A stretch of DNA of 64,000 nt from positions 1-64,000 of the forward strand of contig VBBQ01000030.1 of assembly GCA_005888755.1 (NCBI GenBank), given 5' to 3'. A program made the translations under genes and the position numbers. Shown in pieces: positions 1-64,000 of this stretch. Below the pieces are notes generated by a model. The model worked only from the letters and a program-made list of their open reading frames with translations. It ran no database searches and was not told the origin of the DNA. How positions within the stretch are numbered: position 1 is the first letter of the stretch; every line of letters starts with the position of its first letter. The stretch comes from Candidatus Bathyarchaeota archaeon. GTDB taxonomy: Archaea; Thermoproteota; Bathyarchaeia; 40CM-2-53-6.

Positions 1-2
1 TT

Positions 3-146
3 CTCGTAATTGCAACATCGCCTGCGGAAGTAATCGTTCAACTGATTCTCTCGATTGGCCTTTTTTCCAGTCATGCCAGGCTCACCAACACAAGACCCAT
101 GAACTCTTACGTTGACTGTCCACAGCAGCCTCAACGGGACGACTAA
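3..146 (+). CDS. C-terminal fragment of an unidentified protein, cut by window edge
   Basis: One frame is open from the window edge to a TAA at 144-146. Its first half reads as a hydrophobic stretch (VIVQLILSIGLF) followed by a polar tail ending in QQPQRDD, which would suit the last membrane helix and cytoplasmic tail of a membrane protein. It converges on the DUF99 gene on the other strand with about 20 bases between the stops. Too little is present to name a family, and the frame could be open by chance. Confidence 0.35.
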   Translation, partial: LVIATSPAEVIVQLILSIGLFSSHARLTNTRPMNSYVDCPQQPQRDD

Positions 147-166
147 AGCCTCCTGTAACTGGAAAC

Positions 167-793
167 CTAGCCAAGAGGTTCTGCAGAGAACAGGCCTCTA
201 GCAAGTATACCTGCAACCCGCAAAGGTTCAGGCACTCGCGAGACGAATGCCGAAGCTTTCAGGATTAACCTGGCTTCACGAATTGAGCATCCGAACTGTT
301 CAAAGAACACGGGACCTTCACTAGCCATTGTCCGAAGTTTGTGTACTCGACCCAGTGATCTGATCAGTTCCCATCTCTTCTCCCAATCAGGAAAATGTTT
401 GACCAGGGCACGCTTCACAGCCCTGTTATCCGGCCGGGAACCTACAACCACAATCACCGGCGCCTTGCATGATTTCTGGATCTTCCAAGGGTCGATGAGA
501 TTGAATCCTCCGAAGGTTACGCCGGACAACAATACTGGAATGTGGAAGGACCCTCTCACCAAAAACTCGGCCATCTTAGTTGCGTCGAGCCCGTCAACGG
601 TAATCCAGTCAGCTCTGAATTGATGCAGGTGAGGGCCTTTCATCCAGACGGCTAGGAGAGGAGCGTGTCGGACCTTGTCATCGGTTTTCGGCGGAAACGG
701 GCCATCATCTATTCCAATACATCTAGAGACTTGTTTGATGTTTGAGGACGCTCCGTGGAACAAAGGTAAGCAGCCCACGAACCATCTCGTCAA
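167..793 (-). CDS. DUF99 (UPF0215) family protein
   Basis: Archaeal family of unknown role, related in fold to endonuclease V. The family signature is visible: GIDDGPF near residue 27, WITVDGLDATKMAEF in the middle and SGVTFGGFNLIDPW after it, the glycine-rich block typical of DUF99. Length (about 185-208 residues) is normal. The gene overlaps the 3' end of orc1/cdc6 on the same strand by up to 70 bases; because the conserved core starts only a few residues after the orc1 stop, a shorter start (GTG or TTG inside the overlap) is likely. The order orc1-DUF99 suggests co-transcription. Family assignment is firm; function is unknown. Confidence 0.85.
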   Translation of the reverse strand: MTRWFVGCLPLFHGASSNIKQVSRCIGIDDGPFPPKTDDKVRHAPLLAVWMKGPHLHQFRADWITVDGLDATKMAEFLVRGSFHIPVLLSGVTFGGFNLIDPWKIQKSCKAPVIVVVGSRPDNRAVKRALVKHFPDWEKRWELIRSLGRVHKLRTMASEGPVFFEQFGCSIREARLILKASAFVSRVPEPLRVAGILARGLFSAEPLG

Positions 794-1970
794 CGTTGAA
801 TGAGGCGGTCACTGACCGAGCTTCGACGCCGAGCCGTATCTTCTTTGTGCGGCCGTACCGGCCGAAACTTACTACTCGCGCGTTTAGGACGCCCATGATG
901 TCCAGCTCGTTGAGCAGTCCGCTGACTCTTCGCTGGGTGAGGGGTTCGACTGAACCGGCGCTGCACAGCTCGCGGTATACCTCGTATACGTCGCCTGTTA
1001 CCGAGCTCTCTTTCCTAGTATTCTCCAGCTGCATTACGGAGATTAGTAGGATTCGGGAGTGGAGTGGGAGGGATGACAGGGCTTCTGTCACACGGTCATG
1101 TTCGACTTTCTGTTGTGCTTCGCGGACATGGTTTTCGCCGACACGTAGCTCGCGTGATCTTTCGGCAATCTCAGCGGCTACTCTGAGGAGATCGAGTGCG
1201 CGTCGTGCGTCACCGTGTTCTCCTGCAGCCAGGGCCGCGCAAAGGTGGAGAGCGCCTTCATCTAGAACTCCGGATCGGAAGGCGAGTTGTGCCCGTTCCT
1301 TCAGAATGTCATGTAGTTCGTCTGAGGTGTAGGGTTTGAACACGACTTCCTCCTCTCCTAGCGAGCTTAGGACTCTCGGGTCCAGGAAGTCTTTGAAGTG
1401 GAGGTCGTTTGATATTCCTATGAGCCCGATCCAGCCTTCTGTCAGCTTCTCGTTTATCCTGGTTAGCTCGTATAGTAGACTATCGTCTTCGCTTCTCTTC
1501 ACCAACGCGTCTATCTCATCCAGGACGACGAGGAATGCGGAACCGCGTGATTGGAGAGCGCTTCGGAACCGGTCTAGGAGCTCGCCTACTGCGAGTCCGG
1601 TAAATGGGACTTCTCGACCGAGAGATCTGCACAGGTCGGCAATGACTCTGTAGTTTGTTCCTGCGAGACGGCAGTTGACGTAGCTCGTATCGAGGGCTCG
1701 TCCGTGTTCGCGAGCCTTCCGCTGTAACCGATCTAGAACGAATTTGGTCACGATTGTCTTTCCTGTTCCAGTTTTGCCGTAGGCGAAAAGGTTCGACACT
1801 CGATCTTTTGTCAAAGCTGGGGCGAGCACGGATCCGAGCCGGCGGATCTGCTCTTCCCGGTGAGGAAGCGTTGCGGGCATGTAGTCATGTCTGAGGAGGT
1901 TTCGGTCACGAAAGACCTCACCTCCCGCCAGAACCCTCTCGAAGATGAGATCCAATCCTTGCTGTGACAA
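723..1970 (-). CDS. cdc6: Orc1/Cdc6 replication initiator
   Basis: Origin-binding AAA+ ATPase that recruits the MCM helicase. Visible are the Walker A motif GKTGTGKT at about residues 65-72, Walker B FLVVLDEIDAL near 145-155, a sensor-1 region GISNDLHFKDFLDPRV, and a C-terminal winged helix (about 300-400) of the type that binds origin recognition boxes. Length (415) is usual. The start is a TTG at 1970-1968; the frame is open upstream to 2039 without ATG. The 5' side carries an ORB-like site at 2003-2023, as expected for an initiator gene next to its own origin. Downstream it overlaps the DUF99 gene. Confidence 0.93.
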   Translation of the reverse strand: MSQQGLDLIFERVLAGGEVFRDRNLLRHDYMPATLPHREEQIRRLGSVLAPALTKDRVSNLFAYGKTGTGKTIVTKFVLDRLQRKAREHGRALDTSYVNCRLAGTNYRVIADLCRSLGREVPFTGLAVGELLDRFRSALQSRGSAFLVVLDEIDALVKRSEDDSLLYELTRINEKLTEGWIGLIGISNDLHFKDFLDPRVLSSLGEEEVVFKPYTSDELHDILKERAQLAFRSGVLDEGALHLCAALAAGEHGDARRALDLLRVAAEIAERSRELRVGENHVREAQQKVEHDRVTEALSSLPLHSRILLISVMQLENTRKESSVTGDVYEVYRELCSAGSVEPLTQRRVSGLLNELDIMGVLNARVVSFGRYGRTKKIRLGVEARSVTASFNVDEMVRGLLTFVPRSVLKHQTSL

Positions 1971-2484
1971 GCCTGAAACAGTCCGGTTTTCTGCGAGCCG
2001 GCTTCCAGTGGAATTAAGGGTTCTCGTACAATGATTTCAACTGGACAAACCAAAAACCCGATCATCGCTCCAAATAATTCCTGCCTAGAGACAGTTTCCC
2101 TTCAACCAGTCCTGCGTCACGAGATGCGCTGTGCAATACCCCCCTCGTTTTTCTTGAGAAGATTTGCTGTCTGGCATTGATAATGGGCGAGTCTCGTGAT
2201 TCAGGGCAGGGTCTGGGCTTTGACCACAGTGCAAGTTAACGTGTAATCTAGGTCAGTTCCCGAACGATTCCCGGGCAAGTCTGGATCCCGGGTCCCAGAT
2301 CATGGATCAGGGCTGAAAACGGGCGATTTACGATACAAACTCGCGACATTTTGTTCGTGACAATCTCCGGAGGGTCGAGCGGCTGGAATAGACATTGCAC
2401 TTTGCCATCGGATCAAAGCATAATGCGCTTGAGAATCCCAAAGATGTAAGACCTGGGAAGCCGGTTTCATGCAGTTTGACCAAA
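1971..2484. other. Intergenic region, candidate replication origin
   Basis: About 500 bases with no convincing gene between the divergent orc1/cdc6 gene and the gene starting at 2485. It contains an ORB-like element (2003-2023), a second weaker half-matching site (TTTCAACTGGA at 2035-2045), and a short C run followed by a T-rich stretch near 2137-2153. Archaeal origins usually lie directly upstream of orc1/cdc6, so this is the natural place for one. Only one good ORB is visible, so the origin call is inference; the region could also be just a promoter region. Confidence 0.45.
2003..2023 (+). promoter_or_regulatory. ORB-like origin recognition element
   Basis: The sequence TTCCAGTGGAATTAAGGG (2003-2020) has the palindromic TTCCA-G-TGGAA core of archaeal origin recognition boxes, followed on one side by a G run as in the ORB G-string. 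It lies 33 bases upstream of the orc1/cdc6 start codon. The core match is seen directly; use as an Orc1 binding site is inferred from the known ORB consensus. Confidence 0.5.
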
Positions 2485-3483
2485 ATGACTCAATTGTCGG
2501 AACGAACGAACCCCAAGCTGAAAGGACTCAGGGTCTCCGTTCAGTTCAGCAAAGAAGAACTGCAGAAACGACGCTATTTCTTGCCTCCAGCAACAATAAT
2601 CAGTTCCTACGCGGGGAATGATAGTGGGTCGGAAACGGTATTCCACGTCCTTCAACTCGACGGTGCAACACCGTTCACACTGAAAGACGAGCCTGTGGTC
2701 GGGAAACCTAGACTCCGCCGACGTTGGATTTTTGCTCGCTCCAAAAGCGGAGCCTTAGAGAATTTCCTTGAAGGATCAGCTCATTCCGAAAGAGTTGACG
2801 TTGTACTCTACGTGAAACCAGACGATTGCCTTCCCTGCTCAGATATTCTCGACATTCATAATGACATTCTAGAAATCTGCTCCGGAGTTATCGCGTTGAT
2901 GCCCGAGGAGAAGCGCGGTCGAACGAGCAAAGTGCCTCGGACGAGCATAGGTGGAAGGACGCTCACGATTGCAGTGGATAATAGTGAATGGCTTGATCTT
3001 GCTCCGAAGGTCCAGTTGAACAGTGTAATAGAAATCCAACTTTGGATGGGAGCTAATCAGCTTCTGAACCAGTGGGGCAGCAATAGCTCAAGCAAAGAAC
3101 GTCAGCAACTAGGAATCGACGTTTCGGGAATCAATCCAGGGTTGAAACTCATTCAGCTTATACAAGAAACCAATCTGTACCACTTCGCAGGAATCGCAAG
3201 ACGAGTTCTGTCGAGAGAGTACTTCGACCCAACATGGCAAAGAGACAAGGAAAGGCGCGAAATTCTGCTCGACTGTGGATTGCCGATAATCTTTGAGGAG
3301 ATAATTGACCCTGGTGAACCGGTTATCCACGTTCAGAAAGATGGAGACGCCTTGATAGGCTTGGGCTATCTATTCGGATCGATCGCTTTCCCTGGAACAC
3401 GATTCCGAACCTTTCTGGTGGGAAGGGTGATTGGGATTTACGGACATGGACTTTGTCCCTCCTTTTGTTCTGCTGGACGTTGA
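2485..3483 (+). CDS. Unknown protein, 3' end disrupted by frameshift(s)
   Basis: No family recognised. The protein is soluble, mixed charge, with a hydrophilic N-terminus (MTQLSERTNPKLKGLRVS). ATG 2485 is the best start; the frame is open back to 2395 through weak TTG starts. The present stop at 3481-3483 ends in an unlikely Cys-rich tail, while a second frame from about 3431 to a TAG at 3587-3589 reads naturally (FVPPFVLLDVELMPSSTKPE), and a third frame covers 3385-3430 plausibly (RFPWNTIPNLSGGKGDWDL). The original gene therefore probably ran to 3589 and has suffered one or two single-base indels between about 3370 and 3450, real or from assembly. Confidence 0.5.
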   Translation: MTQLSERTNPKLKGLRVSVQFSKEELQKRRYFLPPATIISSYAGNDSGSETVFHVLQLDGATPFTLKDEPVVGKPRLRRRWIFARSKSGALENFLEGSAHSERVDVVLYVKPDDCLPCSDILDIHNDILEICSGVIALMPEEKRGRTSKVPRTSIGGRTLTIAVDNSEWLDLAPKVQLNSVIEIQLWMGANQLLNQWGSNSSSKERQQLGIDVSGINPGLKLIQLIQETNLYHFAGIARRVLSREYFDPTWQRDKERREILLDCGLPIIFEEIIDPGEPVIHVQKDGDALIGLGYLFGSIAFPGTRFRTFLVGRVIGIYGHGLCPSFCSAGR

Positions 3484-3624
3484 ACTTATGCCCTCTTCCA
3501 CGAAACCAGAGATCAGGGTCGGTTATTATTCCAAGGAGCAAGAATCGCTCAAAGGGATTGAGCTTAGTGGATATTTCCCCCCAAGCTAGACTACAGGGCG
3601 GGGGCCCGGTCGCGAGCCCGGTCC

Positions 3625-4098
3625 TTAGCCGACCGCTTTCTTCACGAGCGCGGCGATCCTTTCTTCTTCGGCGGCGGTTAACCCCTTCAGCGCGAAGGCG
3701 GTGGGCCACATGGCGTCTTCGTCGAGGTTCGCCTTGTCGCTGAAGCCGAGCGTTGCGTACCTGGTTTTGAACTTCTGCGCTGCTTGGAAGAAGCAAACGA
3801 CCTTGCCGTCCTTGCCGGCAGTGGCATATGCGGGCATCCCGTACCAGAGTCTAGGCGAGAGGGCTGGCGCGGTTTCCTTGATGATAGCATGGAGCCGCTT
3901 GGCCATGGTGCGATCCGGTTCCGGCATCTCGGCGATCTTCGCGAGCACGGCGCCTTCCCCGTCCGCCTTGTCCGCCCTCAGCTCTTGGATGCGATCCTTC
4001 ATCGCGCCGTGTTCCTCGTCCGTGAATCCCTTGAACTTCTTGCTGGTCGCAGTGGTGCTCTTGGCGGACTTCTGCGTGCCCTTCTGCGCAGGTTTCAT
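3625..4098 (-). CDS. DUF1801 family protein
   Basis: Matches the DUF1801 (YdhG-like) family found mostly in soil bacteria: a lysine-rich N-terminal tail ([13 protein letters not shown]), the helix [19 protein letters not shown], then the core [21 protein letters not shown] and a C-terminal helix [15 protein letters not shown]. Length 157 is typical. Biochemical role is not established; some relatives are annotated as iron chaperones. It is more GC-rich than its neighbours and sits alone in opposite orientation to the genes on either side, which suggests acquisition from a bacterium. Confidence 0.85.
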
Positions 4099-4154
4099 GA
4101 AATTCTGTTCGTCTTCAGAGATTAATTACTTTTCACGAGTTCATCCCTTGCGTT

Positions 4155-4562
4155 TCAATCAGCTTCGTCGGGCCCTTGTTGTAGGACAACCCCGGCCACG
4201 ATGGCTAATGCGCCGAACCTAGAGAAGAGAGTCAGGATGCATCTAACTACAACCAGCTGAGGCACTCCCCGAGATATTGAACCAGGATCGAGCGGATACC
4301 ATGGATAGCTGCCTAGGAACGAATATGGTAGAAACAAAGACGCTATTGGTAGGGAGCTACCCAACAGGTTCGCCAGGCCTCGAAACCGCAAGACTCTCGG
4401 CCGGTTCAACGGCTTGACGAAGAGAAGCGATACTAGCAGAATCGGGAAAAGCGTGAACACTTTTGCTCTTGGGTCTCTGCCTATCAGCCATGCGGGCAAA
4501 GCAAAGGCGGAGAGCGGGATCAGAATCACTATTGCTAAGACGTGTTTTACCAGGAATTTCAA
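4155..4562 (-). CDS. Small integral membrane protein, unknown
   Basis: 135 residues with three to four hydrophobic segments: residues about 5-27 (an N-terminal helix that could be a signal anchor), 35-50, 65-85 and 105-127, separated by short basic loops (LNRPRVLRFR). No family recognised. It begins with ATG at 4562 and ends 56 bases upstream of the DUF1801 gene, on the same strand, so the two may be one transcript. Confidence 0.55.
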   Translation of the reverse strand: MKFLVKHVLAIVILIPLSAFALPAWLIGRDPRAKVFTLFPILLVSLLFVKPLNRPRVLRFRGLANLLGSSLPIASLFLPYSFLGSYPWYPLDPGSISRGVPQLVVVRCILTLFSRFGALAIVAGVVLQQGPDEAD

Positions 4563-4852
4563 TAATTGAAAATCATGATCGTTCGGACTAAAAGGTCAAG
4601 TGTTGTCTCTCTCAGATGACACTGCGTAGCAATTCGCTCAAATGACACGAGTCCCACTTCTTTGCAACTGAATACTTTACTCAAGAGCAATACTTTACAG
4701 TAGTAGAACCAAGGTCATCGCAAGGGTGGTTTGAGATCGAAGTAGCCGATGGAAACGCGCCGAAGAGCCAGCTTCCAGACTTTGACAGCCTCTGGGATTA
4801 CGACCATCCAGGCGCGACTGAGAGGAGGTTCCGCGAACTTCTCCCCGCGGCA

Positions 4853-5659
4853 TTGGACTCGAGAGACTTTCCGTATCTGACACAGCTTCTTACCCAGATA
4901 GCAAGGGCGGAAGGCTTGCAGCGAAAATTCCAGGACGCTCATAAGACGCTGGATCGCGTCGAAAAGGCCATGCTCAAGGCAGAGGCGGACGATAAGACGA
5001 GGGTCCGGTATCTGCTCGAGCGTGGAAGGGTCTTCAACTCGTCCGGAAAGCGGGACGAGGCCAGGCCCTTGTTTCTTCAGGCATTAGATCTCGCTGTCAA
5101 GTCCGAAGACGACTTCAACGCCGTAGACGCCGCTCACATGATGGCGATTGTCGAACCAACCGAGAAACAGTCGGAATGGAACCTGAAGGCGTTGGACATT
5201 GCCGAGAATTCCGCGGATGAAAAGGCGCGGAAATGGAAGGGCAGTCTCTACAACAACCTAGGCTGGACCTATTTCGAGCAAAAACAGTATGAAGAATCCC
5301 TGCTCATGTTCGAGAAAGCCGTGGAGTTCCGGGAAAAGGAGGGCGATCCGAACAAGATCATGATCGCAAAATGGTGCGTTGCCAAGTCTCTTCGGATGAT
5401 GGATCACACGGAAGAAGCTCTGGAGATGCAGCGAAGCTTGTTTGAGCAGTATCAGGCGGCTGGCAAGAAGAGCGGATACGTCTACGAGGAGATCGCCGAA
5501 TGCCTTACGGTTATGGGTCAAGAGCAAGATGCTCTGGGATGGTTTGCGGCTGCCTACGAGGAACTCTCAAAGGATCCACGGCTCGCAAATGAGCAAGACA
5601 GGCTGAACCGGCTTAAAGAACTTGGAAAAGTTGGCCGGCCAGAAACACCCGGAAGTTAG
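4853..5659 (+). CDS. Tetratricopeptide repeat protein, 5' end without usable start
   Basis: Helical repeat protein likely used for protein-protein contacts. TPR-like units are visible at residues about 60-80 (DEARPLFLQALDLAVKSED), 110-150 (LYNNLGWTYFEQKQYEESLL) and 185-215 (YVYEEIAECLTVMGQEQDAL). The first standard start is TTG 4853, but the same frame is open from 4646 and reads as good protein with the conserved family N-terminus (LPDFDSLWDYDHPGATERRF from about 4772), with no ATG, GTG or TTG in it. The true start has thus been lost or shifted. Relatives of this family occur in soil bacteria and archaea. Ends 23 bases before the phosphate permease gene. Confidence 0.8.
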   Translation: MDSRDFPYLTQLLTQIARAEGLQRKFQDAHKTLDRVEKAMLKAEADDKTRVRYLLERGRVFNSSGKRDEARPLFLQALDLAVKSEDDFNAVDAAHMMAIVEPTEKQSEWNLKALDIAENSADEKARKWKGSLYNNLGWTYFEQKQYEESLLMFEKAVEFREKEGDPNKIMIAKWCVAKSLRMMDHTEEALEMQRSLFEQYQAAGKKSGYVYEEIAECLTVMGQEQDALGWFAAAYEELSKDPRLANEQDRLNRLKELGKVGRPETPGS

Positions 5660-5682
5660 GGCGTCTTCAGAGAGAGAACCCC

Positions 5683-6666
5683 GTGATCGTGTCGATTGAG
5701 GAATTAGGACTCGCGGCTCTGTTCGCCCTTGCTTTCGCCAACGGAGCCAACGATGTAGGAAAGAGCGTGGCATCGTTGATGATGCCAGGACCCTCAGGCT
5801 CGCCCCCGAGAAAGCGTAAGCCACTCATCTGGGGAGGCTTCTTCACTGGCATTGGAAGCGTCTCTGCAATTTTGATCTCAGGTAGACTCTTCACTGTTTT
5901 CACGCCCCAGAGCCTTCTACACACTGCGCCTGAATCGTCTTTCGTTTTGGCAGCGCTTGCTGGCGCGACGTTATGGATTCTTGCGGCGACTCTTCTCAGG
6001 TTGCCAGTTTCCTCGACGCACGCGATCATAGGCGCTCTGGTGTTGTTAGCGGTCTACCTGTTTGGAGTATCAGTGATACAATGGGAGTTCCTGCTGTACA
6101 GGGTGGTATTGCCCTTGGCCGGGGGACCCATAGCTGCGCTTGTGGGAATATACATCATCGATAGGCTGACACGTCGAACCGGGTTGCCAGGTAAACCACG
6201 GCCGCGACTTGCCAGCATTGAGCACTGGGCGTCCGGGGCCGCTGTTTCCTACGCGAGAGGGATTAACGATGCTCCAAAGATGGCGGCTCTGGGAGCGTTC
6301 TTTCTCCTCGCAAATCCCTCTGAGGCAGCCTGGGTTCCATACTCGATTGTTGCAGTAGCGGTCTTGCTCGGCTCACTGGTACTCGGTCATCGGGTGGTGG
6401 TGACTGCGATTGGCAGGCATGCGGCGCTAGATCAGGTTCAGAGGTCGAAGGCTGGGGCGGCCACGGCTCTAGTGGTGTCAGCGGGGGCAATCTTTGGGGC
6501 ACCCATGTCGACGACCCAGGTTCACGAAGGATCCAACGCTGGGATCGGTGGACGCCAGAGTGTCATCAAATCTTCGCTTAGATCAATGCTCTTGCCATGG
6601 CTAGTGACTCTGCCCGGCGCTGGCATACTCGCTGTTGCCGTGTCTTATGTCGTGGCAATGATCTAG
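5683..6666 (+). CDS. pitA: Inorganic phosphate transporter, PiT family
   Basis: Membrane symporter taking up phosphate (probably as metal phosphate) with protons or sodium. The two inverted PiT signatures are present: FANGANDVGKSV near residues 18-29 and SYARGINDAPKM near residues 190-201, each followed by hydrophobic helices; the end carries GAPMSTTQVHEGSNAGIG. About ten membrane segments are visible. 327 residues is normal for archaeal members. Start is GTG 5683, 23 bases after the TPR stop, so the two genes may be co-transcribed. No PhoU-like (DUF47) partner is seen beside it, which is unusual for PiT genes. Confidence 0.93.
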   Translation: MIVSIEELGLAALFALAFANGANDVGKSVASLMMPGPSGSPPRKRKPLIWGGFFTGIGSVSAILISGRLFTVFTPQSLLHTAPESSFVLAALAGATLWILAATLLRLPVSSTHAIIGALVLLAVYLFGVSVIQWEFLLYRVVLPLAGGPIAALVGIYIIDRLTRRTGLPGKPRPRLASIEHWASGAAVSYARGINDAPKMAALGAFFLLANPSEAAWVPYSIVAVAVLLGSLVLGHRVVVTAIGRHAALDQVQRSKAGAATALVVSAGAIFGAPMSTTQVHEGSNAGIGGRQSVIKSSLRSMLLPWLVTLPGAGILAVAVSYVVAMI

Positions 6667-6754
6667 CATATGATTCTGCGGGGACGGGAGGCACGAGATA
6701 CAGAACGCCCTTAAGATCACTTTCCGATTTTCTTGTCGATCGGGCTGAGCGTTC

Positions 6755-7291
6755 TTGGCATTCGGTATTCTCATCGATGTTCCGCTGATCGTGGGAGGGT
6801 TCCTCCTTATGTTCCGTTTCAGGAAGAAGCTTGCGCTTGACATATTGCGAGTGAAGCTTCCCCCTCTAGCACTCTATCTGATGCTGTCTGTTCCATTGAT
6901 AATTTTCGAGGAACAAATTGACTGCATGCCCGCATGGTGCGGCACGGTCGCGATACCACCTACTCTTCCGTTTATCCTCGTTGAAATGTTGGTGCTTGGA
7001 GGAATAGTATTGTGGCGGCACGCCAAGAATGTCTCACGTGTTACCCTCTACTTCAGCATCTTTGGAGTATTCTGGGAGATCTTCCTCGGAGGCCTTGTTG
7101 GAGCTCCCCTAATCATCATCGCGCTTCTGGCGCCATATGTTGGAGTCGGTTATGCGTTCATATCGATGCTTCCGCTTGAGGTCCTGATTGGAGGAGTGAA
7201 GACTCCCAGCGACGGAAAGACGGTTCTCGCAGTTCCGTCCTTCCACCTCTGTAGAAGTCTATCGCTCGAACTAGATGAACTTCAGTTCTGA
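6755..7291 (+). CDS. Membrane protein, unknown
   Basis: 178 residues with about five hydrophobic segments (residues 3-20, 37-53, 68-85, 93-115, 117-140) and a soluble C-terminal tail. No family recognised. The TTG start at 6755 is weak; a hydrophobic reading (FPIFLSIGLSVL) precedes it in another frame at 6721-6757, so either the protein is longer with a one-base indel near 6757, or translation starts here. It follows the phosphate permease by 88 bases on the same strand and is followed by a convergent gene. Confidence 0.6.
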   Translation: MAFGILIDVPLIVGGFLLMFRFRKKLALDILRVKLPPLALYLMLSVPLIIFEEQIDCMPAWCGTVAIPPTLPFILVEMLVLGGIVLWRHAKNVSRVTLYFSIFGVFWEIFLGGLVGAPLIIIALLAPYVGVGYAFISMLPLEVLIGGVKTPSDGKTVLAVPSFHLCRSLSLELDELQF

Positions 7292-7332
7292 AGGAAAGAA
7301 AAAAGAAAAATGGGAAGATTGGATCGAATGGT

Positions 7333-9555
7333 CTAGTGCTTCGTTATCGTTAGTGTTATTGTGGTTGAGTGGGTGAGGCTGCCGCTTGTCCCGGTTACCG
7401 TGACGGTAAACGTTCCCGTTACCGTCATCCCACCGTGGCCGTTGAAAGTTAACGTGGACGTTCCGCTTCCGCCTGAGGTTACCGTTACACTGGTTGGGTT
7501 GAGGCTTGCAGTAAGTCCTGCTGGTAGCGCACCAGTCGACAATGTGACAGTACCAGAGAAACCGCCTAGCGATGTTATTGTGATTGTTGTTGACGCTGAT
7601 CCGAACCTATTCATCGTCAGGCTGGAGGGTGATGCGCTGATGCTGAAGTCTCCTGTTACGGGAGCGGTAACCGCTAGAGTGTAAATGGCGCTATGGGACA
7701 GGGTTCCGCTTGTGCCGGTGACTGTTATGGAGTAGGTTCCTGTCGGAGTGCTAGTGGTGGTTGAGATCGTCAATGTGCTCGTGTAGGTGGGTGTTCCGCT
7801 TGTCGGGTTCACGGTGGCTGTGAGGCCTGCGGCTGATGGACTGATGCTTGTGCTAAGCGAGACTGATTGGGTGGTTCCGCTGACGAGGCTGACTGTTACG
7901 GTCGAGGTTGTGCCTGATCCCTGGGCGACGGAGCCGCTTGTTGGATTGAGGCTTACGCTATAGTCGAAGGTTCCTGGCGCGCTGAATGACGCGATTTGTC
8001 CGATGACCGTGTTCCAGTTCTGGAATGTGGTGGACTTGCGGTATTCGCCTGCGACCCAGAATGTTGAGGACGAGGTCGGGGTCGGGTCTGTGGCGGCGCC
8101 GAAATAGTCACCGTAACGGCCGCTAGTGTCGGCGGTTGTGCCTGCTCTGATCACGGCGGCTGATTGTAACGTGTTCAGTGGATCGCTAGAGGCTCGTCCC
8201 GTGGCCATGGCTGATGGAAAGATGCTGCTGGATGACCTGCCGAAGGAGACGACAAGTTGTCCCTGATAGCTTGAGACTGCTGGGTAGAAGTAGTACTGGC
8301 CACTGGCGGAGAAATCGAAGTCCTGCGCCTTCGTTGCCGTTGCGCCTGAGGTTGTGGCCTGGACTAGGCGTAGACATGTTCGAGTTGCAGAGTCACCGCT
8401 GGGGATGCATGCATCGTTCCATGAGGCCCATAGGCTGTTTGATTCCCAGACAACGCTCTCGACACGGTTATCGTTCGTGGCCAATGTCGTGCCGGTGCCG
8501 GGTTGCGCCGCATTCGGCCCGATGACGCTCGTCGCAATCGAGAAGCTGCTGGAGCTGACTGTTACAGTCGCAGGTGGAACACCGGTTAGAGAGACTACTG
8601 TCTCGGTATTGGTCTGGCTTGTCGGACTTGGGATGCATGTTCCTGTACAGTCGGTTACCATGTAGAAGGTCGTGGACGAGGAGAGATGTTCTGCGGGATG
8701 CAGTGAGAACATGTTCGAGTCCGGCGTGTTTGTAGCAAAGTGGATCGTTGAGGCTCCGGCAACAAGCTCTGACTTGTTGAGGACCCAGTAGTGGACGCCG
8801 ATGAAGGAAGTGCCGGCGGTGTTGAAATCGTTCACGGAAATTACGTACTTGTCATCGTTGGTTCCGGTGACAGGCTGGTCAGGAAGACGCCCACTGTCCG
8901 AGACGGAGTAAAGGTTGAAAGTGCCTGTGGGATCGTTGCTTGTCGAGACAGCGAACACTACTCGGCTGTTGGGAATGTCAATGATCGACGCGAACCATCG
9001 CCCACTGCTGGAGTCATAGGAGACTTGCGGGTCTGACATTGACGAGGCGGGTAGGTTGAAGAAAGTGTCGAGACCGAACGTGGCCTTGGCAACTGCTCCA
9101 GCTTTCGTGTAGATTATGCCGGCAAGGTTGACCATCTCGAAGACATGGTTTGGCCCAGCACCGACAATTACGTCTGGAGGCGAACAGCCACAGGGATTCG
9201 GTGATCCACCTGGGGCTCCCTCGAGGATGAGACCCACGGTGGTGGTCAGTGGTGAGGGAGTGCTTGGTGGAGTTGCAACGGTTTTTGCAGCCTCGTCTGC
9301 TGGGACATAACCGGTTTGTGCGGCTTGCGCTTTGGCCTGATCGAAGGCTTGGAGGCCCTGCGAGTGCAGGGGAGCCTGGTTCATGTTGACGCTCGATTGG
9401 TCTGTCTGCGGGAGAGTACTCACATCGACAGTGCCGATCAGACTGGTAGTTCCCGGCGTCAGCGTGATAGAAACGGCTGCCGCTCGGGGTGATGCGGTTG
9501 GAATTAGAAGGAGAATGCTGGCGAAAAGGATCAATAGTACGCGACTATTTTTCAT
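7333..9555 (-). CDS. Secreted beta-rich protein with C-terminal Ig-like repeats
   Basis: Exported surface or extracellular protein. From ATG 9555 it starts with a clear signal peptide (KNSRVLLILFASILLLIP, then an Ala-rich cleavage region). The middle (roughly residues 90-530) is Ser/Thr/Asn-rich with aromatic blocks (GRWFASIIDIPNSRVVFAVS) resembling the beta-propeller-like domains of archaeal secreted proteins. The end has two Thr/Ser-rich repeats of about 95 residues (motif GLTAxxNPTSxT and TGTFTVTVTGTSGSLTHSTT), similar to bacterial Ig-like or NEW1-type stalk domains. A longer frame to 9645 exists but would place 30 residues before the signal peptide. Possible role in attachment or polymer binding is inference. 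Confidence 0.75.
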   Translation of the reverse strand: MKNSRVLLILFASILLLIPTASPRAAAVSITLTPGTTSLIGTVDVSTLPQTDQSSVNMNQAPLHSQGLQAFDQAKAQAAQTGYVPADEAAKTVATPPSTPSPLTTTVGLILEGAPGGSPNPCGCSPPDVIVGAGPNHVFEMVNLAGIIYTKAGAVAKATFGLDTFFNLPASSMSDPQVSYDSSSGRWFASIIDIPNSRVVFAVSTSNDPTGTFNLYSVSDSGRLPDQPVTGTNDDKYVISVNDFNTAGTSFIGVHYWVLNKSELVAGASTIHFATNTPDSNMFSLHPAEHLSSSTTFYMVTDCTGTCIPSPTSQTNTETVVSLTGVPPATVTVSSSSFSIATSVIGPNAAQPGTGTTLATNDNRVESVVWESNSLWASWNDACIPSGDSATRTCLRLVQATTSGATATKAQDFDFSASGQYYFYPAVSSYQGQLVVSFGRSSSSIFPSAMATGRASSDPLNTLQSAAVIRAGTTADTSGRYGDYFGAATDPTPTSSSTFWVAGEYRKSTTFQNWNTVIGQIASFSAPGTFDYSVSLNPTSGSVAQGSGTTSTVTVSLVSGTTQSVSLSTSISPSAAGLTATVNPTSGTPTYTSTLTISTTTSTPTGTYSITVTGTSGTLSHSAIYTLAVTAPVTGDFSISASPSSLTMNRFGSASTTITITSLGGFSGTVTLSTGALPAGLTASLNPTSVTVTSGGSGTSTLTFNGHGGMTVTGTFTVTVTGTSGSLTHSTTITLTITKH

Positions 9556-9696
9556 GAAAACCGTGCCGTATTCGGTTTCGGATTTAACAGTTCCGGAATA
9601 CCTGATCATCGGTGTCGTGGTCAGAGTGTTGTTGTGTGTGTTCATCGCAGAACCTGACGTAGATTTTCGAATCGTAATTCTGTCTTCTTCTGATTC

Positions 9697-11682
9697 CTAT
9701 AGTGTTTCTGTTATTTCTATGGGCGAGACAGCAGGTTTCGTCTCGCTTACGAGGTTTTCTATTATGACTGGTTCGATCGGGTCGGAAAGGTTGAACCGGA
9801 ATATTTTCGAGTAGAAGTACAACTCAGCCTCGTAGGATCTTTTGATGTTTTCTGCTCGCCGAAAACCGTGCTGCTCCCAGTCGTAGGCGATGTAGGCTAC
9901 GGGGAGGCCCTTCGCCTTAACCGCTTCAAAGATCTTCTCGGACTGGTCTGGAGGCACGACCTTGTCTTCAAGTCCTTGGAACAAGATTAGAGCTGAGGAT
10001 ATGCCGTCAACATGGTCTATCGGTGATCTCGCGCGATAGATGTCGCGGCGTTCGGGATAGGGTCCAACTAGCTTGTCGAGGTATCGGGATTCGAACTTGT
10101 GGGTGTCCTTCGCTAGGAGTTCTAGGTCGCTGACGCCGAAGTAGCTTGCACCAACCTTGAATGTGTTCGTGAAGGCTAGGGCGCAGAGGGTTGTGTAGCC
10201 TCCAGCGCTTCCTCCGCGGATACCAAGTCTCTCTGCATCAGCTTGTCCACGACTGGCCAGGTATCGGGTGGCGTTAACGCAGTCTTGAACGTCAACGATT
10301 CCCCACTGATCGTTGAGTCTCTTCCGATACTCTCTACCGTATCCGGTGCTGCCGCCATAGTTGACGTCTACAACCCCGATTCCCCGGCTTGTCCAGTATT
10401 GTATCTCGTATCGTAGGGTGGATGGGCTGGCGCTAGTGGGCCCGCCGTGGCTTACGACTAGGAGAGGAGGCTTCTCGCCCTGGGGTGCTTCGTATTCAGG
10501 ATTCTTTGGAGGATAGAAGAACGCGAAGGCTGTTCGTCCATTCTCCGTGGGAAACTCGATCGCGTTTGGAATCGAGATGTACTCTTTGCCGACGGTGATC
10601 TCTCGGGATCGGTGTAGTATCTCCGTCTCTCTGGATGAGAGGTCTATCCGTACTATGGACGAGGGTTCCGTGGCTGATCCTCCGATCAGAAAGACATGTC
10701 CGTTTTTCGTGGCTAGGTTGCCCCGGTCGATCTGACTGATCGACGTCTCTATCGGTTCGAGTTTCTTCTTCCTAAGGTTCAGGCTGGCTAAATTCCATAG
10801 TCCATTCTTCGTGTAAGCACAGACGATTCGATCTTGGGACTCGAAGACGAAGGTGTGTGATCCGAACCCCCACTGGGGGAGGCCGAATTCAGCCTCCATC
10901 GGGTACAGCGGTTCGACCTCACTGTTGTGCCAGCGGTGGAGGTTCCACCATCCCGTCCTGTCGGAGCTGAAGTATAGCTCGCCGTCGGGTGACCATTCTG
11001 GCTGATAGATGGACTCGTCCAATCCTCCCGCAATCTTTTCCGCTTGTCCTAGTGAGCCGTCTGGTTTGACATCAGCAATCCAGAGCTCTGTTCCGTCCCA
11101 GGGCATGTTGGGATGATTCCAGGTGAGCCATGCTAGCTTGGTCCCGTCGGGGCTGAGCCGTGGGGTTGAGTAGAAGTCGTTTCCGGAGAAGAGGATCTTG
11201 CCCTCGCTCTCATTCTCTGGATCAAGGCTGACGATGGTGTTGACGGCTTGTGGGGTCTTGAGAGTATGGTCTTCGCGTATCGAGATTATGCGGTTTCTCT
11301 TTTGGTCGAATACGCTATCCGCGTATCTCATGTCTACTAGGGGTGTTAGAGGCCGAGGGTCACTCGCCGGGTCTTGGCGGTAGAAACGCTGGTCGGTATA
11401 GTTGGAAAAGTAGACTGTTCCGTTCTGGACGAGGTAGCATCCGCCCCCGTACTCGTGAACTCTCGTTCGTGCACTGAAGCCAGTAGGGGTAATATCCGTC
11501 AGCGTGCCATCTGGTTTTCTCTGGACAATTACGTTCCGGCCCTTGTTCGCGGGACGAAGTTCATTCCAGTAAAGATCCTTGCCATCAATTCTAAGCTCGT
11601 CAAGACCGACATAGGTCGAGGCGAGGAGATCCGCAGTAATGGGCGATTTCCAGGAGCCGTAGGGGGCGACATTTCGAGGCAT
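9697..11682 (-). CDS. S9 family serine peptidase (acylaminoacyl/prolyl oligopeptidase type)
   Basis: Cytoplasmic peptidase that removes short blocked or proline-containing peptides. The N-terminal 380 residues form a beta-propeller with TolB/WD-like repeats (LSPDGTKLAWLTWNHP, WSPDGELYFSSDRTGWWNL). The C-terminal alpha/beta hydrolase contains the nucleophile motif GGSAGGYT (about residue 494), the oxyanion stretch VVSHGGPTSAS, the acid in GLEDKVVPPDQS, and the histidine in WEQHGF. Catalytic triad looks intact. ATG 11682 is preferred to GTG 11691. No signal peptide. A short tail (about 25 residues) after the usual end is unusual. Single gene, no operon seen. Confidence 0.92.
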   Translation of the reverse strand: MPRNVAPYGSWKSPITADLLASTYVGLDELRIDGKDLYWNELRPANKGRNVIVQRKPDGTLTDITPTGFSARTRVHEYGGGCYLVQNGTVYFSNYTDQRFYRQDPASDPRPLTPLVDMRYADSVFDQKRNRIISIREDHTLKTPQAVNTIVSLDPENESEGKILFSGNDFYSTPRLSPDGTKLAWLTWNHPNMPWDGTELWIADVKPDGSLGQAEKIAGGLDESIYQPEWSPDGELYFSSDRTGWWNLHRWHNSEVEPLYPMEAEFGLPQWGFGSHTFVFESQDRIVCAYTKNGLWNLASLNLRKKKLEPIETSISQIDRGNLATKNGHVFLIGGSATEPSSIVRIDLSSRETEILHRSREITVGKEYISIPNAIEFPTENGRTAFAFFYPPKNPEYEAPQGEKPPLLVVSHGGPTSASPSTLRYEIQYWTSRGIGVVDVNYGGSTGYGREYRKRLNDQWGIVDVQDCVNATRYLASRGQADAERLGIRGGSAGGYTTLCALAFTNTFKVGASYFGVSDLELLAKDTHKFESRYLDKLVGPYPERRDIYRARSPIDHVDGISSALILFQGLEDKVVPPDQSEKIFEAVKAKGLPVAYIAYDWEQHGFRRAENIKRSYEAELYFYSKIFRFNLSDPIEPVIIENLVSETKPAVSPIEITETL

Positions 11683-11806
11683 CGGAAACACTGCCTAGTC
11701 CTAGCAGGTCTGGAATAATAGAGTGTCTAATATCCCAACAAACGATGGAAGTTGGATTTAGGAAAAAACGAGGGGTTTTTTGGGTATCAGTAGCGCGGTT
11801 GCGGAG

Positions 11807-12898
11807 CTAGTCTGGCTGGTTTGAGGACGCACCGGAGATTACAAGGACTGAATTCTGATTCAGATCGTTAGCACAGCTGCTGGATTTGCAAATGTAGTAT
11901 TCAGCCACATAGATTAGCTCGGTTCGAGGATTCACTCCTACATCAATGGCCCAGGCGGGAGCTTTGATCGTGGCGGTGACAGTGTTGGTCCTGCCATCAA
12001 TTACGGAAACACTGCTGCTGTTGCTTGTACCAACGCTGTTCGCTACGTAGACCATGTTGGATCTCAGGTCAACGCCTACTCCGTATGGTTGAGGCCCGAC
12101 TGGAATATTGGCTATCACGGTATTGCTTGAGCCGCTTATGACTGAGACTGAGTTAGATCCGCCATTTGAGACGTAGACCATGTTTGTCCAAGGGTTGACG
12201 TCAATTCCCAAGTGGTAACTAGCGCCAGTTACAGGAATGTTGGCGATGACCGTGTTGGACTTGCCGTCTACTGCCACAACGTTGCTGCCGGAGCCGTCAC
12301 CAACATAGATTCTGTCAGTTCTGATGTTCACGGCGACGGGCCGGGCGGATCCTATGTACGCTGATAGAGGTATCGTGGTAGTGACCGTGTCTGTCTGTCC
12401 GTTGATTACTGCTAGGGCGGCGGGGTCTGAACAGCCCACGTATACGGTGTTCGTCCACCAGTTGACGGCCACGTTATTCGGGCTGCCGGAGCCGCAGACG
12501 GGTATGCTTGTTGAAAGAGTGTGGGAGCTGCCGTCGATTACCTGGACGGTGCTGCCTAGCGAGTTTGTCACGTATACTCGGTTGGTTACTGGGTTGACGG
12601 CGACTTTGAAGGCGGATGTTCCGGTTCCTGTTGAAATTGTGGCAGTGATGGTGTTGGTGGTGCCGTTTATCACATCGAGGTTGCCTTCAAAGTTTCGCGT
12701 GGTCGCCACGTAGATCTCGTTGGTTAGAACATTGACCCCGACTCCCAACGGTTTGAAGTCCGCTGGGATTGTGGTGACGACCGTTTGAGCATGGACCATG
12801 GGGGCAACTGGCATCAAGACAACGATGGCGAGGATGAGGAGTGGAAGAATCATCGTTCTAACAAGCTTTCTTTGCCTGTTCGCTATAGTTGACAACAT
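11807..12898 (-). CDS. Secreted YVTN beta-propeller protein
   Basis: Exported seven-bladed propeller of the archaeal YVTN family, found in surface layer proteins. The signal peptide covers residues 1-38 (hydrophobic core LPLLILAIVVLMPVAP, ending VHAQ). Then about seven repeats of 40-45 residues follow, each with the pattern VNPxTNxVYVxNxxxxTVxVIDGxTNTVxATI, the hallmark of the family. Length 363 fits a single propeller. No membrane anchor at the end, so it may be released or held by other surface proteins. Its ligand is unknown. It and the S9 peptidase are on the same strand but 116 bases apart. Confidence 0.9.
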   Translation of the reverse strand: MLSTIANRQRKLVRTMILPLLILAIVVLMPVAPMVHAQTVVTTIPADFKPLGVGVNVLTNEIYVATTRNFEGNLDVINGTTNTITATISTGTGTSAFKVAVNPVTNRVYVTNSLGSTVQVIDGSSHTLSTSIPVCGSGSPNNVAVNWWTNTVYVGCSDPAALAVINGQTDTVTTTIPLSAYIGSARPVAVNIRTDRIYVGDGSGSNVVAVDGKSNTVIANIPVTGASYHLGIDVNPWTNMVYVSNGGSNSVSVISGSSNTVIANIPVGPQPYGVGVDLRSNMVYVANSVGTSNSSSVSVIDGRTNTVTATIKAPAWAIDVGVNPRTELIYVAEYYICKSSSCANDLNQNSVLVISGASSNQPD

Positions 12899-13179
12899 TG
12901 TTTTCGGTTTGCGCTTTACCCCTGATAATATTAACCCTGCGGAAAATGGCTATCAGGATATTGCTCACGATTTATTTCTCGCTATGAAGGTCGACGTTGA
13001 ATCCCCGGTCATCTATTGAGTCATTTCTCAATAAGATAGAAACCGTTCTAAAGAGCACTAGTCAGAATTAGAGACGATACGAAGCCGTATCGCCTTGCTG
13101 GGCATCATCGTGACACGAGTGATCTAGCAGTTTCTGTCCAGTCACCCTTTTATCAAGCCACGACAAATCATCGTCGACA
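12899..13179. other. Divergent intergenic region
   Basis: Between the divergent YVTN and VOC genes. No gene seen on either strand. A short hairpin (GATACG-AAGC-CGTATC around 13075-13092) is present, and a T-rich TATA-like stretch (CCCTTTTATCA, 13144-13154) lies about 30 bases upstream of the VOC start. Confidence 0.4.
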
Positions 13180-13632
13180 ATGCAATCTGTTACTAGCAAG
13201 GTGAAACCTATTCCTGAAGGTTATCATTCCCTCACTCCTATAGTGAGTGTCGAAGGAGCGTCGAACTTGATAGATTTCCTCAGGCAGGTGTTTGACGCGG
13301 AGGAAGAAGAGAGGTTCACCGGGTCCGATGGTCGAATACGTCACGCCGAAGTGAGGATCGGCGACTCAATCATTATGATAAACGACGCAACCCCAGAATT
13401 CCCAGCGGTTCCTGCAATGATCAATGTGTACACGGAGGATGTTGATGCGGCCTACAAACGGGCGCTCGGGGAAGGTGCAACTTCGCTGAGGGAGCCGTCT
13501 GACCAGTTCTACGGAGACCGGACAGGAGGCGTCAAGGACCAGTACGGAAACCAGTGGTGGATCGCCACACATGTCGAAGACGTTTCTCAGGAAGAACTGG
13601 AAAAGCGAATGAAGGCCCGCGAATCCCAATAG
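13180..13632 (+). CDS. VOC/glyoxalase superfamily protein (PhnB-like)
   Basis: Member of the vicinal-oxygen-chelate fold. The pattern of the PhnB-like subfamily is clear: LTPIVSVEGASNLIDFLRQVFDAEEEERF at the start, HAEVRIGDSIIMINDA in the middle, VYTEDVDAAYKRALGEGA, then DQFYGDRTGGVKDQYGNQWWIATH. 150 residues is usual. Substrate unknown; such genes in soil microbes are often annotated as bleomycin-resistance-like, but nothing here shows that role. ATG 13180 follows a TATA-like stretch at 13144, consistent with a short leader. Confidence 0.88.
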   Translation: MQSVTSKVKPIPEGYHSLTPIVSVEGASNLIDFLRQVFDAEEEERFTGSDGRIRHAEVRIGDSIIMINDATPEFPAVPAMINVYTEDVDAAYKRALGEGATSLREPSDQFYGDRTGGVKDQYGNQWWIATHVEDVSQEELEKRMKARESQ

Positions 13633-13732
13633 ACAGTCCTATTACAACTGTTTTTGAAACGAGTTTCATCTGGGCTGGGCAGGACCCCCCCGGCCGGAGC
13701 GCCGAAGAGGTCTGGTCGGTTTTAAGAAGAGT

Positions 13733-15010
13733 CTAGTGGGTTAGGGATAGGACCTCTTCACGCAGTTCCCGCGGGACGCCCTTGTTGAAGTTCTTGGTGG
13801 CGAGTTCATTTATTGTGTCCAAATGGGTTTTCGCTTGGGCCTTCAGCACTGAAGCTTCGTCGGCTATGCTCTTGATTCTTGATTCCAGCGATTGCTTCGA
13901 GGTTCGGGCTCTAGTGTATTCTGCTCGTAGTTCGGATCGTTGGGATCTGAGTTGCCTCACATTGGGGGAGCGTAGAATCTGACTTCTCGCCGCAAAGGCT
14001 TCTTTGGCCTCTTTCTGAATTGGTCTGAGTGACCCGTTTATGATCCGTTTTGCTCGCTCGAGTGTTTTTCTCGCCTTTTTTTCTCCGAGCGGTAGCCTGT
14101 TTGTTTCAATGGACTCGCATACTCCCTCGAGCGAGTCGGTGAGTTCCGGATAGCCGTCGGATTCCTTGGCCAATGTCGTAAGTGGGGCTTTCACATATCG
14201 CGTCAATACTTCTATCGCCTGTAGATGGACATGCACCTCTCCTCTCTGATGCAGCGACAGAACCTTTGTGAATAGTCCGCCCAGTCTGGACATTTCTTCG
14301 TTCAGGAGCCTCTTTCTCAACGCTTTGAGTTCCGCTTCTTTGGCGTTGAGAGCTCGAATCGCAGAATTAGATTCAATCCGTTCGATCGCCTCTAGAAGCG
14401 AGCCCTCGTTGTGGATAAGCTGGTGAATCTCTTTTTCCAGCTGGAGGCGGGAATTCTCAAGATTCTGTAGCGTCGTGAGATGCTCAACAATGGTCCTGGA
14501 GTGTTCTTGTATTTGGTCACGGGTCGACGTGATGTCTCGGGTTCTTGTCCGGAACTGGGACGTCTGGTGATTGATGCGTTGCAGCCCTTCTATCTCAGCT
14601 CTGAGCCAACCTCTCTCCGAAGCGTAATGTGAAGCCATCGCTTTTACCGATTCGTTGTAGCTTGAACCAGCCGCTCGTAACAGCCTTGTAATGCTCGTCT
14701 CCAGTTTCGATATCGATTCGTTGGGACTTGATTTCAGAAAGTCACCAGATGCGGTGACGATCTCTCCGGAGACGCGGTTTAGTGCCATGGCTGCTCGGAG
14801 CCGGCGGGAATCGCCTAAGCCAGACATGTCATATTTGGTGTTTCGAATGAATTCTCGGCAGCGACTTTCCAGAGATGAAGCTAGGGAAAGCGCGGCCTCG
14901 GCTAATTGTCTTGTTTTAGCTTGAACAGGCTTCAGCTGAGGGTCGATCACCGAGCTCGTCCAGTGTTGGAGAGCCTTCTCGACATCTGCAGCCGTCTTGC
15001 CCTCTTTCAT
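13733..15010 (-). CDS. Long coiled-coil protein, unknown
   Basis: 425 residues, almost wholly helical and charged, with heptad-rich segments at about 155-240 (QIQEHSRTIVEHLTTLQNLE) and 330-405 (RSELRAEYTRARTSKQSLES). No ATPase motifs, signal peptide or membrane helices. No family recognised beyond a general resemblance to archaeal cytoplasmic coiled-coil proteins. ATG 15010 lies only three bases after the stop of a short reading frame (15014-15154), which suggests translational coupling. Downstream it converges on the VOC gene with 100 bases between. Confidence 0.75.
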   Translation of the reverse strand: MKEGKTAADVEKALQHWTSSVIDPQLKPVQAKTRQLAEAALSLASSLESRCREFIRNTKYDMSGLGDSRRLRAAMALNRVSGEIVTASGDFLKSSPNESISKLETSITRLLRAAGSSYNESVKAMASHYASERGWLRAEIEGLQRINHQTSQFRTRTRDITSTRDQIQEHSRTIVEHLTTLQNLENSRLQLEKEIHQLIHNEGSLLEAIERIESNSAIRALNAKEAELKALRKRLLNEEMSRLGGLFTKVLSLHQRGEVHVHLQAIEVLTRYVKAPLTTLAKESDGYPELTDSLEGVCESIETNRLPLGEKKARKTLERAKRIINGSLRPIQKEAKEAFAARSQILRSPNVRQLRSQRSELRAEYTRARTSKQSLESRIKSIADEASVLKAQAKTHLDTINELATKNFNKGVPRELREEVLSLTH

Positions 15011-15013
15011 GGT

Positions 15014-15154
15014 TCATTGAAGTACGCTCTGACTGTGGTTGAGGAGGCGGAGCCGATCTGGAAGTTGCTCACCGAGACGACTATTCCTGAGCCCGGCCAG
15101 GCTTGCGAGGAATGCGAGTAGTTTGAGTTCTTCGTCCCGGTCAAGCAGATTCAT
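15014..15154 (-). CDS. Small protein (46 residues) coupled to the coiled-coil gene
   Basis: A short frame starting ATG 15154 (begins MNLLDRDEELKLLAFLASLA) and ending at a TGA three bases before the coiled-coil protein start. It is leucine- and charge-rich and amphipathic, as if a single helix. The frame is open further upstream (VPRFYLENARVG precedes the ATG) but without a start codon. Codon choice looks like that of the neighbours and the spacing argues for an operon. It may pair with the coiled-coil protein. No family recognised. Confidence 0.45.
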   Translation of the reverse strand: MNLLDRDEELKLLAFLASLAGLRNSRLGEQLPDRLRLLNHSQSVLQ

Positions 15155-15205
15155 TCCTACCCTGGCGTTCTCCAGATAAAATCTGGGAACTTCGGTCTTT
15201 GTAGC

Positions 15206-15625
15206 TTACGCGGGCATGTTCCCTGAGGGCGCTGTCTTAGTTTGCATGGCTATGGTAGTGGAGGCCTTGTCGGCGCTGTCTGCGAAACTGATCAGATAGG
15301 TCACTATGACGGCCAGTAGGAAGGCGTTGGTAAGGTGGACAACAACTGCGACGCCTGATTCGAAAGAGAACAATCCCAGTATTCCTTGAATGACAAAGTC
15401 GACGATAGAAGCGAGGGCTACTTTGAACAGGGTGGAATTGACACCGAAATCTCTACGCGCCAGGATCGTCGCGACTATCACCACGATGAAGGTTAGTGTG
15501 CCCCAGACGAGGTGATACCTGACATCCCAGCCTAAAACGAAAGAACCGCCTCCAAGAATAACCTGAACGAATATCATCATTCCTACAAGATTCGCGGTTA
15601 TCCGGGTCTGCCGTGTATGTTGCAA
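15206..15625 (-). CDS. Four-helix membrane protein, possibly heme A synthase-like
   Basis: 139 residues with four membrane segments (about 12-30, 38-55, 66-88, 96-118). The pattern VQVILGGGSFVLGW, then H in helix 2 (RYHLVWGTLTFIV) and VVVHLTNAFLLAVIVTYL in helix 4 resembles half of a CtaA/COX15 heme A synthase bundle, in which paired histidines bind heme. Here histidines occur near residues 38 and 97. Short archaeal CtaA-like proteins of this size exist, but no cytochrome oxidase genes lie nearby, so the call is tentative. It could equally be a general DUF membrane protein. Confidence 0.6.
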   Translation of the reverse strand: MQHTRQTRITANLVGMMIFVQVILGGGSFVLGWDVRYHLVWGTLTFIVVIVATILARRDFGVNSTLFKVALASIVDFVIQGILGLFSFESGVAVVVHLTNAFLLAVIVTYLISFADSADKASTTIAMQTKTAPSGNMPA

Positions 15626-15668
15626 GACTGTAGAGAGCGTGCTTTCTCAGGATTTCAGATTTTCCTAT

Positions 15669-16166
15669 TTACGAACTCAGCGCCGAATTGCTGTTTGGTT
15701 GTAGGCCACCCATTTCTTTGGAAAAGTTTGCACCAGTTCCTTGGAGAAGTTGACTAACGTCTCTTTCGAGTGTTTCGAGGCTCGTACGAAAGTTGAAAGT
15801 GTACAGGTGCTTGGTCGTGTGAATGTACAGTCTACTTTTCCTGAATATTCTTCCGGTCCCTGCTGCGCCAAAGCGGGTGATGTCGGAGTATGGTATGATG
15901 TAGCTCTTGTATTTGTCAAGTATTAGTGCAGTAGGCTTGTGTTCGTAGCGTGCCCAGCCTCTTTTCATTATGTGATAGTCCGGGGTCCTGATTGCCCCGG
16001 CAATCTGGCTATACTTGCCGAGGAAAGCTACTATGATCAGATTTGTCGCGAAGACCAGTCCGCACTGGAGTGGTCCTTTCTCCGATAATGCTACTGCGGG
16101 GAGGACTCCTATGACTTCTTCTTTGAGGATCCTCTTGCCTTCGCTCTCTGGAAAAGCGTCGCTCAT
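15669..16166 (-). CDS. Unknown protein, possibly a PH-like domain
   Basis: From ATG 16166 the protein (165 residues) starts MSDAFPESEGKRILKEEVIGV, has one hydrophobic stretch (CGLVFATNLIIVAFLG), then a beta-rich half (LILDKYKSYIIPYSDITRF, SRLYIHTTKHLYTFNFRTS) that looks like the pleckstrin/PH-like domains of bacterial and archaeal membrane proteins. Its start overlaps the end of the hxlR-type gene by four bases, so the two form an operon. No precise family named; function unknown. Confidence 0.6.
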   Translation of the reverse strand: MSDAFPESEGKRILKEEVIGVLPAVALSEKGPLQCGLVFATNLIIVAFLGKYSQIAGAIRTPDYHIMKRGWARYEHKPTALILDKYKSYIIPYSDITRFGAAGTGRIFRKSRLYIHTTKHLYTFNFRTSLETLERDVSQLLQGTGANFSKEMGGLQPNSNSALSS

Positions 16167-16602
16167 GAATCTGTTCTTGCAGTCAGTGAGGGCTTTGTTC
16201 TTGCATATGGCAGAGGATGGACGATGCTTGGGGTCCACTTCTCTCCCCATCTCCGGTAGCCGGACAGGACATCGCCTAGGTCTCGTCCTTTCTCTGTGAG
16301 GCTGTAGACGACTGAGAAGGGTTCTGTGCCGGTTACTCTTCTCTCAACGATTCCCATATTCTGCAAATACTTTAGAGTTCTAGAAAGGGTTCGCGCGTTA
16401 AGATCGTCAGGCTTTCCCTTCCTCAATAGATCGTTGAATCGGAGGGGTTGTCGAGGAGGTAGTATGAGATGAGGATTCTCCACTCTGAGCCTAGCTTCCT
16501 TACCGCTTTGATGACCGCGCAGATGTCTCTCCTGCACAGCTCGCTTTTTCCCGATATGATGCTTGAGATATCAGGTTGGCAGCTAGGCGCAAGCTTACTC
16601 AA
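16163..16602 (-). pseudogene. HxlR-family transcriptional regulator, frameshifted
   Basis: Winged-helix DNA-binding regulator. The second part (LRFNDLLRKGKPDDLNARTL, YLQNMGIVERRV, VYSLTEKGRDLGDVL, RRWGEKW) is typical HxlR. The N-terminal part lies in another frame upstream: CRRDICAVIKAVRKLGSEW then ILISYYLLDNP, exactly the expected family start including the cysteine. The two halves join if one C is added to a run of four (GGGG on the plus strand at 16444-16447). From a TTG at 16602 the repaired protein would be about 146 residues, normal for the family. The break is either a real mutation or a homopolymer error. A TATA box and inverted repeat lie just upstream. Confidence 0.85.
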
Positions 16603-16619
16603 TGTTATCTAGTGCAACA

Positions 16620-16676
16620 AGGTTAGCCCGGGATATAAGCAGCAAGGGGACACAAACGTTAGTTGAGGGCTAACCT
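16620..16676 (-). promoter_or_regulatory. Promoter and inverted-repeat operator of the hxlR-type operon
   Basis: A perfect 10-bp inverted repeat, AGGTTAGCCC (16620-16629) and GGGCTAACCT (16667-16676), flanks a TATA-like box (GCTTATATCC on the minus strand, 16631-16640). The box is about 34 bases from the TTG start at 16602, giving a nearly leaderless transcript. An operator around the promoter of a regulator gene suggests autoregulation; that is inference. Confidence 0.5.
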
Positions 16677-16718
16677 CCAAGAGAGAACATGTCTGTTCTA
16701 ACTAATGGGAAATAGAGG

Positions 16719-17117
16719 TCACTTCGGGGTGGGGTCATCGTTCCAGATGTCGACGATGCACTTCCATGCATCGTTCTCCATTCGCCAGATCGTCACGGCT
16801 TTGCCTCGCAATGTGATGCGATTGCCATTCTCGTCGTTGAACGAGACTTGGTTTGTCCCAACACCGTAGGCTAGGTCACAATCTCGGGCGATCGTAAACT
16901 GGGTCGTTTTCCATTTGATGCTGAACCCAGGGGTCTTCAAGCTGGCTGTCACGTAGTTCCGAATTGCATTCTTGCCGATAATGGGCGCCTGTCCTGGCGG
17001 AATAACGATCGCATCGTCGGCCCAAAACGAAACAATCTGTTCCACATCGCGTGAAGTTGAGGCCGCTGCGGACCATGCCGCATCGACCCGCTCAAGATCG
17101 GCCCGCGCCTTATCCAT
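16719..17117 (-). CDS. DUF4440/SnoaL-like (NTF2 fold) protein
   Basis: Small cone-shaped alpha-beta barrel protein of the NTF2-like superfamily. From ATG 17117 it reads as a standard DUF4440 member: DLERVDAAWSAAASTSRDVE, FWADDAIVIPPGQAPIIGKN, then beta strands ending WRMENDAWKCIVDIWNDDP. The frame runs on to 17270 but the extra residues are not family-like. Substrate or ligand unknown. Monocistronic; its 5' side faces the metallopeptidase gene, so 17118-17318 is a shared divergent promoter region. Confidence 0.88.
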   Translation of the reverse strand: MDKARADLERVDAAWSAAASTSRDVEQIVSFWADDAIVIPPGQAPIIGKNAIRNYVTASLKTPGFSIKWKTTQFTIARDCDLAYGVGTNQVSFNDENGNRITLRGKAVTIWRMENDAWKCIVDIWNDDPTPK

Positions 17118-17318
17118 ACTTCGTCTGTCCTTCAATCGTATCCTTCCCATTCTTGGCCAGAGAGGGCTCTGATAAGTATAGAGCACAGGAAGACTGACAC
17201 CATAGCTGAGAAGCGCAAGAGCCGATTGTCTCTGAACAATGGATCCGCGGACGACGAGAGCTGAAGACAAGCATCAACAAAGAACAATAAGCTGTGCGAG
17301 GGAAAGACAGGAAACAAC

Positions 17319-18125
17319 ATGATCGATACAACTAAGCTTGAAGGGCTCCAGGCCGTTCAAGGTTTTCCGTTCCCGATTCACACGAGTCCGGGCCTTGAAA
17401 CTCGTGGCCGTTCGATCGCGGAGCGATGCACACGGGCATATCGTTTCCTTAGCAAGATCCTCGAGTTCGAGCCCAAAGCGAGCCTCCTCGTACTCTCCCC
17501 ACAGGACTGGTCTGGGCGTTCCTCCCACCCTGTGTACGGGATGCCGAACTACGAAGCGGGCAATCTGATTGTGGCGGGAGAGGAAAGCAGTTTCTGGGGA
17601 AGCTTCGTCGAGATGATTAAGGAAGCATCCCCAAGTCTTCTGAAAGAAGCCCAGACTACTTACGGCTCGAACGGAAGAATTGACCTAGCACCGTTCTTTG
17701 ATCTGCTCGCGGTCCACGAACTAGCACACATCTTCCACGACCAGGTTCCCTTTCATTTTCCGCGAGCCTGGCTGACTGAGTTCTTCGCGAATCTCTGCCT
17801 ACATGCCTACGTCGCTTCGGTGGAACCCGAACAGCTTCCAACCCTAGAAACCTTCCCACGTCTAATAGTCGCCTTAGGGCCTCACAAGTTTCGCTATCGA
17901 ACTCTCGAAGACTTTGAAGCACTCTATACCAAGGTAGGACCCCAAAATTATGGTTGGTACCAGTGCCGTCTTCATCTTGCAGCCAAGAAAGTGTACGATG
18001 CTGAGGCTATTCCAGCCGTTCAGAAGCTCTGGAAGACCTTCGTAATAACCGATCCGCAGCTGGTGGAATCGTTGAAGAAGATCCATCCAGAGATGGCGAA
18101 AGTCCTTACAAGTTGGTCCCGCTAG
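17319..18125 (+). CDS. Gluzincin-type zinc metallopeptidase
   Basis: Predicted zinc-dependent peptidase without signal peptide or membrane helix. The zinc-binding motif HELAH is at residues 133-137 in the context LLAVHELAHIFHDQ, and the third ligand is likely Glu154 in PRAWLTEFFANLCLH, 17 residues later, the spacing of gluzincins. The 268-residue length and the absence of other domains resemble uncharacterised soil-microbe relatives rather than M1 or M4 enzymes. ATG 17319 is preceded by GACAGGAAAC, a weak ribosome site. Substrate unknown. Confidence 0.75.
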   Translation: MIDTTKLEGLQAVQGFPFPIHTSPGLETRGRSIAERCTRAYRFLSKILEFEPKASLLVLSPQDWSGRSSHPVYGMPNYEAGNLIVAGEESSFWGSFVEMIKEASPSLLKEAQTTYGSNGRIDLAPFFDLLAVHELAHIFHDQVPFHFPRAWLTEFFANLCLHAYVASVEPEQLPTLETFPRLIVALGPHKFRYRTLEDFEALYTKVGPQNYGWYQCRLHLAAKKVYDAEAIPAVQKLWKTFVITDPQLVESLKKIHPEMAKVLTSWSR

Positions 18126-18330
18126 AAAGAAACGAATTCGATGGCTCAAATGATTAGGTTATCATCGAGAACGATATGGCTACTCTGCCCGCCGTTGCGT
18201 CGCAGATTGGGCACTCTCTTGCATCGGCTTTCATCGCGCCCCACAACGCACGCGTTTTACCGGTGAACCACGCAGAGGTGCGAAGCTATGTTTCGTAGTC
18301 CAATGAACTCTGATATAGTCTCTAGGACAA
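18126..18330. other. Intergenic region with no supported gene
   Basis: A 40-codon frame from ATG 18176 to 18298 is open, but it has no recognisable motif and overlaps another short open frame, so it is not called. No terminator or promoter stands out. Confidence 0.3.
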
Positions 18331-18771
18331 TTGGAGTGGGTGGATGATTATTTGACGCCTGAGGAGGTCGCGAGAAAATCCATTGATGCTTTCAACCGCC
18401 ATGACCGGGCGGCTTATGCGGCGCTAATTGCACCAGATGCAGTGGCTTATGACCCAGTATACCCAGAGCCATTGCGGGGCAAGAACGCGATAATGAGGGA
18501 CTTGGATGCATCTTTTGCCGCGATTCCCGATGTCCATTATGAAGTCCTGAAGCTTCTAACCAAGGATAGGGATGGTGTGATCGAGTTCAGGATCTCTGGG
18601 ACACATACCGGCTCAATTGAAGGGCCTTCGGGATCTATTCCCGCCACCAACAACAAGGTCAGCTGGACTGGAGCCGAATTCGTCCGAATCGATTCCAAGG
18701 GCCTGATTGTCGAGGAAAGGAGATACTTTGACTCACAATCTTTGCTAAGACAATTTGGGTTGGCAAAATAG
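18331..18771 (+). CDS. SnoaL-like polyketide cyclase/ester cyclase family protein
   Basis: NTF2-fold protein with the ester-cyclase pattern: TPEEVARKSIDAFNRHDRAAY at the start, YDPVYPEPLRGKNAIMRDLDASFAAIPDVHYEV in the middle, IEFRISGTHTGSIEGPSGSIPATN and a closing RYFDSQSLLRQFGL. Length 146 is typical. Starts at TTG 18331 or the GTG nine bases later. Such proteins are common in actinobacteria and soil archaea; the natural substrate is unknown. It is distinct in sequence from the DUF4440 protein at 16719. Confidence 0.87.
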   Translation: MEWVDDYLTPEEVARKSIDAFNRHDRAAYAALIAPDAVAYDPVYPEPLRGKNAIMRDLDASFAAIPDVHYEVLKLLTKDRDGVIEFRISGTHTGSIEGPSGSIPATNNKVSWTGAEFVRIDSKGLIVEERRYFDSQSLLRQFGLAK

Positions 18772-18933
18772 CCTAGCTTTCGACCAACCTGTCATACCAT
18801 GATCGTCCCCGGACGATGCATTAGTGTCCACAGACGTTAGTTGCAAGCTAGTTTTCAGCATTGTTCTTACGTCGGGATTACAATCGTAGTATTCCCTTTA
18901 TGCTGTTGTCTGGACTGAGGAAGCGAAACCCGC

Positions 18934-19311
18934 TTGCAAAATGGATCTATGCAGATTCTCTGGGGAATCGGAATTGTGCTGCTGTTCTTGGGCGTGCTTC
19001 TTGATCTAGGAACCGGGAATAGTGTGTACGGAATTCTGGGACTAGGCGGGGTCGTGCTCACTATATGGTGGGTCGCCCTTAGGGGGATCGCTCTTAGAGC
19101 TCAGAGATTTTTGGCGGCGCGGACAAAGATAATGCTCAGCCTAGTCGTGATTACTCTCGGCTCTGTCGTCCTCTCCCTGGGAATCGTCTTGAGTGTTCTC
19201 GCGGGGAACCCGTCAACAATTTCACCGTTTCAGTTGGGTGGAATATCTATCTTCATGCTTGGGCTCGCCATTTACATTCTTTCCTTGGCCCTAGCAAAAC
19301 CAGGTGCCTGA
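18934..19311 (+). CDS. Four-helix membrane protein, unknown
   Basis: 125 residues with four hydrophobic segments (about 7-24, 28-45, 66-88, 97-118) and a short basic loop (RGIALRAQRFLAARTK). No family recognised. Two in-frame ATG codons lie at 18949 and at the start of the frame region; the later one (MQILWGIGIVLLF) would give a usual membrane-protein start. Not clearly linked to neighbours. Confidence 0.6.
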   Translation: MQNGSMQILWGIGIVLLFLGVLLDLGTGNSVYGILGLGGVVLTIWWVALRGIALRAQRFLAARTKIMLSLVVITLGSVVLSLGIVLSVLAGNPSTISPFQLGGISIFMLGLAIYILSLALAKPGA

Positions 19312-19465
19312 ATCACAGTCTAGTATTTTGTCCTGATACAACTATCGAACATATTCATTATCTCCCGAAATTCCCGAAGATAACCTTCGGGTCCACAGTG
19401 GACCCAGGTTTCCGCTCAGAATTATTAGCGCCCACCTTAGACTGTAGTACACGCGTAGAATATTC

Positions 19466-20382
19466 TTGGAAGCAGCGACCAAGAACAAAAGCGGCGCAAA
19501 ATGGCCTGTGATGCCAGGAACGTATCGGGTGGGCGATCCCACGGGTCCGGTGGCTGTTTGTGCGCTTACCTCAGAACGTTTGATTGGCACGCTTGTTGCG
19601 ATTCCCGGAGTAGCCATTGCGGGCATGGTCTACACGGCGAATCTCGGAATTACCCGGATTATTGTCAACATCGCGTCGAATCCTGCGATTCGTTTTCTGC
19701 TGATCTGCGGCAAAGACTCTGCACTATTCAAGCCCGGACAATCTCTTGTTGCTCTAGCTGAGAAGGGCGTTGATGACAGCCGTCGGATCATCGATGCAGC
19801 TGGTTATGATCCGGTCTTACCATCGATAGACGCGGAGCAACCTCGATGCTACTCGGTCTCTTGCGTGACGGACTTGTCACACAATTGAGCCACGCGGGCT
19901 ACTTGGGCGAGGAACTGGCGAAGGCGCAGACCGCATTGCAGTTTGGATTACGATACGATCAGGATAGACCTCTGAGGCCACACGAAACTCCGGCTCAACC
20001 TGTAGCAGGAGGGACCAAAACTACGGCGTCGGCGCCTCCGAAGATACCGGCAGTCCCGGTGCTAACTGTGAAACAACTAGAGGAAACTGTTCCAGGAACG
20101 TTGGTGGACCTGTTTTTCTCAGTGACAGATTTGCCAAGGGAACAGGTTTTGGGAGGCGTGTTCCTCCTACCTGATGAAACGGGGACCAATCGGACATTCC
20201 CTCGAACATCTCAGCGTCTCGAGGTTGAATGGGGTCCAACGAGCAAGTTGATCATGGGCGGAGCAGCTGATCTAGTTGTGGGTGCTCTCTTGCGGATTGT
20301 CGGTAAGTACGACCAGAATAGTCTGGTTCATGGAGAACAGCTTGTGGTCTTGACTCGCGTGGCTAAGGTCCTAGGACGATGA
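19466..20382 (+). pseudogene. MtrA-like protein (methyltransferase subunit A domain), split by frameshift
   Basis: The first frame (TTG 19466 to about 19845) is an MtrA domain: KWPVMPGTYRVGDPTGPVAV, then NLGITRIIVNIASNPAIRF, LLICGKDSALFKPGQS and RRIIDAAGYDPVLPSI. The natural continuation (MLLGLLRDGLVTQLSHAGYL, then LAKAQTALQFGLRYDQD) is in another frame from about 19835. In true MtrA of methanogens this domain carries a cobamide whose cobalt is bound by a histidine in GHITGQ; here the aligned residue in ALFKPGQ seems to be Phe. A Pro-rich linker leads to an extra C-terminal domain (VDLFFSVTDLPREQVLGGVF) absent from methanogen MtrA. There are no other mtr genes, so it is not a methanogenesis complex. 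Confidence 0.8.
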
Positions 20383-20401
20383 TTGGAAGAGAGGTGACAG
20401 T

Positions 20402-20638
20402 GTGAGTATGTCCAACGTTGTGATAAGATCTACCGAGAACGGGCCGAACCTCGTTATTGTCGATGGAAAAGTCGTTCAGGCTTGGTGCCGGTGCGGCGGG
20501 TCCACGCTCATGCCTTTCTGCGACGGGACGCACGCACGATGTCAAGGTTCGTTAGAGAAGCCAGTGGAGGACCGGGCAGTTGAGTCGGGTTGCGGAAGCT
20601 GGGTTCTTGCAAAAAACGGTCTAGTACTCATAGGCTGA
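20402..20638 (+). CDS. CDGSH iron-sulfur domain protein
   Basis: Small 2Fe-2S protein of the mitoNEET type. The cluster ligands are visible: CRCGGSTLMPFCDGTH (Cys-X-Cys, then Cys and His in CDGTH), here near residues 29-44. 78 residues with one CDGSH motif; the tail has two extra cysteines (SGCGSW is one). Start GTG 20402 or ATG 20408. It begins 19 bases after the mtrA-like gene on the same strand, so co-transcription is likely. Redox or cluster-transfer role is inferred from the family. Confidence 0.92.
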   Translation: MSMSNVVIRSTENGPNLVIVDGKVVQAWCRCGGSTLMPFCDGTHARCQGSLEKPVEDRAVESGCGSWVLAKNGLVLIG

Positions 20639-20698
20639 CGAAGAGAGGAACACAGTAGCCATTACGCCCGATCGCCTGCTCGTCGCAGTGTTCTCGCT

Positions 20699-22717
20699 AT
20701 GACTGGCCGATCTGGCGCCCGGATTAGATCCTTGGCACTATTGTTTCTTGGGCTTGCTCTCACCTCGACCAGTCCTGTATGGGTCCATGCAGATACTGCG
20801 CCTGCCGGAATATTCAGAATAACGTTGATGGTTCCACAGCCGAATCAGGCCCGACAGAGCTGGTCGCTGCTCGTCCAGAGCAACCTTCAGGCGCTGGGCA
20901 TCGATGCCCAGAGGGTTGTTCTTGACTGGCCCACGATATACGATAGGGCGCTTACGCCGGGCTCTGATGTTCTCGGGAGAAGCTACAACAACGGTGGTTT
21001 TGATGCGTTATTTCTCGGCTATGCTCTCGGGATAGATGCCGATCCATGGTCTTACTATCACAGTTCACAGTTTGCTCCGATAGGTTCCAACTATTATCTC
21101 TGGAATAACAGCCAGAATAACCAGCTGACCAAGCAGATCAAGGAAACAATCGACAAGACGCAGCGGTTAGACTTGGTGAAGCAGTGGCAGGCGCTCGCAT
21201 ATGACCAGCAACCCTCCGCCACGATACTTTACACGAAGGAAATTGTTGCTTTTGATTATACCATGCCGAATGCCCAGTACGTGTTCAGCACCTACCACTT
21301 TCCGTATTGGCCGCCGATCGAGCAATTGTCGATGATGGGCGGGTCTATGACAGGCTCGATTACCCTTGCTCAGACCGGACCGGCTCCGTCGGAGGGGTTC
21401 AACCCGACACTGAGCAGTTCCTATTACGACCAGACAGTGTACGGAGCAATGTTCAGTGCGATGGCGCAGAGGAATGATACGATCTTCAAGAATATGATTC
21501 CGCAGCTGGCGGCTGGATGGTCTGTTGCCTCGGATCAGAAGACATGGACTGTGTCGTTGCGTCCTGGGGTGACATGGCATGACGGGGTTCCGTTCAATGC
21601 GACAGATGTCAAATTCACATTTGACGCGCTTCAAGATGATACTCTGGCGGCGGACAATGAGGCGTTCATCAAAGGGATAGTCGGCGGAAAAAGCGACGTA
21701 ACAATCGTGGACCCATACACTGTAAGGTTCACTCTCCCGAGTCCCTACGCGTACTTCGTGGAAAACGTTCTCACTACACCAATTATTCCCGCCCACGTGC
21801 TGGGGAGTGTTCCGTACGCAGACTGGAGGACGGACCCCTTCAACACGGGGATTGGTGGTGGGCCTGTTGGAACGGGACCCTACAAGTTTGTCAGCTATGA
21901 TCCTGCGACCGAGACAAATCATCTGACAAGGAATGACAACTACTTTGATTTTCCCGAGAACGGGAAGACTGCTCTTCAGAATAGGGGAGCTTTCGAGGTG
22001 AAGGACTATTACGTCAAACACATACCGAGCTCCGATAACGCTGTTTCTGCCCTCAAGACAGGCTCGGTAAGCGTCCTCGACGCACAGTACGCTCTGGAGA
22101 CCCAAACGAGCTTTCTCGCCACCTGGCCGTCGAACCAGTGGACGTCTTATGACGCGTTCGGGGTCCAGGAGCTCGGCTTCAACATGAAACACCCCATATT
22201 TGGAACAGGAGTCAATACCCCGCTAGGCCTTAATGATCCTTCGAAGGCCTCTCTTGCCGCCAAATATGTTCGTCAGGCTATCAGCTACGCGATCCCGAGA
22301 GATCTGATAATACAGCAGCTTCTCGCCGGATACGGTAATCCTGGGATAACGACTCCGGTCGTGGGCAACTACCGGACGGGCTTCGCTGTCACCGACGGGT
22401 TCAACACGGCTCTCACCCCGTACAGTTTCAACCTCACAAAATCCCGGCAGTTATTGCAAGCTGCTGGCTTGTTCCCGGCCGCCCCTCCAAGCATTTGGGA
22501 AACCTGGGGGTTCGCCATCACCGTCATGCTCCTGGCAACAGTTGTCACGCTTGCAGCACTCTACACTGTAGAGGTGCGGCGAAACCGTCCCACCCGCTCA
22601 ATACCACCGACACTACCATCGTCCTCACCGTCCCCGAGCAGTCCCGAGCGCCCACTTTCCACCGGTTCCCCAGCCGAACTTCCTTTCAACAACCCGGGAG
22701 CCGCCATGGACCCATAG
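20699..22717 (+). CDS. Family 5 solute-binding protein (peptide/nickel type), circularly permuted
   Basis: Lipid- or membrane-anchored extracellular binding protein of an ABC importer (SBP_bac_5). Signal peptide at residues 1-31. Residues about 37-200 (ITLMVPQPNQARQSWSLLVQ, PWSYYHSSQF, YLWNNSQNNQLTKQI, PSATILYTKEI) correspond to what is normally the C-terminal end of the family, while residues 218-590 hold the usual N-terminal and central parts (AAGWSVASDQKTWTVSLRPG, VTWHDGVPFNATDVKFTF, YVRQAISYAIPRDLI), stopping at LLQAAGL, just where the moved segment would begin. A C-terminal membrane helix (about 603-627) and a Ser/Pro-rich tail follow. No permease or ATPase genes are adjacent. Confidence 0.88.
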   Translation: MTGRSGARIRSLALLFLGLALTSTSPVWVHADTAPAGIFRITLMVPQPNQARQSWSLLVQSNLQALGIDAQRVVLDWPTIYDRALTPGSDVLGRSYNNGGFDALFLGYALGIDADPWSYYHSSQFAPIGSNYYLWNNSQNNQLTKQIKETIDKTQRLDLVKQWQALAYDQQPSATILYTKEIVAFDYTMPNAQYVFSTYHFPYWPPIEQLSMMGGSMTGSITLAQTGPAPSEGFNPTLSSSYYDQTVYGAMFSAMAQRNDTIFKNMIPQLAAGWSVASDQKTWTVSLRPGVTWHDGVPFNATDVKFTFDALQDDTLAADNEAFIKGIVGGKSDVTIVDPYTVRFTLPSPYAYFVENVLTTPIIPAHVLGSVPYADWRTDPFNTGIGGGPVGTGPYKFVSYDPATETNHLTRNDNYFDFPENGKTALQNRGAFEVKDYYVKHIPSSDNAVSALKTGSVSVLDAQYALETQTSFLATWPSNQWTSYDAFGVQELGFNMKHPIFGTGVNTPLGLNDPSKASLAAKYVRQAISYAIPRDLIIQQLLAGYGNPGITTPVVGNYRTGFAVTDGFNTALTPYSFNLTKSRQLLQAAGLFPAAPPSIWETWGFAITVMLLATVVTLAALYTVEVRRNRPTRSIPPTLPSSSPSPSSPERPLSTGSPAELPFNNPGAAMDP

Positions 22718-22867
22718 AAAGTCTCTGCAGTCGTTCCAATCGCCCGGAGACAGCTGTCCTTGAATGAGGACACACATGACAACGAAGATCACGAAATCGA
22801 AGTTCGCTAAAGAAAACGGAGAAAAGATCTAGATTTTTATTCGCCTAACGCTCCAGTTCAGTAGACG

Positions 22868-23746
22868 TTGAGTATCCCCGAGGCGGGCACCCAGCGACGT
22901 CCTGCTAAGCCGGTACACGTAGTAGTATTTGGCCTTTTCAGCATAGTCTTTGGTGGGGTCGTAACCTTTGCAGTACTAGCCCTTGCTGCTATCGCCAGCA
23001 TTACACAGGCTGATCCTTGGTATCCTTTGGTGGCTCTCACCAGCATTGGATGGGTCATATGTGGAATCGGTTACTTTCGGGGAAAGCGTTGGGCTTGGGC
23101 AGGTTCCATTCTGGTGTACGGAGGGGCTTTGGCAGCCAGTGTTGCCGAAGCATTCCTTCGTATACTTGTCTGGGGAATATTCATCGAACCAATAATCCTC
23201 GTCTATTTATTGGTACCCAGCGTGCGGGCTTACTTCTTCCGCTCTCCCTGGCTCTCCCTTGGAGCGGCTGAGACAGAGATTACTCCCTCTATTGGCTCTC
23301 TGCCGATCGCTGATCGCGAGAGAAACCGTCTGCACATTGGCAGCGGCGCAAATAAAATTCTCACCGGAGTTCTAATGCTGGCGATCGTATCTGTCGTCCC
23401 TGGTGTCGCACTCTCTGTGCATACAGTCTCGGTAACTGGCGTAACTCTCAACATTTATCCTGGAAACCCTGACAATCCGTGGTTCGGCTCTCGGCGGACC
23501 GTCAGTACCTCTATGTTCACCTGGGGACATGGTCTGATGGGATTCAGCTTCTCATTGGTCGATTATGACCCCTGGCAAGGGCATTCCATAGATTCGATCT
23601 CTCTCAAGACACAGGGCTTTGTCCTCTATTCACCTCCCCTTCCCATTTCTGTGCCGGCTCTCGGAGCGGTTGCCCTATCGATGCGGCTTCAAGCTCCAGA
23701 CTACGACTACTACGGACCGATAACCATAGAAATCCAAACCTCATAG
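22868..23746 (+). CDS. Membrane protein, unknown
   Basis: 292 residues. Four membrane segments lie in the first 120 residues (HVVVFGLFSIVFGGVVTF, then PLVALTSIGWVICGIGYF and two more), one more at about 162-182, and the last 100 residues form a predicted extracellular beta-rich domain with Tyr/Pro-rich end (QAPDYDYYGPITIEIQ). No family recognised. Starts with TTG 22868; no neighbour on the same strand within 150 bases upstream. Confidence 0.65.
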   Translation: MSIPEAGTQRRPAKPVHVVVFGLFSIVFGGVVTFAVLALAAIASITQADPWYPLVALTSIGWVICGIGYFRGKRWAWAGSILVYGGALAASVAEAFLRILVWGIFIEPIILVYLLVPSVRAYFFRSPWLSLGAAETEITPSIGSLPIADRERNRLHIGSGANKILTGVLMLAIVSVVPGVALSVHTVSVTGVTLNIYPGNPDNPWFGSRRTVSTSMFTWGHGLMGFSFSLVDYDPWQGHSIDSISLKTQGFVLYSPPLPISVPALGAVALSMRLQAPDYDYYGPITIEIQTS

Positions 23747-23823
23747 GGTTCGTTGTCAGCACAAAGGTTCATGAATTCTTCGAGAGGAGTTAGGCAATTG
23801 ATCGGCTAGCGGGTTGTGGCCGA

Positions 23824-25134
23824 TTACCCACGCTCTGATAGCAATTCGAGATATGAGTGAGCTAGAATTTTTGTAACGCTTACGAGGTCGGTTATGCGTA
23901 CGTGTTCGTCTATTCCGTGAATGTTGCTGTCTTGTCGTGTGGCGCCTAGCACGGCTACGGGTATGCCAAGGTTAGTGACAACTGCCATATCGGTAGACCC
24001 CTGGCTTCCCGCTAGCGGTGTGTCTCTTCCCAGAACTTTTCTCGCCTGTTTTCTGACAACTTTGACTAGCTTGTGGTTGGGATTTGTAAGCATCGGATCG
24101 TATCCGAGGATCTTCTTCATCGACACCTTTGCTGGACTATTCTTTGCGAACTCTCTAACGACCCTATTGATCTCTTTCTCGACTATTGCAGCTTTCTCTT
24201 CTGGTATGAATCGTCTGTCGACTAGTATCTCGCATGTGTCGGGTATGATATTGCCTTTCAAGCCGCCTTTGATCATGTTCACGTAGAGGCCTGGCCGCAT
24301 CTTCTTGGTCCCATACATCGGCTCCGCTGGAATCTTCGATCTTCTCTTCCCGATTTCCTGACCTAGAACTTTCAATTTCTCGATCAAACCAGCAGCCTCC
24401 TCAATCGCGTTGACACCGGTCCAACCACGGCCCGAGTGAGCAGCCACACCCTTGACAGCGATGACAAACTCGGAATCTCCCAGGGCTGCGACATGGAGAA
24501 CTTCTATACCGCTATCACTGGATATGCAATAATCGATATCCTTCGTAATCACGCGTTTATCGACTAGATAATTCACGCCAGTATAGCCGCCCACTTCTTC
24601 ATCAGTTGTGAACGTCGGAATAATCGACCCGGCAAACTTGGCACCAGTCTCCACCAACGCCTTCAACGAAAAGATAGTACACGCGTCCGACCCTTTCATG
24701 TCAGCCGCTCCCCGCCCATAGATCTGGTTATTCCTGATAGTCGGTTCGAACGGGTCGTTGGTCCATCCTGAAGGGTCCGCTGGGACAACATCCACATGCC
24801 CGTTGAGAAGTATCTTCGGACCGTCACCCTCGCCCTTGAGAGTCGCATACGTATTCGGCCGCGGACCCTTAAGCCCGACCTCAGGGCTAACCTTTCTTTT
24901 GATCGTGGCCTCGGGAATATAGCTCACAGAAGGCGTAACACCCAGCTCCTTGAGCTCCCGAGCAAGAACCTGCGAGATCTTCGGATAGTTCAGACCCGGA
25001 GGAACAGTAGTATCAATACTGACGAGGCGGCAGGTAAGATCCATCAGGTCCTTCTTGTGAGCGTCAATCCAACGATCAACCTGTCTCAGGACAGTTTGAG
25101 AGGCCAACGGATATCGTTTGGATCTGGGCCCCAC
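23824..25134 (-). CDS. M20 family metallopeptidase (ArgE/DapE/ACY1 type)
   Basis: Zinc-dependent amidase removing acyl groups or cleaving dipeptides. Metal-binding motifs are complete: LLNGHVDVVPADPSGW (first His and catalytic Asp), YGRGAADMKGS (bridging Asp) and FTTDEEVGGY (catalytic Glu and Glu ligand), with a late IHGIDEHV giving the last histidine. A dimerisation domain lies between (VKGVAAHSGRGWTGVNAIEE). 436 residues, as in archaeal ArgE/DapE relatives. Substrate (N-acetyl ornithine, succinyl diaminopimelate or other) cannot be fixed from sequence, and no arginine or lysine genes are near. Confidence 0.92.
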   Translation of the reverse strand: MGPRSKRYPLASQTVLRQVDRWIDAHKKDLMDLTCRLVSIDTTVPPGLNYPKISQVLARELKELGVTPSVSYIPEATIKRKVSPEVGLKGPRPNTYATLKGEGDGPKILLNGHVDVVPADPSGWTNDPFEPTIRNNQIYGRGAADMKGSDACTIFSLKALVETGAKFAGSIIPTFTTDEEVGGYTGVNYLVDKRVITKDIDYCISSDSGIEVLHVAALGDSEFVIAVKGVAAHSGRGWTGVNAIEEAAGLIEKLKVLGQEIGKRRSKIPAEPMYGTKKMRPGLYVNMIKGGLKGNIIPDTCEILVDRRFIPEEKAAIVEKEINRVVREFAKNSPAKVSMKKILGYDPMLTNPNHKLVKVVRKQARKVLGRDTPLAGSQGSTDMAVVTNLGIPVAVLGATRQDSNIHGIDEHVRITDLVSVTKILAHSYLELLSERG

Positions 25135-25216
25135 TCGTTAATTGTTCTTTCGGACCCTTGCTGAGGCACGCTTAATTCTTGGAGCCTCCAATCTCTGTAG
25201 TCGGAGGAGCGAAAGC

Positions 25217-25570
25217 GTGGACCTCTTGGGACTCGTTCTCCACGGTGTGCCTATTCTGGTCCTGGTTCCTTGCATCGTCTGGATAGTGAGATTCAACATT
25301 TCCCAGCAGAAAGGGGAACGATTGACCCTCAAATGGCGAGACATGGACCCGGTCAGAAAGACCGTAGCCAGTCTCATATCTGTCTGGATTTGTTTGAACC
25401 TGTACTTATCGGTCGGAAACGAGCTCGCTAATCTCAATGTATTAGTTCTACCGCTTGGCTCGATCTACTCTATCTACGGGCCTATTCTGGTATGGGCATC
25501 AGCCTCTTCTATAGTGGGGCTGGCTGTCCTGCTTTCAATCAGGTTCCCCAGACGCCCCGTTATTGCCTGA
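25217..25570 (+). CDS. Small membrane protein, unknown
   Basis: From GTG 25217 the protein (117 residues) has three membrane segments (VLHGVPILVLVPCIVWIV, a middle one around VASLISVWICLNLYL, and ILVWASASSIVGLAVLL). GTG 25217 is chosen because GGAGG lies at 25203-25207, a good ribosome site; the frame also extends to a TTG at 25142. No family recognised. It is divergent from the M20 gene. Confidence 0.5.
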   Translation: MDLLGLVLHGVPILVLVPCIVWIVRFNISQQKGERLTLKWRDMDPVRKTVASLISVWICLNLYLSVGNELANLNVLVLPLGSIYSIYGPILVWASASSIVGLAVLLSIRFPRRPVIA

Positions 25571-25653
25571 CTTTTCTTTTGATACCAATTTGGAGGGCGC
25601 TGCTGGCTGAGAGAGCGGCGATCTTGGATGTTCTATTCTCGTTTAAGGCGAGG

Positions 25654-26586
25654 CTAGGTTACAATGTTCATTGTTCTTTTCGGTAGATGCTTCTCGATTT
25701 CCTCATCGAGCCAGCGTCTGACCACCGTGTTACTTCGCATCGTGTCCATCGTTACCTTCTCGACCCCATCAAGGCCCTTGAGCCAATTGTGAATCTCCTC
25801 GGCCTCTGAAATGTTCAGGCAGAGCATGGCATAGATCGAAAATCCCTCGGCGTCAACAAACGAAAACACGAGCCTATCCGTCTTGACACGCATAAGTTTG
25901 TCGACCTCCGCCTTCTTTGCCGGATCAGGACAGAAAATCAGAAAATCACAGGCAACGCCTGGATACTTGTCGTAGTCAAGCATCGGCAACAGATAGAAGG
26001 CCATGCCCTTCGTTAATGGCGTTAATCGTCTTTTCACTGTCCGTGTCGACACCCCGACCTCTCTTGCTATTTCAGAAGGGCTTCTTCTAGGGTCCTTCCT
26101 CAACGCCCTCACAATTTGCCAATCTGTCCCTTTGAGTGCCCGACTAAACGGTGGAAAACCACCCTTCCAAACAATCGCCTGTTTGCTCTGACAGACCGAT
26201 TTGAACGTCTGAATCTTCTCAGCTAGATCTCGCTTGTCCTTGTGATAGAATATTACTCGCAAACCCTTGCCGTGAAAATTGATCATGATCACGACGCCGT
26301 CCATCTGTTCGATCTGAGAAATCACCGAACTCTTCCTGTCTTCCTTGTCTACAGTCAATTGTGCGCCCGCAGACTCGAGGCCTACCACGTGAGGGTTCAG
26401 AACAACCTGCCAGCCTTTGAGGAAGCCGGACTCACGCGCCCGGCTTATTCTCCTTCTAACAGTTTCCTCATCAACTCCAATCTTCGCTGCAATGCTACTG
26501 TAGGACTCCCGGACGTTCCATCGAAACGAACTGGGACTAGTCAATTCTTTTACTATGCGAATGTCCAGGTCGACCGGGCGCTGCAA
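25654..26586 (-). CDS. Transcriptional regulator with two Lrp/AsnC-type halves
   Basis: 310-residue protein with two winged HTH motifs: YSSIAAKIGVDEETVRRRIS (about residues 30-50) and RSPSEIAREVGVSTRTVKRR (about 170-190). Each is followed by an alpha-beta region like the Lrp ligand/dimer domain (GVVIMINFHGKGLRVIFYHK; DRLVFSFVDAEGFSIYAMLC). A single AsnC protein is about 150 residues, so this is a tandem fusion. It is divergent from the cupredoxin gene with 120 bases between, which suggests it controls that gene or itself. Effector unknown. Confidence 0.85.
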   Translation of the reverse strand: MQRPVDLDIRIVKELTSPSSFRWNVRESYSSIAAKIGVDEETVRRRISRARESGFLKGWQVVLNPHVVGLESAGAQLTVDKEDRKSSVISQIEQMDGVVIMINFHGKGLRVIFYHKDKRDLAEKIQTFKSVCQSKQAIVWKGGFPPFSRALKGTDWQIVRALRKDPRRSPSEIAREVGVSTRTVKRRLTPLTKGMAFYLLPMLDYDKYPGVACDFLIFCPDPAKKAEVDKLMRVKTDRLVFSFVDAEGFSIYAMLCLNISEAEEIHNWLKGLDGVEKVTMDTMRSNTVVRRWLDEEIEKHLPKRTMNIVT

Positions 26587-26706
26587 ATCTGCAGAACTTG
26601 GTCCATGATCAAGGTCTAAAAAAAGTGTCCGAAAACCGGCCCGGACTTAGGCGTTCAGCTATGAACTGCTCTCAGCTTGTACTGTTCTGCAAGGAGAATC
26701 AGATCG

Positions 26707-27222
26707 ATGAACCCTCTTCAGTTATCCTCCAACGTTCATGACTCTACAAAACCCTCGACCCGTAGCCGCAAGAAACTCTGGATAATAATCGGAGCAGTAG
26801 CTGTCGTCTTGATTGTAATTGCGAGTGTAGCCTACGTGGCAAACCGGCCCGGCACGGCTCCTCAACCACCAAACGGTCCCAATGTCACAGTATGGGATAC
26901 GGGCTATTGTTCTAACAGCGGAAACTGTGGCTACAGTCCCACAACCAAGAATGTAACTGCAGGAACCACCTTGACTTGGACGAACACCGGGAACCAGGCG
27001 CACACTGTCACAGAATGTACCAGTACAGACTCTAGCACCGCATGCCCTAGTGGTGAGGGTGCGAACACTTTGACTTCACGAAGCTTCGACTCGAACACTC
27101 AATCCCCATCCGGGTTCACGAAAAACCAGCAGTACCAGTATACAATCAACCTAAGCCCAGGCACTTACAATTATTATTGCACGTTACATCTATGGATGCA
27201 CGGAACCATAGTGGTCTCGTAG
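26707..27222 (+). CDS. Membrane-anchored cupredoxin (plastocyanin-like)
   Basis: Extracellular blue copper protein. ATG 26707 follows AAGGAG (26691-26696). A single membrane helix at residues about 23-43 (LWIIIGAVAVVLIVIASVAY) precedes the cupredoxin domain. Copper ligands are visible: His in NTGNQAHTVTEC, and Cys, His and Met in YYCTLHLWMHGTIVV at the end. Two additional cysteine pairs in CSNSGNCGY and CTSTDSSTAC may form disulfides. Likely electron carrier or copper store at the outside of the membrane; such proteins are frequent in thaumarchaea. Next to the double AsnC regulator. Confidence 0.9.
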   Translation: MNPLQLSSNVHDSTKPSTRSRKKLWIIIGAVAVVLIVIASVAYVANRPGTAPQPPNGPNVTVWDTGYCSNSGNCGYSPTTKNVTAGTTLTWTNTGNQAHTVTECTSTDSSTACPSGEGANTLTSRSFDSNTQSPSGFTKNQQYQYTINLSPGTYNYYCTLHLWMHGTIVVS

Positions 27223-27290
27223 ACAGGCTGGGCAAGAAGCACACTTTAGGTCGATCGGATCCGCGATGCGATCCCGCAAACTGACGACAA

Positions 27291-27653
27291 TTGTTATTCT
27301 TTGAATTGATAGTAGGTCTGATCATCTTTCTCGGAGGAACGGCTCTAACTGTTCTCGCAACAGACAAGATCCTAGGGATCATTCACGTCGGGCTCGGGTT
27401 TCTCGCCTTTCCAGTGGCGTATGGACTCTGGAGGCGGGACAGTTTGGCCTGGAATGCCGCTCTGCTTCTGAACCTTGCCAGTATTCTCTACAGCACTGTC
27501 TCTGAAATAATCGTGGTGAATGGAGTTTTGCTACCAGGTAATGCACTCCAGGGCTCAATCGGTGGAACAATCGTGGCAATCATAATCAGTCTCGCAATGG
27601 TAATCCTTCTCGCTCAAGAAAGACTTCGACCCCAAATCCCAACACAAGGATAG
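27291..27653 (+). CDS. Small membrane protein, unknown
   Basis: 120 residues with four hydrophobic segments (ELIVGLIIFLGGTALTVLA, IIHVGLGFLAFPVAYGL, AALLLNLASILYSTV, SIGGTIVAIIISLAMVILLA). It resembles generic four-helix membrane proteins of unknown function. TTG start at 27291, 68 bases after the cupredoxin stop on the same strand, so it may belong to that transcript. Confidence 0.6.
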   Translation: MLFFELIVGLIIFLGGTALTVLATDKILGIIHVGLGFLAFPVAYGLWRRDSLAWNAALLLNLASILYSTVSEIIVVNGVLLPGNALQGSIGGTIVAIIISLAMVILLAQERLRPQIPTQG

Positions 27654-27737
27654 GCATAGCCAGACGTCAACTTGGTCGTTAAGTATCGCCACTCGCTCTA
27701 GGTCATCTATTCTCCAAAGAGGGTCGACGCCACGGTC

Positions 27738-28487
27738 GAGATATCCATCGAGAACCTAACGAAACACTACGACAAGCTTGTGGCTCTGGACAACGTCAGT
27801 CTCAAAATAGCTTCAGGCGAGGTCTTCGGGCTTCTCGGACCCAACGGCGCAGGCAAGAGCACCATTCTGAAGATAATGGTCGGGATCCTCAGACCAACCA
27901 CCGGGACGATTCGACTTGGCGAACATGACATCGTGACAGACCCGGAAAAGGCGAAGAAACTCATTGGATATTTGCCGGAGAATCCCAGCCTCTATACTGG
28001 GCTAACGACCTTGGAGTTTCTTCAGTTTGTAGGAAAGATTAGGGGAGTAGCAGATGATCTTCTCGACCAGGAGATATCCGACTCTCTCAAGAGCTTCGGG
28101 TTGGAGGAGAAGCGTAACAGTCTGGTCGGTAGCTTGTCGAAGGGTATGAAGCAGAAGGTAGCGCTGATCGCTACGAGTCTGCACAGTCCCTCGGTTCTTG
28201 TTTTGGATGAGCCGTTGACGGCGTTGGATCCGAAGACTCGGGTCTCGGTGAAGGACTGGATAGGTAACCAGACAAAGCGTGGCGTGACGACGATCCTCTC
28301 GACCCACGACTTGGACGTGGCCCAGACGCACGCGGGGAGGATCGCCATAATCGATCACGGGAAGATTGTGGCAGTGGGAGACGTTGAGAGTCTGAGGAGA
28401 TTGGCCAATACCGCGAGTGATGCGAGATTGGAAGACGTGTTTCTGCGATTGACTGAGGAAAAGGGCGAGGAGCCAGCCCGACATTGA
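27738..28487 (+). CDS. ABC transporter ATPase subunit
   Basis: Energises the exporter encoded downstream. Walker A is GLLGPNGAGKSTI, the Q-loop region lies in GYLPENPSLY, the signature is SLSKGMKQKVAL, Walker B is VLVLDEPLTALDP and the switch His lies in ILSTHDLDVAQ. The first standard start is GTG 27780, but the conserved first strand (ISIENLTKHYDKLVALDNVS) begins upstream at about 27738-27741 in the same frame, which is open to 27702 with no ATG, GTG or TTG; an ATA or another rare start, or a sequence error, must be invoked. Its stop overlaps the permease start by four bases. Confidence 0.9.
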   Translation, partial: EISIENLTKHYDKLVALDNVSLKIASGEVFGLLGPNGAGKSTILKIMVGILRPTTGTIRLGEHDIVTDPEKAKKLIGYLPENPSLYTGLTTLEFLQFVGKIRGVADDLLDQEISDSLKSFGLEEKRNSLVGSLSKGMKQKVALIATSLHSPSVLVLDEPLTALDPKTRVSVKDWIGNQTKRGVTTILSTHDLDVAQTHAGRIAIIDHGKIVAVGDVESLRRLANTASDARLEDVFLRLTEEKGEEPARH

Positions 28488-30091
28488 GCATCTCCGGTTC
28501 CGTCGGAACTATCGGCGTTCTCATGCGCTACTGGGTTAAGGGACGCTTCACAAAGGGGGCGATTCTTGGCCTCGTTGTCGGAGAAGCCTTCTCAGTAGTC
28601 TTCATCCTCTTCGGCAGTTCCACCTATCTCTCCTTCTCGAACAGGGTTGGCTTATCGACTGGTCTCTCGGAAGTCGCTCTAAGCATTCTACTCGCATTGT
28701 TTCTTGTCGGTTTGATCCAGAGCGGTTTCAATGGGAGTGGGCTGCCGGTGAGTTCAAGCGATGTCGATTATGTATTCACTTCACCAGTTCCCCCTCGGGA
28801 GGTCTTCGCCGCCAAGGTCCTGTTGAACTCGCTCACCACCGTTCTGTTCGGGTTTCCCCCGATCCTCGTGCTCTACCTGAGATTCTCCGCATACTACCAT
28901 ACACCATGGCCTGCTGCACTCTTGGCCGGGCTAGTCACTCTGATCTTTCTAGTAATCGGGTTGCTGCTCAGCGCGGACATTACACTCTCGCTCGGGCATG
29001 GGCTTGGAGAGAGGAAGAAGCTGTGGAGGAACATCTTCATCGTACTCGTCATGGTGCTAAGCCTGCTCCCCATCACCCTGCTTATTCCCGGAATCCCGTC
29101 GGGAATAGGTGAGGTCGCTCGGGTCCTGCCTAACGGCCTTGCAGCAGCGGTAAGCGTTGGTCTTGTCAGCGGGACTACAGGAGGGCTCGCGTATCTCGCG
29201 GACGTATCGCTGTTGTTTGCCTGGCTTGGAGGGGTATTGATCTTGGGTGTGAGAATGTCGCGCCAGCACTTCTACGACCTCCTCGAAGTCTCGGTGCCGG
29301 GCGGAGAAAAATTCGACAAACCCAACCAGGTCTCTCGGTTGGACCCGAGAGGAAAGTCGATCTGGTCGATCGTGAGGCTCAAGGAGAAGATTCTGATCAG
29401 CCGGACGCGGGAGGCGAGGGCGCAGTTCATCAGCGCCGTGTTCCTCTCAGGCTTCATGATCATCTACGCCCTGTCTGGCTCTTTCTCGTCATCGCCTACT
29501 TCGTTTCTCTTCATTCTCTTCATAATCGGGTCCTTCGGGTCCGGAACGGCGTCTCGATGGATAGAGAAGGAACGGCTCTGGATCTTGAAATCGTCACCTG
29601 TCAGCATGCGGAGGTACGTGAAAGAGGTCTATCGGGCTCGGGGTGCCCCCTTGTTGCTTTATCTGGTCCCAGTGATTGTAGCCGTGGGCGTCCCGCTGGT
29701 CCTAGGAGAGTTGTCTCAGCCATCTCTCTTGCTAGGTGTGATCTTGGCACTTCCAGGCGCGTTGGAGATTGCGAGTATCACTATGGCAGGAGGGATGTTC
29801 TTCGCATCGAAGTATGGACAGAGCTCCACGGACGACATCCTGTCATCTCAGCAGCAGGAATTGGCGGACATTCGAAGATTCCTCTTCCAGACGATCATCA
29901 ACCTCGTAATGGTCTCGCCAGTAATCCTGCTGGTCTTTGTTTCAGAGACTCTCGTCACCATACTCGGATCAGGCTACCTTCCAATCCTTGCAATCGGACT
30001 CGTAACGGTCTCAATCGCTTTCACCGTTCTCTCAATCAACTTCCTCCTGAACAAAGCAGGAGACGCGGTCAGCAAGAGAGAAGACCTCTAG
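28484..30091 (+). CDS. ABC-2 type permease
   Basis: 535 residues with about twelve hydrophobic segments, in two blocks separated by a cytoplasmic stretch (LYELLEVS-like region and RLKEKILISRTREARAQF near residues 300-320). Typical of large archaeal ABC-2 exporters paired with one ATPase. TTG 28484 overlaps the ATPase stop (ATTGAGC), so the two are translationally coupled. Substrate is not predictable; drugs, lipids or peptides are all possible. Confidence 0.85.
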   Translation: MSISGSVGTIGVLMRYWVKGRFTKGAILGLVVGEAFSVVFILFGSSTYLSFSNRVGLSTGLSEVALSILLALFLVGLIQSGFNGSGLPVSSSDVDYVFTSPVPPREVFAAKVLLNSLTTVLFGFPPILVLYLRFSAYYHTPWPAALLAGLVTLIFLVIGLLLSADITLSLGHGLGERKKLWRNIFIVLVMVLSLLPITLLIPGIPSGIGEVARVLPNGLAAAVSVGLVSGTTGGLAYLADVSLLFAWLGGVLILGVRMSRQHFYDLLEVSVPGGEKFDKPNQVSRLDPRGKSIWSIVRLKEKILISRTREARAQFISAVFLSGFMIIYALSGSFSSSPTSFLFILFIIGSFGSGTASRWIEKERLWILKSSPVSMRRYVKEVYRARGAPLLLYLVPVIVAVGVPLVLGELSQPSLLLGVILALPGALEIASITMAGGMFFASKYGQSSTDDILSSQQQELADIRRFLFQTIINLVMVSPVILLVFVSETLVTILGSGYLPILAIGLVTVSIAFTVLSINFLLNKAGDAVSKREDL

Positions 30092-30104
30092 CCCGTTCCA
30101 AGTC

Positions 30105-30449
30105 ATGAACCGCTACCTTCTGCTAATCTATCTAGTGGGCGCGCCCATTGTTGCGCTAACCACTCTGTATGAGCTTGGCTTCGCGCATTTGTGGTCAGGC
30201 TATCCGTTCGTCTGGGTAAATTGTCTGCTAATCTTGAGTATAGGCCCACCTTACGGTCAGTGCGGTTACTATTTCGATTGGTTCGCCCTTTTGTTAGACG
30301 TGCTATTCTACACAGTTTGGGCGTATGCGCTACTCGGCAGCTACAAACTACTACGGATCGCCAAACATGGTCCCGCAACCTCACCCCCGCGAGCCCTCCG
30401 ACAGGACTTCGTCGTGAGAAGCCGAAAATTGCAGGGCAATGGGCTCTAA
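30105..30449 (+). CDS. Small membrane protein, unknown
   Basis: 114 residues with three hydrophobic segments (LLLIYLVGAPIVALTTLY, VWVNCLLILSIG, WFALLLDVLFYTVWAYALLG) and a basic C-terminal tail. Starts ATG 30105, 13 bases after the permease stop, so it is probably part of the exporter operon. No family recognised. Confidence 0.6.
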   Translation: MNRYLLLIYLVGAPIVALTTLYELGFAHLWSGYPFVWVNCLLILSIGPPYGQCGYYFDWFALLLDVLFYTVWAYALLGSYKLLRIAKHGPATSPPRALRQDFVVRSRKLQGNGL

Positions 30450-30473
30450 TATCAGACAGACAAGTGGTTACCT

Positions 30474-30902
30474 ATGAACGCAAGAGTTTCAATCAAAACG
30501 TGGAACTCGTCTTTCACGACAAAGCTCGTCCGGCCCGAAGGAGTAGGCACATGGACCTTTGCGCCCATTCCCACCGATATCTCAGATCATGCTGACTTGA
30601 AGGCCAAGACGCGAGTGAGGAGCTTGATCGATGGAGTCCCACTCAGTTCGTCTCTGATGGCTGGAAGCGGAGAGCTCTTCATTGTGATTGCGAAGGAATT
30701 GAGAGACAACAATCCGAGAGCAGAACTGGTCGGGATCTTCACCGACCGCGTCGTCCAGGGCACCGCCAGCATCGGTATCGGCGGCAACAAGGGCATCGGC
30801 GGAACCAACGAAACACAATTCGGCCACGAAGAGACCCTTAGAAAACCAACACTAACACTAGACGGCTACACGCTGGTCAATAACGGCAGGATTCAGCTCT
30901 AA
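30474..30902 (+). CDS. DUF1905 family protein
   Basis: Small beta-barrel protein of unknown role. The family pattern is visible in the first 85 residues: WNSSFTTKLVRPEGVGTWTF, then PIPTDISDHADLKAKTRVRS, LIDGVPLSSSLMAGSGELF and IVIAKELRDNN. The rest (residues 85-142) is a Gly-rich extension (GTASIGIGGNKGIGGTNETQ) not part of the usual domain. ATG 30474 lies 24 bases after the previous stop. Confidence 0.75.
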   Translation: MNARVSIKTWNSSFTTKLVRPEGVGTWTFAPIPTDISDHADLKAKTRVRSLIDGVPLSSSLMAGSGELFIVIAKELRDNNPRAELVGIFTDRVVQGTASIGIGGNKGIGGTNETQFGHEETLRKPTLTLDGYTLVNNGRIQL

Positions 30903-31042
30903 ACCGCGATTCCTAGGCATAATCTCCCAATTTTCCCATTTTTTCTTAGAGTTCTCTTTGAACATCGCCCAGAACCTGACAATGCGAAACAAAAGTATCA
31001 TCTTATATCCAGATGACGGTCGGCAAATATTCTGATTCCTCG

Positions 31043-31672
31043 TTGTCCGTCAAGACGAAATGGAATATGGAAGCGGAATATATCCAGAGCTGTAACTGTG
31101 ACTGGGGATGCCCTTGCAACTTTGACGCGCTTCCCACACACGGCAGCTGCGAAGCACTAGTAGCCTACAGAGTGAAGAAAGGAAAGTTCGGCGAGACCAA
31201 GCTCGATGGTGTAGTTTTCGCCGAGGGTCTCTGGTGGCCGAAAGCCATACACGAAGGAAATGGTATAGGAGCATTATACATCGACGAGAAAACTAGCCCC
31301 GAGCAACGGAAAGCTGTAGAGGCGATTTTCAGCGGCAAGCACGGAGGAGGGGTCTTCGAGATCTTTCCCAAGACCTGGGGGAAAAAACTCCCGACCAAGG
31401 TCGTTAAGGTCGACTTCCACTACAATGGGTACAACAGCTGGTTCAAGGTCGACGGAATTGGAGAAGTCCGCTCAGGATACATTTCAAACCCGGTAACGGG
31501 TGAAAAATTCAAGGGACAAGTCGTCCTTCCAGACGGAATCAATTGGAAGAAGGCGATGGTGACGAACATCAAGAAATGGTGGATCGGAGACAGAGAGATT
31601 CATGCTAAACATGATAACCGGGCGGGCTTCGTCACCACAGTCAGGTTTACCGACAAGGGCTGCATCGGATAA
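31043..31672 (+). CDS. DUF1326 domain protein, Cys-rich
   Basis: Soluble protein with the DUF1326 signature WNMEAEYIQSCNCDWGCPCN: four clustered cysteines that look like a metal or cluster site. The rest shows the family blocks ALYIDEKTSPEQRKAVEAIF and KVVKVDFHYNGYNSWFKVDG. TTG 31043 is chosen because a TATA-like box (TCTTATATCC, 30999-31008) lies about 40 bases upstream; ATG 31013 in the same frame would sit too close to it. Followed 36 bases later by the DUF2182 gene, its usual partner. Function unknown. Confidence 0.88.
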   Translation: MSVKTKWNMEAEYIQSCNCDWGCPCNFDALPTHGSCEALVAYRVKKGKFGETKLDGVVFAEGLWWPKAIHEGNGIGALYIDEKTSPEQRKAVEAIFSGKHGGGVFEIFPKTWGKKLPTKVVKVDFHYNGYNSWFKVDGIGEVRSGYISNPVTGEKFKGQVVLPDGINWKKAMVTNIKKWWIGDREIHAKHDNRAGFVTTVRFTDKGCIG

Positions 31673-31708
31673 ACAGAACGCGCTCGATCTACCGAGACAA
31701 TTCCAGCC

Positions 31709-32479
31709 ATGCAGGTCCGCACAGTAGCCACAACACTCCGCACGCTCCCACGTGCAGCCTACGTCCTCGGCGCGACACTTGGAGCCTTATCCATTCTCTC
31801 TTGGCTAGTCGTGGCCAGCGCCAACATGCCCATGGCCGGCATGCTCGACCTCTCAGCCCTCTTATTGTTCACCGCAATCTGGGGAGTAGGAATGGTGGCC
31901 ATGATGTTTCCATCCCTCATCCCAATGGTTTACACAGTGGCGGTGTCCGCGCGAAAGTCTCCAGAAACCGAGACCCTCTCCATTCCACACAAAACAGGCG
32001 TCTCAACCAGCTCAGGTCTATTCATTCTCGCGTACGTTGCCATCTGGACCATCGTAGGCGCCGCCTTCTACCTCGCAATCTCCGGCCTTGTTCTCATAGG
32101 CTTGTCCACTAGTATTGCCGTCTTCGCCCTCTGGGCAGGGCCGAGCATGATCCTTGTGGGTCTCTACCAATTTACCCGGTTCAAACAAGACTCGTTGATG
32201 AAGTGCCGTAGCCCTATGACTTTCCTGTTCACAAGGTGGCGCACGGGGAAGACCGGGGCCGCGTTGATGGGGGCCGACTACGGACTATTCTGCACAAAAT
32301 GTTGCTGGGCCCTGATGGCCGGGCTGTTGACGGTAGGGGCGATGAGCCTCCCTTTGATGGGGGTTTTCTCAATAATTATCTTCGTTGAGAAGATAGTTCC
32401 ATTCGGTGCGCTAATCTCGAAGCTTGTAGGCGCAGGCTTCCTCACCGTAGGCATTTTCCTACTTACAACAATATTGTAG
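31709..32479 (+). CDS. DUF2182 integral membrane protein (predicted metal-binding)
   Basis: 256 residues with about six membrane segments. The family features are seen: MVAMMFPSLIPMVYTVA (Met-rich helix), the helix AGPSMILVGLYQFTRFKQDS followed by LMKCRSP, and CTKCCWALMAGLLTVGAMSL with a Cys cluster facing the membrane. The conserved Met, Cys and His-type residues have led to a prediction of metal binding. It is co-transcribed with the DUF1326 gene, a pairing found in many soil bacteria; the two probably act together, perhaps in metal handling, which is inference. Confidence 0.88.
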   Translation: MQVRTVATTLRTLPRAAYVLGATLGALSILSWLVVASANMPMAGMLDLSALLLFTAIWGVGMVAMMFPSLIPMVYTVAVSARKSPETETLSIPHKTGVSTSSGLFILAYVAIWTIVGAAFYLAISGLVLIGLSTSIAVFALWAGPSMILVGLYQFTRFKQDSLMKCRSPMTFLFTRWRTGKTGAALMGADYGLFCTKCCWALMAGLLTVGAMSLPLMGVFSIIIFVEKIVPFGALISKLVGAGFLTVGIFLLTTIL

Positions 32480-32526
32480 ATCAGAGTCATCGAGAACGCC
32501 TGCCGCCAGGTTCCCAGCTTCCGAGT

Positions 32527-33501
32527 ATGCTTTATGTCTCGATTGCTTGTTCAGCCATTCCGGCATTGTCAGACGTGTCATATCGCACTGCAACAGTGGA
32601 AGATTTTCCCGGAATTCTCGGTCTCATTAGAGGATCGTTTGACGGTGTCTTGCGAGAGCACGGATTCTTCGACTCATCACCATTCGCATCCCCTAAAATG
32701 CCAGCTATTCCTCAACAGGGTTTTCCCTGGTTCGAAATGGGGTTGAAGGAAGACAACGAGGGATTCTGGATAGCAGAAGTAGATGGGAAAATGGCGGGAA
32801 TAACGCTGAGTTGGGTCCGAGGATCATTATGGTATCTCGCACACCTATTCGTCTCGCCCGCGTATCAAGGTCTCAACATCGGACAGAACCTCATGGAGAG
32901 AGCGATGAAACACTGCAAGGACCCTCCTATCACTAATCGAGCCTTGGTGACCTTTGCTTACAATCCTGTTTCGATATCCCTGTATGCTCGTCACGGGATC
33001 TATCCCCGTGAACCGCTCTACTGGATGGAGGGTCCAAGCCAGCAGGTGAAGACTGAACTTTCGAATTCAAAACTGCGAAACGAGAGAGCTGTCGACTTTG
33101 AAAAGAGCCGAAGCGTTCTCTCGCGGATCGACGAGCTCACCCTTGGATATCCTCGCGAGAAAAACCACGCGTTTCTGTTCAGCCTTCCCAGTGTTCGATG
33201 CCACCTATTCTCCTCAGGCGAAAAACCTGTCGGGTACGCGTATGTGTGGCAGAATGGAAGGGTAGGCCCACTCGCGACCGTGTCGCACGAAATGTTTCGT
33301 GATGTGTTGCGATCTGCTTTCAGGCTGGCAGCTGAAGGAGCTCCGAATGTGGGTATTGCTGCGACAGGATCGAATGAGCAGTTGATGCAGGTTGCACTGG
33401 AACAGAAAATGAGAATACTGGACAACTACCTCTTCATGTCCTCAAAACCCTTCCCCAACTTCTCCAACTACGTCTTGTACCCGACAGGCGCGATGCTCTA
33501 G
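32527..33501 (+). CDS. GNAT acetyltransferase, two-domain
   Basis: Acyl-CoA dependent N-acetyltransferase. The first domain (residues 15-165) has the GNAT pattern: YRTATVEDFPGILGLIRGSF, GFWIAEVDGKMAGITLSWV and the CoA-binding strand-loop HLFVSPAYQGLNIGQNLMER, ending with NPVSISLYARHGI. The second half (170-324) looks like a second, degenerate GNAT fold (YPREKNHAFLFSLP, KPVGYAYVWQNGRVGPLATV) lacking a clear CoA loop. ATG 32527. Substrate unknown. Next gene on the same strand is the FAD oxidase, 30 bases downstream. Confidence 0.85.
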   Translation: MLYVSIACSAIPALSDVSYRTATVEDFPGILGLIRGSFDGVLREHGFFDSSPFASPKMPAIPQQGFPWFEMGLKEDNEGFWIAEVDGKMAGITLSWVRGSLWYLAHLFVSPAYQGLNIGQNLMERAMKHCKDPPITNRALVTFAYNPVSISLYARHGIYPREPLYWMEGPSQQVKTELSNSKLRNERAVDFEKSRSVLSRIDELTLGYPREKNHAFLFSLPSVRCHLFSSGEKPVGYAYVWQNGRVGPLATVSHEMFRDVLRSAFRLAAEGAPNVGIAATGSNEQLMQVALEQKMRILDNYLFMSSKPFPNFSNYVLYPTGAML

Positions 33502-33530
33502 AATCATAAGCCTCTGACTGTAGGTCCCTT

Positions 33531-35033
33531 ATGGAAGGCCGAAACCCCTCGTGCTTACTGCGAATTCTTAGAAACCGTTTTATCACTCGAGAAGCTTCCC
33601 CGTCGAGGCCTCGGAACTTGCAGGTTGTCACTTCTAGAGGGAGATCCGATATCACTGAAACAGCAGTCAAAGAACTGAAGGAAAACATTCGGGGAGAACT
33701 CCTCACATCCGACTCGCCCGGCTATGACAAGGGGCGAGTTATCTGGAACGCTATGATAGACAAACGGCCAGCGATCATTGTGCGGTGCGCTGGAGCTGCA
33801 GATGTAATACATGCCGTGGATTTTGCTAGAAAGCACGATCTACTGGTCTCCGTACGCGGTGGCGGCCACAATATCGCCGGCAACGCCGTATGCGACGGAG
33901 GACTAGTAATCGACCTCTCGCCGATGAAATCGGTACGGGTAAATCTGAAGGACAAGCGTGCATTTGTTGAGCCAGGCGCGACCCTTGCGGACTTCGATCA
34001 CGACACCCAGGTCTTTGGGCTAGCCACGCCCCTAGGAATAAACTCGACCACGGGCGTGGCCGGGCTCACCCTCGGCGGCGGTTTTGGATGGCTAAGTCGA
34101 AAATACGGAATGTCAGTGGACAACCTCGTATCAGCGGACGTGGTGACAGCCGACGGAAAGCTGGTCCGAGCAAGTGCGAGTGAGAATCCGGACCTGTTCT
34201 GGGGAATACGCGGTGGCGGCGGGAACTTTGGCATTATCACATCCTTCGAGTTCCAGTTGCATTCCGTTGGTCCCGCTGTGTTCAGCGGGTTGATTGTTTT
34301 TCCCTTCGACCAAGCCAAGACGGTCCTGAAGAAATACCGGGAGTTCGTCGAAAATATTCCAGACGATCTCTCCGTCTGGGTAGTCTTGAGAAAGGCGCCA
34401 TCCCTACCATTTCTACCCGCCGAAGTCCACGGAAAAGAAATCGTCGTGTTCGCTATCTTCTACGCTGGAGATCCGGCCAAGGGCGAGAAACTGATTGCCC
34501 CCATTCGGAACTTCGCAAAAATCCTTGGCGAACACGTAGGCTCCCAGCCTTATGTGATGTGGCAACGCGCCTTCGACCCCCTGCTCACCCCTGGCTTCCG
34601 TAACTACTGGAAGTCGCACAATTTTTCGACCTTGACCGACCCAGCCCTCGACACTATGATCGAGTACGCGAGCAAACTCCCAACACCCCATTGCGAGATC
34701 TTTATCGGCCTCATAGGAGGCCAGGCCTCGCGGGTTACAGCGGATGAGACGGCCTATTCCCAGAGGGACGCCAAGTTCGTATTAAACGTACACGGCCGAT
34801 GGGAGACACCAAACGAGGACCAGAAGTGCACCTCATGGGCCAAGGCATTCTTCAAAGCCTCCACACCATATTCCACAGGCGGGGTCTACGTGAACTTCAT
34901 GACCGCAGAGGAGACCGACCGAATACAGGCCGCCTACAAACCGGCAGTATGGAAGCGTCTCGTAGAAGTGAAAAACAAGTGGGACCCGAAAAACCTCTTT
35001 CACATGAACCAGAACATCAAGCCCTCAGTCTGA
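33531..35033 (+). CDS. FAD-linked oxidase, BBE/6-hydroxynicotine oxidase type
   Basis: Flavoenzyme that oxidises alcohols, amines or sugars. FAD-binding domain: LVSVRGGGHNIAGNAVCDGG, whose His is the usual covalent 8-alpha attachment point, then VEPGATLADFDHDTQ and TTGVAGLTLGGGFGWLSRKYG. The second covalent site (Cys in bicovalent berberine-bridge enzymes) is replaced by Thr/Val here. The C-terminal BBE motif is YKPAVWKRLVEVKNKWDPKN then LFHMNQNI. The true start may be TTG 33618 rather than ATG 33531, since the first 28 residues are not family-like. Possibly in one transcript with the GNAT gene. Substrate unknown. Confidence 0.93.
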   Translation: MEGRNPSCLLRILRNRFITREASPSRPRNLQVVTSRGRSDITETAVKELKENIRGELLTSDSPGYDKGRVIWNAMIDKRPAIIVRCAGAADVIHAVDFARKHDLLVSVRGGGHNIAGNAVCDGGLVIDLSPMKSVRVNLKDKRAFVEPGATLADFDHDTQVFGLATPLGINSTTGVAGLTLGGGFGWLSRKYGMSVDNLVSADVVTADGKLVRASASENPDLFWGIRGGGGNFGIITSFEFQLHSVGPAVFSGLIVFPFDQAKTVLKKYREFVENIPDDLSVWVVLRKAPSLPFLPAEVHGKEIVVFAIFYAGDPAKGEKLIAPIRNFAKILGEHVGSQPYVMWQRAFDPLLTPGFRNYWKSHNFSTLTDPALDTMIEYASKLPTPHCEIFIGLIGGQASRVTADETAYSQRDAKFVLNVHGRWETPNEDQKCTSWAKAFFKASTPYSTGGVYVNFMTAEETDRIQAAYKPAVWKRLVEVKNKWDPKNLFHMNQNIKPSV

Positions 35034-35062
35034 GAACATCGACCGCGTGTCAGACGACCCCA
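35034..35062. other. Short spacer between convergent genes
   Basis: The FAD oxidase on the plus strand and the small zinc-ribbon gene on the minus strand end within 29 bases of each other. No structured terminator is apparent. Confidence 0.3.
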
Positions 35063-35230
35063 TCAACAATCCGCGCATACAGTCCTTAGCGGTTCGAACA
35101 CTGTTTCGCCGCAGTGCTCGCAGACAAGAATTTTTCCGATGAACTCGTTATCAGAGCGGTATCTGGTTTCATGAGTTGTTGAAGTGTCACATGTCAGACA
35201 GAAGAGGACTGGCTCAAGACCACGTTCCAT
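35063..35230 (-). CDS. Small zinc-ribbon-like protein (55 residues)
   Basis: A short frame on the minus strand, ATG 35230 to TGA 35063-35065. It contains three CxxC pairs: CLTC at residues 11-14, CEHC at 37-40 and CADC at 52-55, with the pattern KILVCEHCGETVFEP typical of zinc ribbons. The regular CxxC spacing and protein-like codon use are strong signs of a real gene. It lies just downstream of the broken VIT1 gene on the same strand. No named family; a nucleic-acid or protein binding role is inferred from the fold only. Confidence 0.7.
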   Translation of the reverse strand: MERGLEPVLFCLTCDTSTTHETRYRSDNEFIGKILVCEHCGETVFEPLRTVCADC

Positions 35231-35298
35231 GAAACGCAGCTATCGCTGCAGAAGAGAATAAACAAGAGAGTAGGAGAAATCTATTTGTCGAAAACAGA

Positions 35299-35971
35299 TT
35301 ATAGTCCGGGTACCGCTCCGATGAGATGCCCTATCAGGTAGCCTGCGAATCCTGCTGAGAGCCCAATTATCGTCATCATCAAGCCGCCCCACAATACCGA
35401 GCCAACTGTCGTCCTCGCTTCGTATCACCTATGATAAACAGCAATGCTCCATTCACGATCACTGACGCGATTGAGCCGGAAGCTATTGTTGTCGTAGTTA
35501 CAAAGAAAAACGGGATCAGCGGTATTATCGAGCGAAGACGGTCGAGGAAGCACAACTGCGAAGCTGCGCCTCGCCTCGTCCTTCTCAACGGGCGCGAGCT
35601 TGAGTTCGAACGACATCATGAATTCCTGCATCGCCCTCGGATTAGATGAGATGCCGTTTGTCATTGTCTCGAGTTCCGCGTCTTCGCAACCCCATCCCTT
35701 CAAAATACTCCGCGCTTCCTCGAGTTCGGTGGAAGGCCAGCGCCCCCATCGAGATCGACTCCGCACCCAGAGCCGCAAGGGCTCCAACGAATATTATTCT
35801 GACATCACCCGTAGCTGCCGAGATTCCCAACAAAATGCCTAGGACGTTGACAAGCCCATCCTGGCTTCCCAGGATAAAGTCCGACAGAAACGAGTGCGAA
35901 GGATGAGGCTCTTTCAGCGGCTTTCTCAGTTTGACACGATTTACAATTGAGAGTACGGAGAAACTCATCAC
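35299..35971 (-). pseudogene. VIT1/CCC1-family iron/manganese transporter, multiply frameshifted
   Basis: Vacuolar iron transporter-type membrane protein. The first frame (35971 to about 35740) has DFILGSQDGLVNVLGILLGI and LAALGAESISMGALAFHR, the family signature. The next piece (ELEEARSILKGWGCEDAELE, PRAMQEFMMSFELKLAPVEK) is in a second frame to about 35585, a third frame gives LRSIIPLIPFFFVTTTTIAS and VNGALLFIIGDTKRG, and a fourth shift near 35410 gives TTVGSVLWGGLMMTIIGLSA ending with AVPGL at a stop at 35299. Three single-base shifts (near 35735, 35570 and 35410) break the gene; all pieces are otherwise well conserved. Confidence 0.82.
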
Positions 35972-36013
35972 TACGGTTTCCAGGTTTTCTCGAAAGAACT
36001 TAGAGATATTGGA

Positions 36014-36589
36014 TTAGACTTTGACCGGGTTGGCCATAACCGGCACGATCTTTCGTCCAATCACGCCCACTGCAATGGATTCAAGCCCAGTTATCAGCAA
36101 CCCTAGGGATAACAGAACGACAAGCGTGGCAAGCGCGAGTGCAGGCAAGGCTAGGAAGACAACGGCTAGAATGATGCTCAATACTCCAACGCCGACTGAA
36201 AGCCCCCTCAACGCTGTAGAGAAATGCTTTCCCGCTGCGCCCATTGTCACTCCTGCAACTCCACGCACGAACAAGGCAACGTAGAGGAGAAGGATCAAGG
36301 TTAGAACTGCGAATCCAGGCTCCGCAAGAACCACGACAGAAAGGACGAACGCCAATATTCCGAGGACGATGTTCGCCGCGCGCAACCAGCTAGGCAAGAA
36401 CTTACCCATCGCTCCAAGGACAATATCTCTCCAACCCAGAAAGACGAGACCCACCGCGAGGAGAAGAATCAAAGTCGCAATGGCCACACCCGGATAGGCC
36501 AGGACATAGACTCCTGCGACTAGTGATACTAATCCAAGGATAACTTCTGCAGCTCTTATCCAGCTAGGGATCTTTTCTACAGCAATCAT
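36014..36589 (-). CDS. DUF308 (HdeD-like) membrane protein
   Basis: 191 residues with six membrane helices in three similar pairs, as in the HdeD/DUF308 family: SWIRAAEVILGLVSLVAGVY, then SWLRAANIVLGILAFVLSVV and TALRGLSVGVGVLSIILAVV start the three repeats, each followed by a Pro-Gly turn and a second helix (YPGVAIATLILLL). HdeD is linked to acid resistance in E. coli; the role in archaea is unknown. ATG 36589. The next gene upstream on the same strand is 90 bases away. Confidence 0.88.
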   Translation of the reverse strand: MIAVEKIPSWIRAAEVILGLVSLVAGVYVLAYPGVAIATLILLLAVGLVFLGWRDIVLGAMGKFLPSWLRAANIVLGILAFVLSVVVLAEPGFAVLTLILLLYVALFVRGVAGVTMGAAGKHFSTALRGLSVGVGVLSIILAVVFLALPALALATLVVLLSLGLLITGLESIAVGVIGRKIVPVMANPVKV

Positions 36590-36678
36590 GAAAAATCCTA
36601 GAGGAGCGGTCTTCCGGATTGTACTTAACAGTATCCGACCATTTTTCCGATAAATCTCTCAATGCCTCTCGGCGATCG

Positions 36679-37263
36679 TCAGGCAAGCGAGCGAAAGCTT
36701 GTGGGTCCTCGCTTACGTTCAAAGCCCCAAGTAAAAACCAGTATGCCCAGACCGATAAACAGGAATCCTATTTGCCAGTTTCCTGAGGCGAAGAAGATTG
36801 CGGAAAAGGCAGCGAGGAATATGCCGACCTGAGTGCCTCTCTCCTTCCAGCTCACGTTGATCACGTCCTTCTCGATGTGCTCCCTGCCCTTCGATAGCAG
36901 TGTTGCGAGAATGATGAATGCGATAGCTGCGACGAAGAAGATCTCGGTGAGATTGGAAGTGTAATCACCAAAGGTCAGAAGCAGGCCCACTTCGTCCCCG
37001 ATTAGCCCCGCTCCAAAACCAAAGACTATCGCTAGGTTACGGCCCAGCCAGACGTTGCTGAGAGCGATTCCAATCCAGCCAGCAGCAATGACCATGATGA
37101 GGCCGTACCAGAAGTGATGGAAGTGAATTCCATTCTGAACAACCACGACCTTTGGGTTGAGTGTCGCGAACAGTCTGGCACCAAGGAAGCCCGCGAGGAA
37201 CGCCAGTGTTCCGTAGAAAGCCAGTCCATGTCTGAAGGTGGTCTGTCGGACTTCTTGCACCAT
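36679..37263 (-). CDS. Membrane protein with conserved His cluster, unknown
   Basis: 194 residues, six membrane segments. The motif VQNGIHFHHFWYGLIMVIAA and GFGAGLIGDEVGLLLTFGDY are notable: histidines at the entrance of a helix and acidic residues inside a glycine-rich helix, suggesting metal or ion binding. Similar proteins occur in haloarchaea and thaumarchaea without known function. ATG 37263. Confidence 0.7.
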   Translation of the reverse strand: MVQEVRQTTFRHGLAFYGTLAFLAGFLGARLFATLNPKVVVVQNGIHFHHFWYGLIMVIAAGWIGIALSNVWLGRNLAIVFGFGAGLIGDEVGLLLTFGDYTSNLTEIFFVAAIAFIILATLLSKGREHIEKDVINVSWKERGTQVGIFLAAFSAIFFASGNWQIGFLFIGLGILVFTWGFERKRGPTSFRSLA

Positions 37264-37320
37264 GCGTGAAATATGAAAAACTCCTAAGATAAGGGTGGCG
37301 GAAAGACGGGCGAGTGTTTT

Positions 37321-37827
37321 CTATCGGCCCTGAAGTATTCCTCCATGTTCTCTGAAATCTTGGGCACCGGGGCCTGCGAAGATGTAGATTCCCAAACGCC
37401 TGTAGTGTTTCCGTATCCAGCCATCAATCGACTCGAACCACTTTCGGAATTCCACAGGCTTCTGCTCCAGATCCTGCTTGTTGCTATCAATGTAGTTCAT
37501 GTCGGCTTGCATTCCACCTGGCATCATGATCTGTGAAACCATCCAAGAGCGCCAAAACTCGATAACGGGCGACTGAAACCCGTCAACCACGTAGTACTCC
37601 TTCTCCGGAACATGCTCGGTAACAAGGGGCATTCCCGCACCCGTATATTGCAGCCAAAACCTTCGAGTTGACTCCTCCTGCGACGGTTCGGGAAAACCGA
37701 CAACAGATGTAAAGTCGGAACTAGGCGAGGTAGCTGGTAGAATCAGAAGGTTTCCAAGGGACCGCACATATTCTAAGAGCTGATCCTCGTCTTCTCTGGA
37801 CATGTAAAGAACCAATAGCTTGGGCAT
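37321..37827 (-). CDS. Unknown soluble protein
   Basis: 168 residues, no signal peptide or membrane helix. Conserved-looking blocks: FWLQYTGAGMPLVTEHVPEK, EFWRSWMVSQIMMPGGMQAD, WFESIDGWIRKHYRRLGIYI and FAGPGAQDFREHGGILQG. The last resembles uncharacterised bacterial proteins seen near stress or immunity genes, but I cannot name the family. ATG 37827. An open reading frame on the same strand ends four bases upstream (37831). Confidence 0.6.
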   Translation of the reverse strand: MPKLLVLYMSREDEDQLLEYVRSLGNLLILPATSPSSDFTSVVGFPEPSQEESTRRFWLQYTGAGMPLVTEHVPEKEYYVVDGFQSPVIEFWRSWMVSQIMMPGGMQADMNYIDSNKQDLEQKPVEFRKWFESIDGWIRKHYRRLGIYIFAGPGAQDFREHGGILQGR

Positions 37828-38094
37828 GAGTTAGATCCCTCTTCGAGAGGCTAATTCCTTGCCTTTAGGTCTCTCCGGTTCTAGGTGATCGATAGTAAGG
37901 ATATCAAAGCCCATGATGGGGCGAGATCCTCCGGATACGATTCTGCATGGGTCAACGTAGTGATAGCTCGGGATTGAATGTTCTACCTGTGGAGTCCCGC
38001 GTGGACTGCTTTCCTCGTGAAGCGATCCAAAGTGGGGGCGTTCAAAACTCTTGATTCATATGCCATGCGACCACCATGCTCAGTAGGAAAAAGC
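37828..38094. other. Region with an open minus-strand frame but no start
   Basis: On the minus strand a frame is open from about 38057 to a TAA at 37831-37833 and reads like protein (SYHYVDPCRIVSGGSRPIMG, then FDILTIDHLEPERPKGKELA), but its only start codon is an ATG at 37914. It may be a short peptide gene (27 residues), the 3' end of a decayed gene, or chance. On the plus strand the upstream part of a small secreted protein frame overlaps it. Confidence 0.3.
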
Positions 38095-38331
38095 ATGAAG
38101 TCGAAAATGTTCGCTCTTCTAGCGATCACATTGGTCGCTGCAGCATCACCAGCAATGATAGCGCTAGCCTCAGGCGTAAACCAAGCCGCCGCGCACGCCA
38201 ACCATTCACCCGGAACCCCGCAATGCAACTTCACGCATCCAACCTCTCTTCCAAGCCAAGCATCAGCCAACGCTAGAGACGCGCTCGCTGACCGGTCATC
38301 TCACTGTCCCCCAACGCACACTACGCGGTAA
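38095..38331 (+). CDS. Small secreted protein, unknown
   Basis: From ATG 38095 it starts with a signal peptide (KSKMFALLAITLVAAASPAM, ending in ALAS) followed by about 50 polar residues rich in His, Ala, Pro and two cysteines (QCNFTHPTSLPSQ, SSHCPPTH). The His/Cys content might suit metal binding. The frame extends upstream to 37978 without support. No family recognised; only moderately sure it is a gene. Confidence 0.45.
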   Translation: MKSKMFALLAITLVAAASPAMIALASGVNQAAAHANHSPGTPQCNFTHPTSLPSQASANARDALADRSSHCPPTHTTR

Positions 38332-38398
38332 CAGCCAGCAAACTTCTCTCCATATCTGACCACTCTCTTTCCACAATTCTTCTTTTGACCCGACAGCA

Positions 38399-39001
38399 TT
38401 ATTTGGTTTTCCGAAGACTTCTCAGCCTTGAGATGACCTTCTCTAGGTCAACCTTGTAGAATGCTACGCCTAGGATCAAGAAGACCACTGACAAGAGGAT
38501 GGATGTTTCTAGACGGGACAGTCCCGTCAGACCCGTGGCCGTGTACAGCCTTCCGAGCCCCGCATACTCTATCCCAATCTCCAGGAAGCTCTTCAGAACT
38601 TTCGCGGCGAATGTGACGATGAACATGCCGGTGAGCCTTGAACTGCTTGCCCCTGCTCCTACGTACAAGTAGTCGTCAAGTGGAAGCCCTGGAATTAGTG
38701 CGGTGGCAAAAACGACCGCGAGGCCCGTCTTCCGCTCGAGCATTCTCCCGAGGACCAGAACTGTCTTGTTTTGCGCCAACCTCCCCCTGAAACTCTTTCC
38801 GCCAGCATAGAGAACCAGCTTTCCTAAGGAGGCTCCAGCGGCTGTGACGAAAACGATCAGTACAAAGTTGCCGACCGAGAATCCGTCAGCGAGCAGTGCC
38901 GTTGTCGCGATTAGAGTGTACGATGCTCCAAAGAAAGGAGTCGCGTTCGACCCGAGAGACACGAGGAAAAGGAACAGGATCGAGAAGAGTCCTACAGCCA
39001 A
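38399..39001 (-). CDS. VTT-domain (DedA/SNARE-associated) membrane protein
   Basis: 200 residues. The VTT core is recognisable: re-entrant glycine/proline-rich parts FVTAAGASLGKLVLYAGGKS, then FATALIPGLPLDDYLYVGAG and an amphipathic helix, followed by FIVTFAAKVLKSFLEIGIEY. DedA/VTT proteins are thought to move lipids between leaflets. ATG 39001. It follows the MMPL gene on the same strand with 33 bases between, so the two may form one transcript. Confidence 0.8.
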   Translation of the reverse strand: MAVGLFSILFLFLVSLGSNATPFFGASYTLIATTALLADGFSVGNFVLIVFVTAAGASLGKLVLYAGGKSFRGRLAQNKTVLVLGRMLERKTGLAVVFATALIPGLPLDDYLYVGAGASSSRLTGMFIVTFAAKVLKSFLEIGIEYAGLGRLYTATGLTGLSRLETSILLSVVFLILGVAFYKVDLEKVISRLRSLRKTK

Positions 39002-39034
39002 TTTTGAGCAACTAGCACTCTCTGCCTAGCGCCT

Positions 39035-41764
39035 CTAAGGGTTTGCGGATCGTGTCTCGTTTTTCTTGTCAAATCTGACTCTTCTCAGTCGGTTTGGACC
39101 CCACCATGCTCTGTGGCCTAGCACCGACATGATTGCCGGAACAAGATAGGTCCGCACAACCATCGCGTCTAGCACCACTGCCAAAGCGATCGCGAAACCG
39201 AACCCTTCGAGAAGACGGTTAGACGACAACAACAACGAACCGAGCGCTCCTGCAAGGATGAGCGCTAGAGCGGTTATGATTCCGCCTGTTCGATCAACTG
39301 CATCGACCACTGCCTGACGGGTCTCCTTGCCCTTCTGAGCTTCCTCTCGGATACGGGTTAGGATGAAGATGTTGTAGTCCATCCCGATCCCGTAGAGCAA
39401 TAGAAACAGTACGAGCGGGATGATGAAGAGAACCCCTGACTGCAATACGTTGTTGAAGAAGAGAAGTGTAGCGGCATAGGCCCAGGTTATGCTCAATCCG
39501 ATCGAGAGGATGCCTGTTATCGCAAGAGGATACGAACCTAGCACCACCAACAATACCAGGAATATGGCCGAGACAGTCAGAATTCTCATCGTGTTAAATT
39601 GACCAACGGTTTCGCTGGAAAAATCCAGGGTGGACGCTGAAGCGCCCCCGACGAGTATTGTGTCCTGGGCAAGGGACGGTTCCAAGGCTCGAAGGGTCCC
39701 GACCAGGCTTCGGATGTGGCTAACGGTATCGAGAGATCGCTGCGTGAAGGGTTCGTCAACGAATAAGACTGTCACCAACGCGGTCCGATTGTCCTTCCCG
39801 ATATCTCTGAGGATTGCAAGCCTGTCCAGTGACGGCAGCGTTCTCATGTTGGTCGCGTTGACTAGGACCCCGTTGGGACGAGTGGGTCCAGTGACCGCCT
39901 TCACGTTAGACAAGTTCCCGATGCTCTGGCTCAGCGTTTCCAGGCTAGCCTGTGCAAACTTCGTAAGATTCCCATTAACGAGAATTGTCCCAGAAAACTG
40001 CATGAGCACTTGGGTCGGGCCTATCTGACCCGCGCCGAAGCTCTTTTCCAAAACAGCGAGACCATCGACGCTCTCAGCGTGCGTAAGACCCGCTGTGAAA
40101 TCGTACGAGGTGGATCCGGTGAGTGATATGTAGATGGCGGGGATAGATATGAGAACGGTGAGTCCCAAGACTAGGGCCGGTCGTCTGACGCTGAAACTTG
40201 CGGCCCGCCTGAAGTATCCCGGTCTCTCAGATCTCTTCTTCCGCGCCTTGACGGCATAGTTCTCGAACCGCTTGCCTGATCTAGGCCAGAATATTCTATC
40301 ACCCGCGATGAGGATGAACGAGGGGATCAGTGTGAGACTTACTAGAAGGGCGATTAGGACGCCGAAGCCGAGGCCGACGCCTATCGATTGCAGGAGGGTG
40401 AAGCTGCTTATCGTCATCGCTCCAAAGGCGATGATGACAGTGGTCGCGCTAGTGGCGATGCTTTCCCCTGACCAGGTCACGGATGTCTGGACAGCCGCCG
40501 CTTTGTCGCGGCCTTCGACCCGTTCTTCCCGATAACGGGCCATTAAGAAGATGGAATAGTCGGTGCCTACTCCGAGCATTATCGTGAACAGGAAAGTCGT
40601 TGTCGTGTCCTGGATGGGAATGATGTATTTTCCCATAAGGTAAAGCCCGCCCTCGGTTATGATCAACGCCATTCCGACAATGGTCAACGGGACAAAGGGT
40701 GTGGCGATCGCGAAGAAGAACAGTCCTGCCAAAATGAGTATCGCTCCGACAGTGACAGGCTCGATGAGGCTCAGATCTCTATCGCTGGCAAGAGAAGAAT
40801 CGGCAGAAGTGGCAAGATCGCCTGTAACGTAGGTCTGAGACGGTTCTCCGTACCGTGATTTCAGCTCGGAAATGATATTCCGCATCGTGATCACGTTTTT
40901 CACAATTGGGTCGTTGCTAGCTGAAGCGAACGAGCCAGGCGATTTCGAAAAGTCAACCAGGACTAACATGACGGTCTTGTCGGGGCTAATGAAATTCTGA
41001 AGAACTCCCTGGACTAGCGGAACCGGAATCTGGCAACTTGATAATGTTGCGAGAATCTGGGTGAATGTCTTGGACCATAAAGTCTGGTTCGCCTGTACAG
41101 CGGCAGCCGGGGGAGAGGATCCGCTCCCAATGTAGCATCCTGTAAGAAATGCTCTGAACACGCTGTAGACCGAGGTGACATTCTCTACACTGTTGAGCTG
41201 GCCTGGGACAAGGAAACGTTGTTCCAGTCGGAGAGTGAAGTCCTTGGTTGAATCATCAGTAACATTCCCTCCCTGTAGGAGAATTATCGCACTCGTATTC
41301 GCTTTTGGCTGAGGAAACTCTTGGGCTAAGAGGTTCGCGGCCTTCGCCGACTCTGAAGTGCTGGATTGACCACCGCTAGTGTTGGAGGTAACAACCTTTG
41401 AGAGCTGTTGAGAAAGTGGGAGACTTGCAGCGAATAGCAGGATCCAGAATATGATTATCAGTTTCCACTTTCTATCGACGAACGATCCGATTCTCCCGAA
41501 CATGGGAACTCGCGCTCCCACACTGGGTTGCGTGGATGCCATTCTCAGCGAGACAAGATAGCTGACACCCGCGGCAACTAATAGCAGACCAGCCGTCATC
41601 TCGAATGTAAGGGCAAAATTGTCAGAAACGTACTGTCGGAGGAAGAAATTGTTCTGGTAATTTAGAATGAGAGCCCAAAGCTCGCCAAGGGCAAGCACGA
41701 GAAGAAAGACAACGATCCCCACCAGGCGCGCATGAGAAGAACGAGGCTCGTTCAAGATGTGCAC
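39035..41764 (-). CDS. MMPL/RND-family exporter with extra N-terminal helices
   Basis: Proton-driven large membrane transporter. Two RND repeats are present, each with the D-Y motif in helix 4 (MLGVGTDYSIFLMARYREE and YGIGMDYNIFILTRIREE), large extracytoplasmic loops (about 130-340 and 570-700) and helix bundles. Compared with ordinary MMPL proteins, this one begins with two added membrane helices (residues 13-33 and 50-72) before the usual first segment (KWKLIIIFWILLFAASLPLS). Substrates in other organisms are lipids and hydrophobic compounds; here unknown. Divergent from the EamA gene. Confidence 0.93.
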   Translation of the reverse strand: MHILNEPRSSHARLVGIVVFLLVLALGELWALILNYQNNFFLRQYVSDNFALTFEMTAGLLLVAAGVSYLVSLRMASTQPSVGARVPMFGRIGSFVDRKWKLIIIFWILLFAASLPLSQQLSKVVTSNTSGGQSSTSESAKAANLLAQEFPQPKANTSAIILLQGGNVTDDSTKDFTLRLEQRFLVPGQLNSVENVTSVYSVFRAFLTGCYIGSGSSPPAAAVQANQTLWSKTFTQILATLSSCQIPVPLVQGVLQNFISPDKTVMLVLVDFSKSPGSFASASNDPIVKNVITMRNIISELKSRYGEPSQTYVTGDLATSADSSLASDRDLSLIEPVTVGAILILAGLFFFAIATPFVPLTIVGMALIITEGGLYLMGKYIIPIQDTTTTFLFTIMLGVGTDYSIFLMARYREERVEGRDKAAAVQTSVTWSGESIATSATTVIIAFGAMTISSFTLLQSIGVGLGFGVLIALLVSLTLIPSFILIAGDRIFWPRSGKRFENYAVKARKKRSERPGYFRRAASFSVRRPALVLGLTVLISIPAIYISLTGSTSYDFTAGLTHAESVDGLAVLEKSFGAGQIGPTQVLMQFSGTILVNGNLTKFAQASLETLSQSIGNLSNVKAVTGPTRPNGVLVNATNMRTLPSLDRLAILRDIGKDNRTALVTVLFVDEPFTQRSLDTVSHIRSLVGTLRALEPSLAQDTILVGGASASTLDFSSETVGQFNTMRILTVSAIFLVLLVVLGSYPLAITGILSIGLSITWAYAATLLFFNNVLQSGVLFIIPLVLFLLLYGIGMDYNIFILTRIREEAQKGKETRQAVVDAVDRTGGIITALALILAGALGSLLLSSNRLLEGFGFAIALAVVLDAMVVRTYLVPAIMSVLGHRAWWGPNRLRRVRFDKKNETRSANP

Positions 41765-41814
41765 TCAAACGTCGAGATACTCGCGCTCGCGAGTTCGGAA
41801 CTATTTACGGGTGA

Positions 41815-42894
41815 TTGCGTTGGCCAACTACAAGGCGGAAGGAGATCGAGGGCAAGATTCAGAGTCAAACTACTTCAACAGGTCAGGTCATAATCAACTC
41901 AGGCCTCGTCTTGCCTACGGAGACAAAGAGTACCGAAGCTGCCGCTCTGGCTCAAACGGTTGTGAGTCAAGTTGAGCCTCGAACCTGGGCTGTATACTCT
42001 GGGCTCGTTCTCACGATGTTCATCTGGGGACTCGCGTGGCCTGTCGGACGAGCCCTCGAGATAGCAAATCTTCCACCAGTCTCTATAGCCGCGATAAGAT
42101 ACACAATTGTCGTCCCAATCCTATTCGCTATTCTCTGGTTGAGAGAGGGGTCTTTCAGAATCGACAGATCATGGATACCGACACTTGTGATAATGGGCGT
42201 CCTCAACACGACACTCTATCAGATCTTCTTTCTCTACGGGGTCAAGTATGCGGCTGCTAGCGACGACTCGTTAGTTATCGGATTCGGTCCCGTGTTGATA
42301 GCCATCATGGCCAGTTTCGTCCTCAAAGAGCGCCTGTCTGGGACCAAGGTTCTGGGATTCGCCTCCGGACTTGCAGGAATCGTCGCGATTTCCCTGTTCT
42401 CACCTAACACCGGCGCTGGGTTTTCCAACCGACTGCTAGGAGTGACCTTGGTTTTTGGGGGCGCCACTGCATATGCTCTGTACACGATAATTCTGAGAAG
42501 ATTCATTGCGGCCAACCATAGCGAGAACCACGGCTCCCAACCTTCTTCGTTATCGATACTCTCATGGATCAGCCTCTTCGGATGGTTCTTCTTCATACCC
42601 TTCTCGTTACTAGAAGCTCCCTGGAATTACACATGGGATGCCGCCTCATGGGCGGGAATAATCTACCTGGCCGTACTGTCAACCGTCGTCGGGTATTTCC
42701 TCTACATTGAAGGTGTCTCAAAGATCGGAGCAGGACGGTCGGCAATATTTGGGAATCTTGTCCCAGTATTCGGGGTCCTCACGTCGTATCTTCTGCTCGG
42801 AGAGAGCCTTAGCTCCTGGACCGCAGTCAGCTTCCTCCTTATCTTCGCTGGAGTACTATTGGTTAATCGAAAGCCGAAGAGCTCCGGTTCCTGA
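41815..42894 (+). CDS. EamA/DMT-family transporter
   Basis: Drug/metabolite exporter with ten membrane helices in two EamA repeats. First repeat includes FIWGLAWPVGRALEIANLPP and VSIAAIRYTIVVPILFAILW; the second includes VTLVFGGATAYALYTIILRR and VPVFGVLTSYLLLGESLSSW, both with the conserved EamA end. The start is uncertain: ATG 41815 gives a long polar N-terminus, while TTG or GTG codons near 41911-41962 would give a more usual protein. Substrate unknown. Ends 53 bases before the CDF gene. Confidence 0.9.
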   Translation: MRWPTTRRKEIEGKIQSQTTSTGQVIINSGLVLPTETKSTEAAALAQTVVSQVEPRTWAVYSGLVLTMFIWGLAWPVGRALEIANLPPVSIAAIRYTIVVPILFAILWLREGSFRIDRSWIPTLVIMGVLNTTLYQIFFLYGVKYAAASDDSLVIGFGPVLIAIMASFVLKERLSGTKVLGFASGLAGIVAISLFSPNTGAGFSNRLLGVTLVFGGATAYALYTIILRRFIAANHSENHGSQPSSLSILSWISLFGWFFFIPFSLLEAPWNYTWDAASWAGIIYLAVLSTVVGYFLYIEGVSKIGAGRSAIFGNLVPVFGVLTSYLLLGESLSSWTAVSFLLIFAGVLLVNRKPKSSGS

Positions 42895-42946
42895 GCCCAT
42901 TTCTAATACTCTTAACTTCAAGAGAGCGCGAGGAGCGTTACCTCTC

Positions 42947-43852
42947 TTGGGCCTAGACCTTTCAGTATCATCCCGTAGTGCTGAGAAGCGTCTCTGGATC
43001 GCTCTCATCATATCCTCAGTAATTGCCATCATTGAGTTCACCGGGGGCTTTCTAGGCCAGAGCCTCGCATTGGTCAGCGACTCCGGCCATGTCCTAACCG
43101 ACGTTCTAGCGGTTGGTGTAGGCATCCTCACACTGAGACTGGGACGGAAGCCTCATACTGCAAGACGGACCTTCGGCTATCATAGAGCAGAGATTTTCGC
43201 GGCCCTGATCAATGGGTCTGTCCTGATAGCCGCTGCCTTCCTGATAATTTTCGAAGCGTACCTGAGACTTCGCCAACCTCCAACGGTCCAAGGACCGCTC
43301 GTCCTAGCAATAGCATCAATCGGTCTCATGGGAAACCTCTCTAGCGCGGGCTTGCTGTCCCAGTGGAGAGGGTCCAACCTCAATGTCAAGGGCGTATTCC
43401 TCCACACGGTCGGAGACGTCCTCTCATCCCTCGCCGTGATCGTTAGCAGTCTGATCGTGATATTCACGGGGTACCTTGGAATTGACCCGCTCGCCGCAGC
43501 TATCATCGGTGTCTTGATCATGCGAAGCGCCTTTGTCCTCGTCAGAGACTCGACAAACATCCTTCTCGAAGCAACCCCCCGACAGATGCAACTAGAGACC
43601 ATAGCCAAGACAATTCGCAGCGTCGACGGGGTGAAGGGAGTGCACGACCTTCACGTTTGGACCATTACATCCGGTCTCTACGCGCTCAGCGGACACATTA
43701 CCGTAGGCACCGACAGCATCGGTCAAGGCTCAACAATCGCGGAGAAGATAGAAGTCAAGCTAAAGGAGTCATTCGGAATAGAACACGTCACCCTTCAAGT
43801 CGAGAGAGAGACGCTAGAGAATATTCAGGAACACGAATCTTCTACGATTTGA
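42947..43852 (+). CDS. Cation diffusion facilitator (ZnT-like)
   Basis: Proton-coupled divalent cation exporter, probably Zn2+. Six membrane helices; zinc site residues are in SDSGHVLTDVLAVGVG (helix 2) and LHTVGDVLSSLAVIVSS (helix 5). The cytoplasmic C-terminal domain (SVDGVKGVHDLHVWTITSG, then HITVG) is the dimerising ferredoxin-like fold. TTG 42947 preceded by GCGAGGAGC gives a 301-residue protein, the family norm; the frame extends upstream only because it overlaps the EamA gene in another frame. Confidence 0.92.
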   Translation: MGLDLSVSSRSAEKRLWIALIISSVIAIIEFTGGFLGQSLALVSDSGHVLTDVLAVGVGILTLRLGRKPHTARRTFGYHRAEIFAALINGSVLIAAAFLIIFEAYLRLRQPPTVQGPLVLAIASIGLMGNLSSAGLLSQWRGSNLNVKGVFLHTVGDVLSSLAVIVSSLIVIFTGYLGIDPLAAAIIGVLIMRSAFVLVRDSTNILLEATPRQMQLETIAKTIRSVDGVKGVHDLHVWTITSGLYALSGHITVGTDSIGQGSTIAEKIEVKLKESFGIEHVTLQVERETLENIQEHESSTI

Positions 43853-43877
43853 GCGATCTGTGTTGACTTTCCGGAAG

Positions 43878-44732
43878 TCAATTGGATGATGGCTTTCGAG
43901 GGACAGCGAGCGCGTTCAGCTCGTCAAATGTTATCGCACCCTCGACCAGATTTTCGTACGTTCCTTTCTCAAGCACTTCTTTGGCTGCTCGTTTCAGGAG
44001 GCCCATCGCGGCATAAGATGGGGTGGGACCGAAGCTCACACGGGCGACACCAAGTCTCTGTAGTTCACTGACAGGCGGGAGACCCTTTCTGACCATGACA
44101 TTGATCGGAAAATCCAGCGCCTTCACGAATCTCGCGATAGAGGCCCCATCGATGAGACCCATCGGGTAGACACAATCAGCCCCTGCATCCCTGTACGCTA
44201 TGGCTCGACGAGTCGCCTCCTTGAACCGCGCCTCTTCGTCACCGTCGGCAAATCTCAAGGCGTCCGTCCGAGCATTAATCACAAGCGGAATTCCCGTGGT
44301 CTCGGCTACCTTTCTGATAGCCTTGACGTTCTCGATCTGTCGCTCGACCGGGTGGAGTTTCCTAGTTGCATGAATGAAATCCTCGATGTTTACTCCAATG
44401 GCTCCAGCTTTGAGAATCGCCTTGACTGTCGCCAATACTTCTTTTGAGGTCTTTCCAAAGCCTGCGACAATGTCGGCAGAAAGTGGAACCGACAGGATCC
44501 TTGCGATTCTTCCAACAGCTGAGACAAATTCCTGCCTGTCGATTACTTCGCCGTCAGGATAGCCCAGGGATACCAGCATGCCCGCGCTAGACGTCGCGAC
44601 CGCAGGGAACCCTGCATCTTCAAACACGCGCGCGCTCGGAACATCCCACGCGTTCGGAAGAACTAAGATCCGTTTCCCATGGTGAAGGGCACGAAAATCC
44701 TCTGCTTTTTCCTCTTGAGATTTCAAGGGCAT
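43878..44732 (-). CDS. Isocitrate lyase/PEP mutase superfamily enzyme
   Basis: TIM-barrel enzyme of the ICL/PEPM family (oxaloacetate decarboxylase or phosphonomutase-like). Visible are VLPNAWDVPSARVFEDAGFP, SLGYPDGEVIDRQEFV, SADIVAGFGKTSKEVLATVK, IGVNIEDFIHATRKLHPVER and PLVINARTDALRF, the metal and substrate-binding blocks of the family. The catalytic KKCGH loop of isocitrate lyase is absent, so it is not an isocitrate lyase. The precise substrate cannot be assigned. ATG 44732. Confidence 0.9.
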   Translation of the reverse strand: MPLKSQEEKAEDFRALHHGKRILVLPNAWDVPSARVFEDAGFPAVATSSAGMLVSLGYPDGEVIDRQEFVSAVGRIARILSVPLSADIVAGFGKTSKEVLATVKAILKAGAIGVNIEDFIHATRKLHPVERQIENVKAIRKVAETTGIPLVINARTDALRFADGDEEARFKEATRRAIAYRDAGADCVYPMGLIDGASIARFVKALDFPINVMVRKGLPPVSELQRLGVARVSFGPTPSYAAMGLLKRAAKEVLEKGTYENLVEGAITFDELNALAVPRKPSSN

Positions 44733-44782
44733 CTGGGTTGACTCGTCCGTACTACGTCAACTTTGTTTCAATAATTCTCTTG

Positions 44783-45703
44783 CTATAGGACCAGTTCCTT
44801 TGGGACCATCCTCATGGCTTTCGCATGTGGGTTCTCTGGGAACAGCTCGGGATGTATCATGTGAGCTAGGATCTCAAGTCCATCTACCACCCTGGGGCCT
44901 GACCTGCTGAAATACGCGGACGCATCGACCGCATAGATTCTCGAGGACTGGAACGCGGGGATCTTCTCCCATCCTTCGTACGACGCCAGCACGTGGGCCT
45001 CTTCCATAACTTGACTTGTCTCGAACCCGCAGGGAGAGAGTACGACTATCTCAGGTTGGTACTCAACAACTTCGTCCCATCCAATTCTGTGAGAAGGCTT
45101 GCCGAGACGGCCAAGCCCGTCAACTCCTCCAGCGTAATCGACCATCTCGGGAATCCAGTGTCCGCCCGCCCAGGGAGGCTGAAGCCACTCCATAAAGAAA
45201 ACCCGCGGCCTATGTCGTACCGTCTGCGCTTTCTCCTTTACCATGTTTATTCTTTGAAGCATCTGCCGAGCCAGTTTCTCAGCTTCTGCCAGCCTGCCCG
45301 TCATCCTGCCAACTAACAAGATGTTGTCGACAATCTCTTCCAGATTCGTCGGTTCTAGCGAGACGATCTTCGTATCTGCATTCAAGACCCGAGCCGCTTC
45401 CTTGACCTTAGTATAGGAAACGGCACAAACATGACAGAGTTCCTGAGTCAGAATAAGATCCGGTTTCAACTTCTCAAGAAGCTTCTCGTCAATCTCGTAA
45501 ATGTCGCCTCCGCGCTGTCCCACTTCCCTGTCAACCTCCAAGCTTCTGTGGATCTTCTGGTGAATCGCCGACTTCGTCAAAACCGGCCGATTGGACGCTT
45601 CATGAGGATAATCACACTCATGGGACACCGCGACAACTTGGTCTCCAAGACCGAGAGCGAATGCGATCTCTGTGGCGCTGGGAAGTAGGGAGCAAATTCT
45701 CAT
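44783..45703 (-). CDS. BtuF-like cobalamin-binding protein without signal peptide
   Basis: Substrate-binding fold of cobalamin/iron-chelate transporters. It starts RICSLLPSATEIAFALGLGD and contains HECDYPHEA, ILTQELCHVCAVSYTKVK and GMTGRLAEAEK-type blocks, as in proteins annotated as cobalamin-binding. No signal peptide or lipobox is present, so it is probably cytoplasmic; the ELCHVC cysteines are typical of this intracellular subfamily. ATG 45703. It is divergent from the ECF S-component gene with 81 bases between, and a TATA-like stretch there can serve both directions. Part of the proposed B12 cluster. Confidence 0.82.
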   Translation of the reverse strand: MRICSLLPSATEIAFALGLGDQVVAVSHECDYPHEASNRPVLTKSAIHQKIHRSLEVDREVGQRGGDIYEIDEKLLEKLKPDLILTQELCHVCAVSYTKVKEAARVLNADTKIVSLEPTNLEEIVDNILLVGRMTGRLAEAEKLARQMLQRINMVKEKAQTVRHRPRVFFMEWLQPPWAGGHWIPEMVDYAGGVDGLGRLGKPSHRIGWDEVVEYQPEIVVLSPCGFETSQVMEEAHVLASYEGWEKIPAFQSSRIYAVDASAYFSRSGPRVVDGLEILAHMIHPELFPENPHAKAMRMVPKELVL

Positions 45704-45740
45704 TTTCGGACCTTGTAGCTCACTTCATTGTTCTCGGAAA

Positions 45741-45774
45741 GGATATATTTAACGGGCGGGTAACTTTGCCCGCT
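45741..45774. promoter_or_regulatory. Shared TATA box and 19-bp operator upstream of ECF S component
   Basis: A TATA-like stretch (GGATATATTTAA, 45741-45752) reads as a promoter in both directions (AAATATAT on the minus strand). Right after it lies GCGGGTAACTTTGCCCGCT (45756-45774), an imperfect palindrome with arms GCGGG and CCCGC. The same 19 bases recur at 48673-48691. Placed at the expected transcription start of the gene at 45785, it looks like a repressor site. The repeat is seen directly; regulation is inferred. Confidence 0.65.
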
Positions 45775-45784
45775 TCTCCCACCC

Positions 45785-46465
45785 TTGAGCAGCCAACTCA
45801 GCCCACCAACGGTCTTCGACCGACCTTCAACCAAAGCCATGATTGTATCAGTTTTCACAGCACTTTCCCTTGCGACCAACTATGCGCTCATTGGTTTTCA
45901 AAACGTCAAACTAATGGACACTCTGGTCTTCATCGTTGCATTCCTCTTCGGCGTTCGGCTTGGAATCGGAGTCGCCGTATCTACTTGGCTTGTCTATGGG
46001 CTGGTCAATCCCAACGGGGTGGACGGTCCCATCATCCTATCTTTCTTGATCCTGGGAGAGTGTTTCTACGCCCTCAGCGGAGCTATCCTCAGCCGAACCT
46101 CTGTCGGCCAAGAACTCTCGAAGGTGAAACCGACTGATGATAGCCCGAGAATTACGGGAAGAACTGGCGTCTTCCGAAGCCTCGGTCGACGAATTAGAAT
46201 ACTGAATCCGACCCGGAGCCTTGTATTCGCGCTGGTTGGCTTGCAAGCCACTTTTGGTTACGACTTGCTCACAAACTTTGCAAGCTGGGTCTTCTTGACC
46301 ACTTCTCTCTATCAGGCCTTCATCATAGGCAACATTATCGGTGCCCCCTTCTCAGTTGCGCACGAGAGTAGCAACACAATATTCTTCGCAACCGTGGCGC
46401 CTGCTGTTATCGTTGCAGCCAGACGTATGGGAATAGGATTCCACGCAAGAGGTCGAGTCAATTGA
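45785..46465 (+). CDS. ECF transporter S component (vitamin-binding membrane protein)
   Basis: 226 residues with six membrane helices: SVFTALSLATNYALIGFQNV, then LMDTLVFIVAFLFGVRLG (typical N-terminal helices of ECF S components), a glycine-rich region, and NPTRSLVFALVGLQATFGYD leading to the last two helices. S components bind a vitamin and dock onto a shared energising module (A and T subunits), which is not in this window. TTG 45785. The next gene overlaps its stop by four bases. Its neighbours point to cobalamin as ligand, by inference. Confidence 0.75.
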   Translation: MSSQLSPPTVFDRPSTKAMIVSVFTALSLATNYALIGFQNVKLMDTLVFIVAFLFGVRLGIGVAVSTWLVYGLVNPNGVDGPIILSFLILGECFYALSGAILSRTSVGQELSKVKPTDDSPRITGRTGVFRSLGRRIRILNPTRSLVFALVGLQATFGYDLLTNFASWVFLTTSLYQAFIIGNIIGAPFSVAHESSNTIFFATVAPAVIVAARRMGIGFHARGRVN

Positions 46466-46983
46466 GGGTCGGTTTCATCAGTCAGCACAAGGCATTCTTC
46501 TCAATCATCATTCTATTAGCCGCGATAATCGTCGCCGTCCAAGGTAGTGCTTTCTATTACTATCAGAAATCGAACAGCGCTTGCCCAAGTCCCTGCCAGG
46601 GATCCACGGTCACGGTCGAGACTCTGATAAACTACGGAAATGGAACTAGTCAATGGATTAACAGGAGCAACATACCTTCGAGCTGGAACTTCTACGACTT
46701 GACGAATAATATCACGACGGTTCAAGCCATTTATTATGGACCCCCGACCTCCGAGCACCTGGTGACTGGAATAAATGGTGTGCATAGCAACGGGCAATAC
46801 TTCTGGAGCTTGTGGGCTGTATGCCAGAAATCTAAGGCGTGGATAGCGACCAGCGTTGGTGCCGACGCGATTCACTTTACGACCTATCATACGCTTGCTT
46901 GGTTCTACCAAGCGGCAAACTCGCAAGACTCGTCTAACTGGAACCCACCCGTCGCTGGAGCAGCGAAAGTAACTATGTGCTAG
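46462..46983 (+). CDS. Membrane-anchored DUF4430 protein (transcobalamin beta-domain fold)
   Basis: 173 residues: a signal anchor at residues 10-32 (AFFSIIILLAAIIVAVQGSA) followed by an exposed domain with the DUF4430 pattern: VTVETLINYGNGTSQWINRS, WNFYDLTNNITTVQAIYYG, VTGINGVHSNGQYFWSLWAV and HTLAWFYQA. This domain corresponds to the C-terminal half of human transcobalamin/intrinsic factor, which closes over the vitamin. Cysteines at CPSPC and near the end may form disulfides. It overlaps the S-component gene (ATTGA), so the two are one operon. Family call is good, ligand B12 is inference. Confidence 0.75.
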   Translation: MRVGFISQHKAFFSIIILLAAIIVAVQGSAFYYYQKSNSACPSPCQGSTVTVETLINYGNGTSQWINRSNIPSSWNFYDLTNNITTVQAIYYGPPTSEHLVTGINGVHSNGQYFWSLWAVCQKSKAWIATSVGADAIHFTTYHTLAWFYQAANSQDSSNWNPPVAGAAKVTMC

Positions 46984-46986
46984 GAT

Positions 46987-48612
46987 TCAGGTTTTACCGT
47001 CAGCTCTATCCTTCTCCATCTTGTCTTTCATCCTGCGGTTCGATGCTCCGTAGCCACCGCCGCCAGGAGTTGTCACAGTTAGAACGTCACCACTGTTTGC
47101 AGTAAGGGTTGTCTTTGAAGACAAACCGGTGATCAGGTTTCGCCGCACGATCCCATATGCGCCCGGTGATCCCGACATTGCTCCTGACAATCCCCAAGGT
47201 CCGTGGCGTTGTCGCTCTCCCATCAACGAGACGGTAGATTCCCCGGCCAACACCTCTGTGTCTCTCCTGATGCCTAGTCCTCCCCGAAACTTTCCTTTTC
47301 CACCAGAGCCTCGTACCAGTTCGTACTTCTTGATCCTCAGGGGATATGCTGATTCCAGGGCTTCTACAGGCGTGTTCAATGTATTAGTCATGTGACTATG
47401 AATTCCGTCAACCCCGTCTTTGCTGTGCCGGGCGCCGAACCCGCCAGCGATAGTCTCATAGTAGGTGAAGTATTTCCCGGTGCGTGGGTCAATTCCTCCG
47501 ATGGTTACGTTGTTCATTGTCCCTTGACAAGCAGCACATACTCTTTCTGGAGAGATACTGGAGAAGGCCTTGAGAGTTACGTCAACAATTCGTGTCGACG
47601 TTTCCACATTCCCACCTGCCACTGGCGCAGGCGGTTCCGCGTTTACAATGGTCCCGGATGGTGCTGTAACGTGAATGGGTTTGAAGCAGCCTGCGTTTGC
47701 GGGAATCGAAGGATCAGTCACGCAGCGCACCACGTAGTAGACGGCTGACAGAGTGACGCTGTATACAGCGTTCAAGGGTCCCTGAACCTGTTTCGCAGAA
47801 CCGGAGAAATCAAATGCTATTGATTGTGGACCAATGGTGACTTTGACCTTGACCGGGATATCAGTTGTACCAAAACCATCGTCGTCGAGATAGTCAACCG
47901 CCGAAGACGACTTTCTAGGCAACTCCTGAATCCTCTTGAGCATCAGCTCCTCGGAGTAATCGATCAATTGATCCATACCCGCTTCAACTGTTGAGGATCT
48001 CGATTTCTTCAGTAACTCTACCAAACGTTTCGCGCCCACAAGGTTCGCGGCCCGTTGCGCCCTGAGATCTCCCAATCTCTCGTCAGGCGTCCGAACATTC
48101 AACAAGACGAAGTCGAGGATTTGCCGGTTCGGTTTGCCCCTTGTCCAGATTTTGATAGGGGGAATGCGGATTCCTTCCTGGTTAACGTCTCTTGATAGAG
48201 CCGACATGCTTCCAGGCGCTACTCCTCCAACGTCGGAGTGATGGGCACGGTTTGCCGCAAACCCGATTAATCGCTCCTTGAAGAAGATCGGCGAAACCAT
48301 GGTAATGTCCGGAAGATGTGTCCCGCCCCGGTACGGATCGTTGAGGATAATGTCGTCACCTTCCGAAAAGTCATCTTTGAACTCTTTCAGGACTGCCTGT
48401 ACCGAGTATGGCATCGCGCCGAGATGGACTGGAATGTGTTCTGCTTGAGCTACTAGTTGTCCTGAGGCGTTGAAGAGGGCGCAGGAGAAGTCTCTCCTCT
48501 CTTTGATGTTAGGGGAGAAGCTGGATTTTCGGAGGACGACTCCCATCTCTTCGGCGATGGAGATGAGTGAATTCTTGAGAATCTCGAATGATATTGGGTC
48601 AAGATTCTCCAT
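46987..48612 (-). CDS. hyuB: Hydantoinase B/oxoprolinase family protein
   Basis: ATP-dependent N-methylhydantoinase or 5-oxoprolinase, B subunit. The usual motifs are seen: DPISFEILKNSLISIAEEMG at the start, DIILNDPYRGGTHLPDITMV, FAANRAHHSDVGG, CVTDPSIPANAGCFKPIHV, GGNVETSTRIVDV and the end RGSGGKGKFRGGLGIRRDTE. 541 residues is normal. The A subunit is at 50824-52902, also on the minus strand, but two other genes lie between, an unusual split. Substrate (hydantoin, oxoproline or another lactam) is not fixed. Confidence 0.93.
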   Translation of the reverse strand: MENLDPISFEILKNSLISIAEEMGVVLRKSSFSPNIKERRDFSCALFNASGQLVAQAEHIPVHLGAMPYSVQAVLKEFKDDFSEGDDIILNDPYRGGTHLPDITMVSPIFFKERLIGFAANRAHHSDVGGVAPGSMSALSRDVNQEGIRIPPIKIWTRGKPNRQILDFVLLNVRTPDERLGDLRAQRAANLVGAKRLVELLKKSRSSTVEAGMDQLIDYSEELMLKRIQELPRKSSSAVDYLDDDGFGTTDIPVKVKVTIGPQSIAFDFSGSAKQVQGPLNAVYSVTLSAVYYVVRCVTDPSIPANAGCFKPIHVTAPSGTIVNAEPPAPVAGGNVETSTRIVDVTLKAFSSISPERVCAACQGTMNNVTIGGIDPRTGKYFTYYETIAGGFGARHSKDGVDGIHSHMTNTLNTPVEALESAYPLRIKKYELVRGSGGKGKFRGGLGIRRDTEVLAGESTVSLMGERQRHGPWGLSGAMSGSPGAYGIVRRNLITGLSSKTTLTANSGDVLTVTTPGGGGYGASNRRMKDKMEKDRADGKT

Positions 48613-48645
48613 AGCAAGCGTCTAGTCTCGAGTGTTGCTTCGCTT

Positions 48646-48691
48646 AGCTTATATGGGAGGTTCCCGCCCAGAGCGGGTAACTTTGCCCGCT
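48646..48691 (+). promoter_or_regulatory. TATA box and second copy of the 19-bp operator
   Basis: GCTTATATGG (48647-48656) is a TATA-like box; GCGGGTAACTTTGCCCGCT at 48673-48691 is identical to 45756-45774, here extended to a 7-bp dyad (GAGCGGG and CCCGCTC). The TTG that best starts the downstream protein (48683) lies inside the element, so the operator covers the transcription and translation start. Confidence 0.65.
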
Positions 48692-49837
48692 CAGAAGTAC
48701 TCGCTACAAGCTGCAATATGGATCGTTATTCTCCTAACCCTAAGTATCGTCTCGCCAACGCACTATTCCAATGCTGCTACGACTTCTCAAACTTCCGCCG
48801 CAAAAGCAGCCTTGAATTGGCTGTCAAGTCACGAGAAAGCTGACGGGTCTTTCGAGGATTTTTCTCAAATTCCGACTCCTGGTGCGGCTCTTGCGCTTTG
48901 GTTGAATGATTCGCACTCAGCCCAGGCTGGAAGATCTCTTACCTGGCTTGCTTCTCAGCTTGACAACTCCTCAAGCTACGCGTGGGGAGAGGCAGACATT
49001 CCCGGAGCGATGCTCTACACCTTGGCCGTATCGAACAACATTGGGTTGCTTGATAAGTTCGCATTAGTGTCATCGGAGATCGGAGCTTACCAGCAACAGA
49101 GCAGCGGTTTCATCGGGTACTATGCGCAGTCACCGGACGGTAACTACGTACAGGTCGCCACAAGTGTCGACACGGCGATGGCTCTTCGGGGCATGTCTCA
49201 GTCCAACTCTCCAATCTCCTTGCAAAATCGAACTTTCGCACTTGACTATCTCGTGTCACTTCAGAACGTTGATGGAAGTTTCAATCTGACAAGAACGATC
49301 TCCCAGAGCTCTACAGACGCGCTAGGACCTGAGAGGATTAGCATGACTGCTCTGACACTCTTGGCACTGAGATATGCGGGAAAGTACTCTGCAAACGACA
49401 ATACTGTGTCGAAGGCCCTGGACTTCCTAACCAATACGATTTCTAAGAACTTCACAACCACTGGTGATCACGAGGGGCATGTCTACGGTGCCGCGCTGTC
49501 TGCGTTGGCCTTTCAGGCGTACGGTCGAACCGTTCAAGCGTTAGCTTCAGTTGCCTTCATCCTGACCCAGCAAAAATCGGATGGCAGTTTTCTTGATACT
49601 GCAAGGGGATCTTCTCAGAAGACTCTTGATACTGGCTGGGTGACCGTTGCACTGGAGCAAGTTCAGTCGGGACCGTTATTCACTTCTTTTCTCCCTCGAA
49701 TACTCTTGGTCGGGATCATCGTCGCAATAGGAGTTGTCGTAGTTGTCGGTGTTGTGGTTGCCTATCTTGTGCTGAGGCGTCGCGCGGCCATGCAAATGGA
49801 GCCTTCAGGAGCAATCTCTACCATCTCTACTCATTAG
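48683..49837 (+). CDS. Membrane-anchored alpha-toroid protein (transcobalamin alpha-domain-like)
   Basis: From TTG 48683: signal peptide (AAIWIVILLTLSIVSP, cleavage after SNA), then an alpha/alpha toroid of the terpene-cyclase/prenyltransferase repeat type, shown by repeated WL or YL + Q + DGSF blocks: LNWLSSHEKADGSF, FALDYLVSLQNVDGSFN and FILTQQKSDGSFLD. No DCTAE-type catalytic acidic motif is seen, so it is not a cyclase. A C-terminal membrane helix (IIVAIGVVVVVGVVVAYLVL) anchors it with a basic stop. The fold matches the N-terminal domain of transcobalamin. Shares the operator with the S-component operon. B12 binding is inference. Confidence 0.72.
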   Translation: MPAQKYSLQAAIWIVILLTLSIVSPTHYSNAATTSQTSAAKAALNWLSSHEKADGSFEDFSQIPTPGAALALWLNDSHSAQAGRSLTWLASQLDNSSSYAWGEADIPGAMLYTLAVSNNIGLLDKFALVSSEIGAYQQQSSGFIGYYAQSPDGNYVQVATSVDTAMALRGMSQSNSPISLQNRTFALDYLVSLQNVDGSFNLTRTISQSSTDALGPERISMTALTLLALRYAGKYSANDNTVSKALDFLTNTISKNFTTTGDHEGHVYGAALSALAFQAYGRTVQALASVAFILTQQKSDGSFLDTARGSSQKTLDTGWVTVALEQVQSGPLFTSFLPRILLVGIIVAIGVVVVVGVVVAYLVLRRRAAMQMEPSGAISTISTH

Positions 49838-50231
49838 AGTAGAAAACAGGAACTACCAAACTCGCCTATTGTCAGCCTTGATCTCGAATCTGGAAGGGGG
49901 GTCCTAGACTTCCCTCGAATCGTTCAGGAAACGGCTTAGAAACCCTTTCTTTTTGCCATCGGACCTAAGCCCGGATCACGCCCTGATTAGCCCGTCTAGT
50001 CCAGTATCAACGCCAGACAGGAAAGCTCCCTCAAGAAACCCGGGGGGGGGTATTGCACAGAACATCTCGCGACGCATGAGTGGTTTCTTCCAGCTTTCCA
50101 CTAGTATCGTTTGCTCGTGTAAGAAACGTAGAAACGAGTGTTCTTAGAATGTCCCGAAAAAGTGGGGCTTTGGTCTTTCCAGGAGCCTCGATGAGGCCCC
50201 GGTTTCTTCTTTTGGCTAGCTCGTACAGTTG
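49838..50231. other. Long intergenic region, no supported gene
   Basis: About 390 bases between convergent genes. A run of eight G at 50042-50049 and a short inverted repeat (GCTCGTGTAAG... CGAGTG near 50112-50140) are visible, plus a GC hairpin around GCCTC-GAT-GAGGC (50187-50199) that may end the upstream gene. A 64-codon frame at 49953 is open but not protein-like. No tRNA or other RNA gene recognised. Confidence 0.3.
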
Positions 50232-50723
50232 TTAGTTGTTCGTGGAGTGCTTCGTGGCCGATGGGCCTTCGAGCGCGTGAACCAGGTTGACGACAACTCG
50301 CAGCGTTGGAAGCAATGCTATCAAGAGGAATATCAGTGGATAAGCCCAAGGCGCGCTGGTGAAGTACTGGCTGGCAATACCGTTGCTCACACTGTAGAGT
50401 ATGACGATCGCTATGATCTGGAAGATGTACGCTAGCAATGGAACCCATGTCTGGTAGTTCTTGTACGCGTCCGAGACCGCTTTCGAGAGCTGTGTTCCGA
50501 ACTTGAAAACGATCAGAGCCACGACAAGCCCGATCATGAATACAGCAATGTTCGCGATGGATATGGTGCTGCCTGTGATGTTCTGGCTGATACCCGGAAA
50601 GCCGAGCACAACCGCCTCGATAATCACTAGTACAATGACGCCCGCGATCAATCGTATGAACGCCGGCATGACTGGAGTAAACGCTCCCCACGTGCTGTTC
50701 GAGCCGCTTTGCGTATTGGTCAT
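50232..50723 (-). CDS. Four-helix membrane protein, unknown
   Basis: From ATG 50723 (MTNTQSGSN) the protein has four membrane segments: FIRLIAGVIVLVIIEAVVLG, IANIAVFMIGLVVALIVFKF, WVPLLAYIFQIIAIVILYSV and YPLIFLLIALLPTLRVVVNL, with a short loop AVSDAYKNYQTW. Resembles generic archaeal membrane proteins of unknown function. It lies between the hydantoinase genes on their strand, 101 bases from hyuA. Confidence 0.65.
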   Translation of the reverse strand: MTNTQSGSNSTWGAFTPVMPAFIRLIAGVIVLVIIEAVVLGFPGISQNITGSTISIANIAVFMIGLVVALIVFKFGTQLSKAVSDAYKNYQTWVPLLAYIFQIIAIVILYSVSNGIASQYFTSAPWAYPLIFLLIALLPTLRVVVNLVHALEGPSATKHSTNN

Positions 50724-50823
50724 ATTTTCTTCACTGTTAGAGCAACTTACCAAGCGCTATCCGATATTGCCCTGTTGAAACCAGCGCCACCAGGTTCGAG
50801 TAACAGCCTTGTTCATCCCAGGC

Positions 50824-52902
50824 TCAGATCGCGATAGAAACCGATCCATTCCGATCGACCACGTACCTTGCGCGAGGCGGAATCACCAGGGTTGAATCGT
50901 AGTCCTCAATCACGCACGGTCCCTTTCCCCTATTGGCAGGAAGCAGGGTGTTCCGCTGAAAGACCTGACACTCGACACTGCGTTCATCCGTGAACCAGAC
51001 TCGTCTCCTCTGCACCGTGCCCTTCTCTCGTGCGAAACTGACAGTTACTCCAGAGGTCGTATCGGCCTTTCCTCGACCGGAGCTGCGAACGTTGACAATC
51101 TCGACAGACTTGTCCGGCTGAGAATACCCATACTGCGTCTGATGTCTCTGATGAAAATCGCGAACAGCAGATCGAACCACGTTCCTAGTAATAGTCCTGG
51201 TCCGTAGAGGAACTGATAATTCATAGGATTGTCCCTGATACCGCATGTCCAAGAACCTCTGATAAGTTACATCCTTCTCTTCCACCCCTTCTATTCGGAA
51301 CAGACCTCTCGCTCTCCCTTCCATCCCGCGAAAGAACTTCTCAAGCTCCTTGATGCTGGCACTCTCTGCGTTTCTCAGTACTGTCTGGACAGAGTCATGC
51401 AGCGGTTCCGCAAGAAGGAGACCCATGCTGGACAGCAGCCCCGCAGCCGGAGGCACAACGACCTTCTCTATCTCTAGCTGTTCAGCAACCTCACAGGCAA
51501 ACATCGGCCCCGCTCCACCAAATGCCACCAGAACCATTTCACGAGGGTCAAGACCCTTTTCCACCGTCGCCGCCCGCAACGCCTCCACAATCCTCGCGAC
51601 AGCTATTCTCAGAACGCCCATAGCACCAGAAGTAACTCCCATTCGGAGCGGCTTCGCAACCAACTCCGCAACAGCCCTGTAAGCAAGCTGTGGGCTCAAC
51701 CGCAGATCCCCTCCGAGAAGGAAGCTAGAGCTCAACCGGCCAAGAACAAGAGACGCATCCGTTAACGTCGGCAGTCTCCCACCTTTCCCATAGCAAGTCG
51801 GACCCGGCAGCGCTCCAGCGCTCTGAGGCCCAACATGGAGAACACGGGCATTATCGACCCAGGCAACGCTTCCACCACCGATCCCGACCTCAACAAGGTC
51901 TACTACTGGAAATCTGACAGGGTATCCTGATCCTTCAACTCGCCTCGTTCCGTGCAAGCGGCCACCAACCTCATACTCGTTGGTCACCTCGAATCCGTGA
52001 CCGGACCATACTCCTGCCTTCGACGTTGTCCCGCCGACGTCGAGAGAGATGATGCTTTGAGAGCCGCTAGAGTAGAACTTCGAAGCCACCGCTCCAGCAA
52101 CAGGTCCTGATTCTATGAGACGAGCTGGCTCAATGATTGCTTGGCGAGAGAGCACAGTTCCACTATTCGACTGCATTGCAAACAGAGGCGCGTGAACCCC
52201 GAGTTCCTTAATCCCTTGTTCCAGTTTTTCTAGGTAGTCTGAGAATAGCGGCTGCAGACAAGCGTTAACGACTGTAGTGCTGGTTCTCTCGTACTCTCGA
52301 AACTCAGGAAGAAGCTCCGAAGACAAAGACAGCTTCGCACCAGGATGCTCTCTCCTGAAAATCTCCCCAAGCTTCTTCTCATGTCTCGGGTTCGCGTAGG
52401 AGTGAAGAAGGCAAACGGCAACCGTTCCAATACCGAGTCTTCGAATCCTTCTCGCAACCAGAACGGTCCCTGATGTATCAAGCGGTTCCAGAATCTTCCC
52501 TTCATAGGTGATTCTCTCCTGGACCTCGAACCTGTATCGCCTCGGGACCAGTGGAGGCAGACGGTCGACCTGAAGATTGTACAGTTCAGGCCTGTTCTGG
52601 CGCCCGATCTCCAGAACGTCTCGAAAGCCCGCGGTTGTCACGAGAGCGGCCTTAGGAATGCTTCCCGTCAGAAGCGCGTTCGAGGCGAGCGTTGTCGCAT
52701 GAATGACGACTCTAACATGCCGAGCGTCAGCCTTCTCTTTTTCCAACAATCTTCGGACAGCGTCAAGCGCTCCGACCGATGGATCCATCGGAGTGGTCAG
52801 GACTTTGATCTTCCAGACCCTGCGTTTCTCGTTTGTAGCCACGAGATCCGTAAACGTTCCACCGATGTCGATTCCTACCCTGACAGTGTTTCCTGCAACC
52901 AT
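50824..52902 (-). CDS. hyuA: Hydantoinase/oxoprolinase family protein, A subunit
   Basis: ATP-dependent A subunit of N-methylhydantoinase/5-oxoprolinase. From ATG 52902 it shows the ASKHA-type phosphate motif RVGIDIGGTFTDLVAT at the start, VVIHATTLASNALLTG, then SIISLDVGGTTSKAGVWSGH, a conserved IGIGGGSVAWVDNARVLHV-like stretch, GPTCYGKGGRLPTLTDA and LVAFGGAGPMFACEVAEQL. About 692 residues, as usual. The frame extends to 52968 but the earlier ATG is not needed. It faces the mre11-like gene (divergent, 140 bases). Confidence 0.93.
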   Translation of the reverse strand: MVAGNTVRVGIDIGGTFTDLVATNEKRRVWKIKVLTTPMDPSVGALDAVRRLLEKEKADARHVRVVIHATTLASNALLTGSIPKAALVTTAGFRDVLEIGRQNRPELYNLQVDRLPPLVPRRYRFEVQERITYEGKILEPLDTSGTVLVARRIRRLGIGTVAVCLLHSYANPRHEKKLGEIFRREHPGAKLSLSSELLPEFREYERTSTTVVNACLQPLFSDYLEKLEQGIKELGVHAPLFAMQSNSGTVLSRQAIIEPARLIESGPVAGAVASKFYSSGSQSIISLDVGGTTSKAGVWSGHGFEVTNEYEVGGRLHGTRRVEGSGYPVRFPVVDLVEVGIGGGSVAWVDNARVLHVGPQSAGALPGPTCYGKGGRLPTLTDASLVLGRLSSSFLLGGDLRLSPQLAYRAVAELVAKPLRMGVTSGAMGVLRIAVARIVEALRAATVEKGLDPREMVLVAFGGAGPMFACEVAEQLEIEKVVVPPAAGLLSSMGLLLAEPLHDSVQTVLRNAESASIKELEKFFRGMEGRARGLFRIEGVEEKDVTYQRFLDMRYQGQSYELSVPLRTRTITRNVVRSAVRDFHQRHQTQYGYSQPDKSVEIVNVRSSGRGKADTTSGVTVSFAREKGTVQRRRVWFTDERSVECQVFQRNTLLPANRGKGPCVIEDYDSTLVIPPRARYVVDRNGSVSIAI

Positions 52903-53042
52903 TTCCTTTCCCTGCCTTCTGACGAATCTCGCACGCTTCCTGCTTTGTTCGAGATTCGACAGGGTCACGTTCGGCTATCTCCAACTCTTAATATCGTTCC
53001 AGTTCATCGAACATGCCGGTTGCCTTCAGTAGTTAGATTACC

Positions 53043-54194
53043 ATGACGATTCACGTTCTCCTGACAGCCGACAATCACCTAGACCCATCCGCGGTCCAGT
53101 ACGGACCCAAGCGGTTCGAACGCAAGCGCGACTTCCAGCGTTGCTTCGAAATTCTGGTCAACTTCGCCCTGGAGAATAACCCCGATATTCTTCTTATCGG
53201 TGGAGATTTCTACGATGGCATTCTCCCCGGCAATCCTACAAGAGCGTTCGTTGCAGAACAGTTCAAGCGTCTACATGAGAAGAACATCAAAACCATTCTT
53301 GTAAGCGGCCACCACGATACTCCACGCAGCGCAGAGCAGGGCGCATCCCCTCTCGCTGTTCATGCAAGGTCCGGACACGTCTACTTCATACAAGAACAAC
53401 ATCCATCAAGCAGGAAGTTCAATTTTGGAAACGAAACTGTCAACGTGACAGGGATGAGCCTCAACCCATCTCTACCAGCTGAAGCAGATCCCCTCGTCGG
53501 TCATGAGATCAGGCGAGACGGCGACGTCAACATTTTCCTGACGCACTATCCGATCGAAGGCTTCGACGGCTACTTTGGACAAGAAGTCCACATCCAGAAA
53601 TCATCCATCCCCAGAAACCTCCAACTGTTCGCCTCAGGCCACCTGCACAAACATCAAAGAAAAACCATCAACGAGACACCGGTCATCTATCCTGGAAGCA
53701 CCGAGCGAGCCTCGTTCAATGAAGAAGGCGAGACGAAAGGGTTCGTCTGGCTCGAACTTGACAAGTCAGGAATAATCCAGCAAGAATTCCATCCAACACC
53801 TGCACGGCCTATGGAAACCCTTGAGTTCCAAGTCGCCGGCCAAGGAAGCCTCACACGACAAATAGAAGAAGCCTTAGAAAAGAGAATAGACGACGAAAAG
53901 ATACTTCGCGTAAAAGTTTCCGGAAAAGTCACACTGAACCAGCTCTCTACCTACAAGCGATCCGCACTCTATACTTACGCAGAGGACAAATTCTTCCACA
54001 TCGAGTTCGACGAAGAACAACTCAACGTACTCACGATGGTCCCCTTGGAGTCGCTTCCAAAAACTACTCCACTCCAAGAGCTAGACCGGACATTCCAGAA
54101 TCTATTGACAAAAGCAGGCGATCAGGATAGACCACTGGTCCAAGAGGCCTGGAAGCTCACAGTTGCAAAGCTTCAGGAGGAGGGAGTCGACTGA
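53043..54194 (+). CDS. Mre11/SbcD-like nuclease (YhaO type)
   Basis: Metallophosphoesterase subunit that cuts DNA ends with its Rad50-like partner. Motifs in order: LTADNHLDPS (I), LIGGDFYDG (II), LVSGHHDTPRS (III), FLTHYPIEG (IV) and FASGHLHKHQRKT (V). Motif III has His in place of the usual Asn of GNHD. The C-terminal 170 residues form the capping and partner-binding part (DKFFHIEFDEEQLNVLTMV). Its end carries GGAGGAGG (54176-54183), the ribosome site of the next gene, which overlaps it. The pair resembles bacterial YhaO/YhaN more than canonical archaeal Mre11/Rad50. Confidence 0.9.
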   Translation: MTIHVLLTADNHLDPSAVQYGPKRFERKRDFQRCFEILVNFALENNPDILLIGGDFYDGILPGNPTRAFVAEQFKRLHEKNIKTILVSGHHDTPRSAEQGASPLAVHARSGHVYFIQEQHPSSRKFNFGNETVNVTGMSLNPSLPAEADPLVGHEIRRDGDVNIFLTHYPIEGFDGYFGQEVHIQKSSIPRNLQLFASGHLHKHQRKTINETPVIYPGSTERASFNEEGETKGFVWLELDKSGIIQQEFHPTPARPMETLEFQVAGQGSLTRQIEEALEKRIDDEKILRVKVSGKVTLNQLSTYKRSALYTYAEDKFFHIEFDEEQLNVLTMVPLESLPKTTPLQELDRTFQNLLTKAGDQDRPLVQEAWKLTVAKLQEEGVD

Positions 54195-56554
54195 AACTAC
54201 TAAGCCTCTATGCTCACAACTTCAAGAAACTGAAATTCTCCCAGCCACTACCCTTCTCAGAAGGAATCTCACTAATCACCGGATTGAACGAGAGCGGAAA
54301 ATCCACCATCCTCGACGCGATCCTATTCGCCCTCTTCGGCCGCATGATCCGGCCCAGCCAGAAACCCAGCAACGAAGAAATCCTCACCTACGGAACCGGC
54401 GAAGCCCAGGTAAAACTCGAATTCGCCATCGGCGACCTCAAGTACCGAATAGTAAGAGAGATTCACAAGACCAGACCAAACCGCGCACAGCTCTATGAGC
54501 TCGGGCCTAACGGTCGACAAAAGACAATCGCAACAACCGTAAACGACACAACCAGTGAGGTCGAACGCCTCCTGGGAGGCATTACCTACAACGAAATTGT
54601 CGCAAGCAGTGTAGTCGCCCAGAAAGATCTCGAGCGACTAATCAAACAAAGGCTCGACGACCGAAGGAAAGTTGTCAACGTTTTCCTAAACCTGGACAGT
54701 TTCAACAGAGTGCAGGACCAGTTTGATACGGAGCGAGCCAGAATCGAAGGCACGACCCGAAATCCGGGACAGCTAACCGTTGAACGCGAGCGTCTCCAAT
54801 CGCTTCAAGAACAAATGAAGAGGTACAAGGAAGCTGAGACCCAACTCTCAACGCTGGCCGGAAAAATCGAAAAGCTCAGGCTCGAACTTGTGGACTTGGA
54901 AAAAAAGTTCGCGACCACAGACTCTCTGCACAAGACCCTGAACAAACACGATGAAGCGGTGAAACTCCAAAGATCTCTTCGGCAAGAGATTCAGGACAAG
55001 ACGCGTCTTGCAGAGAACCTCCAGCGACAACTATCCGGTATTTCGTCTCAACGAGAGGAACTGGAGAAAGCTCGATTGGAACTCGAACAGTTCTCTGGGC
55101 TTTCCGAAATAGAGTCCCAACTCACTCAAGCATCGAATATGCTTGAAGAATATCAATCCGCCGAAATCCGCAGAGTCCAGTCCGAGGAGTCCAAAGATAA
55201 TCTACAGGCCAAGATTGCGGAGAAAACGAAAGGCGTCTCAAGTCTTGGAAATCCGAAACCGTTAGACTCTAAGCCAAGAAGGGTCTGGACATATCTCATC
55301 TCAACCTCAGCTCTAGGCGCCGGAGCCATTCTTGCCTTCTTTCTAAGTCTCCCACAAGTCGCAGTTGCCTTCGGATCTCTGGCTATAGTCTCCCTCCTCT
55401 TACTAACACGACAGATAGTCTCACTTTCACAACAAGCCAACAGCTCGAGATACGAGCAGGAACAGTTAGTCAGGCTGCAGCTTGTCCGCTCATGGGAGAA
55501 CGAGCTCGCGGAGAATCAGCAAAACCTTACGAAAATCCAACAGGACATTGCTGGAAGGTCCGAGACCCTTATTGGAACACTGAGTTCAATCACACGATAC
55601 GCTGCCAAGATGGGAGCGGCAAAAGACCCTAAGACCGCTTTCGAGACCGTATCCTCACTATTCGACAACGATAGGCAAACGCGTCAATCTCTGGAAGAGA
55701 AGGTCAGATTACTAAGCCAGCAATTGAGAGAAGAACCCCAAATCAAAGAACGCCTCGACCTCATCCAGCGCGAGGTCAAACAGGTCGAGAAGAAATTCGC
55801 CGCTCCATTGCCGGAACTGCCAGAAGGCCTTTCCTTCTCCGACACGCTCCTTGAAGAGACCGCTGACTCGAGAGATATGCTAAAGGAATCCGTTTCGAGG
55901 AATAAGGCCCAGATCGAAGATTCGATTTCTCGACAGTTCGAACTACGCCAGCTACTAGAGGAGAACACGGGTCTCGATGACCAAGTTCAGACGCAAATGA
56001 AGAAGATGATGCTCCTAGAGAAGGACTGCGCGGTCGTCAAGCTGTCCGTCAAAGGACTTGAGCAAACATCGGAGTCCCTGCGGAATCGTGTCAAGCCCCA
56101 GGTCGAACGCTACATGGGGCTCATTCTTCCCGTGATAACCTCCGGAAGATACAAGGCCGTGCAGCTCGACGAAGACTACACTGTCAGAGTCTTTGATCCA
56201 GAGGCTGGAGAGTTCAAGCCCAAAGAAGTTTTCTCAGGAGGCACCGAAGACCAGCTCCTGCTGGCAATGAGGCTAGCCTTCGCCCTCGCCTTGATACCCC
56301 AAGCCAAGGGCCATAATCCAGAATTCCTATTCCTCGACGAACCTCTAGGCAGCTCGGACAGAATCCGCCGCGAAGGAATTCTCACACTACTCCACCAAGA
56401 ACTCTCACAGAACTTCAAACAAATCTTCCTCATTAGCCACGTTGGAGACCTTGAAGCGGAGGCAGACACCATAATCCAGATGGAGAACGGTATGGTTCGC
56501 GAGGTCGTCGGGAGAACCTCTCCTTCCCGACAACCAGTCGTGGTCCCTGCTTGA
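54191..56554 (+). CDS. Rad50/SbcC-like ATPase with transmembrane hairpin (YhaN type)
   Basis: SMC-type ABC ATPase. Walker A is GLNESGKST, the Q-loop is SSVVAQKDLERL, signature FSGGTEDQLLLAMRLAFA, Walker B EFLFLDEPLGSSD. Two long coiled coils flank a pair of hydrophobic segments at about residues 365-407 (VWTYLISTSALGAGAILAFF and VAVAFGSLAIVSLLLL), where Rad50 normally has a CxxC zinc hook; no CxxC is present. A CTG at 54191, behind a strong GGAGGAGG, gives KLLSLYAHNFKKLKFSQPLP, the true first strand; the next standard start (TTG 54284) would delete it. Translationally coupled to the nuclease gene. Confidence 0.9.
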   Translation: MKLLSLYAHNFKKLKFSQPLPFSEGISLITGLNESGKSTILDAILFALFGRMIRPSQKPSNEEILTYGTGEAQVKLEFAIGDLKYRIVREIHKTRPNRAQLYELGPNGRQKTIATTVNDTTSEVERLLGGITYNEIVASSVVAQKDLERLIKQRLDDRRKVVNVFLNLDSFNRVQDQFDTERARIEGTTRNPGQLTVERERLQSLQEQMKRYKEAETQLSTLAGKIEKLRLELVDLEKKFATTDSLHKTLNKHDEAVKLQRSLRQEIQDKTRLAENLQRQLSGISSQREELEKARLELEQFSGLSEIESQLTQASNMLEEYQSAEIRRVQSEESKDNLQAKIAEKTKGVSSLGNPKPLDSKPRRVWTYLISTSALGAGAILAFFLSLPQVAVAFGSLAIVSLLLLTRQIVSLSQQANSSRYEQEQLVRLQLVRSWENELAENQQNLTKIQQDIAGRSETLIGTLSSITRYAAKMGAAKDPKTAFETVSSLFDNDRQTRQSLEEKVRLLSQQLREEPQIKERLDLIQREVKQVEKKFAAPLPELPEGLSFSDTLLEETADSRDMLKESVSRNKAQIEDSISRQFELRQLLEENTGLDDQVQTQMKKMMLLEKDCAVVKLSVKGLEQTSESLRNRVKPQVERYMGLILPVITSGRYKAVQLDEDYTVRVFDPEAGEFKPKEVFSGGTEDQLLLAMRLAFALALIPQAKGHNPEFLFLDEPLGSSDRIRREGILTLLHQELSQNFKQIFLISHVGDLEAEADTIIQMENGMVREVVGRTSPSRQPVVVPA

Positions 56555-56574
56555 GATCTCTTAAGATCGTTTGA

Positions 56575-56961
56575 CTATCTGATATACACCGGAATGCTCG
56601 GCGATTGTAAGACCTTCAAAGCCAGTAAGAGAATCTGTTCAGCATTGATCCTGACGTCTCCAACTTCTGAGAGTAGAGATGTCCAAAGCATGTATTTGGT
56701 ACCTTCGTTCTCAGTTGCTTGAAAGAATCCCAGACTTTCCAGGGAGGATGTTATTTGGTGGAATCTGTCCGATCTTGATGAGAGACCAACGGTTATCGTC
56801 CAGTCGCCCAGATTGTCAAGGTTAACCCCTACAGTTGCATCAGAGAGAGCAATCGACAAGCTAGAACCGCGCTTCAAAGAAGCATCAACCATTGTGGCCA
56901 GAGACCTTGGTTCTGCGAGCCCCGTGTCGAGTCCGGACTGCGGCTTCTGATTCTCTGTCAT
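56575..56961 (-). CDS. Unknown small soluble protein
   Basis: 128 residues, ATG 56961. A mixed alpha-beta protein: LDTGLAEPRSLATMVDASLK, then DNLGDWTITVGLSSRSDRFH, SLESLGFFQATE and AEQILLLALKVLQSP. No recognised family; no membrane helices. It converges on the Rad50-like gene (20 bases) and is divergent from Dph2. Confidence 0.55.
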   Translation of the reverse strand: MTENQKPQSGLDTGLAEPRSLATMVDASLKRGSSLSIALSDATVGVNLDNLGDWTITVGLSSRSDRFHQITSSLESLGFFQATENEGTKYMLWTSLLSEVGDVRINAEQILLLALKVLQSPSIPVYIR

Positions 56962-57044
56962 AGGCTCAGCCCACCATCAATACCAGGCTTAACAATCGTG
57001 TTACCCAGCAGGCTGCCACGAAGGAAATTCCTTAGGGTTCTCGG

Positions 57045-57056
57045 GTGTTTATATTG
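57045..57056 (+). promoter_or_regulatory. TATA-like box of the dph2 operon
   Basis: GGTGTTTATATT ends near 57054, about 45 bases upstream of the Dph2 start codon, a spacing that fits a short-leader archaeal promoter. The match is by eye. Confidence 0.45.
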
Positions 57057-57096
57057 GGCTCCACCCTTTTGATAGCTTCTCGCGGGCAAGTTTGAC

Positions 57097-58104
57097 ATGT
57101 CCATGTTTGACCTTGACGACGATAGGCTCCTAGCTGAGATAACGGGGAGAGGTGCCCGAAGGATACTGATCCAGCTACCCGATGGTCTCAAGAATGAGGG
57201 GACCCGGCTTGCCGGTCTGATTCGAGGGAAGACAGGCGTCGACGTGTTTGTTTCCGCGGTGCCTGCCTGGGGAGCCTGCGACCTCTCCTTAGATGCTGCG
57301 GCTCGCTTGAAGGCTGACCTACTAGTTCACTACGGGCATAACGAATTCCTACGAGACAGTTCCAACGGAGTCCCAGTCGTCTACATCCCTGCAAGGAGCA
57401 ATCACGAGGTCATTCCTGTTGTAGAGAAGGCGGCTTCTGCCCTTCAAGGTAGGAACGTAGGCCTAGCCACTACAATTCAACATCTGCACAAGTTGGCTGA
57501 GGCGGCAAAACTTCTAGAAGCGAAGGGGTTCAATGTTCATGTTCCTGGGCGCGGTCCATGGTCCCACCAGACAGGCCAGGTCCTTGGTTGTGACTATTTT
57601 GGACTCAAGAAGATTCAACCTCAGGTCGACTCGTTTCTGATCATAGGCAGCTACTTTCACGGTCTTGGGGCAGCTCTTTCCGTAGAAAGATCAACAATTC
57701 TCGCGGACCCCTACGATGGAACAGTCAAAGTTCTAGATCAGGATAGGGACCGGATAATTAGGCAGAGATATGCAATGGTGGACAAGGCCAGTAAAGCCGG
57801 CAATTTCGGAATAATCGTTTCAACTAAGCCAGGACAGAGCAACCCACAGATTGCTCTCTCAATTCTCAAGCAAGTCGAGGAAGCAGGCAAGAAAGCGGTT
57901 ATCCTCTACGCGGATGAGATTTTACCCCAGAAACTACTCGACTTCACTGACATCGATGTCTTCGTTGATACGGCTTGTCCACGCCTTGCGCTAGACGACC
58001 CTGAAAGGTTTCCGAAGCCGATCATCACGAGAGATGAGATCATGGTTGCTATCGGGGCTTGGACTTGGGAACACCTTTTGGAGCGTGGACTGGTCCGCCT
58101 ATAA
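57097..58104 (+). CDS. dph2: Dph2, diphthamide biosynthesis radical enzyme
   Basis: Transfers the 3-amino-3-carboxypropyl group of SAM to the conserved histidine of elongation factor 2, using a 4Fe-4S cluster. The three cluster cysteines are visible: Cys61 in PAWGACDLS, Cys165 in QVLGCDYFG and Cys294 in DTACPRLALDDP, at the spacing of archaeal Dph2. 335 residues is normal. ATG 57097 (or the ATG six bases later). The methyltransferase gene starts right at its stop, so the two form a translation-related operon. Confidence 0.95.
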   Translation: MSMFDLDDDRLLAEITGRGARRILIQLPDGLKNEGTRLAGLIRGKTGVDVFVSAVPAWGACDLSLDAAARLKADLLVHYGHNEFLRDSSNGVPVVYIPARSNHEVIPVVEKAASALQGRNVGLATTIQHLHKLAEAAKLLEAKGFNVHVPGRGPWSHQTGQVLGCDYFGLKKIQPQVDSFLIIGSYFHGLGAALSVERSTILADPYDGTVKVLDQDRDRIIRQRYAMVDKASKAGNFGIIVSTKPGQSNPQIALSILKQVEEAGKKAVILYADEILPQKLLDFTDIDVFVDTACPRLALDDPERFPKPIITRDEIMVAIGAWTWEHLLERGLVRL

Positions 58105-58719
58105 TTGGCAGAAAAACGAACAGTTTCCAAACGCCAACTGGAAATTCAGCTTGGAAGGCTGAAGATCTTTCAGACCCCCAAGTTGGGGCTCGAACAGTAT
58201 CCCGTTTCTCCCGAAGTAGCGGCTGAACTGCTATACATGGCCGGATTCGAACATCGCGACTTGAAGGGTGAAACAATCGATCTCGGAACCGGAACTGGGC
58301 GTCTAGCGATTGGTGCTGCCATAACCGGGTCCATGAAAGTCGTTGGCGTAGATATCGATGAGACAGCTATTGCTTTGGCGCGAGAGAATGCGGTGTCGGC
58401 CGGAGTCAAGGTCGAGTGGCTAGTGTCGGACATTGATGATGTTGAAGGAAAATATGACACCGTAATAATGAACCCTCCATATGGGACGCGGTCTCCCCAT
58501 CTTGATGTCCGATTTCTTGAACGCGCTTTCGAGCTTGCCCCTATCTCGTATTCAATTCACAAGAGTTCGACCAGAGATTATCTTAGGGGTGTTATTGCAA
58601 AGAAGAATCGGAAGGTTGACGCCGTGCGTAGCATGAGTCTATACATTCCCAACCTCTTCCCATTTCATCACAAGAGATGGGAGAACGTCAAGGTCGACTT
58701 GTATCGGATAGTATCCTAG
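58105..58719 (+). CDS. METTL5-like RNA methyltransferase
   Basis: SAM-dependent methyltransferase of the archaeal/eukaryal METTL5 group, predicted to make N6-methyladenosine in small-subunit rRNA. It has LEQYPVSPEVAAELLYMA at the start, the SAM motif TIDLGTGTGRLAIGAAITG, VVGVDIDETAIALA, and the catalytic NPPYGTRSPHLDVRFLERAF. The end is PFHHKRWENVKVDLYRIV, as usual for the group. 204 residues. TTG 58105 immediately follows the Dph2 stop (TAATTG), so it is coupled to it. Confidence 0.92.
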   Translation: MAEKRTVSKRQLEIQLGRLKIFQTPKLGLEQYPVSPEVAAELLYMAGFEHRDLKGETIDLGTGTGRLAIGAAITGSMKVVGVDIDETAIALARENAVSAGVKVEWLVSDIDDVEGKYDTVIMNPPYGTRSPHLDVRFLERAFELAPISYSIHKSSTRDYLRGVIAKKNRKVDAVRSMSLYIPNLFPFHHKRWENVKVDLYRIVS

Positions 58720-58947
58720 GGTCCCTGATTCTTCTCCTCACTTGAGTCGGATGGTATTCTAAGGGACCCTCCTTGGTTTTGGACTCCCGGTGAAGGCATG
58801 CTCGGTGATGGATTGGAAATGGTTGTTACCACTGGTATTTTCGGATGTCTTGGACGAAGTTTGCCCAGCTGACGGCCCACCTTGCGAAGCAAGGCCGGTT
58901 GATTTGACCCGCTCGGCCTGGATTTGCCGCGCAGAAGTATGTATGTA
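58716..58947 (-). CDS. Possible small membrane protein at the end of the MMPL operon
   Basis: An open frame follows the MMPL stop on the same strand: a hydrophobic piece (LGVTSFLTTYILLRGK) then a Pro/Ser/Arg-rich tail ending KNQGP at 58716. A GTG codon near 58960 could start it. It overlaps the end of the METTL5 gene by four bases on the opposite strand. Composition is low complexity and no family is recognised, so it is doubtful; the frame continues upstream into the MMPL gene, which is a shadow. Confidence 0.25.
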
Positions 58948-58972
58948 GTCAGGAATGACGTCACTCCAAGTA

Positions 58973-61900
58973 TTACTCCAGTCCAGACGTTGTCTGGTTT
59001 ACGAGGCCCTGGAGATACTGGTTGTTGATGTAGTCCAGATAGAGTACGAGTCCGAGCCCTACGATCGCAAAGGTTTCGACCGTTACTGCGAGCTTTGTTG
59101 TCATTGGTATGGGCGGTATGAGTTTCTCTTCTGGGGTGATTGGCACTCTTCTTATCCGTCCTGGGGCCCACCAGTTGAGACGCTTCATGTGCCTCATTAT
59201 TGATGGTACAAGATAGACTCGGGTGAGAGTTGCGTCGAGAATGACGACTATGAAGAATGCAAGTCCGAGCTGTTGCAGCATAGGTATTTCCGAGAGCATC
59301 ATGGTTCCGAAGGCGCCCGCTGTCACTAGACCAGTGGCTGTGATTATGCCTCCAGTGCGTTCTACTGCAGTCTCGATGGCCTCATCATCTTTCGCGCCGC
59401 CAACCACATACTCCCTGATCCTAGTTACTAGGAATATGTCGTAGTCAAGTCCCAGTCCGAGCATTATCACAAGCAGCATGATTGGTAGTATCCAGATCAG
59501 TTCCATTCCAACGTAGGTGTGGAAGATGTAGATGACCGCGGCCATAGCCCAGGAAATGCTGAGAAGTATCGTGAAGATAAGCCGGAGCGGGGTGAAGATC
59601 GAGCCCAGAGCGATCATGAGAACTACGAAGACTCCGACGAGGACTAACGCTGTCATGTTGAAGTAGTCGGCTGCGCTTGAGTTGGCAAGATCTGCGACAG
59701 AAGCGGTTTCTCCCCCTACAAGCATTGTGGATCCAGCGAGCAGCTTGTCGTTGCCCTGCAAACTATTGATGTTCTGTCGGATTTTTGTGAGCGTGGTGAT
59801 GGCCTGGTCCGTGTAAGGCTCGTTGGACAGGTTAGCCCAGACCATTGCCGATTTCCCATCGCTTCCGAGGAAGGGCTTCATGCTTCTGATCATTGCTTGC
59901 TGTTGAGCCGTGTTTAGCTGGCTGAACGATGAGTAGGGGATCGGGTCGCCTGAAGGATGTGTAAGCCCATAGACTTTCGACACGCCGGAGATCGACAATG
60001 TCGAGTTCTCTGCATAGGAGAGGGATCGCAGAGCAGTGACGTTGATCCAATTGTCGGTTGCGAGCAGGACTGGCGTTTGCACTATCGTGTAGGTTGGGGT
60101 TATGGTGCCAGGTCCGAAACCTTGGACCATGCTGTTGTAGCCGGCCCTGCTCTCAAGAGAGTTTGGAACTTGGGATATGAGGTCGTGGCTTGTCTGGCTG
60201 GAAAGCACCGTACTCGTAGCTGGTAAACTGACGGCCAAGGCGACGATGAGGATCAGCTTCGAATGCTTTGCCGTGAATCTTGCGGCACGGGCGTAGTAGC
60301 TACTTCCTTTGGCTTTCTTCTTTCTCCAAAGACCTAGCCCCCCGGGCCAGAATATCTTGTCCCCGAACATGGACAGAATCGCTGGCACGAGGGTGAGGGC
60401 GACCAGTAGCGCTATGGATATACCCATCATCACAGCAATCCCGATAGAGCGCAGCATTCCAAAGCCGGCAATAGCGAGGCTTCCGAACGCTATGACAACG
60501 GTTGCTCCACTCGTGGCGATGCTCTCGCCTGCCCATGTCACTGCCCTCTCAACCGCATCCTTCTTTCCTCTTCCCATCCGTCTCTCCTCAGCGTATCGGC
60601 TGACGAGAAATATGCAGTAGTCTGACCCGGCCCCGAACATGGCGACGGGCAAGAGTGTCAGAATCAAGAAGTGTACGCTGGTGAACCACGTGCCAATTAC
60701 GTAGACTAGGCCGAAGGCTATGCCCACTGATATTCCGATGGCGGATACAGGGATTAGTGGGGCTGCGAGAGAGGCGAAGAATATGCCGACGATGACGACA
60801 ATCAATAGGACGGTGATGGGGTCTATGCGTTCCACGTCTCTGATCGATTCTGTTTCAATATCATAATTGAACGCTGGAGCACCTGTGACGTAGACGAGGA
60901 GGTCGGTGTTGCTGAGGTTGTTCGCTTGTTTAACATCTGTTCTTATGCTGGCGATGCTGTTCTTGGGGTCCAGTCCGTTAGTCTTGAAATCCAGTATTAG
61001 CAACATAGTGTCGTTGGATCCCGAGATGAACTGGGTGTAGACATCGTGGCTTGGCTGGACTGGATAGCTCTTGATGCTGTAGTTTCGAAGAAGTGTCCCT
61101 GCAAGGGTTGTAAAATCTACGAAACCTGCTGAGGCGCCTAACAAATAGATCTGGTTGATGATGAAAGTTTGAGTTGGGGTTGCGTTGACCATTTTCGAGA
61201 AAGTGTTGATGACGAAGGTCTGAATCACGGTTGGGTCGTTCCAGTAATTGTTTGAACACGTGTTCGGGCAGAAGTTGTAGAGGTTGAAGAATTCGGCAGC
61301 GTCGACAAACAGGGTTCGAGATGACGCGTCAGTTATGCTTGACATGAAGAATGGTGTTGTGATGTTGTAGTATGCCGGTTGAGTTACGAGTAGCGGGCCT
61401 CCTTTGGTCACGTTCTGGGCTCTGGCTAATGGTGGCGCGACTATCGTCAGCTGTGTTTGAGTGTAGGTAGAAGCGGTGAATGTCTTGTTCCATGACTGGT
61501 AGAACAGGTTCTCGTATGCAAGAGCGATGGCGTGGTAGGCTTGGGGAGTTTGCGAAGATATGATTGGCCATGCGGACTGGTTGGCTTTCTGGTTGTAGGC
61601 GGCGACCTGTGCCTGTGTTATGTTGAAGGGTCCGGAGTTTACTAGGGTCGTCCACTGGGTTGCGTAGATTGCAGGTATGCCGAATTCGAGAGACGTGGCA
61701 AGGCTGGTCAGGTTCTTCTCTTGATAGAGCTGGAGGTGAACCAGGCTGGTATAGCCGACGAGTAGCTGGTAGTAGATATCGTAGATGCTTGTGACGTTGC
61801 TGAGGTTCGTAATGCTTCGGTCGTTATGGAGGGTCTTGTTGAACGTTAGAGTGAAATCGCGCACATCGTTGCCTCTCACATCCGTTGAGGTGATTACCAC

Positions 61901-62119
61901 GACGACGCTACTGCCCTGGCTAATGCTGAACTCTTTGCTGACGATGGATTGAGCGATGCTGGACTCCGACGTCTTAGGGTTGTACGCAGTCTCAGTGTAG
62001 ACGATAACGCTCTGAACTTGGAGAATGGCGGGGACGCTTAGCGCGAGGGCTACCAGCCAGATGACGAAGACCGCCCGGTTGTGCTTAATGATAGTACGGG
62101 CTAGCCTTGTAAAGAGCAA
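58973..62119 (-). CDS. MMPL/RND-family exporter, large
   Basis: 1048 residues. Two RND repeats with the proton-relay D-Y motif: FGAGSDYCIFLVSRYAEE and LGLGLDYDIFLVTRIREY. First membrane helix near residues 14-35 (NRAVFVIWLVALALSVPAIL). The first extracytoplasmic loop (residues 40-430) is very long and rich in Asn, Gln, Thr and Tyr, with possible N-glycosylation sites (NLSN, NITT, NQT). This is a second, distinct MMPL protein beside the one at 39035, and lacks the N-terminal extra helices. ATG or TTG at 62119. Substrate unknown. Confidence 0.92.
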   Translation of the reverse strand: MLFTRLARTIIKHNRAVFVIWLVALALSVPAILQVQSVIVYTETAYNPKTSESSIAQSIVSKEFSISQGSSVVVVITSTDVRGNDVRDFTLTFNKTLHNDRSITNLSNVTSIYDIYYQLLVGYTSLVHLQLYQEKNLTSLATSLEFGIPAIYATQWTTLVNSGPFNITQAQVAAYNQKANQSAWPIISSQTPQAYHAIALAYENLFYQSWNKTFTASTYTQTQLTIVAPPLARAQNVTKGGPLLVTQPAYYNITTPFFMSSITDASSRTLFVDAAEFFNLYNFCPNTCSNNYWNDPTVIQTFVINTFSKMVNATPTQTFIINQIYLLGASAGFVDFTTLAGTLLRNYSIKSYPVQPSHDVYTQFISGSNDTMLLILDFKTNGLDPKNSIASIRTDVKQANNLSNTDLLVYVTGAPAFNYDIETESIRDVERIDPITVLLIVVIVGIFFASLAAPLIPVSAIGISVGIAFGLVYVIGTWFTSVHFLILTLLPVAMFGAGSDYCIFLVSRYAEERRMGRGKKDAVERAVTWAGESIATSGATVVIAFGSLAIAGFGMLRSIGIAVMMGISIALLVALTLVPAILSMFGDKIFWPGGLGLWRKKKAKGSSYYARAARFTAKHSKLILIVALAVSLPATSTVLSSQTSHDLISQVPNSLESRAGYNSMVQGFGPGTITPTYTIVQTPVLLATDNWINVTALRSLSYAENSTLSISGVSKVYGLTHPSGDPIPYSSFSQLNTAQQQAMIRSMKPFLGSDGKSAMVWANLSNEPYTDQAITTLTKIRQNINSLQGNDKLLAGSTMLVGGETASVADLANSSAADYFNMTALVLVGVFVVLMIALGSIFTPLRLIFTILLSISWAMAAVIYIFHTYVGMELIWILPIMLLVIMLGLGLDYDIFLVTRIREYVVGGAKDDEAIETAVERTGGIITATGLVTAGAFGTMMLSEIPMLQQLGLAFFIVVILDATLTRVYLVPSIMRHMKRLNWWAPGRIRRVPITPEEKLIPPIPMTTKLAVTVETFAIVGLGLVLYLDYINNQYLQGLVNQTTSGLE

Positions 62120-62272
62120 TCCATTCCCTCTTTGAGGGTGTGAAACGAGCGGGGAACGTGCTGAGCGTCATAAAGCCGTACTGTAACCCTGAACTCTTTG
62201 CCGAGGCGAATCCGGGGCGTTGAGTATGTCTATATGGCGAAACTGAGCAGAATCTAGCGTAGGCGAGCGTGG

Positions 62273-63100
62273 ATGAAACCGATAAGCCTCCTACTAGCCC
62301 AAACCGGTCCCAGACTTGGGAACAAGGAGCAAAATCTACGGCAGATCTCGGAACAAGCCGCTAAGGCTCGGAAGAAGAACGTTGATCTGTTGATCTTTCC
62401 TGAGCTACACCTGACAGGGTATACGATGCGGGACGAGGTCTCCCATTTGGCAGAGTCGATTCCAGGTCCCAGCACACGGAAGGTCGAGAGAGTGGCCAAA
62501 GAGTATGGTGTTCACATTATCTTCGGCATGCCCGAGGAGAGCGAGGTCAAGGGAGTAATCCACAACACAGCAGTGTTTGTCGGCCCGAAAGGGTTGATTG
62601 GGAGGTACAGGAAGATCCATCTTCCAACGCATTCTGTTTTCGAGGAGCGTCGGTATTATCGTCCGGGACATGAAGCACCAGTGTTCAAGACAGATATAGG
62701 AACCATCGGTTTGAACATCTGTTACGATCTCTACTTTCCCGAGCTGACTCGCCTGCAGGCTTTGCAGGGCGCACAGCTGGTCGTATGTATTTCCGCGAGC
62801 CCCGGGTTGCGGCGGAGGTTCTTCGAGGGGTTCTGTTTGAGCCGAGCGATGGAGAACGCTGTCTACCTCGCCTATGTCAACCGGGTTGGCATTGAGGAGG
62901 GATTGCAGTTCTGGGGTGGAAGTAGAGTAATCGCGCCGAATGGTTCCGTTCTAGCTCAGTGCAAGTATGATGTGGAGGAGTTTCAGACCTGTAAGGTGGA
63001 TCTGGGCGAGGTTTCTCGGGCTAGAGTATTCATTCCAACGATAAAGGACCTGGAACCGGGCCTCTTTGACCTACTGAGAATCAAGAGTCGAGAAGCATAG
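62273..63100 (+). CDS. Nitrilase/carbon-nitrogen hydrolase family protein
   Basis: Amidase-type enzyme hydrolysing amides or nitriles. The catalytic triad is seen: Glu44 in IFPELHLTGY, Lys114 in RYRKIHLP and Cys150 in GLNICYDLYFPEL, with a second Glu in SVFEERRYYRPG. 275 residues is usual. The end (VDLGEVSRARVFIPTIKDLE) matches a subgroup often annotated as carbon-nitrogen hydrolase or omega-amidase-like; substrate not fixed. ATG 62273. No neighbour on the same strand within 170 bases. Confidence 0.93.
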   Translation: MKPISLLLAQTGPRLGNKEQNLRQISEQAAKARKKNVDLLIFPELHLTGYTMRDEVSHLAESIPGPSTRKVERVAKEYGVHIIFGMPEESEVKGVIHNTAVFVGPKGLIGRYRKIHLPTHSVFEERRYYRPGHEAPVFKTDIGTIGLNICYDLYFPELTRLQALQGAQLVVCISASPGLRRRFFEGFCLSRAMENAVYLAYVNRVGIEEGLQFWGGSRVIAPNGSVLAQCKYDVEEFQTCKVDLGEVSRARVFIPTIKDLEPGLFDLLRIKSREA

Positions 63101-63338
63101 AATCAAGGTTTCATGAAGGGCGGGGCGCGAAAATCGACCACCCCCGGGGGGGTCACTGTGAAAAGAATATTTGGGAAAATGGTTGGCGAGAATGAAAGGC
63201 TACGAAACCAAGTGTGATGTCGTCTAACAACAATACCGCGGCTTGGGGGTAAGCCAAGGTTCGCGCCGAGATCCTCATTCCAGTCATTACGAAATCTCCT
63301 GAAAACCAGGCCTAATCGGCGCTTGCCGGGGCTAACTC
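63101..63338. other. Intergenic region upstream of L10e
   Basis: No gene seen. A GC-rich near-palindrome (GACCACCCCCGGGGGGGTC, 63136-63154) lies 36 bases after the nitrilase stop and may be a terminator-like hairpin, though it leaves no room for a normal loop. The sequence around 63250 (GGTTCGCGCCGAGA) slightly recalls a tRNA T-arm but no tRNA folds from it. Confidence 0.3.
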
Positions 63339-63422
63339 ATGAACAAAACGGCACAAAACGCAATCCTTGGAATCATTTCAGCCTACAAGCTCGCAACAAC
63401 CCTCATTAGCACCCTCAGCTAA
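63339..63422 (+). CDS. Possible small peptide overlapping the L10e start
   Basis: A 27-codon frame from ATG 63339 to TAA 63420-63422. It reads as a plausible amphipathic helix (NAILGIISAYKLATTLI) and has an in-frame stop six bases upstream of its ATG. Its stop shares the A of the L10e ATG (TAATG), an arrangement of translational coupling. It might be a leader peptide or a chance frame. Confidence 0.3.
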   Translation: MNKTAQNAILGIISAYKLATTLISTLS

Positions 63423-63964
63423 TGCCCGTATGGTATTTGCTCATGAAGGGTCGTAACTATCGTTCCCCGTCGGGCCAAGCATTCACCCGGATGAAATACA
63501 TCCACGGGTCCCCTGCGCCTAAGGTTTCCAAGTTCAACATGGGAGACTTGTCCATGCAGTTCGCCCGGAGAATCCGCTTGGTGGCCAGAGAGCATGTGCA
63601 GATTCGTCATAACGCGCTGGAATCTGCTCGTGTATCCGCGAACAAGGTTCTGACCGACAGGTGGGGAGAAACAGGATACCGATTACAGCTGTGCGTGTAC
63701 CCGCATATTATTCTCCGAGAAAACAAGATGATCGCCACTGCCGGAGCTGACAGATTACAGGAAGGCATGAGGCGAGCCTTCGGAAAACCCACCGGCAGAG
63801 CAGCCAGAGTCGAAAACGGTCAGGACCTCTTCATCATCTACGTTCCCGAGGATGGCGTCGAAACTGCGAAGAAAGCATTGGAAGTCGCCGGAACAAAGAT
63901 GCCGATGAAAACCCGGATCATAGTCGAAGAACCAGTCGCACCGCCAATACCCGCAGGAGCCTAG
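63422..63964 (+). CDS. rpl10e: Ribosomal protein L10e (uL16 family)
   Basis: Large ribosomal subunit protein of archaea. The family pattern is present: YRSPSGQAFTRMKYIHGSPA, FNMGDLSMQFARRIRLVARE, ALESARVSANKVLTDRWGET, LCVYPHIILRENKMIATAGA and GMRRAFGKPTGRAARVENGQ. 180 residues is normal. ATG 63422 overlaps a short frame's stop. A further frame begins just after the stop, at 63968. Confidence 0.95.
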   Translation: MPVWYLLMKGRNYRSPSGQAFTRMKYIHGSPAPKVSKFNMGDLSMQFARRIRLVAREHVQIRHNALESARVSANKVLTDRWGETGYRLQLCVYPHIILRENKMIATAGADRLQEGMRRAFGKPTGRAARVENGQDLFIIYVPEDGVETAKKALEVAGTKMPMKTRIIVEEPVAPPIPAGA

Positions 63965-63967
63965 CCA

Positions 63968-64000
63968 TTGCCCAGGCCTGACGCTATAGTTGTCCGGCTT
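63968..64000 (+). CDS. Start of an unidentified gene, cut by window edge
   Basis: A TTG at 63968, four bases after the L10e stop, opens a frame that runs to the window end and reads PRPDAIVVRL. Its close position suggests co-transcription with L10e. Eleven codons are too few to name it. Confidence 0.25.
   Translation, partial: MPRPDAIVVRL

Follow-up and report, generated by a model that had tools for sequence, protein, structure and literature searches.

The animal carriers of vitamin B12, transcobalamin, intrinsic factor and haptocorrin, combine, like the archaeal system analysed here, an alpha6-alpha6 toroid with an SLBB-type beta domain. The animal carriers are single secreted proteins that are directed to an endocytic receptor, whereas the archaeal locus encodes the two domains as two separate membrane-anchored chains, which would deliver their ligand to an ECF S component. 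In prokaryotes, transcobalamin-like SLBB proteins found with CbiO/CbiQ operons were described in 2007, with B12 scavenging as the proposed role of those in bacteria; transcobalamin-like proteins were also noted in archaea, where their function was left open and where, in archaea that make B12, a distinct metabolite was suspected (Burroughs et al., PMC1796856). These systems share with the present one surface SLBB and toroid domains tied to ECF genes and hosts without B12 synthesis, and differ from it in that toroid-SLBB fusion is the common architecture there, while toroid and SLBB are split here (PMC1796856). What the present analysis adds to them (PMC1796856) is a host without CbiC, CbrT-like S components, an operator (putative) and a phylum-wide gene pairing.

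For CbrT of Lactobacillus delbrueckii, transport of cobalamin and cobinamide has been demonstrated by experiment (PMC5997447, PDB 6FNP), and ECF-CbrT resembles the archaeal system, as predicted here, in an S component that works on a shared ECF module and in a B12-auxotrophic host (PMC5997447). The sections of that report used for this comparison contain no mention of a surface capture protein, whereas the archaeal system is predicted to have such proteins. The B12 route of B12-dependent archaea that have no BtuCDF is often unassigned, and a 2026 study of marine heterotrophic Nitrososphaerota reported that they are auxotrophic for B12 and that nearly all of the genomes lack vitamin transporters (PMC13374868); the phylum-wide pair of S component and DUF4430 genes described below is a testable candidate for such a route. 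An earlier note on this DNA had presented a two-gene transcobalamin as new for archaea. The split version was indeed not found described, but the claim was overstated, since archaeal transcobalamin-like proteins were noted in 2007 (PMC1796856) and other archaea of the phylum have toroid-DUF4430 fusions. In the open-access literature, which misses most subscription papers, neither the archaeal system nor its shared promoter element was found described beyond the 2007 prediction.

Gene content, S component and need for B12

The locus is located in the window, i.e. the whole 64,000-bp stretch of DNA that was analysed, which belongs to a genome of 2.01 Mb in 48 contigs that is ~95% complete. Matching loci are carried by related genomes from soil metagenomes, which bear the label Candidatus Bathyarchaeota or Crenarchaeota 13_1_40CM. 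The four ORFs named in the earlier note (BtuF-like, S component, DUF4430 and toroid) are all present at the positions it gave, and the features of the locus are as follows.

44783-45703, (-) strand: BtuF-like gene (Peripla_BP_2, PF01497 at 7e-24)
45756-45773, (+) strand: 18-bp palindrome GCGGGTAACTTTGCCCGC, putative operator, between the TATA box and the predicted start of the S-DUF4430 transcript
45785-46465, (+) strand: ECF S component gene, CbrT-like (PF12822 at 8e-6); the start may be a downstream ATG
46462-46983, (+) strand: DUF4430/SLBB gene for a membrane-anchored protein resembling the transcobalamin beta domain (from model, relatives and profiles)
46987-48612, (-) strand: hydantoinase B/oxoprolinase gene, which separates the S-DUF4430 unit from the toroid gene
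48673-48690, (+) strand: second, identical copy of GCGGGTAACTTTGCCCGC, which includes the TTG start codon of the toroid gene (48683)
48683-49837, (+) strand: toroid gene for a secreted or anchored alpha6-alpha6 protein (from domain matches and model)

The S and DUF4430 genes overlap by 4 bases and together span 45785-46983. The hydantoinase B/oxoprolinase gene is not part of the system; in the second subclade of the genus the locus lacks it. A hydantoinase A gene (50824-52968), likewise on the (-) strand and likewise missing from that subclade's locus, lies beyond the toroid gene and a small membrane protein gene, both of which are thus enclosed between hydantoinase B and A.

Taken alone, the S protein of the window matches PF12822 (ECF_trnsprt) below the Pfam cut-off, and its relatives confirm the family. 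A profile of the S proteins from the window's genus found CbrT (6FNP) at 0.29; when the nearest Bathyarchaeia relatives were included (profile A6), 6FNP was the sole PDB match, at 1.8e-5, and with a profile of 37 DUF4430-linked S proteins (A4) CbrT came first at 2.7e-22, against 3.4e-8 for the S component ranked after it. Comparison of the S profiles A3 and A4 gave 1.5e-34. Because the 37 proteins of A4 were gathered by an iterated profile, the independent check on this set is provided by the Pfam counts: 26 of these 37 distant relatives match PF07155 and 24 match PF12822. By Pfam and NCBIfam, the S proteins belong, mostly through weak matches, to broad ECF groups named for riboflavin and folate. 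Based on the B12-specific CbrT as its nearest solved relative, the S component is predicted to serve B12, in agreement with the earlier note. Genes for EcfA, EcfA' and EcfT form one operon elsewhere in the genome (G000:C16), apart from the S gene, which is the arrangement of group II ECF transporters.

None of the 18 genomes of the genus yielded CbiC, an enzyme that corrin ring synthesis requires and that control archaea do have, and de novo corrin synthesis is therefore not expected; judged by its gene content, the host appears to be a soil archaeon unable to make vitamin B12. B12-binding domains were found in all 18 genomes (in four of them only below the family cut-off), and the source genome encodes a small protein resembling the B12 subunit of methylmalonyl-CoA mutase as well as a corrinoid-binding protein.

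The two anchored proteins

The DUF4430 protein consists of an N-terminal transmembrane segment followed by a predicted extracellular domain. Searched by itself against Pfam it had no match, including to PF14478 (DUF4430), a family that matches 6 of the 17 members of its protein family (best 6.8e-5); profile-profile comparison of this family with the DUF4430 relatives of the phylum gave an E-value of 3.9e-31. Its AlphaFold2 model (pLDDT 77) displays a beta-grasp domain preceded by an N-terminal helix; strands and helix of the domain come in the order E49-57, E63-72, H77-84, hairpin E87-92/E98-104, E114-121, E126-129 and E144-150. In this model a beta-hairpin is inserted after the helix and followed by three strands, which is the arrangement that defines the transcobalamin-like SLBB clade. 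When the model was compared with known structures by Foldseek, entries of transcobalamin, intrinsic factor and haptocorrin filled ranks 1-17 (best 3.5e-5), ahead of a Ruminococcus protein, and a profile built from 33 DUF4430 proteins sampled throughout the phylum, run against solved structures, placed transcobalamin-1 (0.0022) and intrinsic factor (0.017) first, with modest E-values. Structure model and relatives' profile support the DUF4430 fold proposed previously, as a beta domain of the transcobalamin type.

For the toroid protein, domain matches were obtained to TED (4e-10), SQHop and Prenyltrans. Its model, of moderate confidence (pLDDT 64), comprises an N-terminal signal or transmembrane segment, 12 helices over residues 36-326, and a transmembrane helix followed by RRR, so that the expected alpha6-alpha6 toroid is borne out by the model and by the toroid matches. 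By structure and by profile, the matches were to AprG, squalene(-hopene) cyclases and TED domains, and the transcobalamin alpha domain was absent among the matches listed. The protein is an alpha6-alpha6 toroid, but it is not specifically a transcobalamin alpha domain, and its sequence is not specifically closest to that of the animal carrier. A function as terpene cyclase is unlikely, since the protein has the look of an exported one and its alignment shows no conserved DxDD motif of class II. Six of the 11 members of the toroid family possess an additional PKD domain. An SVDT stretch, present in 10 of the 11 but not in distant archaeal toroids, resembles the signature of the animal cobalamin binders.

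A palindromic element at both transcription units

At up to two mismatches, GCGGGTAACTTTGCCCGC occurs at exactly two sites in the 2-Mb genome; the palindrome has two unmatched position pairs near its centre. In the S promoter it begins 3-5 nt after a TATA box at ~45742-45752, and in the toroid promoter it is located ~17-18 nt downstream of a TATA-like box, at the start of the gene and not far upstream of it, as it contains the TTG start codon. The earlier note had assigned a shared promoter element to the S, DUF4430 and toroid genes; such an element is real and precedes the S and toroid genes, but there is no separate copy for the DUF4430 gene, which overlaps S by 4 bases and would be transcribed from the promoter of S. 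Between the btuF-like and S genes (45703-45785), the TATA-like sequence adjoining the element could serve both directions.

A 17-base form of the motif was searched for, allowing one mismatch, in 38 genomes of the order, with the reversed motif as a control. It was found at 34 sites in 19 genomes, all of one family and with one or two copies per genome, while the control gave none, and by their coordinates all 34 sites precede an S or a toroid gene. Within a divergent subset the motif is 97-100% conserved, compared with ~50% for its flanks. A genome from another genus of the family (G018) has the gene order toroid-S-DUF4430 with a single motif in front, and a further one from this family (G020), in which the toroid was not found, has S-DUF4430 with one motif; there are thus as many motifs as transcription units. 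Outside the soil Bathyarchaeia, the motif matches listed are scattered over unrelated organisms, as chance predicts.

From its sequence and position we infer that the element is a putative operator for a repressor. Coding constraint was rejected as an explanation, the reading frame at the S gene differing between genomes; for the toroid, the TTG start falls within the element in 11 of 11 aligned proteins. An RNA hairpin is disfavoured, as the element at the S promoter lies mostly upstream of the expected transcript start, and neither a cobalamin riboswitch nor any other Rfam RNA was found in the window.

Conservation of the gene set and proposed cobamide uptake

The S, DUF4430 and toroid genes are linked throughout the genus and, in rearranged order, in G018, so that the neighbourhood is conserved as the earlier note had anticipated. 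Synteny in the genus is long, however, extending from a CDF gene through Mre11-Rad50 and including the small membrane protein, and linkage within the genus alone is therefore weak evidence; the case rests on the operator, on the rearranged operon of G018 and on the phylum-wide pairing. Of 398 genomes sampled from the phylum, 92 have PF14478, and 60 loci from 59 genomes were surveyed. An S gene is present in 55 of these 60 DUF4430 loci, at no more than 205 bp from the DUF4430 gene in 52. Toroids fused or adjacent to DUF4430 are encoded in L287, L288, L289 and L291; in L306 there is an adjacent one. In 398 genomes sampled in the same manner, CbiC occurs in 139, and together with DUF4430 in 6 where 32 are expected (Fisher p 1.5e-12, a test that ignores phylogeny); counted by genus, the two occur together in 3 where 12 are expected (p=1.4e-4, likewise ignoring phylogeny). 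This avoidance speaks to the doubt raised in 2007 over B12 scavenging in archaea, which often make B12 (PMC1796856).

Some of these loci are of interest in their own right. In a genome of the same class (G040), L288:4951-11551 encodes a toroid-DUF4430 fusion, a second DUF4430 protein, EcfT, a fused EcfA-EcfA and an S component, apparently a complete operon. L289, from the same order (G022), carries ArsR-DUF4430, BtuR adenosyltransferase, toroid, toroid-DUF4430 and S; the fusion of an ArsR-type winged helix to DUF4430 (L289:6479-6970 and 5832-6365) adjoins BtuR and the toroid/S cluster, and is a candidate one-component corrinoid-sensing archaeal regulator.

Taken together, the locus probably encodes an ECF-type importer for cobamides (vitamin B12-type compounds) whose capture apparatus resembles transcobalamin but is made of two chains. 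The beta domain, together with the toroid where present, would bind the cobamide on the outside of the cell and hand it over to the S component, which would dock on the EcfAA'T motor encoded elsewhere in the genome; the cobamide would then be released into the cell, where corrinoid proteins, methylmalonyl-CoA mutase among them, would use it, and a repressor acting on the 18-bp site would switch off both units together when cobamide is plentiful. The defined operator would be a starting point for finding an archaeal B12-linked regulator. A more specific proposal, to which we give not quite an even chance, is that anchored toroid and beta domain form a two-chain transcobalamin that closes on one cobamide and passes it to the CbrT-like S component, under its own cobamide-responsive repressor with a regulon of these genes only, and that, more broadly, an S component with a tethered beta domain serves this archaeal phylum in general as a module for B12 uptake that has gone unannotated. 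If true, the design of the animal B12 carriers would exist in split form in archaea.

The S component and beta domain might also be a complete cobamide importer, with the toroid a co-regulated helper that does something else, such as binding to the cell envelope or to a different form of corrinoid, and no two-part clamp. Such a division of labour fits the lack of a toroid match beside S-DUF4430 in most of the 60 phylum loci and in G020, the nearer relation of the toroid sequence to terpene cyclase and TED toroids, and the crystallisation of the isolated human beta domain with cyanocobalamin (5np4), from which it follows that a beta domain can bind alone. It sits poorly with the private operator common to the toroid gene and the S unit, with the row of toroid, S and DUF4430 genes in G018, and with the toroid-DUF4430 fusions at L287, L288, L289 and L291, and we regard it as rather unlikely. 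Unlikely, too, is that the same architecture serves another ligand, be it cobinamide, another tetrapyrrole or an unrelated vitamin (riboflavin, folate, pyridoxine): the riboflavin and folate names of the broad ECF families, mostly weakly matched, and the distinct metabolite suspected in 2007 for B12-making archaea (PMC1796856) are set against CbrT as best PDB match by a wide margin, a beta domain that matches B12 carriers, a host genus without CbiC, and BtuR adjoining the cluster in L289.

In the earlier note the BtuF-like protein belonged to the system as the part that handles the cobamide inside the cell; that it forms the importer jointly with the ECF components we now consider improbable. 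Its gene adjoins the S gene divergently in 11 of the 18 genomes of the genus, with the operator in the intergenic region common to both, and may be co-regulated, since the operator lies within its promoter region. Within the genus the full-length protein is confined to the subclade in which the gene adjoins S, and it was not found in six members that keep the other parts (G002, G008, G009, G011, G012 and G016). As no signal peptide is apparent in its N-terminus, it is probably cytoplasmic, and in contrast to BtuCDF no BtuC is available as a partner: no FecCD/BtuC permease was found in the source genome, and 2 of the 18 genomes of the genus have one over the cut-off. The protein therefore drops out of the core and is at most an accessory of one subclade. 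That the neighbourhood is incidental synteny of genes with separate functions seems highly improbable: the conservation across the genus of CDF, the small membrane protein and the Mre11-Rad50 block would fit it, but neither the private 18-bp element at exactly these units, nor the linkage kept through rearrangement in G018, nor the phylum-wide S-DUF4430 adjacency would.

Further observations concern genes around the locus and one distant relative. The CDF cation efflux gene (42707-43852, (+) strand) stays upstream of the S gene throughout the genus, and a link to cobalt or zinc is possible. In G184, which has CbiC, L290:7070-15034 encodes a protein of ~2650 aa with several DUF4430 copies, next to S-like genes and other surface genes. 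The small membrane protein gene (50232-50753, (-) strand) is convergent with and downstream of the toroid gene; its product has no Pfam match and is ~68-98% conserved in the two subclades of the genus as well as in G018.
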